The notes under the pieces: model-generated
The model's input: only the letters and a program-made list of their open reading frames with translations
Database searches by the model: none
Told to the model about the DNA's origin: nothing
Program-made: the position numbers and the translations under genes
Part shown: one piece after another, positions 1 to 64,000 of the stretch
How positions within the stretch are numbered: position 1 is the first letter of the stretch
Layout of the letters: every line of letters begins with the position of its first letter
From: Malus domestica
Lineage: Eukaryota; Streptophyta; Magnoliopsida; Rosales; Rosaceae
DNA: 64,000 bases
NCBI RefSeq assembly: GCF_042453785.1
Contig: NC_091665.1
Location: forward strand, 11,665,501-11,729,500
Reading direction: 5' to 3'

Positions 1-1201
1 TTTAGAAATTAAAGATGTATCACATATATGTACATACCATCACCCCAGCAATAAGAACATTATAGTTTCCCTGCGGAGCACCTTCCACCCAAACATTGGA
101 GTGCTGGACCAATCCGGCGATGAGGGTAGCTTGTAAATCGAACAGATCCCAGCTACTCCATATTATGCGACGCCGGCTTTTTGGTTTATTCTAACAAACA
201 CTTGCTGAGTCTCACAAGAAATGTGGTAGATATTAGATGGTCTAGACCAGATATTTGAGAAATCATTATATAATGTACACGAATTTGATCAAGGCATCAG
301 TAGTGATCAGTGTTTACATGAGTGTTCGGGGAAAGGGCATTAGTTTTTGCGGCATTGCGAAACATTTGAAGTGAAAGACTTTTGGCCATTACTAAATCAT
401 CCTTTGTTGTTCTAGGTATAGGAACTGTTCCCTCAGGGCATGCTTCCATTTTAGACAATGTTTCGGATATCGGATCAATCACAGGAGCTGATTTTTGAGT
501 CTCAGCTGGAAATGAAGTTGGTCGCAGCTGCATAAATCATCCAAAAATTATGTAATTAGGATTAAAAGAGGCACAGCTACTGTAATTAAAATTTTTCATA
601 ACTAATTTCTTTTCAACAAAGAAATAGGAACATTGAAAGAATGGAAAAGATGAATCAATTAATTTATCTGGGTTTTGTGATTCTTGAGCAATTGGTTATC
701 AAGTGCAGGTTGGCTATAAATGTCTATGCAATCAAAAACGTCATCTCCACGCTTTGACACAAAAATTAGAAAAATCACAATTCAAAAGTAAAAGATAACT
801 TCTTTCTTTTCTATAGAAAAGCAGTTGGGAAGTGATTTCGGCAGTCCCATTTTTCCCCAAGTCACCTCCTTCTGTTTTTCTGTCTTTGGATTGATTAAAT
901 AAAAGAGGAGTTAAGGATGAGTTCGGATGGAAAAAACGTATGTGAAATCTACTATCCTGTGTATACTTTTGCCGTTTGTTCGAAGATTTATTTTATTTGT
1001 ATTATAAAAATTAAACATTAAATTGAATCATATATGCAACAATACCTGAATGGTTTTGACGATAGACTTGTTAAGACTCTGAAGTTGTCTTTCCAATTCC
1101 ATGTCATCTTCTCCTGGAGTAGTAGTCGCCATGACTCTGCTGCAGTCATGTTTTCTTAAACATAAGATGACCAACAAAGCTGTTCTCAATCTGGAGCTCA
1201 T
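1..1201 (-). pseudogene. Neprosin-family (DUF4409/DUF239) gene, 5' part, decayed
   Basis: Likely origin: a plant secreted neprosin-type peptidase (activation domain plus neprosin domain). Exons read on the minus strand: 1201-1046 (start MSSRLRTALLVI, a weak signal peptide), 751-668 (contains RGDDVFDCIDIY and LLKNH, typical of the family's second exon), 527-318 (contains CPEGTVPIPRTTKDD, the family hallmark) and about 180-38 (SNVWVEGAPQGNYN, neprosin domain), ending at a good donor (ATG|GTATGT) and running off the window. Three defects are visible. The donor after 668 reads CAG|ATAAAT instead of GT, and reading on meets a stop. The last exon has an in-frame TAA at 165-163 just before YGVAGICSIY. 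The homology then jumps frame between SPDWSS and SNVWVEG. I infer a pseudogene; skipped exons or cryptic sites could still give a transcript. Confidence 0.72.
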
Positions 1202-1309
1202 GTTAGCCGAACCGCAACCGACGATAAGAGGACTAAACTTGTCTAGATATCTACTTGCAAGCCTTTTCCTGTGAAGCAACAACAAGAGAGGCCCTTTGAA
1301 TATATGCAT

Positions 1310-2154
1310 AGTCAGAGGTTGTTTTGCAAATTATGCATGTGTGACAGGTTGCAGAGAACCAATTTGTTTTTAAGCTGTACACCCTCATAACAAGCCAAGC
1401 CAATTTAATTCTCTCACACATAATTAATTTGTGGACTGGAGAGAAAAGTCTAGACTTCGTGAATTTCCTCACAAGGAAATAAAATCGGTTCGTATGCTTT
1501 TGTAGAGGAAACGTATGTATTATAAGGGTAAACTACTGTCTACTCCCTCAACGTTTTATTCAATTTCAACTTGATAAAACAACTAATTTTTTCAATTTCA
1601 TACAATGACTCTTGTTTCGTACCAATTTCATACAATCGTTAAAAAATCTGATAAGTTGACCATTAAATGATAACGTGATGACAAATGCCTAGCCCATTTT
1701 TTGCCGACGTGGCAGATGCACGGGGGACATTAACTAGTACAGCAGCAAGAAATGGATAGAAAACAAAATTACAGCCTACCTTTACAAAGTTACATTTCAG
1801 AGGTTTCCGTAGTCGCTCAACAGCTGACTGAATAGCTGGTAATATATCCAAAATAAATTGGTGATAAAATGTAAAATACTTCTGCAAATTCCTAATGTTT
1901 TCAATTTCTAATGTTGCACGGAAAGCCCTTAAAAATCACTGCTATTAGCTTATCGAGAAATCACCGCTCCATCCAAAAATAAACGTCATACTCATATTTA
2001 TGTGTATATAAATATAAAGCATAGGAAATAACAAGGAGCTGAGTGAGTGAAGAATAACAGAAAAATAATTCCTTCGGATCGATAGGAATTGCCGCTACTC
2101 CGATCGAAATGCCTTGGACTCTTGTTTTTCTCCTTTACTCTGTAGGACTCAACC
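1310..2154. other. Intergenic stretch with a repeat-like remnant
   Basis: No coding exon seen. About 1518-1735 has the 'activity ends, Tm-like' wording of a long-TIR MULE end (phrases such as 'caatttcatacaat' repeated and a late 'gacgtggca' block); a related stretch lies at 25121-25300. No partner end or target duplication was found, so it is only a possible remnant. The rest is AT-rich and unremarkable. Confidence 0.3.

Positions 2155-2196
<42 letters not shown>
2155..2196. repeat. (CA)n/(TA)n microsatellite
   Basis: About 15 CA units followed by a short TA run. The TA run abuts the left end of the MITE at 2197, and a matching (TA)n lies on its right side at 2674-2701, so the element sits in a TA-rich target. 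Confidence 0.9.
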
Positions 2197-2673
2197 CAGG
2201 GACGAAGCTAGAGATTTGTATCAATGGGGGCATCCTCAAACAACAAAGTTACAATTAAAAAGCTAAAAAAATTTACTAAACAAACACTTATATATTAATC
2301 TATAATGTTTTTCATACAAAACACTTTGAATCATTGTTGGCGAAGTCAGTCATATTGATACTAAGAGAAATGCTAAGGAGACCCTCTCAAAACGGGACTC
2401 TCCATCACCTCATGTTTTTTGGCACAATGTTTAATGATGTTGGTACGGGGATTGTACTAAAAACATGAGGTGACGGAAAGTTCATGGAGAGGTCCACTTT
2501 TGGAAGAGTCTCCTTAGCACATTTCCCTTGATACCAATTAACATATAGGGTTTGATTTTTATTTTAATTAGGATTGGTCATTGAGATGCAAAATTGTGCA
2601 ATTTTTCTGCACCCCAAACAAAATTTGAGTGGGGGCATCCACCCCCTCTAGGCCCATAGCGGCTCCGTCCCTG
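2197..2673. mobile_element. Non-autonomous DNA transposon (MITE), outer copy
   Basis: Begins CAGGGACGAAGC and ends GGCTCCGTCCCTG, imperfect terminal inverted repeats, with TATATATA-type sequence on both sides. About 477 bp and no coding potential. The CAGGG(A/G)CGGAG start is common in hAT-like plant MITEs, but the 8-bp target duplication cannot be told apart from the flanking TA repeat, so the superfamily is inferred. It is interrupted by a second MITE at 2362-2527. Confidence 0.6.
2362..2527. mobile_element. MITE nested inside the 2197-2673 element
   Basis: A 166-bp foldback element. TTGATAC is present directly on both sides (2355-2361 and 2528-2534) as a target duplication. The ends are inverted copies (GAAATGCTAAGGAGAC on the left; GTCTCCTTAGCACATTTC on the right), and inside is a second inverted pair (TCACCTCATG / CATGAGGTGA). 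Non-coding. The 7-8-bp duplication fits hAT or Mutator-related families; the family is not identified. Confidence 0.75.
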
Positions 2674-2867
2674 TATATATATATATATATATATATATAT
2701 TTAATCTTTTATGTATTTGTGCCCATGTGGCAATTCACACATGTGTAATGAGCTAGTTTATAAAGCCACTCTCTCTTCCAACACTAAGAAATAATTAAAT
2801 ACATTTTTACAAAAATTGTGCCATTCTTCTTCTTCCTTCCTCCACCTCCATTTCTGTAACTTGCAAG

Positions 2868-3782
2868 CAGGGCCGGTCCAGAGATTTTTAAGGCCCGGGG
2901 CGACGTCAAAAAATGTGCCCTCATTTCATATAAAAGATATTTGTTTTCACACGTAAAACATCAATAAAATTATATTTAGAAAAACACTTCAAATTCAATA
3001 ATTTAAAAATATGGAATAATTAATTTATTTTGTATCAAGAGAAGGAAACTAAAAAACTTCGGGCTTAGAAGTAGATAAATTATGAGTTTTGTTTTCCATC
3101 TGAACTTTTAAAGTGTTATTGTATAAATCGTGAGTTATTTTTTCTTATTTAATAACCTCTTCAATATAAGACTAAAAAAATATTAATGTTTTTGAGTCTT
3201 TAAGGATATGTATAAGTAATGAATGAACACTAAATTAAACATTTTGATGACACGTAATATTATTTCAAATTTGGTCTAAAATTTTAGTCTGCGCATTACT
3301 CTTTGCTGAAGATTAGACTTGAATTGGAATGAATATTTAAAAATAGCAACCCACATAACTACTAGCTAGTAAATAAATTAACAACCAAACAAAAATTTGT
3401 AAAAATTGAAAAAAATAAACATGCACATAGCATTTCGAACTTAGGACCTCTCATTAATTTTAAACAACAAAAACCATTACTTCTAATTAAACTTCTTGAT
3501 CATTTAGCCAAATTTTATAAATTTGTATTGTTATGAAAAGAAATTTTTTAAAATTGGAATGTAAATAAGCACACATGGTGTTTTGAACCTAAGACCTCCT
3601 CATTCATTTTAAACAACAAAACCACCAGTTCTAGTTAAATTTCTTTGTCACTAAACCAAATTTTATAAATTTATACTCTTATAAAAACATATATAAATAT
3701 ACCACCCTAATAATTTTGGCGCCCCCAATATTTTTGGGCCCCAGACAGTCATCCTGCCCGCACTGGGCCTGGGCCGGGCCTG
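2868..3782. mobile_element. Non-autonomous hAT element, 915 bp
   Basis: An 8-bp target duplication CTTGCAAG flanks it exactly (2860-2867 and 3783-3790). The left end reads CAGGGCCGGTCCAGAG and the right end reads back as CAGGCCCGGCCCAGG; this start with 'ggcccggggcg' following is typical of Ac/hAT elements. No transposase reading frame remains. The interior has imperfect direct copies of a motif around 'catttcgaacttaggacctc' at about 3430 and 3575. It abuts the Ty3 gag remnant that begins at 3784. Confidence 0.85.
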
Positions 3783-3783
3783 C

Positions 3784-4750
3784 TTGCAAGATGAGGTTGA
3801 GGTTGAACCATCTCTGGATTTGGTACTTATTATTGGTATATCACCCTCCAGCCCTGGTTTCCCTTCCGTGCATGCCCCATCATACAACCACTACTCGTTT
3901 TACAACCGCGTTGCTTCCCTGGAAGCTTCCATGGCTTCCTTGGCTTCCTTGCCCTCTCTGATCGATGAAGTTGTTTCTAATACGTTGGATACTAAGCTCC
4001 GGGTTTATTTTGAGCAGTTTCATCATGAGCTTCAATTTCGAGGTGGTAGGAGTGGCCCTTCGGTTTCTGCAGTCTCTGATGTTCCAGATCATTAGGAAAT
4101 CGAGCATATTTAGCAACCTTGAAGTCCTACCTATAATGGTGGAAGTCAATCTCCATGTCCGCAGTGGTCTCAGCACATTAATTTCCTCGATTCATTGAGG
4201 GTAATGATCCCTTGACTTGGATCTACAAGGCGGAGCAATTCTTCTTATTCTACAACACACCTGAATCTCACTGTGTTCTTACTGCCTCCTTCCATCTGGA
4301 TGGTGAGGTATTGTGGTGGTTTCATTGGATGGACAGCTTGCATACAATACCTAGTTGAGATGAGTTCACAAGAGAACTTTACAAAGAATTCAGGCCTCTG
4401 GAATTTGAAGACAGTGTTGAAGCTCTATTCATGTTATGCCAACCAGGTACTTTTGGAAACTATATTTCTGAGTTTAGGCGTTTAGTAAATAGAACTCATG
4501 ATGCTGGTCATGTGCTGCTTATGAGTTGTTTCGTAAAGAAAGCTCAAATTTGATGTGAAATTGTTGAAACCTACTATTGTACATGAGGTCACTGCTATTG
4601 TTGTGCAATTAGATACTAAGATTACTAAGCTTAGAGGAAGTCAATCTAAACCAACTCCTTACCTAAATCACAGCATGTAGTATCCACCACTAATCCCCAC
4701 ACTATTCCTAGATCGGGTAACTTAGCCATTAAGAAATTGTCCCTGATGAA
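3784..4750 (+). pseudogene. Ty3/gypsy gag remnant
   Basis: A leading frame (VEVEPSLDLV... LEASMASLASLPSLIDEVV) resembles a gag N-terminal coiled segment. After a frame change near 4190 it reads EGNDPLTWIYKAEQFF, then FHLDGEVLWWFHWM and EFTRELYKEFRPLEFED, the standard Ty3 capsid-type gag (retrotrans_gag family). It is broken by a frameshift near 4190, a TGA at 4356-4358 where the family has Trp (IPS*DEF), and a further stop near 4552. Protease, RT and integrase are not present; the remnant runs into a GA microsatellite. The hAT element at 2868 lies immediately upstream. Confidence 0.8.
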
Positions 4751-4762
4751 ATTCAAAGGAAG

Positions 4763-4763
<1 letters not shown>

Positions 4764-4802
<39 letters not shown>
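4764..4802. repeat. (GA)n microsatellite
   Basis: About 19 uninterrupted GA units following the gag remnant. Confidence 0.95.
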
Positions 4803-4806
<4 letters not shown>

Positions 4807-5446
4807 TTGGTTTTGCACTAATAAATGGACCAAATGACGCAAGTGTGGGTTAAATTCAAACTGAGGACCTGTCACTTCATCGCCAAATTTCGGGTAGATA
4901 GGTAAAAAAGGTCTGCATCCTAAACTACGAAGGTGGTGCATTAAATGCCAAGTTGGGGTGACCCAAGGCTAATGTGTTCATTAATTGAGGGCATATATAA
5001 AGGGATGAAGACCTCCTGTGTTGGGGTCGGATAGCTAAGAGAAGAGATGATGTATTAGCCAAGCTTTATTGAGTCTTGAAATTAATATAGATCCAAGTAC
5101 CACAAAGGACGTAGCATAGTTTTGAGGGGAGAACCACTTATATCTCTGAGTCTAATCCATTTCATTTTGTATCCAAAGCCGTCCTAGGGTTTAGAATTTT
5201 AATTTGTTAACCTCCCATTTTTTAGAATTCATATAGTGGAAGTACAAGCTATGGAATCAATGTTCATCGAGTGGAAGTACAAGCTATGCAACCACTATCA
5301 GACTTTTGAAACTTATGGTGGAGATTTGACCCATCCACCTCATGGTTTTGAGCATAGGACGAACGAGTGACACTAGTTTTGTGGTTCTTTTCAAAAGTTA
5401 TAATTTCTAGAGATGGACTTCTTCCAAAATGAACCAGTTGGACATC
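4803..5446. other. Non-coding stretch, possible LTR remnant
   Basis: No exon or repeat with defined ends seen. The segment around 4975-5180 (a 'gggcatatataaaggg' TATA-like motif, then a polyadenylation-like AT-rich run) has the look of a retrotransposon LTR, but no matching second copy is in the window. Confidence 0.25.
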
Positions 5447-5463
5447 TTAGAGACAATACGCCA

Positions 5464-5784
5464 ACAACAACAACAACAACAACAAAGCCTTTTCCCACTA
5501 AGTGGGGTCAGCCATATGAATCCTAGAACGCCATTGCGCTCGGTTTTGTGTCATGTCCTCCGTTAGATCCAAGTACTCAAGTATAAAATAAATGCGCATC
5601 CAGGGAATCGAACCCTGGTCAGTACCGTGGGAGGGTACTATGATACCACTACACCAGATGCGCTTGTTTCATAAGGATTCGACGTAATCATGGAGTGTCG
5701 GCTGTCGACTACCTGACGCCCTCCCCCTCCTCCTTTATCCGGGCTTGGGACCGGCAATGTTAGATAAACTTACACGGCGGAGTT
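5464..5784 (-). mobile_element. SINE-like retroposon with an internal tRNA gene
   Basis: A 321-bp insertion flanked by a perfect 17-bp duplication TTAGAGACAATACGCCA (5447-5463 and 5785-5801), the signature of LINE-driven retroposition. On the minus strand it starts AACTCCGCCGTG, holds a complete tRNA-Gly in the middle, then a block with 'cttagtgggaaaaggc' and ends in a (GTT)n tail. The 3' block recurs as an independent fragment at 11805-11894. The family resembles the Au-type SINEs of plants (recall). Outside the tRNA I see only a degenerate B-box (GTCGAATCC). Confidence 0.85.
5593..5663 (-). tRNA. tRNA-Gly (anticodon CCC)
   Basis: Minus-strand cloverleaf: 7-bp acceptor stem GCGCATC/GATGCGC with discriminator A, anticodon arm GTACC-CTCCCAC-GGTAC giving anticodon CCC, and T arm CAGGG-TTCGATT-CCCTG. 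A-box TGGTGTAGTGG and B-box GGTTCGATTCC match the pol III consensus. A TTTT terminator lies about 5 bases downstream. No stem mismatch is evident, so it could be expressed. It lies wholly inside a retroposed SINE-like unit (5464-5784). Confidence 0.92.
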
Positions 5785-5913
5785 TTAGAGACAATACGCC
5801 AGTGAGAATAAATTTGTTTTTCAATTTTAGTATAATTGTACGAACATTTTAGTTTTAGTAATAAAATGCATTATTTTTTATATTGTGATATCTTGTGAGA
5901 TTGATATAATAAA

Positions 5914-6310
5914 ACTAGCATATGGCCACACACAAGGTGTGTGAAATTTTTTTTATTTTTGTTTTTGAAGTAGGAGGAGAGAGGAAGAGAGTGATAGAGA
6001 ATCTGGGGGTGGGAAGAGAGGTTTATTTTTTATTTTTTTTAGTTTTTAATTAGAGATATGTTAGAAACATATAGATGAGGCTTTGAAGGAAAAGAAAAAA
6101 GAAAATTTATTGTTGTGTAAAATTACATTTATACCCATATTTCTTATTCATTTTCAATTTTAATTAGAGGTTAAACTGGTAATTTTATAGGTTTTGGTTG
6201 ACAATAAGTGTTTTATTAATATGTACTTTAGATTAAACATAATTTAATATATTTTTTTAAATAATAAAATACTATTGCTTGACGAAGGCTGTTGACAAGC
6301 TAGTCTTTTC
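5914..6310 (-). mobile_element. Helitron-like element, 3' end recognisable
   Basis: On the minus strand a perfect 7-bp hairpin (CACACAC-CTT-GTGTGTG) is followed after 8 nt by CTAGT and then T, the expected Helitron 3' terminus (hairpin, short spacer, CTRRT, insertion before T). The 5' end is uncertain; about 6310 is a guess from a CTAGC-type motif there. The interior is AT-rich with no coding potential. Confidence 0.4.
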
Positions 6311-6465
6311 TAATTTTTTTTTATCATAAAGCTTACCCGGTGAAAATTTAGTCGGGTTTAATGTATTTTATTATTTTTTCGACAAAATAAAACTTTGCTC
6401 GATAAAAAAATTTGGTCGGGCATGTAAGGTTTGTAAAGCAAAGTTGGTCAACACAATTTTCCTCG

Positions 6466-9091
6466 CACTACTATAAAAGTGGCTTATTGAGTCAGCAGTT
6501 GGTATTAGTTTTATATAATATAGTGGCAGATTAGACATTTCCGACGGCCACTTTAAATGGTGTGGGAATTACTGTCGGTTATAACCAACATAAACTGTCT
6601 ATGTTGCTTATAACCGACATAGACTGTTAATATCGCTTATAACCAATATAGTTTTTAATCTTTTTAAATGGTGGTGTTGTATAAAAAGATAATCTTGTCG
6701 CTTTCAATCGACATAAAATTAATGTCGGTTAAAAAGAGAATCGTGTTGCTTAAACCCGACATTAATAATTATTTTAAAATATTTTAAAACTTCCTTTCGG
6801 TTGTAGCCGACAGGTTCGTATTTTTATATATCCTCTCTCTCAATAATATCAAAACCCTTTCTCTCATTTCGCTCAGCCCTCTCTCCCTTTAATATCATAA
6901 CCCTAGCTGCATCTCATTTCCCTATAATGAAAAGCCCTAGCCGCACCTCATTACTCACTCTTCTCTGCAAAAACCCAAAACCAACGAGTTTGCCATGGAA
7001 ATGTAGGCACATCTAAGCTCCAATAAGAAGCAAACTAATACTTGCTAGTTTGATTTGTGTATGAGTTTCTGGATCTGCTAAAGAAATAATGGGAAAAGGC
7101 ATAATAACATTCCAACAGCTCAGATCCGAAACAAAAAGGGTAAAAAAATCCGCTGCTGACACATGTACAGCGGCTGCAGATACAACCTAAGAAAGATGCA
7201 GAGGTCCAACAATCATAGTACTCGTCCCCAAAAGTCCGATCTCAGCTAATCTACAAGAAAGGTAATAATCTTTTCTGGTTTCCTTTCACAGATGTGAGCT
7301 CGGTGTGCATTAAATATGTATGTATATGAATGTGAACTCCTTGTTTCTAGTTGTGAGCAAAACAATGGCTGATCTGGTGTCCACAAGGGAAATGCAAGGA
7401 GTGGCTTGGTTAAATCACAATTCCAAGCAAACAAAAGGTAAGAAACCTTGTTTGTACATGTTGTAAGTTTGATCTTAAAAAATATGGCTATGTATCATGG
7501 CATGTCTCATATTTCTGCATTGTCTGTGTAGGACACTCGAACCTAGGGTATATTCGACAAAGGAAATGTTGAAGTTGCAGATCCAAAGGCAAACAAATTA
7601 TCAACTGACACATCTTCGGATCTGAAAGGTATACGCTCATCTGTGCTGAGATTTTTCTGGATCTGCAACGTGTGTGAATGGATATGGAATGCATGTATCA
7701 TTTGAAGATACATGTGGACCATTTGGAACTTGACTTTCTTTGAGAACAAAAGAAAAATCCACCTCCAAACTAAATAAATGACATGTTTTTTTTTTTTTTT
7801 CGAATGCATTAGTGATAGATCCGCTGACAACAATCGTGTTTCCTCAATAGCTCATGGTGTTGTTTACATGTTGTAAGATCCCATAGCGCCCGGGGGAGGG
7901 GAGGTGATGTGCCTTCTATGTACATGCCCACCTCCCTATAGTGAGACGCTTTTTGGGTGGAAGACCAAGAACAAAACTGTGAGGACGTGGCACAAAATGG
8001 ACAATATCTTACTATGCAGACTGGGATGTGACAATTTAGTATCAAAGCCACTCCCCGGCCGGAAGTGTGCCAATGAGGACGTCCGACCTCTAAGGGAGGT
8101 GGATTGTAAGATCCCACATCGCCCGAGGAAGAGGAGGTGATGTGCCTTATATGTACATGCCCACCTCCCTATAGTAAGACGTGTTTTGGGTGGAAACCCA
8201 AGAACAAATCTATGAGGGCATCGCCCAAAGCGAACAATATCTTACTATGCGGATTGAGATGTGACAATTTGGTATCAAAGCCACTCCTCGGCAGGAAGTG
8301 TGCCAACGAGGGCGTCAGGCCCCTAAGGGGGGTGGATTGTAAGATCCCACATCGTCTTTGGGAGGGGAGGTGATGTGCCTTATATGTACATGCCCACCTC
8401 CCTATAGTGAGACGCGTTTTGGGTGGAAGCCCAAGAACAAAATCGTGAAGACGTGGCCCAAAGCAGACAATATCTTACTATGCAGATTGTAAGATCGCAC
8501 ATCGCCCGGGGGAGAAGAGGTGATGTCCCTTATATGTACATGCCCACCTCCCTATAGTGAGACGCGTTTTGGGTGGAAGCCCAAAAACAAATCTATGAGG
8601 GTGTGGCCTAAAGCGGAAAATATATTACTACGCGGACTGGGATGTGACACTTGTGGTAGGAAACTTTTTTTTTTTTTTATTATTAATAGTTTGTGGTGTC
8701 GCTTAGTTGTTATTTTATTTATTGAATTGGTAGGTGGTGTTGGTTAGGGCCGACAATATGGTTGTTTATTTTATTTATTAAATAGTTAGGTGGTGTTGGT
8801 TAGGACCGACACTACTATCCTTTTTTAATGTCGCCTATATCTGACGTGAGTTTCAATGTCACTTTTATCCGACACCACTATCCTTTATTTTATTTTATAT
8901 TGTTTTCCTTTTTCGTGACGGATTAAGGGGACTAACCGATATCAAAAGTCTTTTCGTGACGCTAGCACTGATGTCGGTTCTTTTATCCGACATTGCATGA
9001 GTTTATGTCGAATTTTTACCTATTATCCGATAGAAATTATGTTTTCATGTCGGTTTTTGGACTGCCAGTTATAGGTAATTTTGTAGTAGTG
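6466..9091. mobile_element. CACTA (En/Spm) element, non-autonomous, 2.6 kb
   Basis: Ends CACTACTATAAAA (left) and TTTTGTAGTAGTG (right) with a 3-bp target duplication TCG (6463-6465 and 9092-9094). Many subterminal copies of a GTCGGTTATAACCGACAT-like motif lie at 6575-6790 and 8740-9060, as expected for transposase-binding repeats. The middle carries exon-like blocks with GT-AG borders (for example 7351-7437 and about 7532-7628) but no transposase frame. A tandem TRIM array is nested at 7872-8649. Confidence 0.85.
7872..8649 (+). mobile_element. Tandem TRIM array: four LTRs, two internal domains
   Basis: Four LTR copies start TGTAAGATC: 7872-8033, 8105-8266, 8338-8487 (end-truncated) and 8488-8649. 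Full copies are exactly 162 bp. Between the first three are two 71-bp internal segments (8034-8104 and 8267-8337) that start with TTGGTATCAAAGCC-like primer-binding sites (initiator tRNA-Met type) and end in a G-rich polypurine tract. The outer flanks CATGT/CTTGT are a near-matching 5-bp duplication. Sequence and 71-bp interior resemble the Cassandra element at 21753, but the 5S-like part of the LTR is missing. Translated frames here are incidental. Confidence 0.85.
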
Positions 9092-9517
9092 TCGACGAAA
9101 CTGTCATTGGAAATCAGTCGGAAAAAGTGCTTTTGCTCGACAATTTTTAAGTTTCGTGGGACGGAAGTTCGCGCAACGACCTTTGACAAAAAAAATTCGA
9201 ACAGAACTTAAGGCGACGAAATGTCATTTTGCCGACTAATTTTGTTCATTTGGAAATGTGTTTTTTTGTAGTGTTGTGTTGCTTGTATAAAAATGTTTTA
9301 TTAAGAAAGATTAATGGTAAAACTAGTTTTTTCGAATGGAAAAAATTTGTTGTCCATGACAGATTGGATGCCAATGATGAAGGCAAGACAAACGGGAGAG
9401 CAGGTGCTAATGCATGAAGGCAAGTTGTTGCAACGTGCCAGTTGCAAGGTCCTGAACCTTTGTCCATGAGCTTTTACTTTTGTAGTTAGACTACATTAAC
9501 TTAAAAAGAAAAAATTA

Positions 9518-10120
9518 GTATCCAGTCCCTAGTTACTATTGTTCATTCTCTGAGACCTCATTAGTTTTCAAATTTTGATTGAAGTCCCTAGCATTAATGT
9601 GATAATGAATTTACATGTTTATTACATAATTTTTTAAAATAAAAATTAGTAATTGATTTAGGGTTTTAATACTCACACCTCTATTAAACTCCTAATTGAT
9701 TTTCAATTCAAACATTTCCAAAATTAAAAAAAAAAAATTTAGAACAAGTTTGTACCCATTAGTTTTTTTTTTTTATAAAAAGATTCTCAATTTTTTAATC
9801 TTAAATGTACCCATTCATATAATTTTCAATTTTTTTAATCTTAAATGTACCAATTTGTTATATGTAAAATGTACCATTTTTTAATATAAAATGAACCCAA
9901 TTTTTCAATATAAAATCCATTAAAAAAAATTTTTTTAATCCATTTAACTTGTATGGGTACATTCTTTTTTATAGATTTTTTAGAATGTATCAATGTCAAG
10001 TTTGATCGAAGAAATTTACTAATGTTATTAAGCCTAATATCTTTTTTTTTCCTATGGTTTTGAAGAATATACCCATGTTTTGTTTTGGTACAATATGTTT
10101 TTTTTGTTAATTTAGATGAA

Positions 10121-10184
<64 letters not shown>

Positions 10185-10412
10185 CACACAATAGAGTATA
10201 CTTTATATTTTATTATTTTTAATCCCACAAATGATGGGTTTTATTTAAAATCTCATTAATATAAATAAATACAAATTTCAATTTTTAATTTTTAATTTAA
10301 AACTATAGTAATTTACATTATTACATTAATGTCAAGGACTTTGATAAAAAAAAATTAAAAACAGACAAGGTTTCAATAAAAGAAGATTGATAGCTAAGGA
10401 CCGCATCCAAAG
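9518..10412. mobile_element. Long-TIR element (MULE/foldback type)
   Basis: The first ~90 bp (TATCCAGTCCCTAG ... GCATTAATGTGATAATG) and the inverse of the last ~90 bp (GGTCCTTAG ... GACATTAATGTAATAATG) are clearly related. The interior is AT-rich and non-coding and includes an (AT)n tract at 10125-10172. No clean target duplication was found, so the ends are approximate and the superfamily is inferred from TIR length. Confidence 0.6.
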
Positions 10413-10458
10413 TGTCTCCTTAAAAAAATACGAACGTCCCCACCAACCTACAAACTAA

Positions 10459-10649
10459 GAGTTTGTTTGATAACTATTCAGTTTTCAGTTTTCATTTTTT
10501 TCAGTTCTTATGCATTTCTTCCAAATTTAGCGTTCTTCTTCCACTCTTCTTCATCGTTTTTGCCCCGGCCCCATACACTTTCTCCATACGTATCTCAAGC
10601 ACACACAAAAAAGCTAAAAGCTAACAAAATAGTTATATCAAACAAGCCC
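10459..10649. mobile_element. Tourist-like MITE (PIF/Harbinger type)
   Basis: Flanked by TAA (10456-10458 and 10650-10652). The ends are inverted copies: GAGTTTGTTTGATAACTAT and the inverse of the right end, GGGCTTGTTTGATATAACTAT. 191 bp, non-coding. The 3-bp TWA duplication and 'GTTTGTTTG' ends fit non-autonomous PIF/Harbinger elements. Confidence 0.75.
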
Positions 10650-10826
10650 TAAGGGCTTGTTCTACACCCTCAAAAAAGACAAGCTTTCTTGATTGCATTT
10701 GTCCAACAGTCATTAATGTGAATGAAGTCTTCCCTCCTTGCAAGTGGCAAATCCATTACTCTGAAATCATCAATTCTTCGTTGAACCAAGTCTTGGAAGT
10801 TTTTCCCAACTGGTGGGTTAAACTAA

Positions 10827-11120
10827 GAGCTCATTTGTTATAGATGATTGAATTAGAATGGATAAATAAAGGGATCACTATTCTAAAGTATGTTTAAAGA
10901 ATGAAAAAAAAATTGTAACCAACCCAAATGTAGGAGAATAATTACTCATGACGAAAACTTATCAATTCCAATCGTCCCCTAGATGGAAAAAACCCTCTTC
11001 ATGTCTAATCATCTTTTAATCCCTTAAAATGAAAAAGCATTCCCCTCTACAGTCAAAATATATTCCTTGGAATTCGGAGAGTAATCAATTCCAATCAAAT
11101 CTTTTATACCAAAAGAGGCC
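10827..11120. mobile_element. Tourist-like MITE, second copy type
   Basis: Flanked by TAA (10824-10826 and 11121-11123). The left end GAGCTCATTTGTTATAGATG pairs with the inverse of the right end, GGCCTCTTTTGGTATAAAAG. 294 bp, rich in 'attccaat' words, non-coding. Confidence 0.7.
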
Positions 11121-11804
11121 TAAATTTTCAGGAATCATGGATGAGAAGGAAAGGTGTGAAAGTAGTAGAGTTGGCGCAATGGTGTCATAAGTTTGTACGG
11201 GAAACAAGCTAAGTGGTAAAAACTTGGGCTGTAAGACATAAAAACTTGGGCTGTAAGACAAGCTAAGTGGAAAAACATTTCATCTTCTACTATTACTCAC
11301 TGTGCAGTGGACAACTTATGAAACATTTAAGACTACAATGTCACACATGAGACGCTGAGAGCTCCTCCCGTTGCAAGGTCGGATCCAGGAATTTTCATAA
11401 GAATGAACAACAATTTTTAAGGAGCTCGAGAAGTGACCCAACCCAAGAAAAATAGGGTGAAATGTTTAAATGTTCCTACCAAACAACTAGTCACCAACCA
11501 TATGTTGATCAGTTACCATTTTTAGATGGTATTGTAAGCTTTTGTCCTCAATAAGCATGCAGTATAACCAAATATGGAATAAACAATTGATTCCAAGGCT
11601 TAGAAGCAAGGTTCTTCTTGTTTCCCTTCCCGTATTAAATGGAAAGCTCTTGTGATTTTTCACATTAAACTAAAAGATTTAAATTTTGACCACCTACGTA
11701 TACTTTATAGTTGGATCTATATTAATCTAACAATTCAAATTCGAATTAACAATTTTAACAACATAATATGTTAGACTGTAGAATAAGAGGAAGTTTCCTA
11801 TTTA
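11121..11804. other. Intergenic, no gene seen
   Basis: AT-rich spacer. The only structure is a short direct repeat near 11215-11275 in which 'aaaacttgggctgtaagaca' occurs twice. Confidence 0.4.
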
Positions 11805-11894
11805 GACATGACACAAAACCGAGCGCAATGGCGTTCTAAGATTCATATAGCCGACCCCACTTAGTGGGAAAAGGCTTTGTTGTTGTTGTTGTTG
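11805..11894 (+). mobile_element. 5'-truncated SINE fragment
   Basis: Matches the 3' block of the SINE at 5464-5784 in the opposite orientation (gacatgacacaaaaccgagc ... cttagtgggaaaaggc) and ends in the same (GTT)n tail. It lies about 400 bp upstream of the laccase start codon. Confidence 0.8.
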
Positions 11895-12041
11895 TATGCT
11901 TGCAAACAAATCAATATGATGCTCCCAGAAGATGAGGAAGTGCATATATTAACAAGAAATATAATACACTTGAAGGCAACCATTTTCTTGACGTTAAAGC
12001 TCAGAGAGCTTTGTTTGGATTCACATATAGCTCTCTTTGCT

Positions 12042-12049
12042 TATAAATA
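12042..12049 (+). promoter_or_regulatory. Putative TATA box of the laccase gene
   Basis: TATAAATA lies about 250 bp before the laccase ATG, which would give a roughly 220-nt 5' UTR. A second candidate, TATAAAAC at 12217, would give a much shorter UTR. Both are sequence matches only. Confidence 0.4.
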
Positions 12050-12300
12050 TACTTTCCCAAGCACTAAAGTAACAAGATTAATTAAGGTCTTCAGCAACTC
12101 AATTTTTCATAACACCAGAGTCCTAAGTCCCCATCAGTCGTTTGCTTCAAAGCTTCCATATGCAACCTGTACGGCCTCTATCTAATGCTTAATTTTTTTA
12201 GAACTTGGGCCAGCCTTATAAAACCATTAGACCTTGACCTTCTATCATGTCCGATCCCTACAAAATTTTCCGTTGCATACGAACAATCCGGTCTAAAAAA

Positions 12301-14474
12301 ATGGTGAAAATCAACAATTTCTGCTGGGGTTCTGGTCTTCTCTACTTATGCTTTGTTGGGTTATTTTTAACTCCGGGTGAAGCTGCTTTGAAGAAGTACC
12401 AATTCGATGTGAGCAATTCGTAATGGCAGCCTTAACATGCAGACTATAAGTTTATTTATCCATTTATTTACTGATCATATACGTTCATTTTCAGGTTCAA
12501 GTGAAGAATGTTAGCAGGTTGTGCCATTCGAAGCCAATTGTTATAGTAAATGGGAGGTTCCCTGGACCTACAGTTTATGCTAGAGAAGGAGATACACTTC
12601 TTATAAATGTTACCAACCATGCAAAATATAACATGTCAATTCACTGGTATGAACATTTATATTTGAATTTATTTGACTAATTTAGCATGATTAATACGAA
12701 CATTTGGGTTGTACTGATGAACAATTTGGTGGATTTTTGCAGGCATGGACTGAAGCAATATCGCAATGGGTGGGCAGATGGGCCCGCCTACATCACACAA
12801 TGCCCTATCAAAACAGGGAACAGCTATACCTACAATATTACTGTAACCGGGCAAAGAGGAACACTTTGGTGGCATGCTCACATCTTTTGGCTAAGAGCTA
12901 CTGTCTACGGAGCGATTGTCATCTTGCCGAAACAAGAGGGTGGATTTCCATTTCCTCAGCCTTACAGTGAAGCTAACATTGTCTTAGGTGGGAGAGTGCG
13001 ACCACAAGTTTTTGAAATACATGTAGAAAAATTCAGATTATATGCAGAAAATAATTGTTTTGTTTCTCGTCAATGCTGTAGGAGAATGGTGGAACAACGA
13101 CGTCGAAGAGGTTGTTAAGAAAGGGAACCTACTTGGATTGCCACCAGATATGTCAGATGCACACACCATCAATGGGAAGCCAGGGCCTCTGTTTCCATGT
13201 TCTGAAAAACGTAAGCCAGCTCCTTCTAAAGAGAGATTCTTAGACACCAGATATTCGAGATGCTTCTTGTAATTTCTGGTTTGTTGCTATCTCAGATACC
13301 TATGCATTAGATGTTGAACAAGGAAAGACGTACCTGCTACGAATCATTAATGCTGCACTAAATGATGAGCTATTCTTCGCCATTGCTGGCCACAATTTGA
13401 CAGTGGTAGAAATTGATGCGGTCTATACCAAACCATTTACAACCCAAGCAATTCTGATAGCACCGGGCCAGACTGCGAATGTTCTTGTTCAAGCAACTCA
13501 AGTGCCCAACAGATATTTCATGGCTGCCAGGCCATTCATGGATGCACCCATTTCCGTTGACAACAAAACTGCCACTGCTATACTACAATATAAAGGCATC
13601 CCAAATTATGTATGGCCAATCCTTCCTCAACTTCCAGCAGTCAATAACACTGCTTTCGCATTAAGCTACGATGGCAAGCTAAGAAGTCTAAACACAGCTC
13701 AGTTCCCAGCCAATGTACCTCTCAAAGTTGATCGACATCTTTTTTACACTATTGGTTTAGGAATCAACCCCTGTCCTACTTGCCTGAATGGAACACACCT
13801 CACTGCTGCTTTAAACAATATCACTTTTGTGATGCCACAGATTGGGCTGCTTCAAGCTCATTATTTCAACACCACAGGAATATTTACCACAGATTTCCCA
13901 GACCACCCTCCAACGCCTTTCAATTACACTAGTGCTCCACTCACAGCCAACCTTGGAACTAAACAAGGCACCAGGCTTAGCAAGATTGCCTTCAATTCAA
14001 CAGTAGAGTTGGTGCTACAAGACACCAATCTCCTCACAGTGGAGTCTCATCCCTTCCACCTTCATGGTTACAATTTCTTTGTTGTTGGCTCTGGAATTGG
14101 GAACTTTGACCCCAAGAACGACCCGGCTAAGTATAATTTGGTGGATCCTCCTGAAAGAAACACAGTCGGAGTTCCCACCGGTGGTTGGACTGCGATAAGG
14201 TTCAGGGCGGACAATCCAGGTAAACACATCGACACAACCAAATAGTGTGCTGCATGAAACTTCAAATTTACTAATTAAGCAAGTTATTTGTTATTTTTAG
14301 ATATTTTACTAATTTCTTTTGAACGGCATTTGATCATCGTTAGGTGTGTGGTTCATGCACTGTCATTTGGAGCTGCATACCAGCTGGGGTTTGAAGACTG
14401 CATTTGTGGTGGAAAATGGGAAAGACACTGATCACTCTGTCTTGCCTCCACCTAAAGACCTTCCACCTTGTTAG
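12301..14474 (+). CDS. Laccase (multicopper oxidase), six exons
   Basis: Secreted p-diphenol:O2 oxidoreductase; plant laccases oxidise monolignols and other phenolics in the cell wall. Exons 12301-12408, 12495-12646, 12743-12987, 13082-13210, 13296-14219 and 14344-14474 have GT-AG introns and give 562 codons, the normal length; exon sizes 152/245/129 are those usual in plant laccases. A signal peptide of about 28 residues ends near GEA. All copper motifs are intact: HWHG (86-89), WHAH (130-133), HPFHLHG (463-469) and HCHLELH (525-531), with Leu536 as the T1 axial position. Several N-x-S/T sites fit glycosylation. The start is the first ATG before a clear signal peptide. The nearest subgroup is probably LAC7/LAC14-like, from memory only. 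A copia element begins about 200 bp past the stop. Confidence 0.95.
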
Positions 14475-14624
14475 TTCAATGCACATACGTACTGGGAGAA
14501 CTCAAATTTGGGTTTCTCGAAGAAAATGAACTATTATTTATTTTGAGCCTTTTGTCTGACAAATTCTTGCAAACATTACTGCGAAGTGCAGGAGTTCTAC
14601 AAGCAGAACTCTTGTTCTAAGACC

Positions 14625-14630
14625 AATAAA
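14625..14630 (+). promoter_or_regulatory. Laccase polyadenylation signal
   Basis: AATAAA about 150 bp after the laccase stop, followed by a TG-rich stretch (aatgtaatgtgtatcgg). The copia insertion site is 42 bp further on, so the transcript end is apparently untouched. Confidence 0.55.
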
Positions 14631-14671
14631 AGAATGTAATGTGTATCGGATTGTTTTAAATGTGAATTTAG

Positions 14672-14853
14672 TGTTGGAGTGACTTGACTTTCGCGTGTAA
14701 TTAGGAGGATTTGTTCCAATTTGAGTCCGTATAATTAGGGTAAATATTGTTGCATATTCTTACCTTGTAAATCAAGTTCGTACTATATATTTGCTTCCTT
14801 TGTGAGAAGAATGATATCAAGAATTGAAAGCCCATATAAGCCCTCAATTAGCA
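14672..14853 (+). repeat. 5' LTR of the copia element
   Basis: Starts TGTTGGAGTGACTTG and ends AATTAGCA next to the primer-binding site. The 3' copy starts TGCTGGAGGAAGTCG and differs at many positions, so the insertion is not recent. Confidence 0.9.
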
Positions 14854-15453
14854 TGGTATCAGAGCAGAGATCCTAAGATTTCTGCTCTGCCTGTTCCCTT
14901 CAAAAAAATTTCGAGCCTTCATGGAAAATCTGCTGCCTCTTCATGGTGAAATCCCCATCACTGGTTCCACCCTAACCGATGTTATACCTACTACTACTAC
15001 CCTAAACACTAATAATCCCGATCCTACCATGAACCCGATGACTCTACCACAAGTTGTAACACATATCATCCATCACGATTCATACGCTACATCGATTGAT
15101 ATCAAATTTAACGGTGCCAATTATGAAGTTTGGTCCTAGATTGTCAAGATGTTTATTGCTGGTAAAGACAAGTTGAAATACTTGTTTGGAAGTAATCCTC
15201 ATCCCCTACTGATGATCCAACTTTCACTAAGTGGGGCATAGAGAATGCCATTGTGAAAGGTTGGCTAACAATCTCTATGGTACCCAATCTAATTGGGTAT
15301 TTTCTCTGACTACCAATGGTGAAGGAAGTGTGGGATGCTGTTGCTTACAAGTACTATGATGGCTCCGATATTTCTCAAGTTTACGATCTTGCCTACAAGG
15401 CCTCTCGCATGAGGCATGATAGTTGACTAGTGGAGAGATACTATAATGACCTT

Positions 15454-16803
15454 TGATAGGATTTTTAGGTACCTACGCAAAGAGGTTAAAATCACACAAA
15501 ATACTTGCAAGATAACAAGGTTGTTGTAGTATAAACGGCTCAAGTAAGGTCGTTTTCCGTAGGGATTATTTTAAAAAATTTATGAAAAACCAAAATATAA
15601 TTGTTTCAAAACAAAGATGGGAAAATGGTGATTTAATGACCTAAATTAAGAAAAACGAAATTAATTAAAATCTGCAATTTTAAGAAAAAAGAACAAGGGA
15701 ACAATTTTTAGAATTCAAAATGAGAAAATAATAGGGTTCTACCATCACCCTAACAATCCTACGTAGTTCTTCTAATTCCTTACGAATTACACGTGCATAA
15801 TTTGAAGGTTAGGTTTTCCTATAGTATGTCCTACTTGGAACCTCCAACATAGAACGCATATCTAACATGCAACTCGTCTGTGGCGTCCAGATCAAATGTG
15901 AACATGCAAGACTCATTAAGTTTTGTGAAAACCTTTTGAAAAACCATTTAACTCCTAAGATGCGTCGTCCATCCTAAGTAGCTACACATGTTAACCACAA
16001 GAAGCCTTAGTCAATTTTAGGGATAGACCTCCTCCAAAGTTGCATCAAATTACTTTTGTAAATATCCTAATGGTCACGAATTACTAAGACAAACATATAG
16101 TTTAAAGCACAATGATTTACAACTCAAAACTTGCATGCATAAATTCATAAGAAAATTAAAATTAAACTACGTATTCTTGCTAAGGATCATGGCCTCACCC
16201 TATCAAAGAGAATTAGCTACGCATATTCATAATTAAAATCAAAAGAATTGTATTGAAATAGAAAAAGAATGAAAACAACTTGTAGAATAAAGTCCGAAAA
16301 TCTCTAAGCTCTAGCCAAATTCTTCTCTCTAATGTTGTGTACGTTGACGACCAACCCTAGGTCTGCCAAAAGGCTTATTTATACTGCTCTAAATAAAATC
16401 CTCCTAGTAAAAGGTCTTAGAATCAAACTAGGAAACCAAATAAATTGAAATAAAATAGGAAACATAATCCTAAATTGACTTGGTAAATTCCCCTAGAAAT
16501 CTGCACAGCCACGTTTTGGACTCATAACAGCTCCAAAACTGGCCCAAAATAGCTGGATTTAAAGCTCGTACTATTCTGAGCACTTCTTCAGAAGACCACG
16601 AACCCATCTGAGGTCATATTGGGCTCCAAAAACGCACTTTAAACCCAGAAACGTTACTTTCCAACAACGCACACTGCTCTTTTAATAAATCTCCAGAAAA
16701 TAACCGCTTGGTAGAAAAATCCCAAATTTTGAAACGAATAAGCCAAGAGACACATGAACGTCCTCCAATTTGAATCACTCCAAAATTCGTCCGTTTGGTA
16801 CAC
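15454..16803. mobile_element. 1.35-kb insertion in the copia gag
   Basis: The gag frame stops after ...RYYNDL at 15453 and resumes as SVWQEIDYRRP near 16804. The insert starts TGATAGGATTTTTAGG, contains the phrase 'ggctcaagtaaggtcgtttt' that I associate with abundant non-coding plant retroelements, and has no coding potential or clear terminal repeats. No convincing target duplication; ends are approximate. Confidence 0.5.
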
Positions 16804-18903
16804 GTCCGTCAGTATGGCAAGAAATCGATTATCGACGACCCCATCCAATGAAGTGCAACACTGACACTGAAATTTATAATAAAATTGTTCAAACGGATCG
16901 TGTTTATACATTGCTTGCAAGATAAGACAACACATTCAATAAAATTCATAGTGACATTCTATAAACTGAGCCCCTTTCCTCTATCGAACAAACCTTTGCT
17001 TATCTTTGACAAGAAGCTATGAGACATGCGGTGATGAACAATAGTGCAAGAACTTTGAGTAATGGGGCTACCATGGTTGCACGCCCAGCAGCGAGAGCCC
17101 CTCCTTCTTCAAGGTCATGTCTCGAGCCCAAGAGAAGCCCATTGGACCGAGCTTAGGACTATAGCTCTAGGCCAATGGCTTAAGCCCAGCTTAGGGGTCC
17201 CTATTTGTTGCCAAATAGCCCCACGACCCAACACATGTCCACTTCAACCTAGGACCAAGCCATTTGTTCCCATATGAATAAATGTTTTCAACCACGTGGC
17301 TATCCTGAATGGCAGTGAGAGACATGGTCGTGACCAATGTTTTCAACTACGTGGCTATCCTGAATGGTGGAAACCCTTAAAGCTTCAAAGACAATGGGAA
17401 CGAGAGAAGCAAGACACCAAGCAAGGACAAGCGAATATCACAACCTCGATGTCTCAATTATCTTTAATATCTCAGGATAATCCTCATATTGTTTCTTGTT
17501 TGATCGAGTTTTTTCTGGCGTTATCAAGTAACTGTGGTTATGCCTTACATGTGAATAGTGATAATATTCAATGTGATTGGATTATAGACTCCGATGCTAC
17601 GAACCACTTGACTTATGACCCTCAAGATCTAGCATGTGATTCCACCCGACTACGACATAAAATCACCAATGCGAGTGGTGTAACCTCTCCTGTTACTGGT
17701 ACTGCCACTGTGCATCTTACTTCAACTCTCTCTCTTTACCTAATATATTACTTGTGCCTCCACTAAAGCATAAATTGATGTCTCCTGGTCAAGGTACTGA
17801 GCAATTCAATTATTGTGTACTGATGTATAAGAAGTTTTGTCTTATCTAGGATATTCTCACGAAGAAGATCATTGGTCATGGTACTAAGAGGGGGATCTCT
17901 ATTTTTTGGATGATGTTAGTACGGGCCGAGTTAATCTAGTCTAAGGAACAATTGATCACAAGAGACATCAAGTATGGTTGTGGCATCACCATTTGGGTCA
18001 TCGGTCTTTCAATTATTTACAAATATGTTTTTGGATTTGTTCGTTGCATGTTCTAGTTCCGATTTTAAGTGTGGCACTTGCATTCTTGCTAAAAGTCATC
18101 ATGTTTCTTATCCGTTGAGTTCTAATAAAAGTGTTACTCCTTTTGGATTAATACACTCTAATGTTTGCGAACTATCTCCAATTACTATTTTTTCTAGCAT
18201 TCAATAGATTGTGATTTTTGTGGATGATTGCACACGAATGACCTAGCTGTATCTTCTTAAGAAAAAAAGTGATATGTTTTCAGCCTTCAAGGTGTTTCAC
18301 ACCATGGTTTAGACTCATTTTCATGCTAAAATGCAGATTTTGCATTCTGATAATGGCAAAGAATATGTTAATCATGATTTTGCCCATTATTTGACTAATC
18401 TTGGTATCCTCCATAAAACTCTTGTCCTCAGACCCCTCAATAGAATAGGGTGGCAGAGCGAAAAAATCAAGATCTTTTAGAAACTAGCCGGGCCTAGTTA
18501 ATTGGTGCGATTGTCCCATGCTTCTCTTGGGATGTTGCAATTCAAATTGCTACATATCAATCGAATGCCGTCCAAAATCTTGGATTTTTAAACACTATTA
18601 CAAGCCTCTACGTCCCTCTTAATGATACCACCCCATGTCTTTGGGTGTGTCGGATTTGTTCACCTTTAAAAAATCAACAGACAAAACTTGACCCTTGTGC
18701 TCTTCGTTGCATTTTTATGGGGTATTAAGTACTTCAAAAAGGGTATTATTGCTATCATCCCCCACTTGACATATGTATGTCACTACGGATGTAACCTCAT
18801 CCTTCATTTTCCTCCAACCCTACTCTTCAGGGATAGACAAGGAATGAAAACCAGAACTGGACCAAACTACAAGCATAGCCAGCAGCTCCAATGGCACTGC
18901 TAA

Positions 18904-19279
18904 GGCCTCGTTTGGGATTGAGGTGATTTTAAAAAAAGCCACTGTGAAAAAAAGCTGAGGGTCATTTTTGTGTTTGGTAAACTGAAAAAAAAGGGCTTAT
19001 TTTGGAAGCTGCTATGAGAATAAGCTGAAAATCAAAGGAAAAGCTGAAGCTGCTATTTGCTGCTTTGAAAAAAAGCCAGTTTTTTCAAAGCACACGGAGC
19101 TACAGTGCTCCTTTAATGAAAAGACACACTATCATCCTGCTTTTTTTTCCAAAAGCACTTTCACAAAAAAGTTTACCAAACACTCTACTGGCTTTATTTC
19201 ACAGCCGCTTATTCTCACAGCACAGCCGCTTATTCTCACAGCAGCTTTTTTTCAAAGCACAGCAATACCAAACCAGCCC
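18904..19279. mobile_element. Tourist-like MITE in the copia pol
   Basis: TAA on both sides (18901-18903 and 19280-19282). The ends GGCCTCGTTTGGGATTG and (inverse) GGGCTGGTTTGGTATTG form TIRs; the subterminal 'aaaaaaagc' and 'gctgctatttgctgc' blocks are also inverted. 376 bp, non-coding. Confidence 0.8.
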
Positions 19280-21307
19280 TAAATATGCCAATAGATAACA
19301 TGGCACTGCCAGCCCAACCAATAACAGCTGCAACACTGCCAACTTGGCTAGCAGTGCTACTGCCCACACAGAAAGCCACGGGAACAGTGCCAATGGCAGT
19401 CAAACAACCACTAGACATGGCTGCAATGGTGCAACCACTTGAGGTTGAGGTTATTGATGATATTAATTACTACGCCTATTGATGTGTCTAATATTTTGAG
19501 TTCTCAGTTATCTTGCAGTTACAATTCAGGAATACCACATCCTCGATACTTGCCAGACGAGGGAAAAAGAAACAAATATCTATTGCCAACAATGTGTCAT
19601 CACAGAAATTGTCAAAACCCAACAAAGCTGTCATACAACAAGTATCCATTGATAGTACTCCGAGTTCCTTGAAGGAAGCATTATCCAATGCTCAGTGGAC
19701 CCAGGCGATGGAGGAAGAAATGAATGCACTTTAAAAGAACCGAACGAGGGATTTGGTTACATTGCTGCAAGGAAAAAGAAGAGTAGCGTGTAGGTGGTTG
19801 TATACAATCTAGTACAAATTTGATAGGTCCATTGAAAGGTATAAGGCACAACTAGTGGTCGAGAGTTACACCTAGACTTATGTTGACTATATAGAAACAT
19901 TTGCTCTGGTAGCAAAGAATAATACATTTAGAGTGTTGCTCCCATTGGCAACCAATTTAGATTGGCCATTACAACAATTTGATTTGAAAAATGTTTTTTT
20001 ACATAGGAATCTTAAGGAAGAGGTGTACATATAAATCCCACCAGGGTATACATCAATATCACAATCGGGAGAAGTATTGAAATTGAACAAGGCATTGTAT
20101 GGATTGAAACAATAACATTGAGCATGGTTTAGGAGGTTTCGGATGGCTATGAGAAAGTATCGGTTTAGGCAGAGCAATTCCAACCATACACTCTTCCTAA
20201 AACGTCGAGTGGGTAAATTAACAACACTCATTATTTATGTGGATGACATGATTGTTACAAGCGATGATAAGGAAGAAACCTTGAAATTAAAGTATTACTT
20301 GGCAACCAAGTTTAAGATGAAAGATCTTGGTGAGCTTAAGTATTTTTTGGGTATAGAAGTGGCTAGGTTGAAACAAGGCGTATTTCTATCTCAAAGGAAA
20401 TATGTTCTAGATTTGTTGACAAAAACCAGAATGCTTGACCATAAACTAGCTGACACTTCTATCATTCAGAATCATCATCTTGCCGTGTACCCTGACCAAA
20501 TCCCAACTAACAAAGACCATTATCTAAGGTTGGTTGGGCGATTAATCTACTTGTCTCACACTAGACCTGACATTGCCTATGTTGTAAGTATTGTAAGCTA
20601 GTTTATGCATTATGCAAGTGAAACCCACATGGGTGCGGTTGAACAAATCCTTTGCTACTTGAAGTTTGCACTAGGTAGAGGCACCATGTTTTCGAAGAAT
20701 GGACATTTTAGGTGGATGATTATATTAATGTAGATCGGGTGGGAAATATTACTGATCGACAGTCTACTTCGGGGCATTTTACATTTATGAGAGGCAATTT
20801 AGTGACTTGGCAAAGCAAGAAACAGAAAGTGGTTACTTTGTCAAATGCAGAAGCAGAATACAAAGGTGTGGTGATAGGAGTATGCAAATTAGTATGGCTT
20901 CGGCAGTTACTTATGGAAATTGGGTACCCACCGACGTCTGCATCAAATCAGTTTTGTGACTAAAAAATGGCCATTGATATTTCACGTAATCCAATTCAGC
21001 GTGATCAGACTAGACATGTGGAAGTGGATATCCATTTTATTAAGGAAAAGTTAGATACAAATATTATTCAATTTCCTTTTGTAAAATTTGAAGATCAGTT
21101 GGCAGACATCCTGACAAAAGTCGTTGCAAGTCAAGTCTTCTACAACTCACTCAACAAGTTAGGCATCAACGATATATACGCATCAACTTGAGGGGGAGTG
21201 CTGGAGGAAGTCGACTTTTGTGTGTAATTATGGGGATTTGAGTCTGTATAATTATGACAATATTTTGTTGCATATTCTTACCTTGTAAATCATTGTATTA
21301 TATATAT

Positions 21308-22870
21308 GAGCAAATTGTAGAAATCGTCCCTCAATTCTAACTCAATTGGAGCGATGGTCCCTCAACTTTATTTTCGTGATCATTAGTCCCTCAACTTGTC
21401 AAAATGTGCAACTATAGTCCTTGTTGTTTACTCTATCAATACTTCCGTTAAACTCAATCACATGTGTGGCACGTGTAAGGGCAAATAAGGAAACATAATT
21501 TCGCGAGGGTTGAAGTTGATGAAAGCAGCAAAGGGGGCTCGGGTTGCTGGGGTTTACGAAGAAAAACATCCCAATGGAAATTTCATCTGTACCCAATTGA
21601 AACTTCCTTCATCCTCAACCCAATCTCATATTCTTGAAATCACCTCCATGTATGGCAATAATCCACTGGAAGTAGATATAAAATTTGTCCAAGAGTAAAA
21701 GACGGCCAAAAAATAGAATTACATTCCTTCCCATACTTTGCCTACTCATATTTGTCACATCCCGACAAGGGCTTGACTCTCACAAGAACTTCCCAGTGGA
21801 TCATTTATCTTGGAGTTGCTCTCGCGCAATCTCGCTTAACTTCGGAGTTCCTATGAAATCCAAAGTCAGTGAGCTCCCTAAAGGCATCGTGCTATAGAAG
21901 GTGGGCATGTACATATAAGGCACATCACCCCCTCTCCGTTGATCGATGTGGGATGTTACAATCCACCCCATTTAGGGGCTCGATGTTCTCGTCAACACAC
22001 TTCCGATCAGGGATTGACTCTGATACCAAACCGTCACATTCTGACTCAGGCTCCACCACATCCTGGGCTCGACTCCGTCGTAGCACGATATTGTCCGCTT
22101 TGGGCCCCGATCATGCCCGCACGATTTTGTTTCTGAGAACTCCCTAGTAAGTCACCCATCCTGGGATTGCTCTCGCACAATCTCTCTTAACTTCGGAGTT
22201 CCTATGGAATCCGAAGCCAGCGAGCTCCCAAAAGGCCTTGTGCTATAGAAGGTGGGCATATACATCTCTTCGTTGGTCGATGTGGGATGTTACAATATTC
22301 CTCCTTATCGGCTTCTTGGTACTACTGGTAACACCTCCATGCCTTCTCCTCATTGGCAGTGGCTTCCAGATCGTTCACGTTGCTCTTGGGTTCAGTGAAC
22401 CTTCTCCTTCATGCCTTCTCTTATATACTAGTGGAGTCAAGCCTTCTCCTCTTCCACACTACATCATCCATACGCGCTTCGAATCCACTGATATTTTGCA
22501 GAAAACTAGTAAGTTTCTGCTGTTGTTTTTCTTCACAAAAAGACGATTATTGTCATACATGGTGGGAATTTGAAGAATATGAGATTAGGCATGGAAGAAG
22601 TTTCAGTTGGGGATGAAGTTTCAATTGGGCATGGAGGAAGTTTCCCTTGGGACGTTTTTGTTCGTAACCCCAGCCCACTTTGCTACTTTCATCGACTTCA
22701 ATCCTCACGAAATCATGTTTCCTTATTTGCCCTTACACGCACCACACATGGCTGAGTTTAACAGAAATATTGACAGAGTTAACGGAAAGGACCATAACTG
22801 CACATTTTGACAAGTTAAGAGATCAATGGTCACAGAAATAAAGTTGAGGGACCTTTGCTACAATTTCCTC
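21308..22870. mobile_element. Long-TIR MULE-like element in the copia 3' LTR
   Basis: Begins GAGCAAATTGTAG and ends, inverted, GAGGAAATTGTAG. The inverted similarity extends for about 300 bp on each side ('gtccctcaactttattt', 'aacttgtcaaaatgtgca', 'gggcaaataaggaaacat'). Flanks TATATATAT (21299-21307) and TATGTATAT (22871-22879) form a 9-bp duplication with one mismatch, as expected for Mutator-like elements. No transposase; a Cassandra TRIM sits inside. Confidence 0.8.
21753..22294 (-). mobile_element. Cassandra TRIM, complete
   Basis: Minus strand: 5' LTR 22294-22032 (263 bp, starts TGTAACATCCCACATCG), 71-bp interior 22031-21961 with PBS TGGTATCAGAG, and 3' LTR 21960-21753 (208 bp, an internal deletion of about 55 bp). 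Perfect 5-bp target duplication ATATT at 21748-21752 and 22295-22299. Both LTRs carry the 5S-rRNA-like block with AACTCCGAAGTTAAG, the hallmark of Cassandra, which provides a pol III type promoter. No protein coding capacity. Confidence 0.9.
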
Positions 22871-22942
22871 TATGTATATTTGCCTCCTTTGTGAGAAGAA
22901 TGATATCAAGAATTGAAAGCCCAAATAAGCCCTAAATTAGCA

Positions 22943-23189
22943 TTTAGACCCTATTTCTTGCAACAAATTTATGCGATGACATTGGCAATCAAAACATGAG
23001 TTTCAAAGATTTTAATCTTCGTATGCCTCAATATCTACTAAAAGTAATTTCAAGCTCTCGCTATCCTAATGAACTCATTGAACACCCTCGCTTCGAACCT
23101 TACATGTTACGTTATGAACCCAAAGCTCCTAAAGCTCTCCAAGTCCTGGACCAAGACGACAGATAACTTTCTGACATATTTATTGACAC
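22943..23189 (+). other. Short unidentified ORF beside the copia insertion
   Basis: A 56-codon frame at 22996-23166 starts MSFKDFNLRMPQYLL and ends QVLDQDD, with balanced protein-like composition. I do not recognise it. It could be the last exon of a gene split by the copia insertion, or chance. Confidence 0.25.
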
Positions 23190-23539
23190 AACATGAAAAG
23201 GAAACAGACACCAGCTTCAATGAACAATTCTAACAAATTGAATCTCCAATTACAAAAGGGCATTCAGATCACAAGTAAGAACTACGCCAAGCATATCCAA
23301 ACTAAAGAACCTCTTTTCCGAAAATTACAAACAACAGGAAGAAAAAAGACGTGCAAGGATGAAGAAATTTCATCAGACATATTGCAGCACCCAGAAAAGA
23401 ATACTGATCCATGTCATCACGCATTGCATTCTAGATGACAAATGTAAAGCAATGATGCAATCCACGGGCCAAAATTCCATCTACAGTAACAATCAAACCA
23501 TGGTTGAACATGAACTTTTACCTCCAAAAATTTCAGATA

Positions 23540-24433
23540 TTAAGCAAAGATGGAAACCAGACACACAAGCAACATAAACAACACAATAGCGCCAATCCAA
23601 CAAACCCATTTTCCTCTTCTCTTTTTCATCTTCTTAGCATCAGAAAGCGCATTAGTTCCATCATTAATATAAGCCCCAGCACCAGCCACATTCTGTTCGA
23701 TGTCATCCAACTGTTCGCCTTGCTTTTCAACCAACACAGCCATGTCAAGGAACACTTGATGGAGCTCCGTCAAGCTTCTCTGTATGTCCTTCAAGACCTC
23801 ATGCCTTTCCTGATTCTCCATCACCAGCTCCGCCTTTCCTTCGAAAGTTTTGACCTGCCCATTTGTCGAAATCATCTTATCAATCACTTCATCACTCGCT
23901 TCCTCCCCAGTGGCACTGAAATACCTCCTCTTGAGACCGTCTTTGTGCTCCTTAACAATCTGTTCTCTCAAGATCTGAAAATCATTCATAATCTCTCTCA
24001 GCTTAATTCTCAAACCATTCGTCACCGAAATCCTCATTCGATCAACAGGGCTTCCTTCCTTGTAGGCCGCAGACACACTTCGATTAGCCACGTTACAACG
24101 ATCAAGCGACTCCAAACTCGCTTTGATGCTTTTCGCTTTCCTCAGAATAGTAACCATATCAGCATTGATTCTGTCTCTCAACCCTCTGAGCACTTTAGCA
24201 CTGTGAGTGGACTTGGTTTCTTCATTCAGGTCCTGAAGATCAACAAGGAGGTTTGTGATCTCTTCCATGTCAGCCTTCATTGCGTTCACTTGTTCGAAAA
24301 ATCCGGCGAGGTTCTGTTCGTCAGCGGCGTCAAGTTTCCCCATTTCAAGGTCAGGTTGGGACTCGAGATCTTTCATAGCCTGCTTCTTGAGATCCACGTA
24401 ACTGAGGAATGACTTGGTCATTAGATCATTCAT
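23540..24433 (-). CDS. SYP112: Syntaxin, Qa-SNARE of the SYP11 group (SYP112-like)
   Basis: A membrane-fusion Qa-SNARE acting at the plasma membrane/cell plate; its relative KNOLLE (SYP111) drives cytokinetic vesicle fusion. Intronless 297-residue frame. The N-terminus MNDLMTKSFLSYVDLKKQAM is the conserved start of SYP111/SYP112. The Habc bundle spans roughly residues 35-160, the SNARE motif about 205-267 with the zero-layer Gln at 238 (VEKQGEQLDD), a basic linker KKMKKRRGK, then a C-terminal anchor 276-297. The tail favours SYP112 over KNOLLE in my judgement. No Lys/Arg interruption of the anchor and no frame defects; length matches the family. A 5' UTR intron is possible (acceptor ATCCAG near 24452). 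The opposite strand of the whole gene is also open, which I treat as a shadow. Confidence 0.93.
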   Translation of the reverse strand: MNDLMTKSFLSYVDLKKQAMKDLESQPDLEMGKLDAADEQNLAGFFEQVNAMKADMEEITNLLVDLQDLNEETKSTHSAKVLRGLRDRINADMVTILRKAKSIKASLESLDRCNVANRSVSAAYKEGSPVDRMRISVTNGLRIKLREIMNDFQILREQIVKEHKDGLKRRYFSATGEEASDEVIDKMISTNGQVKTFEGKAELVMENQERHEVLKDIQRSLTELHQVFLDMAVLVEKQGEQLDDIEQNVAGAGAYINDGTNALSDAKKMKKRRGKWVCWIGAIVLFMLLVCLVSIFA

Positions 24434-25500
24434 CTTCGGGGAGATTTTCGAATACCAACCTGGATAAAAAATTTAGGACTTCAATTCGTTAAAAACCATG
24501 TTAGAATAAGAGATTACGTCTTCCAATTGTTTGATTTATGAGAATTTGGAACAAACCAAAAACATAAACAAGAAAGATCATTAAATTAATCGAATCTAAT
24601 TCAGGAATGTCTCTTTACGTTCTAAATACAAACATCAAGCACAAAATTATTCAACAAAAAATTAGAAATTAAAAAAAAAAAAAAAAAAGGGGTAAGAAGG
24701 AAAACCTTGAAGAAATCGATTCTAGTGCATTGAAAGCTGAGGATCGATGGGAGCGTTTGGGTGCTTCAAGAGTGTTTGAAAGAAGTAGAAAAGCCTTCAG
24801 CATTTGTAGGATTTTGGTTTTCTGCTTCTTTTTTTATTTTATTTTTTTCACTCTTAAATTTCAAATTTCAAATTCTAACAGCGCTCCACTTCGTCCACGT
24901 AGCCGTTATGTTAATGATGTCGTTTGATAGGATTTCATGTGTTGCCCTACCTTTATATTTCCGTTTAGTTTTCTCTTTTTTTTTTTCTTTTTTTTTTTTT
25001 TAAATTTTTATAATTTTTTTTAAAATAGTTTAGATGTGGCAGTTTTCCTTCAACAGTTTAGACTATTCAGTAGTACCAAAAATGAAGGATCATGATTTAA
25101 TTGATGATTTTTTTTGGGTAAATTACACTTAACCATCTCATGTTTGAAATCTATTGCAACCTCATACAACATCTTCAAAACATTTCACTTTCATACCTTA
25201 AGTACTATTTTGTTTCAATATAATACATCCGTAACATTTTATATCTATTGATCCGTTAAGAGATAACGTGGATGCCACATTTGTGCCACGTGGCAAAAAA
25301 AATTATAATTAAAAACAAAAAACCTGAAAACCTAGAACCCCACCCCCACCTCCCCCGCAAGCCCCCCTCTTCTTCCTCCTGAGCCTCCCAACCACCTCCC
25401 AAGCCTCCACTCTCTTCACCTCCCCTCCCATCCAAAAACCCACCCTATCCCACCCCACCCCCTAACCCCACATCTCAGTACTCGGAGTCAATCTGGGGGG
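24434..25500. other. Syntaxin 5' flank and spacer
   Basis: Upstream region of the minus-strand syntaxin gene: poly(A)/poly(T) tracts at 24668-24690 and 24975-25020, no other gene. About 25121-25300 resembles one end of a long-TIR MULE ('acgtggatgccac ... gccacgtggc'), single-sided. 25330-25470 is strongly C-rich on this strand. Confidence 0.35.
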
Positions 25501-25581
25501 CTCGATTCGTCGCTGTCGTTACCTCCATCTCATTCTCTCTTTGTAACTGTTTCTCTCAGGTACGAATACAATATCTTCTTC

Positions 25582-25630
25582 TGAGAGAGAGAGAGAGAGA
25601 GGGGGAGAGAGAGAGAGAGAGAGAGAGAGA
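25582..25630. repeat. (GA)n tract in the E2 5' UTR intron
   Basis: Interrupted GA repeat of about 24 units just after the 5' UTR donor, a common place for GA tracts in plant E2 genes. Confidence 0.9.
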
Positions 25631-25730
25631 ATTGAGCTCTATTCGTAGGTGTGTAAGTTGTTGGTTGTGTCTCATGGGTTTTGGTTATGGATTTTGATAT
25701 GCGTGTGTTGATTTATCCAAGGTTTCATAG

Positions 25731-25800
25731 ATGGCGTCCAAGCGGATCTTGAAGGAACTCAAAGATCTGCAAAAGAATCCTCCTACATCATGCAGCGCCG
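25731..25800 (+). pseudogene. Ubiquitin-conjugating enzyme E2, first coding exon only
   Basis: The exon reads MASKRILKELKDLQKN...SCSAG, the N-terminus of the plant UBC8/UBC10/UBC28 group (E2 acting with RING E3s). The gene layout is right: 5' UTR exon ending CTCTCAG|GTACG at 25559, an acceptor CATAG directly before the ATG, and a donor at 25801. The following exons, including the one with the catalytic Cys (HPN...C), are absent. After about 150 bp of intron-like sequence a 5'-truncated Ty3/gypsy element begins. I found no continuation after that element ends at 30388, so this is a truncated gene head, possibly still with its promoter. Confidence 0.85.
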
Positions 25801-25975
25801 GTAATCTCATCTTCCTGTTTTGAATTTTTAAATCGTGTAGATTTTCGGAAATAAAATTTTGAAATCCATGAAATTTCTGGGGTGTTTTTTTATTTTTTTT
25901 TTTATTTTTCCGGATTGAGAGCTAAAATAGAGCGATTTTTTACGGAGATTTGGGGAAGAAGAAGAATAAGAAGAA

Positions 25976-28078
25976 TTGGGAGCAACCACGAACCGTCACT
26001 GAGGTACGGAGTTTTCTTAGCCTAGCTGGTTATTATAGACGGTTTGTTAAGGATTTTTCAATTATTGCATTACCGCTGACGAGGTTAACCAGGAAGGATG
26101 TTAAGTTTGAGTGGGATGATAACTGGGAGCAGAGTTTTCAACAATTGAAATATTGTCTCACTCATGCACTTGTTTTGGCGCTTCCTGATGATAGTGGTAA
26201 TTTTGAGATCTACAATGATGCTTCCTTGAATGGTCTGGGATATGTGTTGATGCAGCATGGTAGGGTGATTGCTTATGAATTGCGACAGTTGAAGCCTCAT
26301 GAGATGAATTATCCTACTCATGATCTTGAATTAGCAGCTATTATCTTTGCTTTGAAGATGTGGAGACATTATCTTTATGACAAAAATTGTAAGATCTTTA
26401 CGGATCATAAAAGTCTTCAATATCTTTTTACTCAGAGGAACTTAATCTTCGACAATGAAGGTGGATTGAATTGCTTAGTGATTATGATTGCACGATTGAG
26501 TATCATCCTGGTCGTACAAATGTGGTGGCGGATGCACTTAGTAGGAAGCCTCAAGGGAGAATTAATGCTTTGTACACTTGTAATTTCCTCTTCTTGTGGA
26601 TTTGAGGTCCATTGGAGTGAAGTTAGGGGTGGAAAAACCAGATGAAACCTTACTTGCTAATTTTTAGGTCAGACCAATATTAATTGATCGAGTGCTCGAG
26701 GCTCAAATGAATGATGAAGAAATCCAGGAGTTAATTGAGGCAAGAAATCAAGGGAAAAAGAAAGATCTCAGAATCCGAGAGACTGATGGCATGCTTATGT
26801 AGGAGAATAGAATGTACGTGCCGAAAAATGTGGAATTAAAGAAAGAAATTTTGGATGAAGCGCACTGTTCGGCTTATGCAATGCATCCTGGAGGTACTTA
26901 AATGTATCATACCATTCGACCATTTTATTATTGGCTGGGTATGAAAAGAGAAAGTGCTGAGTATGTGAGTAGGTGTGCTATTTGTCAGCAGGTCAAAGCT
27001 GAAAGGAAAAAGCCATTTGGATTGATGTAGCCATTTCTCGTTCCATAGTGGAAATGGGAAAACATTACCATGGACTTTGTGTACAAGCTTCCTCATACAC
27101 GAAATGGTTATGATGGAATTTGGGTGATAGTTGATCAGCTTACTAGGTCAACGCATTTTATTCCAGTGAGAGAAATATTCTTTAAGTCGATTAGCCGAAT
27201 TGTTCATATCAAAGATTGTTAAGTATCATGGAGTTCCAGTTAGTATTATCTCGGATCGGAATCCTAGATTCACTTCTAAATTATGGGTGGCATTTCATAA
27301 GGCTCTTGGATCGAGGTTACTTTATAGTACGACATATCATCCCCAAACATATGGACAATCTGATAGGACTATTTAGACATTGGAGGATATGCTGAGATCT
27401 TCGGTATTGCAGTTTGGCGACGCCTGGCATCAGTGGTTAGATTTGATAGAGTTTGCATATAATAATAGCTACCATTCGAGCATCGGTATGTCACCTTTTG
27501 AGGCACTTTATGGCAAATCTTGTCGTACACCTTTATGTTGGTCAGAGGTTGGTGAAAGACATTTGGTGGGCCCTGAGATTGTGGATGAGACTACTCAGAA
27601 TGTTCAAGTAATTAAGACTAACCTGAAAGCGGCCCAGGATCGACAAAAAAGTTTAGCAGACAAGCATGCTACTGACCGAGTGTATAAAATTGGTGATTGG
27701 GTGTTTCTGAAGTTGTCACCGTGGAGAGGTGTTGTATGGTTCAGAAAGAAAGGTAAGCTAAGTCCTAGATACATTGGACCGTATCAGATCACCGAGCGAG
27801 TCGGTGAAGTTGCTTACAGGCTTAAGTTGCCTCCAAAGTTGTCTAAAGTGCACGATGTGTTCCATGTTCCCATGCTTCGTCATTATGTTTCAGATCCGTC
27901 ACATGTGATACCTCCTCAACCATTGGAAATTAATCCATATTTGACTTATGACGAGGAGCCAGTAACAATTTTGGATTGGAAAGATAAGGTTTTGAGGAAT
28001 AAGACTGTGCGCTTGGTGAAAGTTTTGTGGAGGAATCACTCGGTGGAGGAAGCCACCTAGGAGACGGAAGAGCGTAAG
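25976..28078 (+). pseudogene. Gypsy RNase H - integrase - chromodomain remnant
   Basis: The RT tail and RNase H read [48 protein letters not shown]. Integrase has the HHCC finger (AHCSAYAMHPGG ... CAICQQVKAE) and a core ([20 protein letters not shown]) with several stops. 27380-28060 is open: ALYGKSCRTPLCW, GDWVFLKLSPWRG, SPRYIGPYQI, then a chromodomain-like end (ILDWKDKVLRNKTV ... VLWRNHSVEEAT). That end places it among chromoviruses (Tekay/Reina-like by recall). Frameshift near 26455 and stops at 26900, 27030, 27220 and 27375 make it inactive. Confidence 0.85.
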
Positions 28079-28133
28079 TTAATGTGTGAAATTTCAAGGA
28101 TGAAATTTTCTTAAGGGGGTAGGTTGTGACAGC

Positions 28134-30388
28134 CCGTCCCGAAATATTTTATCGATGGTGTGAAATGACTTATATACCCTTAGACGTTTGGTGGTGGTGT
28201 GTAAATAGGCCAAGGATTTGGGCCAATCCATTTTCTTCCTAATATTTTGGACTCAATTAGAAGTAAAATTTTTATTGGTTTTGTTTTGTTGCCATTTGGA
28301 CCACACACACACACCCAAACTCTCGTTAACTCTCTCTCTTTTCTCTCTCGGATTTTTCCCATTTTCTGTACAATCGTACGGACAGCTTCCAAACCAACAC
28401 TTCCAATCACGGATCAAGTTGTTTAAGATCACCATCGTACTCCTCGTGATTTCACAAGTTGAATTGTATCTTTGGGACGACGAACGGTTCACGGGAACGC
28501 GAGATACCCGAGCTCTGGTAAGATGCACTGTGATCGTTGTAATTTCACTGAGATTTAAGGCTTAAGGGAGTCTTAAAACAGCTTTGCAGGGGCTTACGAC
28601 AATTTTGAAGTGTTTTGGACGTTAGGAAGCTCAGGTTTGACTAGTTACAGGGTTTGGCCGGTTTCCTCGAATTTTTCCGGTGAGATTCCATTGGTTTTAG
28701 GACCTTAAAGTGGTAAGAATGTGTTCTTCTCATCCTAAGCTTCAGTTTGGTACAAATTTCATGAATTTTGGATGAGAAATGAAGAAGATATGAAGATTTG
28801 AAAATTTTCCAGTTTCCGATGACACAGGCGGTGGCCAGCAGCGGCTTCGGCGAGGTTCACCGGAGAAGACGAAGAATATTCCATCAAAATTAATGGAATA
28901 TTCATGACTGCGTAAGGTAATGTTGTAAGCTTCTGTTAATATTTAACGAAATATTCTGTGGAATATTCCTGACGGCGTCAGGCTAAATGACGGCAGTGGC
29001 CTGCGCTTTAGGGCACGTCTGGCCGTGCCATTGCCAGCGAGTGAAGGCATGTGGGGATCGAGAATTTTTTTCTAAAAATATGGGGATGTTTGTGGGGTTG
29101 AGTATATCTCGTTGGTATATTCAAACACCCAAATTGAGCAATGTATGAGAAGTTATTAACTAGTTTTGGTTATGTGCTTTAAAATAATGTTTATATAGTT
29201 GTTTCACATATAGGTGAGACCTATCTTGAGAACGAGTGTAATCAAGCGAGACTTGGGGGCTACGACCCTTCCACATATCAGTGAGTGGGCTTTTGGTTTT
29301 CAGTATATACTTATATACTTGGTATTTTTCCCAGAAAATATGTTTAAATGAAATTATGTTTTGAAATGTCATGCCTATTGATTTATGCTTAGACTATGAA
29401 TTTATATGGTATGCATAAATGTGATTTGACGCTGTGGACACTTAGGTAAGTACCATGTGAGTTGTAGATTGTGTTATGTGAATTGATGATTATGTGATGT
29501 GTGTTGAGAGCTTATAAACTTGCACCCCAGTGTTAGTGCTCCTACCCGTGGTTAGGGCACAGTCCTTCACATGATGTTCACTTCCCGCACCATGCACTCA
29601 CCTTGGATCCAAGTTAGGTGCATAGTCCCGTAGTACAGACCACTATAGGTGGTTCCGACTCGTAGGTGACCCGCGATTATTCGCACAGTCTTCAAGTAAT
29701 CGTAGCACTAGAGCGTATTTATTTTACACCTAGTCCTGTCATACAAACCACTTTAGGTGGTTCTAACTCGTGTGCAGCCATACTTGTTGAGCTATAGATT
29801 CAGCCGTACAGGCCACTTTAGGTGGATTCGGCTGATATGTTACTTCTCATAAGTTAATTCACCTGAGTTACTTATTCACTTATTTTGAGATATTTGGCAT
29901 GACATACTTTTGAACATTACTATTCAGAGCATGGTTTTGAGATATGTATATATTCTATTTTTTGGGAAATTATACAGGTTTTACGACACGGGGTTACTAT
30001 CTTTTATGTTGAAATGGTTTTGGAAAACTTTGTTTTTGCCCACTCACACTTTCTGTTTTGCGCCCCTCCAGGTTTTAGGTAAGAGTGCTTGTTGGTGGCT
30101 TATGAGGATTTGACAGAGGTTCTGACAGATTATCACCAATGTAGGATCTCCTTTGGGTGTGGCATAATTAGTATTCGTCCTGCTGGACTTCACTTAGGCT
30201 ACTTATGCTCTGGTTGTGCAATCACACTTAATATCACACTTGCACCTTATCTTATCTAGTGCTCTAGTTGATTTGATTTTTTTTGTTTATTCGCATTTCA
30301 TATATTAATATTGCTTCCACATTGTGTACATGACTACATTATCCTCAGGTGACGGCCATCATGCCTCGATCTAGGTCGGGGTTTGTCA
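28134..30388 (+). repeat. 3' LTR of the gypsy element, 2.26 kb
   Basis: Starts TGTGACAGCCCGTCCCG and ends GGTCGGGGTTTGTCA, following the polypurine tract. Frames inside it (for example around 28218-28565) show no domain and are treated as chance. No second copy is in the window. Confidence 0.8.
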
Positions 30389-30536
30389 ACTATACCCACA
30401 AGGTAACAGATTTCCCATCGGTTAACTGTTATATCCATCTTCGTCAATACGAAAAATATATTCCTTCTGTTTACGCATTATAATTTAGTAAAAATTAATT
30501 TCATCATCTAATATTGGATGTATAAAATGATTCAAA

Positions 30537-30700
30537 TGCCACTTAGTACTACGATTTAGTTGTATTCATTTTCACTTCTAAGTGAGAGGTCTTAAGTTCG
30601 ATTCTCACCAAATGTGAGTTTGAACCATATTATTGCTAACCTATTGTGAGGCTTAGCCTATCACCCCACCCTCTCAGTGTAAAAATATCGTTTATTAAAA
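30537..30700 (+). mobile_element. tRNA-derived SINE
   Basis: About 164 bp beginning CCACTTAGTACTACG, with a B-box-like GTTCGATTCTC and an A-rich 3' end (tttattaaaaaaaa). Flanked by AAAATGATTCA (from 30524 and from 30701), a target duplication of at least 11 bp. A second copy of the same family was split by the Harbinger element at 35798. Confidence 0.8.
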
Positions 30701-30711
30701 AAAATGATTCA

Positions 30712-31140
30712 TATCTTGTGGACTATAAAAATTAAAGCATTGTATTTAAAACATTGATGACATTAGCTGATCTTTGATATCTTCCATAAGTACCATTGAG
30801 TTCTCATTGATTTGATTCAAAACTTTTGAACTTTCTTATAAAATGCAACTTTTATATTATGAAGGTAATGAATTCGGTGAATAAAGAAAATATATAAATT
30901 ATATTATATATTATTTGGGTCGAATTCGGGGACGGATACAAATTGGGAGCCCTATAATCATATTCAAAATCATAACTGAATAATATTCAAGATTTTTCAC
31001 CATTCCCAAATTTTCATACCCACATCTGTTCCATTCATGCAGTTATCTACCATTGCCATCCCCACTTATCGGTGATTTTACATTTAGTAAGCTCCAAAAG
31101 AAACTTCCCCTTTGGAGAGACCCTTTGAATAAGGACTGCC
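30712..31140. other. Intergenic spacer
   Basis: AT-rich; no exon, repeat end or RNA gene recognised before the promoter motifs at 31153. Confidence 0.4.
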
Positions 31141-31152
31141 AAGAATAATAGA

Positions 31153-31280
31153 TGGGCCTGAACATCAGCCTTTTCGATTAAAAACAATCCCAGCTGAGAG
31201 TTATCATTCGTAGCCCATATCCACCCAATTCTTAGCCCACAAGGGGAAGGCAATCAAGGGCACTGTTCCCCGCTATAAAT
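31153..31280 (+). promoter_or_regulatory. Site II/TATA promoter for the snoRNA transcription unit
   Basis: Site II-type motifs TGGGCC (31153-31158) and AGCCCA (31212-31217 and 31234-31239) precede a TATA box TATAAAT (31274-31280). In plants this combination is characteristic of promoters of snoRNA and ribosomal-protein genes. A start near 31305 would give a CT-rich leader of about 145 nt before the snoRNA. Confidence 0.55.
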
Positions 31281-31448
31281 ACTAACACCACGAAGCAAAA
31301 CCTAAGTTACCAATCTGCTTCTTCGTCTCCTCCCTCCAACCTATTCCTTCACTCTTTCTCAATTCAAACTTCTCGCCGCCCCGAACTCCATAACCAAATC
31401 CTCTCATCTCTGTTTTCGTTGTATTATTACGGTTTGTAGGAGGCAAGC

Positions 31449-31541
31449 AGGTGCGATGATGATGAGAAATTTATAATCTCGTTAATCTGATCTTGTATGA
31501 GGAGAAACTATCTCATCCATTCATAATCGTTCTGAGCACCT
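31449..31541 (+). ncRNA. Probable box C/D snoRNA (25S rRNA 2'-O-methylation guide)
   Basis: Terminal stem AGGTGC (31449-31454) pairs with GCACCT (31536-31541). Box C ATGATGA is at 31456-31462, D' CTGA at 31487-31490, C' ATGAGGA at 31497-31503 and box D CTGA at 31532-31535. The 12 nt before D' (31475-31486, AATCTCGTTAAT) are complementary to the universally conserved 25S/28S segment ATTAACGAGATT; by the D+5 rule the target is the second A of UUAA. A second segment, ATCCATTCAT (31515-31524), is complementary to the adjoining rRNA ATGAATGGAT, so both together could pair with a continuous 20-nt stretch of rRNA. The rRNA sequence is from memory. I cannot name the snoRNA family. Confidence 0.75.
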
Positions 31542-32990
31542 TCTTCCTTCTTCCTTCTTATTCTCATTTATTTTATTTGAACTCAAAGTTTTCCTGCTTT
31601 CTGTACTTCTGTTTTTATTTTGTTTTAGATTTTTTTTGGGTTTTTCTTGTTCTGGGTTTATTTTACAATGCGTCAAATTTGTGTGGAAAAAGGTCAGAAA
31701 TCGTGATTTGTTTTTTTGGTCAATAAAAATCGTGGGGTTTTTTTTTTGGTCAATAAAAATCGTGGATTTTTTGAAGAAATATTATGCAATAGTTAATTGC
31801 CATGAGTCTTTTGAATTGGACTAGTCAGAATCTGGGGTTTTAAACTTTGATCATAACCCCTAAACAAGAATAATGCTGTGTTTGAAAGTGCTTTGTAACG
31901 AGGTGCCTTTGGGATAAGTGTTTATTATAAGAACATTGATTTTTTATTTGTAGAAATATCACATTATTTAAAAAACAAATCATTTATAATAAATTAAATA
32001 ATTTGTTACTAATAAACAATGAAATTTTATTGCAAAAAGTGCATCAACTTAAGCTTCTAATTTTTTAATTGGCAAGAGTTCGATCATCTTCAATAGTCGG
32101 ATTAATATGAGTAGCCGAGTGATTTCTTTGATTGCCCTTCTTCATTATTGTCAAGGCTATCATTCACGATTTGAGATTTTGATGTAAATTGGCGTCATTT
32201 TTCTATTTTTATAATTGATAGTTTAAAAATAACAAACAAGAAAATTAACAAATTTCAGAAAATAAAATTATGTCATTTTAATTTTCGTCATTTTAATTTA
32301 TTTTAGTGATTTTAAATTTTTTCATCTTCACCTTTTCAAACTGAAGAACTTGCACAAAGACAATTACCTTTTAGAGTAAAAAATAAAGGCAATTTTATGG
32401 CCCTTACCATAAATTGTCATTACCCTCTGCCAATTGGTGGAGATGCTAATGGTGTAGCGCTAAACTTGTTATTTATGTGTCCCTCTTGGCATCAATTTTT
32501 GAAGCCTTTTCATTTTTTATAGAGGTCAATTCGATTTGGATAGATCGACGATTTGAGAAACCAAATCGCTTTGGTTAGACTGGTTTGGTTTAGTTGGCTC
32601 TGTTCACTTGTGCCCTTTTTCTTTTACCTTAATACTCAATAATTTCGCTCACTCTTATTTAATACAAAATTTTCCACTTACGGTAAGTTTGATTCAAATT
32701 TCTTGTACTTATTTAAATTTCGATCATTCACTAAATTTGGGACATGATGTTCATTGACAAACCTCAACCTAGATTTTTTTTCAGATAGACACCAAGATTG
32801 ATGCATGCTGACCGACACCAAAAAAGTGACTAAACTATAACATGCATGATGACTTAAATTAAGTGACAAATTATTAAATCTACCAAAAATTATGCTCTGA
32901 ATAGAGTGTTATTACCAAATTTAAACACACGTAAGAAACTGTTAATCCTAAAAACTACCAAGCCTACGTGGCGCGCAGGTTGAGTAATTA
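31542..32990. other. Intergenic, no gene seen
   Basis: T-rich leader after the snoRNA (31545-31640), a direct repeat near 31720 and 31750 ('ttggtcaataaaaatcgtgg' twice), then AT-rich spacer. No plausible exon with splice signals. Confidence 0.4.
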
Positions 32991-32999
32991 ATAAGCTAA

Positions 33000-34020
33000 C
33001 TACGTTATTCGGTTATGTGCGGGGCATGCCAACTCATCGGCCGAGCTCGACCGGGGAGTAGAATGTGTTGATGTTGCATTGGGCGCACTGCTGACTTCTT
33101 GATCTTGTGACTACAGCCGAGGAAGGAACACGTCTCGGCCTTCGGGTTCTAGAGCCTGAAGACAAGGTTGTTAGTCTTGCAAAGTTCACGGATCATTGGC
33201 GTCAGGTTTGGTCACGATGATTATATTCGTAAGAGTATAAGTACGCCACCAAACTATACGGACACAAGTACTCAAAAGAGATGTATGTCTTGATGGTGAA
33301 TGTGGTTAGACCATCAAAATGCCGAACTCTAAAACTTACTTGTGAATATCCAATCATAAAACAACTTGACGTTCAATGCGCCGAGCTTAGTAATTTGTAA
33401 CACCTCACTTCGTCAAGAAGGCTAGTGAGATGACCCTTGCCAATAAGGACTCGAAAATCCTTCTTGACCGAGACTTGGATAGATAATCAATCGGTCTCGA
33501 CGCAGTGCTGTTTATCCAAACTGAAGGTGCTCCGCGGTCGACTGATTCTATGGCAACAGTGCTATTTCTCCAAACTGAAGATGTCACTGGTTGTTTTCAC
33601 AGTGTTGTTTATTCCAATTGAAGATATGTCGGTGGAAAAAGAAAATAAAAAAATCTCAAGGTTGTTGAGAGGTTTCGCCTAGAGAGAGAGTTTGCGCAGG
33701 GTAGTTTGTGTGTTGACTTAGAGGGAGCTTAAATGATGCAGCGCACCTTGTATTTATAGCATTGATATCTTCTGCTTTGCATGGCCGGATACTTTTGTAG
33801 AGTCCAACTGCAACTCCAACTCGCGAAACTAAAATACTGATCTGTGGCATAGGCTAAAGCCTATCTTCCAGATGGCTACCGATGACTTTCTGACAAAATG
33901 AAAGTCTATCCAACCAAAAACTTTCTTATCTCATCATCATAGCCTAGCCTACTTATGCTTCTTCTCTCACCATCATAGCCTAGCCTACCTAGGCTTCTTA
34001 TCTCATCATCATAAATTCCA
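33000..34020 (-). repeat. Possible LTR or LTR-like remnant
   Basis: On the minus strand a TATA-like CTATAAATACAAGG (around 33760) is followed by a CT-rich leader-like stretch and then GC-richer sequence (ggccgagctcgaccgggg on the plus strand near 33043). The layout resembles a retrotransposon LTR, but there is no second copy, PBS or target duplication, so this is a guess. A short duplicated phrase 'catcatagcctagcctac' occurs twice near 33940-33990. Confidence 0.25.
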
Positions 34021-35520
34021 CCACCTTTACACCCATCCATGCATGCATCCTGATCCCCGTTCACTTTTTACTAATTATCACCATAATTTAAAATGGATAA
34101 TAATTAATTCAAAATCCAACCCCATTAACAGTTTCCAAGTGAAGTCATAATATTGTCTTGTCCTGCATGCTTCATTATTTGATGTCGTGCATATTCTGGA
34201 TTTAGAGTAATATTAGGTTCAAATAATTTAATATATTACTAAGAGATAATATCATGATTAAAATCACAATATTATTTCTCAATCATAATTAAAAATCATT
34301 TCAACCACTTTGTTGTTCAACGGTCTAAAATCATGCTCATTCAACGACCTCGATTACTCGGGTCGATAGTGTAAAATCAAGTCCAAACAGAAACAACATT
34401 TATTCCAACACATTATCTCGAAGTGCCACACCTAATGAATCTCGGACTCTCTACTACATGGATAACAACATTCTTAAAGCATAGTTTAAGTTATGAGTAC
34501 CACAATCAAGGAAAGATACCAATATATTCAAGTCATAAGATCCATTCTAAGATAGATGTTTATAATAGAGAATTAAATTAAGAAAAAGTGTCATCCTCAG
34601 TAGGAGCAATTCATAGCTGACGATGTTTAGGCCTCAATGTCAGAGTAGTTACTGCTACTATGTTTTGAGGGGGCAAAAAACAAATGAGTAGACAAAAACG
34701 AAAATTTTCTAAAATTAATTTCTCTTTTGGAACATACTAATTCCCTGCTTTAATCCTCTGGTTTAGAAACCATATATGCATAAAATCCTTAAGATGCCGG
34801 AGTAGCAAAAATAAAATCATTTAGGAGAGGAGCAGTTTTGAAACCGGGACGTATGGGCAAAAACTCAACATCTTATCCATTAGAATATTAGACCACATAC
34901 CTATAAATCCCATGTATTTCTCATTCTCAACCATATTGCATTGATATTTCTCGTATAAATTTATTCGAGCTTCAAAAAATATTCTGTAAAGTGTTACGGG
35001 ACTTTCATCCCATAGTAACATTTTCTCCAAAATACTTGCAGATAAATTCCAGAGCATGTCTCGAGCTCAAAGGTCCAACATGAAACATAATAACCCTTCT
35101 AGGGTCATTTTACTCATTTCAGATAGAATGGGGCGAAATTAATAGAAAATTACGAACGGGTCATAAGATCCATACATATACTTCCCATATAGACTATATA
35201 CCATTTTGTTTCTTTACAAACGATAATATCTATACTAAATTCATTTAAACTATAAGAAATAAGAAGAGTTTAGAATCAAGTTTGTACTATTCTCACACCC
35301 CTTTATCCTTACAGACACCTCTTATTTCTTTTGTCCTTCATTTCACCCGATGTACCACATAATTGAGAAGAATATATAAAAAGTAAAATGATGAATGTGG
35401 ATAGCATCATCCTAAAATCAATGCGCACAGAGTTAATGAGAAAAGCATATATTTTACCAAGGCAATTAAATAAGATTTGTCATCCCGCATTCCAAAGGTG
35501 AAACAAATACTGTAAAGAAT
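34021..35520. other. Intergenic, no gene seen
   Basis: AT-rich with no exon, transposon end or RNA gene that I can support. Confidence 0.4.
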
Positions 35521-35531
35521 CCTACAAGCAT

Positions 35532-35663
35532 AAGAAAATGGAGGCAACAAAAAGAAAAGTCAGAGAACGTAGACAATCTAAGTACACAGATCAAATTAAG
35601 AAAATGGAGGCAACAAAAAGAAAAAGTCAGAGAACGTAGACAATCCAAGTACAGAGATCAAAT
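35532..35663. repeat. 66-bp tandem duplication
   Basis: Two adjacent near-identical units starting 'aagaaaatggaggcaacaaa' and ending 'gatcaaatt' (35532-35597 and 35598-35663), differing at about three positions. Confidence 0.9.
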
Positions 35664-36424
35664 TCATTTAGTACTACGGTTTATCAATATTCTTCTTTAT
35701 TTGTAAATGAGAGGTCCTAAGTTCAATTCTCACTAAATAAGAATTTAAATCATATTATTGCTAAACCATTGTGAGGCTAAGTCATCATCTCCCTTTAGGG
35801 TGCGTTTGTTGCGCCGGACTGTCTCGGACTGGACTAGCTGCCGGGACTAAGCTGGACTGGCTTAGACTGGACTAAGCTGGACTAACTTAGTGAAGCGTTT
35901 GGTGCAGTCTCGGACTAAGAAGCAGGATAAGAAAAACAGTACTGTTCACCAGATTTGTGTTTGCTTAGACTAGAACTACAAATTGTTGCCATTGTGTAAT
36001 AGAGTAATGCTACAAATCTCATGATATGGGTTAATTGGAGCATATTTTTGCCATGTATATTATGAATCTTAAAAAAAATTGACAATTGTTTTGTTTCTAT
36101 TACCTGCTAATAGAATTGGGTTTAATTTGCAAATGTAGCTTGATTTAAACTCTATCACCCAACAGAAGAAAAATAATAGTGGCCAATACATGCAACTTCA
36201 ACAAATACAAGTACATAAGATCTCCATAATTTAGAAAATCCTAGTTAACATTAGTTAACATTAGCCAAAATAGATCTCCATAATTTACAAAATGGCTAGT
36301 TAACATAAGCCAAAATACTAGTGCAAAGCTAAGTTATAAGTCATAACATAAGATTGTATGATTAATAAAATACATCCATGTTAACGTTAATAAAATACAT
36401 CCATGTTAACATTAGCCAAAATCC

Positions 36425-37415
36425 TCATCCGTTTGCGTTGTCGCTTAAAAGCCTTTGGACGAACACTTTCTTGAGTTCCGGTTTGATTGCCCTGAACACT
36501 CCCACATTTTTTGGTTTATCCAAAATAAGAGACAATGCATCAATTTGATCCATAGGAGAGAGACCCATTGCTTCAAGTTCATTAGCTATGTCAGTATGAT
36601 CTGCAGTACCTTGAACTAAAGCTTCAGTTACCATTTGCATCCTCTTCCCACTTTCAACATAAAAATCTTTCAGTCCACTGATAAGTGCCTCGGTTCCATC
36701 ACTTGAACTTCCCACAACTCTTTTCCTCTTTCTTTGGCTATTTTCAGATGGGGTGCTTTGTTGGCTTTGTTGGTTCATTGAAGAAACAAAATTTTCACCT
36801 CCAATATCACTTTCACCAACATGATCATGACTTTGTTCCTCCACCATTTGAGCAGGGGTTTCGGCTACATTACCTGTAGCCCGATCTTTTCCAAATATAT
36901 ATGCAAATCTATCAAACAGTGGAAAAGGTTTGCTTCTCCATCCATCGGCTTCTTTATTTCTCTAAGATTATATCAACATAGCAAAACTAAAATTTAGCAT
37001 GCGTAACAAATATAGCAGCAAGAATATAACTAATGCATAAATAAAATAGGATATGAACCTGCACATAAGTTTGCCATGCGTCATCACTGTCAACTTCAAC
37101 GCACTTTTTGACATCATTCCATGCAAATCCACTTGTGTTTATCATGTCAACGACCATACTATATGTTTTTTTCCATTTCTTCAACTTGGACTCAATATGT
37201 GGATTTGCCTTTATATTTGAATGAGGACATAAAACATTGACAGCTTTTGCTATTTCAACCAAAGTACCTTGTTTGAAAGCACCGGTGTCACACCGTTGCT
37301 TCCGAGCAACAAAATCCTCAAGAACTCCTAGTAATACTTCTTCCTCAAATGCTTCCCATTTACGCCTTCTTCCTTTTGGCTCTTGAGTAGCATTCAAAAT
37401 ATTATCGTTATCCAT
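36425..37415 (-). CDS. Harbinger ORF1: Myb/SANT-like DNA-binding protein
   Basis: Partner protein of PIF/Harbinger transposases; it helps recruit the transposase to element ends and the nucleus. Two exons, 37415-37059 and 36961-36425, joined in phase 0 at YVQ|RNKEADGW, give 297 residues. The Myb/SANT-like domain covers about residues 15-135: RRKWEAFEEEVLLGVLEDFV, then IESKLKKWKKTYSMV and GWRSKPFPLFDRFAYIFGK. A basic KRKRV motif looks like a nuclear signal. The C-terminus is the usual variable helical tail (SPMDQIDALSLIL). No frame defect. A short 20-bp tandem repeat lies upstream, between it and the transposase end. Confidence 0.88.
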
Positions 37416-37461
37416 ACCTAAACAAAAAATATTTTAATGAAGGAAAATACCATACAAATAA

Positions 37462-37550
37462 TCAATTTGCATAATATCCAATCAACTTGCATAATATCCA
37501 ATCAACTTGCATAATATCCAATTAATTTGCATACCATCCAATCATTGTGC
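37462..37550. repeat. 20-bp tandem repeat, about 4 copies
   Basis: Unit 'ttgcataatatccaatcaac' repeated with decay, in the spacer between the two Harbinger genes. Confidence 0.8.
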
Positions 37551-37690
37551 TAATATCTAACAAATGCATGATAAAAAGGAATACTAAAATAAAATGTTAT
37601 CATTAAAACATATAGCTAGTTCGGTTGCTGGTTCCTAATTGCTCTCCACTCATTATACATTTCCTGAGCCATATCATTCCTCATTGCAGT

Positions 37691-38997
37691 TCACTGGTCC
37701 GATGTTTGAACACTACCAACATATTCACCTTCTTCTGTATTTTGTCCATCTTCTATTATTGGCAAATTCTCCATTGGATCTACTGACATCTCTTGCCTAA
37801 TAAGATTGTGTAGTAGGCAACAAGCGGTAATTATTCGACCTTGTGTCCTTATCGGATAGAAAGATGGACTCCTTAGTATCGACCACCTTCCTTTTAGCAA
37901 GCCAAAACAGCGTTCAATTACATTCCTTGCCTTAGAATGCTTCATGTTAAAATATTCTTCCTTATTAGAAGGTGTTCGTCCCTCCCATTCAGATAAATGA
38001 TAAGGTATTCCTCTATAGGGTGCAAGGAATCCTTCACCATTTGTATAACCACCATCTACAAGGTAATAACAACCTAATGAAAAAAAAAACAGACCTTATT
38101 AGTGTTTTGTAGTTGACAAACAGAACTAAACCTAACTTACAAAGTTGAGACTAAGTAATAGTCTTACCCGCTGGTACCTTAAAACCATTAGGCCTACTAA
38201 TCGCATCATGTAGCACTCTAGAGTCTGATGCGGAACCCTCCCACCCCGGAAACACATATATGAACTGCATATCTCCTGAACACACACCTAACACATTAGT
38301 TGCGACTCGACCCTTTCTTGTTCGGTATCTTGGTTTGTCAATTTCAGGTACATGCACATCAATGTGTGTTCCATCCAATGCTCCCAAGCAATTCTTAAAA
38401 ACCAAAAATAATAAACTTTTTGTTAATTTATACAAAGGGAATGAAGAGTTAAAGCTTAGGGAAAATGAAAAAAATTTCTCATCATACCTTAAAACATCGC
38501 CACCTAGCATCTGTAGAATCAATAGGCACAGGCTGGGGGACTTTTAGTAGGGTACCTTGTAATCGCAAAATTCCTTGCAATACGCTATTGAAATACCTAC
38601 TTATAGTCTCTCCCGACCTATAAAATCTACCGCCAACACTACGATTCTTAGTATGATGTGCTAATATTTGTAAAGTCATACACACCTGTTCCTCTACAGA
38701 CACCAAACCATCAGTTTTTACCCTCCCATCTTGACGAAGTAAGTCGCATAATATGCCAAAAGTCCTTCTATCCATTCTCAATTCGTTAACACATTCAGTA
38801 TCAGTATTCCCTATTATACCATTCAGATAACACAAACTAATCTCTCGTCTAATAAGTGAACGGTTAGTCAATGTGGGTCGTTCAACATGTCTCTGTTTGC
38901 CACGTAGCATCATCACCACAAGAATCGTACAAATACAAATTGTCTCCAAATAAGACATCTCTAACAATAAGATCAATAAAAGCTTCCTTCGATCCAT
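37691..38997 (-). CDS. PIF/Harbinger transposase (DDE_Tnp_4, HARBI1/ALP1-like)
   Basis: Catalyses cut-and-paste transposition. Exons 38997-38488, 38393-38168 and 38073-37691 with GT-AG introns give 372 residues. N-terminal HTH-like region: [18 protein letters not shown]. Catalytic triad intact: Asp177 (GALDGTHID), Asp227 ([10 protein letters not shown]) and Glu299 ([15 protein letters not shown]). The frame ends at TGA 37693-37691 after QTSDQ. Reading through gives about 24 more family-like residues (RNDMAQEMYNEWRAIRNQ) to a TAG near 37616, so the TGA probably replaces a conserved TGG. The catalytic core is complete; whether the shortened protein works is unknown. Start chosen at MDRRK; an upstream in-frame ATG (39024) adds a few Phe-rich residues. 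Confidence 0.88.
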
Positions 38998-39041
38998 ATC
39001 TATCCAAACAAAAAAAAAAAACAATAAACAAATTAACTAAA

Positions 39042-39525
39042 TCATTAACCCGAGGCAACAAATATACATATGGCGTTGAAAAAAAAAAGTTATCATTAAC
39101 CCGAGGCAACAAATATACAGGTGGCGTTGAAAAAAAAAAAAGTTTTCATTAACCCGAGGCAACAAATATACAGGTGGCGTTGAAAAAAAAAAAATTTTCA
39201 TTAACCCGAGGCAACAAATATACAGGTGGCGTTGAAAAAAAAAAAGTTTTCATTAACCCGAGGCAACAAATATACAGGTGGCGTTGAAAAAAAAAACTTT
39301 TCATTAACCCGAGGCAACAAATATACAGGTGGCGTTGAAAAAAAAAAATTTTCATTAACCCGAGGCAACAAATATACAGGTGGCGTTGAAAAAAAAAAAG
39401 TTTTCATTAACCCGAGGCAACAAATATACAGGTGGCGTTGAAAAAAAAAAACTTTTCATTAACCCGAGGCAACAAATATACAGGTGGTGTTGAAAAAAAA
39501 AAAGTTTTCATTAACCCGAGGCATC
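39042..39525. repeat. 52-bp minisatellite in the Harbinger element
   Basis: Ten occurrences of CATTAACCCGAGGCA spaced about 52 bp (39044, 39095, 39147 ... 39509). Each unit is a conserved block 'aacccgaggcaacaaatata' plus 'ggtggcgttg' and a poly(A) run of variable length. Just upstream (in element sense) of the transposase start. Near-identity of copies points to recent expansion. Confidence 0.95.
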
Positions 39526-39740
39526 ATATTCAAAATGTTCTACTCTTATACATCTATAAACATGTGTCTAAGAACACTAGTATGAGGATTGCTATCATTG
39601 CTAGGCATTGCATGTGAAAAGGGAAATTAAAGGACACCTGTAATGCAGTAGCCTTAGCCTTAGCCTTCCGTTTATGCTCCTCTTCTCTGCAACCAACAAC
39701 CACAACAAATTGCAATTCAGCATCAACCCCACACAATACA

Positions 39741-41128
39741 AAACATTCACATTGTATACACACTGCATACATACACACTGCAAACACAGTACATACATAC
39801 ACACACTACATACACTGCATACACTACACACACACTACATACACTACACACACACACTGCATACATACACACTGCAAACACAGTACATACATACACACAC
39901 TCACATACACTACACACACACACTACATACACTACACACACACCCTGCAAGTACACACACAATGCATACATACATACACACACTGCATACACCCTGCATA
40001 CACCCTGCATACATACACACTGCATACACAGTACACAAACACACACACTGTATACACCTTGCACACACAGTACACAAACACACACACACTACATACACTA
40101 CACACACACACTGCATACACTACACACACACCCTGCAAGTACACACACAGTGCATACATACATACACACCCTGCATACACCCTGCATACATACACACTGC
40201 ATACACAGTACACAAACACACACACTGCATACACCTTGCACACACAGTACACACACACTGCACACACACACACACTGCATACACACTCATTCACACACAC
40301 ACTGCACACACACACACTGCTTACACACTGCACACACACACACTGCACACACACTCACACTCACTCACACTCACTACATACACTACACACACACACTGCA
40401 TACATACACACTGCAAACACAGTACACTACACACACTACATACACTGCATACACTACACACATACACACTTATTCACACACACACCGCACACACACACAC
40501 TGCTTACACACTGCACACACACACACTGCACACACACTCACACTCACTACATACACTACACACACACACTGCATACATACACACTGCAAACACAGTACAC
40601 TACACACACTACATACACTTCATACACTACACCCTGCATACATACACTACACACACACTGCATACATACACACTGCAAACACAGTACACTACACACACAC
40701 ACTACATACACTACACACACACACTGCATACACTACACACACACCTTGCAAGTACACACACACTGCATACACCCTGCATACATACACACTGCAAACACAG
40801 TACATACATACACACACTACATACACTGCATACACTACACACACACTACATACACTACACACACACACTGCATACATACACACTGCAAACACAGTACATA
40901 CATACACACACTACATACACTACACACACACACACACACACACACACACTACATACACTACACACACACACACACTGCATACACTACACACACACCCTGC
41001 AATACACACACAGTGCATACATACATACACACACTGCATACACCCTGCATACACCCTGCATACATACACACTGCATACACAGTACACAAACACACACTGT
41101 ATACACCTTGCACACACAGTACACAAAT
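39741..41128. repeat. CA-rich (TACACA-type) satellite array, 1.4 kb
   Basis: Almost entirely C, A and T on this strand, built from 'cactgcatacac', 'cacagtacac' and 'actacatacac' words in a higher-order pattern (for example the block around 39790-39900 recurs near 40780-40920). Long open frames on both strands are a consequence of the missing stop words and not genes. Confidence 0.95.
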
Positions 41129-41751
41129 GACACCGTAATCTTATATTATTACATACGAATCGAATAAATTCAAGATACAAGATCTTTGGACCAATTTTAT
41201 GAATCAATATTCTGTTAAACGTCCTTGATTCGGTATCAATTTCCTAAGACACATAAAGCAGAATAATAGAGCAACAGAGTAAAACCAGAACTCAAACTAA
41301 TCAATCGTGCCTCAAGAAGATCTCCCTATTTAGATCATATCACCAGATTCACCACATCCATTTCTACCAAATATCACGATGCAGACTATCCGTTCCAAAC
41401 CATTAACGTAATCCGAATGAAACACTCAAAACCAAGAGCGATGCACACATCTAAACATAAAGTTGATAAAAATCTCAACATTAAAGAACCATTTCAACTA
41501 TATTGGCATAGAAGAAAAACCAAACGTCTGTGTGTGTGTATACATATGCAACTCAACCACTACATTCCTCATCGAAACTTTTGATTCGTTTATAAAATTG
41601 AACAAACAACAATTACCAAAATCAAATTAATCCGAATTCCAACTAATAAACAACCTAATCAAATCATACATCGATCAAGCAAACCAATCAAATCTCCACA
41701 ATTTCCATCAATAATTTTCAATCAATGGATTTGATTAGATCCAATAAATAC

Positions 41752-42043
41752 CTAAACAGATCCAACGATGATATTGTTGATGGGGATGAAGATCAGCTTG
41801 ACGAAGAACCCGACGAAACCCATCACGACGAACCCGATCGCTGTCCGGAGCGCGACCTTGGAGAATTCTACACGACAATCAACCATCAAATCTCATCAAT
41901 TACACATGCATATCAAAGAATATAACTTGTGAGAAAACACAGATCCGACCCGAATGCTGAATTACCTTTGCGATCGGGCTTGTGGCAGCGCTTGACGAGG
42001 CGAATGCTGTCCTTGGAGAACTCTCGGAGCAGATCTGTTACGT
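41752..42043 (-). pseudogene. SEC61G: SEC61-gamma (translocon subunit) gene fragment inside the transposon
   Basis: SEC61-gamma is the small tail-anchored subunit of the ER protein-translocation channel. Two exons with intact splice sites: about 42043-41966 ([20 protein letters not shown]) and 41867-41752 ([20 protein letters not shown], then [18 protein letters not shown] and TAG). The intron GTAATT...GTGTAG is retained and the join restores Glu in phase. Nearly the whole 69-residue protein is there, including the membrane anchor. The first 5-6 codons with the ATG are not recognisable; in-frame sequence upstream ([11 protein letters not shown]) has no Met nearby. It lies within the Harbinger TIRs, in the same orientation as the transposase, so it is best read as gene capture that kept the intron (DNA-level). 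Confidence 0.85.
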
Positions 42044-42590
42044 GAAGACGAGGGAGCGGACGACGAGAGGAACAGATGAGGAGCAGGATGCAGATGAGGG
42101 CGACCAGGATGCAGCTGACGGCGAGCAGGACGCAGAGATGAGGATGAGGAGGACGACGTGAGGGAGGAGGTCTTACGAATCCGGACGTTTTTGGGGTGGT
42201 TCGCTAAGAACTGCTAGCGAAGGGTTTAATCCGTGCGAGTCGGATCTAATCCCATTAAACGTAATCCTTGCCCCTACCAAACATCAGACTACAATACCAA
42301 TTAGTGTAGTCTAGTCCAGTCCCCCCTAAGAAGGTCAAACAAACACGCCCTTAGTGTAATATCGTTTATTAGGAAAAGAAAAAAAAAAAGGTACGCAAAG
42401 CAAAGGAAGGGAATCCACGTACACACCACACCCAAAGTCTCCTGCCTGGCGGTTCTGCACCAAAACCGTAGCCCATGAATTCCCGAACAAAACATCCCAA
42501 TAGATACAAATCGACAACAAAAATCCAAAAGCCATAAGAAACCCACATCATTAAAATCATCCTTAATTCGGTTCTGCTAATCATACGATA

Positions 42591-44378
<1,788 letters not shown>

Positions 44379-45048
44379 CTAGCGGAGCTCATGGTATGTA
44401 TAGAACAGTTTAGCCCTTGATTACTGCTGTGCAATTTCTTTTAGTACCTTGCTGGATTATCTGGACGTAGTAGTTGGAACTTGGTATGGTTGTAAGACTA
44501 AGAATCAATTGGCCAAGTCCTACCGTAAATGGTTATTCGGATGAAATGGTCAAAATTTAGAAAAAGATATGTGGGCTGAAAAGTATATTTCATTCATACA
44601 TGAATAAGAATATATACAATTACATTCTTTGCACAACAACGTATTAGCCCTACAAGTTAGGAATACAACTACAATTAGGATTACAATCCCCCTCAAGTTG
44701 TTTCTACTTGTCTAACACTCCCCCTCAACTTGGAGAGTGGATGTCAAGAACTCCCAACTCGTGTAACATAGTCGAAAACTTTTCCTTCCCGAGAGGCTTG
44801 GTGAACAAATCCGCCAATTGGTGTGCCGTACCAACATACTTGGTTTCTATAGTGCCATCTGCAATCTTATATCGTATAAAGTGACAATCCATCTCAATGT
44901 GACGAGTTTGCTCATGAAAAACAGGATTAGTGGCTATATGTAACGCTGCTTGATTATCACAAAATAAAACGGAAGGACCATCTAAAGGAATGTTCAAATC
45001 CTTCAACAAAAACTGAAGCCAAATTAACTCATAAGCACCTGCCATAGT

Positions 45049-45716
45049 TGATAGGAGCATATTTATGCGACTTAGTTAGCTTGGTCTCGTGCGTTTTCGT
45101 AGTTAGTTTGTGTTTATTATAGTGATTTAAGCTATTTTCGTGTGTGTGTTTGTCTGTCACAAAACACATTGTTTTTAGAAACCCTACAAAAGTGGCGCCT
45201 ATTCCCTTCTAGAGGGCTTTTGCCTTGCCTTGCAAGCCATTCCCTTTCCCTCCAATGTGTGCCGCACCCTTCCTCATCCAATTCCTATTGGATTCTGATT
45301 TAGTTGGCCTTTTTCCTTGTGGATTTGGGTTATGCAAATCCTTTTCAGAAATTAATTGGGCCAAACCTTGTTCTTAGTGGATTTAAACACCTTTGCCGCA
45401 CCCTAGGGCCCTAATTCTCTTAATGTGCTAATTCATAACCCTAATCTGATTCACCCTAGGGTTTGGCCGAACCTATATATACATATTTTCAGCCACAATT
45501 TCGTCCACCACCCTTCTACCATTCAGAAACATATCTTGCCGCACCCTATACACCCTTCTACAACCTGTGCCGCAACTTTGGAGAAGAAGATACCCTTGTC
45601 GTGCCTTCCATTGATGAAGGAGGACCTTGTGCACAAGCCACCTGCATCCTTGGTAGTTCTAAGAGTTCTTTCTTCCCTCGTTTTAATTGCTTTTTAATTG
45701 CTGTGAACATGTGAAA
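45049..45716 (+). mobile_element. Solo-LTR-like block replacing copia sequence
   Basis: Starts TGATAGGAGCATATTTATG and ends TGTGAACA (TG...CA). It contains a promoter-like stretch 'cctatatatacatattttc' near 45470 followed by a C-rich leader. It separates RT (ending ...QRGIYIS) from RNase H ([10 protein letters not shown]) of the minus-strand copia, and roughly 750 bp of copia sequence is lost at the same place. Flanks ATAGT / TGTGA do not match, so it is not a simple insertion. Confidence 0.5.
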
Positions 45717-48700
45717 TATAAATTCCACGTTGGGATCAAGAAACCTCAATACCCAAAAAATATTTTAAATCACCAAGGTCTTTTATCCGAAAATGATCAC
45801 GGAGAATAGAGTTCAAAGAATCAATGGCACTAATGTTGTTGCCTGTAATCACAATATCATCCACATAAATGAGTAAGGCTGTGAAAGAAGTACCGAACTT
45901 TCTGGTGAATAGTGAATTGTCAGCTTTGGATTGTTGAAAACCAGTGAAAAGAATGGCACTAGTGAATTTGGCAAACCATTGGCGAGAAGCCTGCTTGAGA
46001 CCATTAAGGGACTTGTGAAGGCAACACACAAGATTCTCCCCTTATCGCCGAAGACCAGGATGAGGAGACATATAAATTTCCTTATGCAAGTCACCATGCA
46101 AAAAAGCATTATTAACATGGAGCTGATGAAGAGACCAAGACTCACTAGTGGCAAGAGAAAGAAGACAACGCATCGTAATCATCTTAGCAGTAGGAGAAAA
46201 AATGTCATGATAATCAATACCTTCAGCCTGTGTGTAACCTTTAGCAACTAAGCGAGCTTTATAAGTCTCAATGGAACCATCATAATTATACTTCAGTTTG
46301 TACACCTACTTATAATCAATGGGAACTTTGCCAGGGGGCAAGGTAGTTAAAGTCCAAGTACCATTGGCATGTAAAGCTTGAAGCTTCTCATTCATGGCAC
46401 GACGCCAATTAGGGTCATTGGCAACCTTGGTAAAGGATGATGGCTCCACATTCCTACTAATAGAGTAAATATATGAAAGATGTTTGGGAGAGTAACGGTG
46501 GTAAGAAATAAAATTACAAGGTGGATATCGCGTACCTTTTGAAGAATCGAGTTGCGAAGTTGAGGATTGGTGTGGTGGCAGAATCACCTGCAAGCAAATG
46601 TAGTCTTTTAAATAGGATTGGGGTTTATGGGTACGGGAAGAAGTTCGTTGGGTATGGGGAATGTCAGGATGAGGTGTGGCTGGGAGATGAGGGGGTCCGT
46701 GGGTAGTTGGGTGGAATCTGAGGTAGTATCGTTGGAAGGAGTAAGTGGGGTTGGGAGTGTAGTGGTGGGAGGGTGGAAAGGTGAGGTGGCAGCATTGGAA
46801 GGGGGCATGAAAGTGGAGCTGGGTGAGGTGGCAGTATGGGAAGGTGGCGTGGTGTCAAGAGATGGTGGATAGGAAAGGTCCAGAGGAGAGGGAAGAGACA
46901 GTGTAGGCATGGGGGATGGGGTAGGGGTGGGGTTAACGGCAAAAGAGAAGGAATCTTCATGAAAGATTACATCCTTATTGGTCAGAGTGCGGTGATTGTA
47001 TAGGTCGTATAGTTTGTATGCTTTCTGTCCATTAGGGTAACCAAGGAAGATGCGATAATGGGCTTGAGGGGAAAATTTAGTTTTGTGAATGACAGTGGTG
47101 GCATAGGCTAGACAACCAAAGACATGGAAATGGTCATAGGTTAGGGTTTTGTTATGAAGAACCTCAAAAGGAGATTTATTATGGAGAAGAGAGGGTTTAT
47201 TAGATAAGCAACTGTAAGAACACATTCACCCCAAAATTTTAGAGGAACATATGATTGGAAACAAAAGGCGCGAGCAGTCTCAAAGAGGTGCCTATGTTTT
47301 CATTCAACAACGCCATTTTGTTAAGGGGTATAAACACAAGAAGTTTGAAAAAAGGACCCCATTGTCTGAGAACAAATTACGAAGAGAAAAAAATTCACCT
47401 CCATTATCAGTATGAATGCATTAGATTTTAGTATGGAATTGGGTATTGACATAAGCAAAAAAAATCCTTGATTAATTGTTGAGTATCCAATTTATGTTTC
47501 ATGAGAAAGACCCACGTAAAGTGAGCAAAATCATCCACAATGGTTAAAAAATAATGAGCTACAAAAAGGGAAGATTGACAATTCGAGCCTAAAATATCAC
47601 AATGAATTAAAGCAAAAGGAAAAGTCGTTGAAATTGAACTTTGTTGATGCACAAAATCAGCAAGGACTTTGGTACAACAGAAAGTGTTAAGTTTGTGACC
47701 TTCGCTAGATTGCTCCAGTCACTAGTGTGGATAAGTAAGTAAATGGATAGGGACAGAGAAGCAAACACAAGATGTACGTGGTTCACCCAGATTGGCTACG
47801 TCCACGGAGTAGAGGAGTTCTCATTAATTGTGAAGGGTTTATACAAGTACATAGGTTTAAGCTCTCATTTAGTGAGTACTAATGAATGATTTAGTACAAA
47901 TGACATTAGGAAATATTGTGAGAGAATGATCTCTATTTATAGAAGAGAGTTTCTAGTTTCATTTTGACATTGACACGTGTCGTGTTGTGATTGGCTTCTG
48001 ATGTCAACACATGTTGCGCTATGATTGGCTTCTGATGTCGACATGTGTCGCGCTGTGATTGGCCTCCTGGTTGGAGGGAAACTCTTCTAGGTCCTTGATA
48101 GTATAACGTTGACCGGTGCTCAGTAGTTTCGGGATTGGTCAAGTACGGTATAAACAGTGCTTCCTTATGTTCCCGAGTGAGAGAAGCTCCTCGATTGGGG
48201 ACTTGCAAGATCCAAGCTATTGAGTAATCACGAAACTTCTACGTACCGAAGTGTGGTATCATTTTCACTTACCTTATCTGTCTCATATGTAGATGTGGCA
48301 TCTTCTCTGGAAGTACTTTTCCTCCATCCAGGGGTGGTATCTTTAACCGATAAAGATGAACAAGGTAATGTATCAATTTCACTTGAAGCTTACTTGTAGT
48401 TTCAGACTTGGTCACGTGCGATACAAACCCTATAGTAGGAGTCTCCCAAGTCGCCAAGCTAGGAGATTTGCCGAAGGAGGTAACAGACAAGGTAAGCAAT
48501 CAGACTTCCAAGCAAGCAACCTGGATCGGAGGTTCAACTTCGGCTTCTAGTTGATTGTTTTCCTTCTCCTTGTGTCGTAAACAGCAACAAGGATAAGGAG
48601 AAGCAAATGGAGAAGAGATGGTATGAGATACTTTTGCTTTTGAAGAAGAAACTTTCCACATGCTTATTCTTGAACTGGGCTGGAGGATTTTCTGGTTTCC

Positions 48701-49445
48701 TCCAGAGTATAAGACCGACTCAAGAATTTAAGGGTCAAAACAAGTCCATCAAATCTAGAGTACGTTTGACCCTGATGATATGAGATACTTTTGCTATTGA
48801 CAAAGTAGTGGATGTATCGGCACGTGTTCTGTTACGCTTGTCTCCACATGCTTCCTTATATCCTTCTCACTCGCTCTATCTATTCCTCAGGCAGATGTGG
48901 TATTTTCACTGGAAGCATAAGATGTTGAAGATGAGTATTCGAGAGCAATGCCAGGTAAGTAATCAGGCAAGGGGTTCCAGGCAGTCAGTTCTTGATTAGA
49001 AGTTTGATTCCAAGTGCTGACTGATTGCTCTCTTTATCCTTGTCTTGCAAGTAAGAACAAGGCCAAAGGAAAAGATAGGGAAAAAGCATGATATGGCATA
49101 CTCTTGCTTTTAACCCTGATAATATAAGATACTCTTGCTCTGGTGTGGCTTGTTTGCAGAGGTATTATCAGGAGGAAAAGAAGCTGAGTATTTCGAGAGA
49201 CTCTGCTGAGAGTGCCCTCTCGGATGTGAAGAAAAGTTAAGCAATTTTTTTATTTGCAGGTCTGCCTAGCTGTGGAGGATGGAGGTCGACATATATAGGT
49301 TTACCCTTCTTGGTCATAGCAATGTAGTGGGAGCTGTAAGCTTCACGTGTTTTAACTTTGTTAGAGCACTTTGAAAAAGTGGTATGTGGCATCTGGAAAG
49401 CTGATGTTGTGTGTGAAGATTGCTGACAAGCTTTATTCAAAGAAA

Positions 49446-49895
49446 TCTAGCTCTCGAAGTTCGGAGAGCGGTGCCTCTTCGATTTTTGAACAAGCAATCT
49501 TGTCGGGGATCTGGCTTTCGAGATTCAGAGAACGGTGTCTCTTCAATTTTTGAGAAAGCAATCATGTTAGGAGTCTGACTCTTGAGATTCGGAGAGCAGT
49601 GTCTTTTCGATTTTTGAGAAAGTAATCTTGTTGGGAGTCTGACTCTCGAGATTCAGAGGGCGGTGCCTCTTCGATTTTTGAGCACGTAATCCTGTTGGAA
49701 GTCTGGCTCTCGAGATTCGAAGAGCAGTGCCTCTTCAATTTTTTAGAAAGCAATCCTGTTGGGAGTCTGACTCTTAAGATTTGGAAAGTAGTGTCTCTTC
49801 GATTTTTGAGAAAGTAATCCTATTGGGAGTCTGGCTCTCGAGATTCGGAGGGCGGTGCCTCTTCGATTTTTGAGCAAGCAATCTTGTTGGGAGTG
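49446..49895. repeat. 64-bp tandem array in the LARD
   Basis: About seven units with starts at 49496, 49560, 49624, 49688, 49752 and 49816. Each has 'gggagtctgactctcgagat' and 'gcctcttcgatttttgag'. Variation between units is 5-15%. Confidence 0.92.
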
Positions 49896-50308
49896 TTTTC
49901 TTGAATGTGAGTAAAGGTTGGGCATTTTTGCCAGTTTGCCTTGCCACGGAGGATGGAGGTTGACACATATTGGGACTTTCTAGTTATCAAGCAGTGATGC
50001 TGTTCATTTACACTTATGGGTAATAATAGGGTAGCTGGACCTTCAAAATTTATGTTTCTAAACTTTGTCATAGATCTTTGGCAAAGTTATCAGTGGTACC
50101 CGAAGAACTGATGTTGCGTGTGAAAAGTGGTGCCTCTTTGGAATCCGGAGAGTGGTTTCGATTTTTGAACCAACGACCTTGTTGCCCTTTCTTTTATAAG
50201 GGCACCAATTGTGTGCAAGAAGTACATTCAGAGAGTTATTGCTTGTAGGAATTTTCCCCTTACTTCAGAGATTTATTGCACCTCATTTCTCCTTTATCAT
50301 TTTTGAGA

Positions 50309-50983
50309 ATGTTTGGCCCATCAGACCGTCGTTTTGACTTGAACTTTGGTGAAGAGGCAGCCATGCCTTCTCAAGACAACATATAGCTCCCATCCTTTTT
50401 ATCCTCTACTGGTCCTCTTACCGTTGGGGACTCTGTGATGAACAATGATATGACCGCTGCGGTGGTGGCTAGGAATCTTCTCACTCCTAAAGATAACAGA
50501 CTACTTTCCAAACAGTCTGATGAGTTGGCTGTTAAGGATTCTCTGGCTCTCAGTGTTCAGTGTGCAGGTTTTGTGTCTAATATGGCCCAACGCCTATTTG
50601 CTCGAACCCACCAAGTTGAATCATTGGCGGCTGAAGTGATAAGTCTTAAATAGGAGATCAGAAGGCTCAAGCATGAGAATAAACAGTTGCACAGGCTCGC
50701 ACATGACTATTTTACAAACATGAAGAGGAAGCTCGACCAGCTGCAGAAATCTAATGGTTAGATTTTACTTGATCATCAGAGGTTTGTGGGTTTGTTCCAA
50801 AGGCATTTATTGCATTCGTCTTTTGGGGCTGTACTATATAATGAAGCTCCAAATGATCAACCTTCGGTCCTTCCTCCTTCTGGGGTTCTGCCTAGTACTG
50901 AGGCTCCGAATAATCACCCTCTGATGCCTCATCTTTCTCGGGCTCTGCCGACTGCTGAGACTTCTCCTGAGCAACCTTTGTGA
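50309..50983 (+). pseudogene. Antisense ORF of the LARD (coiled-coil protein), decayed
   Basis: In-frame from ATG 50309 (MFGPSDRRFDLNFGEEAAMP) to TGA 50983, 225 codons, with three in-frame stops (about 50384, 50651-50653 and 50759-50761). The middle is a clear coiled coil (RTHQVESLAAEVISLK, EIRRLKHENKQLHRLAHDY, NMKRKLDQLQKS); the C-terminal third is Pro/Ser-rich with repeats (NEAPNDQPS.LPPSGVLPS). It runs opposite to gag. I have seen near-identical predicted proteins of unknown role in Rosaceae annotations (recall). Function unknown; antisense extra ORFs are known in Tat-type elements. Confidence 0.65.
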
Positions 50984-51569
50984 AGGCTCCCTCTTGTTTG
51001 TTTATTTTGATTCATGTATATGTACATATTTGTAACTTATCGGAGATATCAATAAACAAGTTTTGCTTCATTTCAACGTATTGTGTTAAATACAACAAGG
51101 CCTTCTTCACTAAGTTATTTGAATTTTTCTTTTTATTGAATCTTGTATGTTGAAGCTTTGTGAGTGAAGCATGTAGGTTGAGGTAGTGCTCCCTTAATTT
51201 CCTGAGTGAGGAAAACTTCTCGGTTAGAGACTTGAAAAAATCCAAGTCACTGAGTGGTCGTAAGACTTCCGAGTATCAAGGTGCAGTAGCATATGGTAGG
51301 AGTCCCCCAAGTCTCCGATTGAGGGAGTTAACGAAGGAGGTGTCTTCCTAGTAGCCAAGTTTCCAAAGTAACAAAACTTCACCATTTTCCTCTCTAAGTG
51401 GTAGCCCAAAACTCTTCCTTCATATATATTTGTTATGAAAGTTGTTAGGCCCAAAGAAGATGAGGCCTAGGCTTTTTTTTTTTTTTTGAATTTTCGAATG
51501 TTCGAATTTCCAAATTTTTGAATTTTCGAATTTCTGAAAATACATATATATATATATATATATATTAAG

Positions 51570-51950
51570 CTTTATAAGTGAAGCTTTGTAGGTGAAGCTT
51601 TGAGGTTGAAGCTTTGTTGGGTACCATGAATTGATTTTGCTTCACACTATCTTGATCAAGATAGTGTGAAGCTTTTGTGTTGAAGCTTTATAGGTGAAGC
51701 TTTTGTAGGTGAAACTTTTGTGGTGGGTGAAGCTTTTGTGGTGGGGGAAGTTTTTGTAGGTGAAGCTTTTGTGGTGGGGGAAGCTTTTATGGGTGAAGCT
51801 TTTGTTGGTGAAGCTTTTGTAGGTGAAGCTTTTGTTGGTGAAGCTTTTGTAGGTGAAGCTTTTGTGGTAGGTGAAGCTTTTGTGGTGGGTGAAGCTTTTA
51901 TAGGTGAAGCTTTTGTTGGTGAAGCTATTGTGGGTGCCACAAATTGATTT
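51570..51950. repeat. GGTGAAGCTTTTGT short tandem array
   Basis: About twenty 15-18-bp units (gtgaagcttttgtrg), giving HindIII-like AAGCTT sites throughout. Bounded on both sides by a 34-bp perfect palindrome (51639-51672 and 51952-51985). Confidence 0.9.
51639..51672. repeat. Perfect 34-bp palindrome, copy 1
   Basis: Centre TGATCA; arms GCTTCACACTATCTTGA and its exact complement, no spacer. An identical copy lies at 51952-51985, and seven decayed versions (cttgatcaagagtgtgtgaa) follow in the 95-bp array. Confidence 0.95.
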
Positions 51951-51951
51951 T

Positions 51952-51985
51952 GCTTCACACTATCTTGATCAAGATAGTGTGAAGC
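51952..51985. repeat. Perfect 34-bp palindrome, copy 2
   Basis: Identical to the copy at 51639-51672; the sequence just before it (attgattt) is also shared. Confidence 0.95.
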
Positions 51986-52254
51986 TTTTGAGAATTTGTA
52001 GTTGTCATCCATTGATGAAGCTTTGTTGAATATCCCTTTTTTTTCTTTTTTTTTTTGGGAAACTAGAAATTTGAAAATGTGGAGAGACAACATATACAAA
52101 TTTTGCTTCCACATTGTTGAGCAAGAGATTGTGATGCAAGCCACACCTTGTAGTAGTTGAAGGTTTGGATGAACCATATAAATTGAATTTGCTTCGAACA
52201 GTCATGAATTTCCCTCGAATGTTTGAGAATTGTAGTTGCCCTCCATTGATGAAG

Positions 52255-52890
52255 CTTTTGTTGGCACCATAAATTGGTTTTGCTTCACACTATCTTGATC
52301 AAGAGTGTGTGAAGCTTTTAAGAATTGTGGTTGCCCTCTATTGATGAAGGTCTTGTTGGCACCATAAATTGGTTTTGCTTCACACTGTCTTGATCAAGAG
52401 TGTGTGAAGCTTTTGAGAATTATGGTTGCCCTCCATTAATGAAGCTCTTGTTGGCACCATAAATTGGTTTTTCTTTACATTGTCTTAATCAGGAGTGTGT
52501 GAAGCTTTCGAGAATTGTGGTTGAACTCCTTTGATGAAGTTTTTGTTGACACCATAAATTGGTTTTGCTTCACACTGTCTTGATCAAGAGTGTGTGAAGC
52601 TTTTGAGAATTATGGTTGCCCTCCATTGATAAAGCTCTTGTTGGCACCATAAATTGGTTTTGCTTCACGCTGTCTTGATCAAGAGTGTGTGAAGCTTATG
52701 AGAATTGTGGTTGCCCTCTATTGATGAAGCTCTTGTTGGCACTATAAATTGGTTTTGCTTCACACTGTCTTGATCAAGAATGTGTGAAGCTTTTGAGAAT
52801 TGTGATTGAACTCATTTGATGAAACTCGTGTTGGCACCATAAATTGGTTTTGCTTCACACTGTCTTGATTAAAAGTGTGAAGCTTTCTAC
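52255..52890. repeat. 95-bp tandem array in the LARD
   Basis: Seven units; 'ttggcaccataaattggttt' starts at 52260, 52355, 52451, 52545, 52641, 52736 and 52831. Each unit contains a decayed form of the palindrome found at 51639. Confidence 0.92.
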
Positions 52891-53004
52891 AAGTTGTAGT
52901 GTTTGCATTGTTACAGAGGGGAAATATCTGAAGCAGATGCAAGAGGGCTGAATGCTAGGAGTTCACATGTATAAGTTGTACTACTCGTCTTTTGGTAGGT
53001 GGAA

Positions 53005-53800
53005 TGAATGGTGACTTGCTTTCATCACTTGGTTGGTGGTACGAATGTGAGTTCTTTCATCACCTTTCATCACATTTCATCACCTGGTTGGTGGCACGAG
53101 GATGAGTTCCTTCTTCACCTGGTTGGTGGCATGAAGGAGAGTACGAGTTGTACATTTCATCACCTGGTTGGTGGCATGAAGATGAGTTCTTTCTTCACCT
53201 GGTTAATGGCATGAGTGGTAAGTTACCAAATGATATTAGAGTACTAGTTGTACATTTCATCACCTGGTTGGTGGCATGAAGGAGAGTATAGGTTGTACAT
53301 TTCATCACCTGGTTTGTGGCATGAAGATGAGTTCATTCTTCACCTGGTTGGTGGCATGAGTGGTAAGTTGCCAAATGATATTAGAGTACGGGTTGTACAT
53401 TTCATCACCTGGTTGGTGGCATGAAGGAGAGTACGGGTTGTACATTTCATCACCTGATTGGTGGCACGAAGATGAGTTCTTTCTTCACCTGGTTGGTGGC
53501 ATGAGTGGCAAGTTACCAAATGATATTAGAGTACTAGTTATACATTTCATCACCTAGTTGGTGGCATGAAAGAGAGTACGGGTTGTACATTTCATCACTT
53601 GGTTGGTGGCATGAAGATGAGTTACTTCTTCACCTGGTTGGTGGCATGAGTGGCAAGTTGCCAAATGATATTAGAGTACGGGTTGTACATTTCATCACCT
53701 GGTAGGTGGCATGAAGGAGAGTACGGGTTGTACATTTCATCATCTGGTTGGTGGAATGAAGATGAGTTCTTTTTTTCACATTTCATCACCTGGTTGGTGA
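53005..53800. repeat. Higher-order tandem array in the LARD
   Basis: A ~45-bp word (acatttcatcacctggttgg + tggcatgaag) is organised into a ~145-bp higher-order unit beginning 'gagtggtaagttaccaaatg' at 53214, 53360, 53505 and 53648. Confidence 0.92.
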
Positions 53801-54339
53801 GAATAAGGGTAAGGTGTCGAGACATATTGTAGCAAGTGTCGAAGACACAAAGTATGTTGAACCCTTTCGAAGTACAGTTGGCTTATGTATGGATGTGTTG
53901 GAATGTAAGATGTTTATGTATGAATGTGTTGTAATGTATAATGTTTATGTTGATTGATATGAATGATGCTTATGAATGTTTTGCTATGCATGAAGGGATC
54001 CATGCTTTTGATATGTGAACCATGTTGGTTGTAACACTTAATATCACATACTTTGTGTCAAAGTATGCATGTTGAAGCTCTGAGTTGAATTATAAGGGTA
54101 TGTCAGCGTAGACCAAGTGTTCCAGTGCTAGGAACGCAAAAGACTCAGAAGAAGTTGTCTGAATTCCCTCTTCTTTAAATATTTTCCGACTGGCTTGTGT
54201 GACAAAAGATCTCAAGCGGTTGAGAGTCAAAACATTTGTAATGTGTATGCCTTTTTATAATAGCATCTCCTTCAGTACCTAGTCCTTCACTTTGAAAGAG
54301 TGAGGCTTGGCCCCATAGTCATAATAGTCGACGGTACGT

Positions 54340-56040
54340 TCACCCCTGGTTGTATTGATACGAACTTTTATCCTTCTTATTGTAATGGGCTTGCTGAGAG
54401 TAAAAATCCTTCCTCTTACCAAGAGACAGATACGTTTGGTGACTTAGCGAGTTGCTAAATGAGGCAAGAGATGATGCAATAGGTGTCTGAATGCCCAATA
54501 TCTCCTCACTTGGTAGAACTTGACTTCCACTTCCCATTTGTTGATAGGGGTTAACCATATGGGGGTTCCCTTGGTATGTCTTTGCTTCGGCGGAGGCGTG
54601 GTTGTAAGCTTGTGCCATCACCTCAGAGTAAATCTTCCAAGTGTTGGCATTGATCAAGTACTTGAGGAAACAATCATGTAGACCTGTCGTGAAGGCCTTG
54701 AGGGCGGTCTTGTCATCTACCTCAGCAAAGCAAGAATACTCATGGCTGAAGCGACCGACATACTCTCGTAGTGACTTATCCGGTTTCTGGCCAATAGTGT
54801 ACAAGTCATCTGCAGAAAGCAAGTGATCGGTCTGGAAGATGTGTTGAGAGACAAACAGTTTCCTCAATTCCTCAAATGAGTCTACTGTCTCAGGTGGAAG
54901 ACGACAATACTAGTTTAGAGCTTCGCCAGAGAGGGTGGAGGGGAAGAGAAGACATCGCTCTTCGTCGGTGTGCATCCGATATGCCATGGTGGACTCAAAG
55001 AGGTTAAGGTGTTCAATTGGGTCATTCCTTCCAGTATAGAGTTGTAAACCAAGCTTTGTTTTTTTTGTCTTCGCTTGAAGGGGGTGTCGATGATCCTTCT
55101 TGTGAAAGGGTCAGGCCTGGGTTGGTTCCAGTCAGGTATCTCGGCCTGACGTTCAGCCTTCAACTTGTTTACTTCCTCAAGGAGCTGTAGGACAATAGGG
55201 TCATGAGTGGAGTTATGTACCACTAGAATTTTCTTTCGTAAGTCTCCATCACCTCTTGGAAGTAGGAAAGTTTGAGCATGGGTGTGTGGTTTTTTCTTGG
55301 ACTCGCCGTACTGACTTCTAGGGCGAGTCTGTCGAAATACCTCAGAGTCCCCCGTACCTTCATGTTCTTCTGGGACCTATCGTTCCTTCCCTAGATTGGC
55401 AGCTGGCCTGGGTCGTGGGAGGAGACCGAGTCTTTCAGAAACCCTTGGGTCATTAATCTTCGAGCATATATGGAGGGGATTCTCTCGACATTGCTTTAGG
55501 AAGTCTCGGCAGTCACGATAAACGGCTTTCGATCCTTCCAACCCTTTTGCAAAGAGGTGTCTTCCTCCACTTCTTCTACTTCGGGTCGAAGCATCTGGGT
55601 TGAGAGAAGTTTCATGTTGATCAATGTTTTGATGATTAGCCCACTTCTCATCAGGGATACCCATGTCGAATGGAGGTGACCCTCCGTGTTGGGGGGCACC
55701 TAGATGATGGTTGATGTCCACAGGGGCAACGAGCTCGCGTGTTTGAGTACGCCTAGTTCGTGGAGCGTCTCAAAGAGCTTCTCATACTGCTTCTGGAAGA
55801 CCTCATTCTTCATTGCTATCTTGTTGTTATGAGCTTCTAGCTCATCGACTTTAGCTTGAAGAGCAACCCTCTTTCCTTCCTTCTTTCATTGCTTCGCACT
55901 AGGTGCAAGAGGGGTGTCATTCTGTGTGTTGTGGCTTCCTTCGCTCCCCATGTTGGAAAATGATGCATGGTCAAAAGAGAGTGTACGAATGGTGGAAACC
56001 AACTTGGCAAAGCTGAAGAAAGTGGGAATAAGTGTCGTTC
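54340..56040 (-). pseudogene. LARD gag remnant, minus strand
   Basis: From high to low: a short leader frame MGSEGSHNTQNDTPLAPS (about 56005-55945), a middle frame 55721-55377, a frame 55223-54915 (LQLLEEVNKLKAERQ, RPDPFTRRIIDTPF, TQLNTLTSL), and the capsid-like frame 54867-54340 with QKPDKSLREYVGRFSHEY and DKTALKAFTTGL, typical of Tat/Ogre-like gag. The pieces are joined by frameshifts and stops. No protease or zinc knuckle follows. Confidence 0.8.
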
Positions 56041-58466
56041 CCACAGACGGCGCCAAATGTTGATGCACAAAATCAGCGAGGACTTTGGTACAACAGAAAG
56101 TGTTAAGTTTGTGACCTTCGCTAGATTGCTCCGATCACTAGTGTGGATAAGTAAGTAAATGGATAGGGACAGGGAAGCAAACACAAGATTTACGTGGTTC
56201 ACCCAGATTGGCTACGTCCACGGAGTATAGGGGTTCTCATTAATTGTGAAGGGTTTACACAAGTACATAGGTTCAAGCTCTCCTTTAGTGAGTATTAGTG
56301 AATGATTTAGTACAAATGACATTAGGAAATATTGTGAGAGAACCTCTATTTATAGAAGAGAGTTTCTAGTTTCATTCTTACATTGACATGTGTCGTTTTG
56401 TGATTGGCTTCTGATGTCGACACGTGTTGTGCTATGATTGGCTTCTGATGTCAACACGTGTCGCGCTGTGATTGGCCTCCTAGTTAGAGGGAAACTCTTC
56501 TGGGTCCTTGACGGTATAACGTTGACCGGTGCTCAGTAGTTTCAGGATTGGTCATGGTACAAACAAACTTAAACCAAAAGGTTGACGAGTTTGTTTCACC
56601 AAAGGACAAACATCACAAATATGACTAGAATCAAAAGAACAATAAGAAAACTAGAAGCTAAAGCTTGCAAATGAGTAGATGAAGGGTGACCAAGGTGCCT
56701 ATGCCATATGGAGGACAGGATGTTGATGATGTTGCAGAGAGGGTGACAGGTGGGGATAGAGGAGGCAAGGGCCATGAGGTAATATAGATCGCCATATTGC
56801 TTACCCACACCAATCATCGCCTTCGAAACCAAGTCCTGCAAAACAAAGAAAGAAGGAAAGAATGTTATGGAACATGATAATCCATCTGTAAGCTTACCCA
56901 CCAATAAAAGGTCCACTTTAAAATTAGGGACACATAAAACATCTTTCAAATTAACCGAGGAATTTTAACGAAAAGTGCCATTTAAAGTAATTGGAGTGGT
57001 AGTACCACTAAGCAAAGAAACAGGTGGCAAATGTGAAGCAGAAGTATTAACTAAACATGAAGCTGAAGAAGTAATATGATATGTAGCTCCACTGTCAAGG
57101 ATTCATTGACCATGATGAGAAGTTACAGGTAACAAACCTTTGGCAAAGTCATCACTGAAAACTGCAAGGGCATGAGGAGATGAAGAAGAGTCTATAGTGT
57201 CAATTAGGGTAACAAGGACACATAAATGCTATTAGGCTGAAAGGTAAGGCATTGCAACCTGTACATCATGCAAAGTGGGCTGGGCTTGCACATGATGGAC
57301 TAAGGGAGGGACAATAGCATTGTGGACCTGGGGGCTGTTGTTGGGCCGATGACTAGCATTGTTAGTGTTGCGTGTAGGACTGGCAGTGCCATTCCTGCAT
57401 GAAGAACCAGCAGATGCAGTGGACGTGGATGAACGATAGGGTGGCTGCAATGGTTGTCCATGGAAATGATGACGAACAAGGTAACCGTGAAGTTTGTGAC
57501 AATTTTTACGGGTGTGAAAGTTATAGTTGCAATAGGTGTAGTGGAGAGGAGGGCAGTAGGAGGAAGTACAGGAAGAGCCACGACCCGCCATGGCTGCAGA
57601 TTGGTCTGCAAAAATAAGGGAGCCCAACGAATGCTGTTTTTCAGTCTGAGAAACTAAGGAACAAGCTTGGCAAAGGGTTCATCAAAAGAATATGGTCCCG
57701 AACGGCAAAGAAAGACTCATTAAGCCTCTTGAGGAATTGTATAAGTTGCTGCCTTTCATTCTTGGTGCCATAAGAACAGGTGTAGTGCTCATTGTATGAG
57801 GCAAGTTCGTCCTAAAGGCCTTTGAGGCGAGTGAAATAGGCGGAGAGGGATGAAGTACCTGAGGAGATGGTGGCGAGTTCACGATTGAGTTGGATGATAC
57901 GGGGGTCGTTGCTTTGGGAGAACTGTTTGCGAAAATCGTCCCATACGGCTTTGGCAGTGGTGGAAAAGATGACGGACTCGACAAGATCAGGCTCCAAAGA
58001 ATGAAGGAGCCAAGAAAGAATCATGTCGTTGCAGTAGTGCCAAGTAGCATGAGTATCAAGATCCTTGGAGGAGGACGGCTCCTCGATATCACCATTAAGA
58101 AAACCAAGTTTGTTCTTGGTGCTCAAGGAAATCTCCATGCCGTTCGCCCAGGTTGTATAATTATCTCCATCAATTTTTTGGAGACAAGAACAAGGTTAGG
58201 ATGATCATAATGGTGAAGCTAAAAGGGGGTACTGCTTTCAGAGTTTCCCATGATGGAAGAACAGGAATGGCAGAAGAAGGCTACCGAAAAAATTTAAAGA
58301 AAAGCTAGGGTTTTGAAACCTGCTCCGTATACCATGTAGAAAAAGATATGTGGGCTGAAAAATATATTTCATTGGTACGTGAATAAGAATATATACAATT
58401 ACATTCCTTGCACAACAAGCTATTATCCCTACAAGTTAGGAATACAACTACAATTAGGATTACAAT

Positions 58467-58848
58467 CATATCTAGACTCTAAAAATATGTTTGGATGAAG
58501 AAATTTAGGATTACCAAGGAATTTTAAAATGAATGAAATTGAATTGACGGGATTTTATTTTCTAGAATTTTTGAATTTTCTAGTTTGGTTAGCCTAAAAG
58601 AACAATGGAATTGAATACGGAATTTGTTATTTTTAAGCTCTCAATCATAAAAATTAGGAAATGACACCTATGTACATGGAATATATACTTGGGAATTGGA
58701 GGTCCCAAATTCCAAGTTTTTTTTCACGCGGAAATTCTAAATTTCTATGTTTATGAATCTAAACAAAAGAATTCGTGCATGTCAATTTACAAATTCTTAC
58801 TTTTATCTGAATTCCAAGTTTATTTCCTTCATCCAATCATAGTGTAAC
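58467..58848. mobile_element. MITE in the copia 5' LTR
   Basis: Relative to the other LTR an extra ~380 bp is present. The ends have inverted ATGTTTGGATGAAG / CTTCATCCAATCAT and inverted 'aatttcttcatcc'-type words; the interior is 'gaattc'-rich AT sequence. The target duplication is not clear; ends approximate. Confidence 0.55.
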
Positions 58849-58869
58849 TATGTTTCTACTTGTCTAACA

Positions 58870-59696
58870 AAATGCATAGCAATGTTTAAGCCGCAGGTAT
58901 TAATCAAGATCTTTGATTATTTAGATTTTCCCTGAGTGTTGCCTCATTACTTGATGTCTTAAACTCATTTTACGGAACAATGTGAACCAGCAGATTCGGC
59001 TGGTAAAAATATAGAAGAGTAATCATGTTAGTATTAAGATGAGATGGGATTCTCACTAGTCACTCCTTTTATCACTGTGTTCGGAACTTTCACTTGGATC
59101 TTTTCTACCCTCAACAATGAAAGATTCTTATCTACATCTTCGGATAGATCCCCGTTAGTATGCGACCCATCGGACTCATGGGGATATATCCCAATGATAC
59201 ATGAAATTCTCTCATCAATTGTGTGCCCAAACGTAAAATTACCGAGATCACAATTAAACCAGTTTTATTTTGAAATTATACATCATGTTATCGTAGAAGT
59301 ATTTACACAAAAACTGATATAGGCTCAGTGCTAATCCCATTGGCCAATACACTCTTCACTTATAACTAGGTAAACTCGTGTGATGAATGGTATAGGAACA
59401 ATTGCTGTATAAGATTTAGCCCAATTTGGGTCACTGGTTTTACAATGTAGAAGGCCTCAAGCCTATGAAGATATTATAAGGAAATTATAAAAACCCCCTT
59501 CCAAACATTGTTTTTTTATTCAGTCACCCCTTCATGTTTTCCATTTAGCTCATAGTCCCTAATTTGAAAGCTGGGCACGCAATTGTTGATGAATGCTCAA
59601 ATAAAACAGAGAAAGTTTCGGGGATTAACTTTTGTAACTGGGGAGACCAAAATTTTTGGGCAGAATGGCCGGGAAACTAGCAATTATCGAAGACTT
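58870..59696. other. Intergenic, no gene recognised
   Basis: A 92-codon open frame at 59044-59322 shows no motif I know and is probably chance. 59470-59640 has wording of a long-TIR repeat end ('agtccctaatttgaaag') with no partner. Confidence 0.35.
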
Positions 59697-60796
59697 TTAG
59701 GTAGACCTGACATTCGTGGCGTGTTTTTCGTATTTGTGGCATACCCAATATTTTAATGGATCGTGCCGTGTAACACTCATTAATATTATCATGTAATATG
59801 ACATGACCTGTTACCCGTAAAGAAAATATATTTAAAATCAATAAATAATGAAAAATTAAAATTTAAACTCGGTGAGTAGAATAAAGTGTAAACAACAATC
59901 AACGGTTAAATTTAAATATAATATTTATGGATTATGGTGTGGGATTTTGGAGTTGACCATTTCTTGAAAGTTGTAAAGTTTGTCATTACGAGTTATTGTA
60001 TATATTTTTTTACATTTTTTCACACTCCTACAATAATAATTATTATTTTGCACTATAATAAAAACACTAGTCATGAGATTTGGAGGGTTTTTAAAGACTT
60101 AAATGACCATGTACCATCGTCTAAGTGTAGAGGATGTAATCATGAGCATTTATATATGCTTTCATATTTTTCAGACTTGTACATTAATAATTATGAATTT
60201 TATTTATTCTGAACTCCCTTAAAAAATATTATTCATGAGGGTTTGTATGGTTTTAAAAATTCAAACGACGATGTACCCATCCTCAAAGTGTACAGGATGC
60301 AGTCACAGGCGTTTGCATGTTTTTGCACTTTTTTTCGCACTTGTAAATTAATTATTATAATTTTTTTAATGTGTTTGGTATTTTTAAATGACTTGATATT
60401 TTTATTTTTAATGTGCTTTATGATTTTTTTTAATCTCACTCTTTGCCTATAGTATACTATAAAATAAATAAAATTAATTTTTTAAATTTATATAAAAATA
60501 ATACAATAATACATATTTAATATACAATATGTATATATACATTATAATTATTGTATTTTATAGTATGTTTTTTTATAGTAGTTTAAAAAAATTAAATTCA
60601 TCAAAATAATTTTTTCCTTAACGTGTCGAAATAGGTTACCCATGTGTAAACCTGTTAATGACCCGTTATTAACGGGTTCTTATCGTGTGACCCGATAATG
60701 ACATTATTAGTTATCGTGATGACTCGAAACCTGTTATTTTTGTGTCATTTATGTGTTGTATTAACGAGTCGTGTAAAAAGTTGCCAAGTCTACTCT
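59697..60796. repeat. AT-rich putative DNA-transposon copy
   Basis: Possible inverted ends GGTAGACCTGACA (59700) and inverse AGTAGACTTGGCA (60796). Subterminal 'gtcgtgt', 'aacgggt' and 'acccgt' words are typical of a common plant hAT/MULE-like family. Inside, two ~180-bp related direct blocks start near 60065 and 60240. No target duplication was verified. Confidence 0.35.
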
Positions 60797-60919
60797 TAGG
60801 GTGTGAATAGAATAGGGGTGTATGATAATAGGGATAAAATCTAAAACTAAAGTTTCTAAGTAGGTGTGGAAAGGAAAGACTCAATGTCCATGTGGTAAAC
60901 AAAATAGAAAATATGAAAA

Positions 60920-61714
60920 GGCTTATTATATTAACACCCCACAAATTGTTGAATAAACCTCACATACTTAATACACCCCACATTTGTTTTTTCACTTAAA
61001 AATTATCTTAATACACCCCATATACTTTCCCATAATACCCCCACTCCCCACATTCTCAATATACACCTTATATTTTGTATATACACCCCACATTTTCCAA
61101 CTTGCCTCTCAAACTGTAAACAGTATTGTTCAATGCTTCCGGTGAATGTCTCTTATCAAGCAGGTCATGTAGCACACAAAGCGCCACCTCCAAAAACCGA
61201 CTGAGACTCGCCTCCGCAACATTAACAAGACCGAGTGATGTATTTGTGTGCATAAATTTCGTGACAACGAGTCCAGCTAGAAGTTGTTGATCCGCCTTCA
61301 CAAGCTTTGATATGAAATAGGGGAAGAGTATTCTTTTGAAATGCAACAGTCATCTCTTGCTTTGCACTTCGGCGGCTTGAAACTTGTGGGATATGTTCCT
61401 GACCAAATAGTAGATGTAAGATAAGATGTTTTCGTGCAAAGAGTTGGAGATGATAGTGCGCAAAAATAATTTTTCTCAATCAACATGTTTGTAGTTTCAT
61501 TGGTTTGAGTTTTGTTCAACAATAGAGGGTGAGAGGGTTTTGATAGTTGAAAAGATAAATAATACACTAAAAGTGATTTGGGGTGTATTTAGAATTTTTT
61601 TTAAACCTAATAAGGTCAAAATTATCATTGCATAGTGGGATAAATAAGTCATTTAATATTAAATTTTAATGTGGGGTGCATTCAACATTTTGTGAGATGC
61701 TAATATAAAAAGCC
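60920..61714 (-). mobile_element. Pack-MULE-like element with protein-like insert
   Basis: Perfect 9-bp target duplication ATATGAAAA (60911-60919 and 61715-61723). Long TIRs: GGCTTATTATATTAACACC (left) and inverse right end GGCTTTTTATATTAGCATC, similar for about 46 bp. Between them a minus-strand frame (61346-61068) reads VKADQQLLAGLVVTKFMHTN, then SLSRFLEVALCVLHDLLDKR and SPEALNNTVYSLRGKL, a helical, HEAT/ARM-like protein segment I cannot name. No transposase, so it fits a Pack-MULE that captured a gene piece. Confidence 0.75.
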
Positions 61715-61789
61715 ATATGAAAATACAAGTAGATTATTACAACCTAATGATCCTCTATGAAAATATGAAAATACAGGTAAACAAAATGG

Positions 61790-62005
61790 ATGAGGATTCT
61801 CTCCGGATTCTCTTTGTGAGGATATCGAGAATCATTTCATCATATCAGTTCATCGTATATTGTACGGTCAATTTTCGTCAAGTACTGTTTGTGTTCAATT
61901 TTAAACAACGTAAAAATAATTTTTGACCGCAAGATGACAGATAAACGGACACGATGAAGTGATTTTCGGGATCCTCACAAAGAGAATTCGGATAAAATCT
62001 TATTC
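61790..62005. mobile_element. Foldback MITE
   Basis: The left end GATGAGGATTCTCTCCGGAT...CTTTGTGAGGAT pairs with the inverse of the right end (ATCCGAATTCTCTTTGTGAGGA split by few mismatches), and 'tcatcatatcagttcatc'-like blocks are mirrored too. About 215 bp, non-coding. Target duplication not identified. Confidence 0.65.
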
Positions 62006-62570
62006 AGTATTTTATGAAATAAAAGAAAGCATCTTTTGGTCAAACCTTGGACCTCTGCATACAAGCCCAACAATGGATTGGGCTACACTGTAGAAAAATG
62101 CTTTGTTGGTAGTGCGAAGTGATTTTCACACTCACTCATATGTTTTATTTTGTTCATCGATTATCTTATTTATTAAAATCAATAGATAGGGAAAATACAA
62201 CAGCGTAAGAGGACAAAAAAAATTGTGCAGAATTCACTCTTCGCGATAATTTGTTCTGAAATAAGAGTAAAAAGGTGAGTTTTAAAAAGATTTATTCTTC
62301 TGGTTAGAGATCAAGTAAAATGTCTTTCACCAGCTTGTTTTTTCAAATGATAAGATAACGAAAGTAAATTCATATAAACTTCAGGGAAAACTAAAACATC
62401 TTCCACCAGCTTGTTGAGTGTTCACATTTGTTATCGTTATCCACCTATCGTAGTTAACCATTTCCTGAAGTCCTATACACGGCAAGCATTTTGGATTCCT
62501 CTTGTCAAGAAAAAAGACAGAAAACTTGGGAGCTCTTATTAGCTCCAAACAAATTTTTTAGAGTTGCACT
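62006..62570. other. Intergenic spacer
   Basis: AT-rich; no exon or element ends recognised. A phrase 'ccaccagcttgtt' occurs twice (about 62328 and 62404). Confidence 0.35.
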
Positions 62571-62577
62571 GATATTT

Positions 62578-63698
62578 ATTTTTTTTGAAATTCAAGTACG
62601 ATATTCATTTCATAATGGGAACAACGTACAATCAGAGAAAAGAGTGTCCCGCACCAACAAACTTAATAATTAAAACTGTCCTCCAAAATAAGATCAGAAA
62701 TTATATCAGGAGGGTCCTCAAACCAAGAAATGGGATGCTCCAAAGTTAAACTAAATCTAGCTAACCGATCAACCATTGTATTGGCATCTCTTCGCACAAA
62801 GTTAGCTTTCCACAGTTGGAAAGATTGCAGGATCCGTCTTGTGTCATCCATCAAATGCCAAATTATTTTGAATTGCAGCTATCACCAATAGTGCATCTCC
62901 TTCCAATATCACCTGTTCAGTCTGCCATTGGTGAGCAAATAAAGTAGCTTCACAAGCAGCTGCAATCTCCGCAAGCATAGGTGATGCAATACTAGTCAAC
63001 TTCAAAGCTGTAGCTGCTATAAAATCCCCAGCTGCATTCCTGATCATCACGCCAACACCTCCCACTACATCATATTCATCTCACGCACCATCAAAATTAC
63101 ATTTAATCCATCCTTCCTCCGGCTTCTTCCATTTCTGCACATTGGCAGCCTTGTTATCTGATTGCACCTCATTCCACTTCTTAAACTCCAACAACCAAGT
63201 GTGAGCTTGCAATTGGATTTCCTGTGGTGGTAAAACCAAGCCTTTCCAAAGCATTGCATTATGAGCATTCCAGATATTCCAAAGCAAAACAAGCACGAAA
63301 TCAAAGCTCTATATTAAAAGAGAATAAGCCAAGCAAGCCAACCATTCTTGTAACCCAACCTTTCTGTGCCGCATAGTTTGTAGTCCTAATGGGCTTGAGA
63401 ACCATGTTGCCGCCGCTCGAGAGCAATGCAAGAAGGCTTGTTCAATTGTTTCAGGTTCATTATCACAGAAGAGACAACAATCATCCATAAGTACCTTTCT
63501 CATCTTCAAATTGACTCTAGTCGGCAAAGCGTTCAAACATCCCTTACAGATACAAATTTTGACTTTACCTGGTACCTTAGCATGCCAGAAAGCCTTCCAT
63601 AAAAACTTGATCTCCATTGTCATCGTTGAACTGATCAGTATATCACCATAAATTTCACTGCAAGTTCGAGCAACGAAGTATGCACTTGTTTGTACCAT
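62578..63698 (-). pseudogene. LINE 3' end: zf-RVT plus RNase H domain
   Basis: Minus strand. 63698-63309 reads zinc-binding reverse transcriptase domain (FLWKAFWHAKVPGKVKICI ... CCLFCDNEPETIEQAFLHC). 63296-62844 follows with WNIWNAHNAMLWKG and RNase H (GWIKCNFDGA, then VVGGVGVMIRNAAGDF). 62854-62663 ends it (RRDANTMVDRLARFSL ... ISDLILEDSFNY). Broken by a stop near 63310, a TGA at 63083-63081 replacing Trp after DGA, and a frameshift near 62850. An A-rich tail lies at about 62590-62578. Endonuclease and RT are absent, so it is 5'-truncated like most LINE copies. Confidence 0.85.
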
Positions 63699-63699
63699 A

Positions 63700-64000
63700 C
63701 TTAGGGCCTTCGTATTTAGACCTCGTATAAATACTCGGAGGACTCAAATGTAATTATGTAATGAATGAAGGGGCAAATATGTATTAAGTGAGAAGCCCTA
63801 ATTCTATAAAAGGGCCTCATCACCCTCACAAACCTCAAGCTGTCATCCTCACATACAGAGGCCTCACATCCCCTAAATAGAGGTCTCATCCTCACCACAA
63901 TCCCTGCTCTCAAACTCTCTCTTTCTCTAGGGGACTCCCCCTCACCCTTGTAATCCATATATACAGTTAGAGAGAAATACAATCAACATCAGTGTGGACG
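63700..64000 (+). mobile_element. LTR of a further retrotransposon, cut by window end
   Basis: A TATA box TATAAAAGGG (about 63815) is followed by a CT-rich leader, an AATCCATATATA-type stretch and 'gagagaaatacaatcaacat', the usual layout of a plant LTR. The left boundary is near 63700; the body lies outside the window. Confidence 0.5.

Follow-up and report, generated by a model that had tools for sequence, protein, structure and literature searches.

Capture of host gene pieces by PIF elements has already been reported in grapevine, maize, and rice. The grapevine Pifvine-3 elements have long 5' regions matching host exons and introns, some of which are common to multiple copies (PMC2528002), and Pack-TYPE elements of the PIF superfamily have been described in maize and rice (PMC8903248). 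Going by the available text of these two reports, such capture is less rare than was held in an earlier sequence-only reading of the DNA considered here, which regarded it as much less familiar than capture by MULEs, CACTA elements, or Helitrons. With regard to the routes of capture, hybrid formation between neighbouring Pack-CACTA elements has been described, and it has been stated in the same source, in the part available, that DNA elements may capture unlinked gene pieces by a mechanism yet to be discovered (PMC13317346). In the literature searched, no report combined SEC61, transposon, captured, and Harbinger.

Set against the available parts of these reports, the present case is an unusually complete example of the grapevine kind. 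It was found in a window of 64,000 nucleotides of Malus domestica (the whole stretch that was analysed, C5:11665501-11729500), and consists of a PIF/Harbinger element of 6553 bp (window 35798-42350, with its genes on the minus strand) that carries a piece of a SEC61-gamma (SEC61G) gene. Like Pifvine-3, it is a PIF element with a long host-matching 5' region outside ORF1 and the transposase. It differs from the account of Pifvine-3, as far as the available text of that account goes, in that a before/after pair can be compared, donor splice signals are joined into the leader intron, and the ORF state of the copies can be given (PMC2528002). The captured coding DNA lies between the terminal inverted repeats (TIRs) of PIF/Harbinger elements, as it does in the PIF Pack-TYPE elements. 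In contrast to these, which are defined as non-autonomous in the portion of the report at hand, the present elements bear a transposase (PMC8903248). Moreover, since any element with a transposase hit is, by the same portion, assigned as autonomous first in the Pack-TYPE pipeline (PMC8903248), this pipeline would not list the present case as a capture. In having captured and multiplied parts of a host gene, the elements resemble Pack-MULEs and the ULP-bearing (KAONASHI) MULEs, and they share with the latter a capture inside elements that retain the transposase gene; however, they belong to another superfamily, and according to the available text the ULP of the grapevine MULE lies downstream of the transposase, whereas SEC61G lies in the leader (PMC2528002, PMC13317346). 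What appears unusual here is the splice-compatible join inside elements with open transposition genes.

The features of the element are as follows, with positions in the window:

35795..35797, no strand, target site duplication (TSD) TTA, left
35798..42350, minus strand, whole PIF/Harbinger element (TSD TTA/TTA, terminal similarity, sister copies with their own TSDs)
36425..37415, minus strand, ORF1, Myb/SANT-like, two predicted exons (Myb_DNA-bind_3, 1.1e-9)
38997-38488, 38393-38168, and 38073-37616, minus strand, transposase gene, three predicted exons (Pfam DDE_Tnp_4; frames)
39638..39686, minus strand, predicted 49-bp leader exon of the element (both of the siblings examined have it as well)
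39687..41751, minus strand, predicted chimeric intron, composed of the 5' part of a donor intron and the GT-rich intron of the element (GTATTT at 41751, TTGCAG before 39686)
41126..42035, minus strand, segment captured from the SEC61-gamma gene on C6 (aligned to L026 in 911 columns with 97.6% identity)
41752..41867, minus strand, SEC61G exon 2 with stop codon TAG (Pfam SecE)
41868..41965, minus strand, SEC61G intron 1, 98 bp, GT-AG
41966..42035, minus strand, SEC61G partial exon 1, from codon 9
42036..42350, minus strand, 5' end of the element and its own leader (common to siblings without SEC61G)
42351..42353, no strand, TSD TTA, right

The element exhibits the hallmarks of the PIF/Harbinger superfamily: TIRs, 3-bp TSDs (mostly TTA or TAA), a DDE_Tnp_4 / Plant_tran transposase, and a second ORF with a Myb/SANT domain (Myb_DNA-bind_3 at 1.1e-9). 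At the termini, 11 of the first 13 bases are alike and a GGACTGGACTAG block is common to both, while beyond that the likeness is imperfect. The SEC61G piece, the transposase, and ORF1 are co-oriented on the minus strand, the latter two being downstream. Two arrays that vary among copies lie upstream of the transposase, apparently in leader introns, namely a 52-bp tandem array at 39042-39523 and a long GT/CA-rich array at 39748-41118.

The observation of SEC61-gamma in the element is confirmed. The captured piece is 910 bp long and comprises partial exon 1, intron 1, exon 2, and the 5' part of the next donor intron. As had been read from the sequence, two exons with an intact intron (98 bp, GT-AG) join in phase, end at a stop, and lie upstream of and co-oriented with the transposase. 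Joined, the exons encode 61 residues, which hit Pfam SecE with 6e-14 and SEC61-gamma chains of solved structure with 3e-27. These are equivalent to residues 9-69 of the donor protein (69 residues in all), which bears out the statement that only the first few codons (eight) are missing; codon 10 is Leu in the element copy versus Pro in the donor. The range first assigned to the capture-carrying element, 41752..42350, does contain the SEC61G exons, but the captured segment reaches 41126, and the stretch 42036-42350 belongs to the leader of the element itself.

The donor gene lies on C6, from an ATG at 3540711 to a stop at 3540404, and encodes an intact SEC61-gamma of 69 amino acids. Its match to the element runs about 620 bp past the SEC61G stop to 41126, in a stretch that reads as intron (GTATTT ... 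TTGCAG). The ohnolog of the donor on C16 encodes an identical intact 69-aa protein and matches the element over a shorter stretch, at 76%. The start codon, the first eight codons, and the promoter of the donor are absent from the captured segment. Donation of a promoter to the element, which had been put forward, is rejected, because the segment begins at codon 9, within coding exon 1. The retention of intron 1 and of part of the next intron likewise leads to rejection of a processed (mRNA) origin. A further SEC61G-like paralog, with two exon-sized matches at 86-88%, is seen at C17:688711-689073.

A search of the genome by the SEC61G segment alone (16 of 16 first-look candidates scored) placed it in 13 elements, a number to be read as a lower bound, as are all repeat counts of this search method; the same search otherwise returned the C6 donor, the C16 ohnolog, and partial C17 matches. 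Considering the 13 copies and the donor locus, the presence of SEC61G in the element is not a matter of chance. The parental locus and the copies with and without the insert, which had been proposed as a check, were thus located (the C6 donor, 13 copies, and at least five siblings), and an unlinked donor with the intron retained, together with copies with and without the insert, marks the case as gene capture (transduplication).

The SEC61G junction is intact in all 12 copies compared besides the window copy. Over 910 positions they show 0-6 differences from the window copy, and the mean pairwise difference is 0.36%. Identical 3-bp TSDs flank 11 of the 12 SEC61G copies read at both ends, the exception being L009 (TAA/TAG); L012 stands outside this count, as its match ends at 36981 with the far end unread. 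Among the siblings, identical TSDs were found in all four read at both ends (L025 is without a 5' end). Across copies and siblings the TSDs are mostly TTA or TAA, with ATA, TAG, and TCA in four. Comparison of the 5' flanks (1200 bp) of the 13 copies gave only three weak pairwise matches (72-82% over 88-177 bp), and this weak likeness, as far as 5' flanks go, fits independent insertions.

In a tree of 16 of the 18 copies (no outgroup; L012 and L014 were left out, the shared region being cut in both), the SEC61G copies are split from the siblings by 22 fixed differences, with an ultrafast bootstrap of 100%. The divergence in this set is 1.13% between SEC61G copies and siblings, and 0.51% within the SEC61G copies.

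Some copies have undergone further changes. An insertion of about 3 kb at window 36173 is present in seven of the 12 SEC61G elements reached there: L009, L013, L014 (1976-5036), L016, L017, L019, and L020. Its ORFs resemble by eye a Myb/SANT-type accessory protein and have no Pfam match. The insertion fits the tree poorly, with L016 and L017 clustering with copies that are without it, and its uneven distribution hints at exchange between copies. In L012, an interruption starting near 6761 (element orientation) looks by eye like a LINE reverse transcriptase. L014 has lost the transposase by internal deletion while keeping both ends and matching TSDs, and is a non-autonomous derivative in the making.

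The state before the capture is represented by the five siblings (L021-L025), whose leader is the same as far as base 42027 and which lack SEC61G. The 324 bp from 42350 to 42027 align at 98.5-99.7% in four of them; in the fifth, L025, of which the 5' end is missing, the leader aligns over 288 bp at 98.6%. Past the break, the siblings continue with a short leader-exon end, GTAAGC, an intron of about 500 bp, and a similar GT-rich stretch. The siblings retain both the leader-exon end and the GTAAGC intron start at the break, which shows that these are what SEC61G displaced in the hybrid. When the leader was searched for in the own genome (651 Mb, 19 contigs), the best 40 of 449 candidates were scored, which makes the sibling counts lower bounds. 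Among these 40, the leader match at ten more places is in two pieces, ending at query 276 (window 42027), and eight more diverged matches begin only at query 334-360; as these do not extend to the break, they are uninformative on it.

At this junction, both the donor and the sibling have GATCYGCTC, a match at eight of nine bases. The hybrid retains the T of the element; therefore, the switch lies in or beside the exact 4-bp match GCTC, and codon 10 was turned into one for Leu. Taken alone, a 4-bp exact microhomology would be weak evidence for the switch. The other junction is in the GT-rich intron, and its motif, TGTGTACTGTGTGTGCAAGG, is found once, further inside, in each of the five siblings.

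From these observations, it is very probable that the element captured the 910-bp piece of the C6 SEC61-gamma gene with replacement of part of its leader, and that the hybrid then spread to 13 loci; the earlier interpretation, capture by one PIF/Harbinger element, is thereby supported. We infer that a break or gap arose inside the element, and that repair synthesis probably switched to the unlinked SEC61G at GCTC and would then have switched back in the GT-rich intron. Replacement of the leader-exon end and the first-intron start in this way would leave a hybrid leader with a full set of splice signals. Since the transposition genes were untouched, the hybrid kept moving and reached its 13 loci.

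The timing of the capture may be estimated with C16 as the outgroup. Of 900 sites, four changes fall to the element and 13 to the donor, the latter number being inflated by a short misaligned indel stretch; three sites are unpolarised, and five columns are indels. The element-side change is in line with the 1.13% to the siblings, and fits a capture at or after the sibling split. The divergence from the C6 donor (21/905 for the window copy, with a mean of 2.5%) exceeds that to the siblings. Therefore, the assembled C6 allele is perhaps not the captured one, and the extra change on the donor side suggests that a different allele was copied.

At the target site, a query made of the two flanks with one TTA between them matches 39 other places at 77-82% (best 40 of 2302 candidates). 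The junction, at query base 131, is crossed by all 39 matches, in 38 cases by at least 17 bases. Because the joined flanks match uninterrupted repeat copies, the element landed as a unit in a dispersed repeat. A universal-stress-protein-like gene at window 42591-42815 (Usp 4.5e-4, below the Pfam cut-off) starts about 240 bp from the 5' end of the element, the insertion being in its upstream region. The neighbouring gene has a homoeologue on C10, where the SEC61G-segment genome search gave no match. A stretch of about 1.5 kb upstream of this homoeologue likewise gave no match to the element leader, the ORF region, or the sibling intron. The left flank is seen there only as a weak 44-bp match, and the locus is not a clean empty site; with the left flank hardly recognisable, it is taken as supporting evidence only. 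The sequence-only reading had held that an orthologous full-length SEC61G gene at this site, in relatives lacking the transposon, would refute capture. This was tested inside the own genome, in which repeats cross the joined site and C10 has no SEC61G.

The coding state of the transposition genes varies among copies. In the window copy, the transposase frame is cut short by a stop at codon 373 (of 398), and ORF1 is open. By stops and frame, the transposase is open in nine of the 13 SEC61G copies, ORF1 in ten, and both in seven; the corresponding numbers for the siblings are five of five (transposase) and four of five (ORF1). The transposase exons are present in 12 of the 13 SEC61G copies, and only L014 is without them, so that the group does not have the constitution of Pack-TYPE elements in the strict sense (non-autonomous, no transposase gene). 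Judged by open frames alone, the capture-bearing elements look able to mobilise themselves, unlike the stripped Pack-type elements.

The SEC61G frame is open to its stop in all 13 copies, and the protein is the same as that of the window copy in ten of the other 12, the exceptions being L019, with three amino-acid changes, and L015, which differs at codon 9. A base-by-base comparison of the 186-nt SEC61G coding part with the window copy covered 11 other copies (L015 was read apart): nine are identical, L014 has one silent change, and L019 has three changes, all altering the protein.

A reading of the sequence finds the splice signals for a SEC61G-transposase fusion leader. The predicted pre-mRNA, which was modelled for the window copy and L018, would consist of the element leader, SEC61G exon 1', SEC61G exon 2, the 49-bp exon of the element, and the transposase; in L010 the 49-bp exon differs. 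In the leaders of two siblings (L021 and L023), two short upstream ATGs are located close to the terminus; the predicted hybrid transcript gains from its SEC61G exons one upstream ORF (uORF) of 23 codons. The stop shared by this ORF and SEC61G is 51 nt before the transposase ATG in that transcript. The SEC61G frame is open upstream to 42203, and after the last in-frame leader stop it contains no ATG, which makes a near-complete version of the truncated translocon subunit suggested by the sequence-only reading unlikely. Its suggestion of dsRNA also finds little room, since the fragment is sense to the transposase, and transcription from the 5' end of the element would give no antisense.

Two alternatives concern the origin of the arrangement. 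That the ends of the element are only partly alike past the first 13 bases would suit two separate elements, or one MITE end, flanking an ordinary SEC61G gene that lost its start. However, the same segment is present in 13 elements, with the junction in place in 12 besides the window copy, 11 of the 12 copies whose two ends were read have matching TSDs, and many uninterrupted places align with the joined flanks (best 40 of 2302). With the TSDs, the joined-flank matches, and the copy number all opposed to them, the two-element and disrupted-gene readings are rejected, and such an origin can hardly be correct; the matching TSDs in the window and in sister copies indicate one Harbinger element, as had been assumed, rather than the ends of two. 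It is also quite improbable that, rather than by template switching, the hybrid arose when two nearby elements on either side of the host gene were joined, even though this route is described for Pack-TYPE elements in the available text of PMC13317346. Both junctions are internal to the element, with the leader exon on one side, and the intron and both ORFs on the other. The 9.9 kb around the donor contained nothing similar to the leader, the ORF region, or the sibling intron (using queries without repeat arrays). Moreover, the joining would need elements inside SEC61G exon 1 and the next intron on one haplotype.

A third alternative concerns the role of the captured exons, which might be useful to the element or the host, either as a selected leader or uORF tuning the transposase, or as a source of small RNAs against SEC61G. 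The 13 SEC61G copies versus at least five closely matched siblings, the frame open in every copy, and the protein as in the window copy in ten of 12 others would be consistent with this. On the other hand, the copies (0.36% apart on average) are too young for frame conservation to imply selection, and the SEC61G frame is without a start ATG after the last in-frame leader stop; such usefulness therefore appears rather unlikely. We infer instead that the leader region accepts foreign DNA and that SEC61G is tolerated there as a passenger, without being a selected gene. An altered transposase output due to SEC61G is possible. It is a doubtful proposition, to be held tentatively, that the captured exons form the transposase-mRNA leader in a self-mobilising Harbinger lineage, with a uORF of the C-terminal membrane segment changing the output of the transposase. 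If true, the capture of a gene would in this case rewire how the element itself is expressed, and would not yield a passive passenger.

Capture by template switching, as preferred above, can be examined further in this genome: with the donor, the siblings without SEC61G, both junctions, and 13 young descendants all in one genome, the route of capture is testable. Moreover, captures inside transposase-bearing elements may be under-counted, in that a transposase-first classifier, as described in the available text of PMC8903248, files them as plain autonomous elements.
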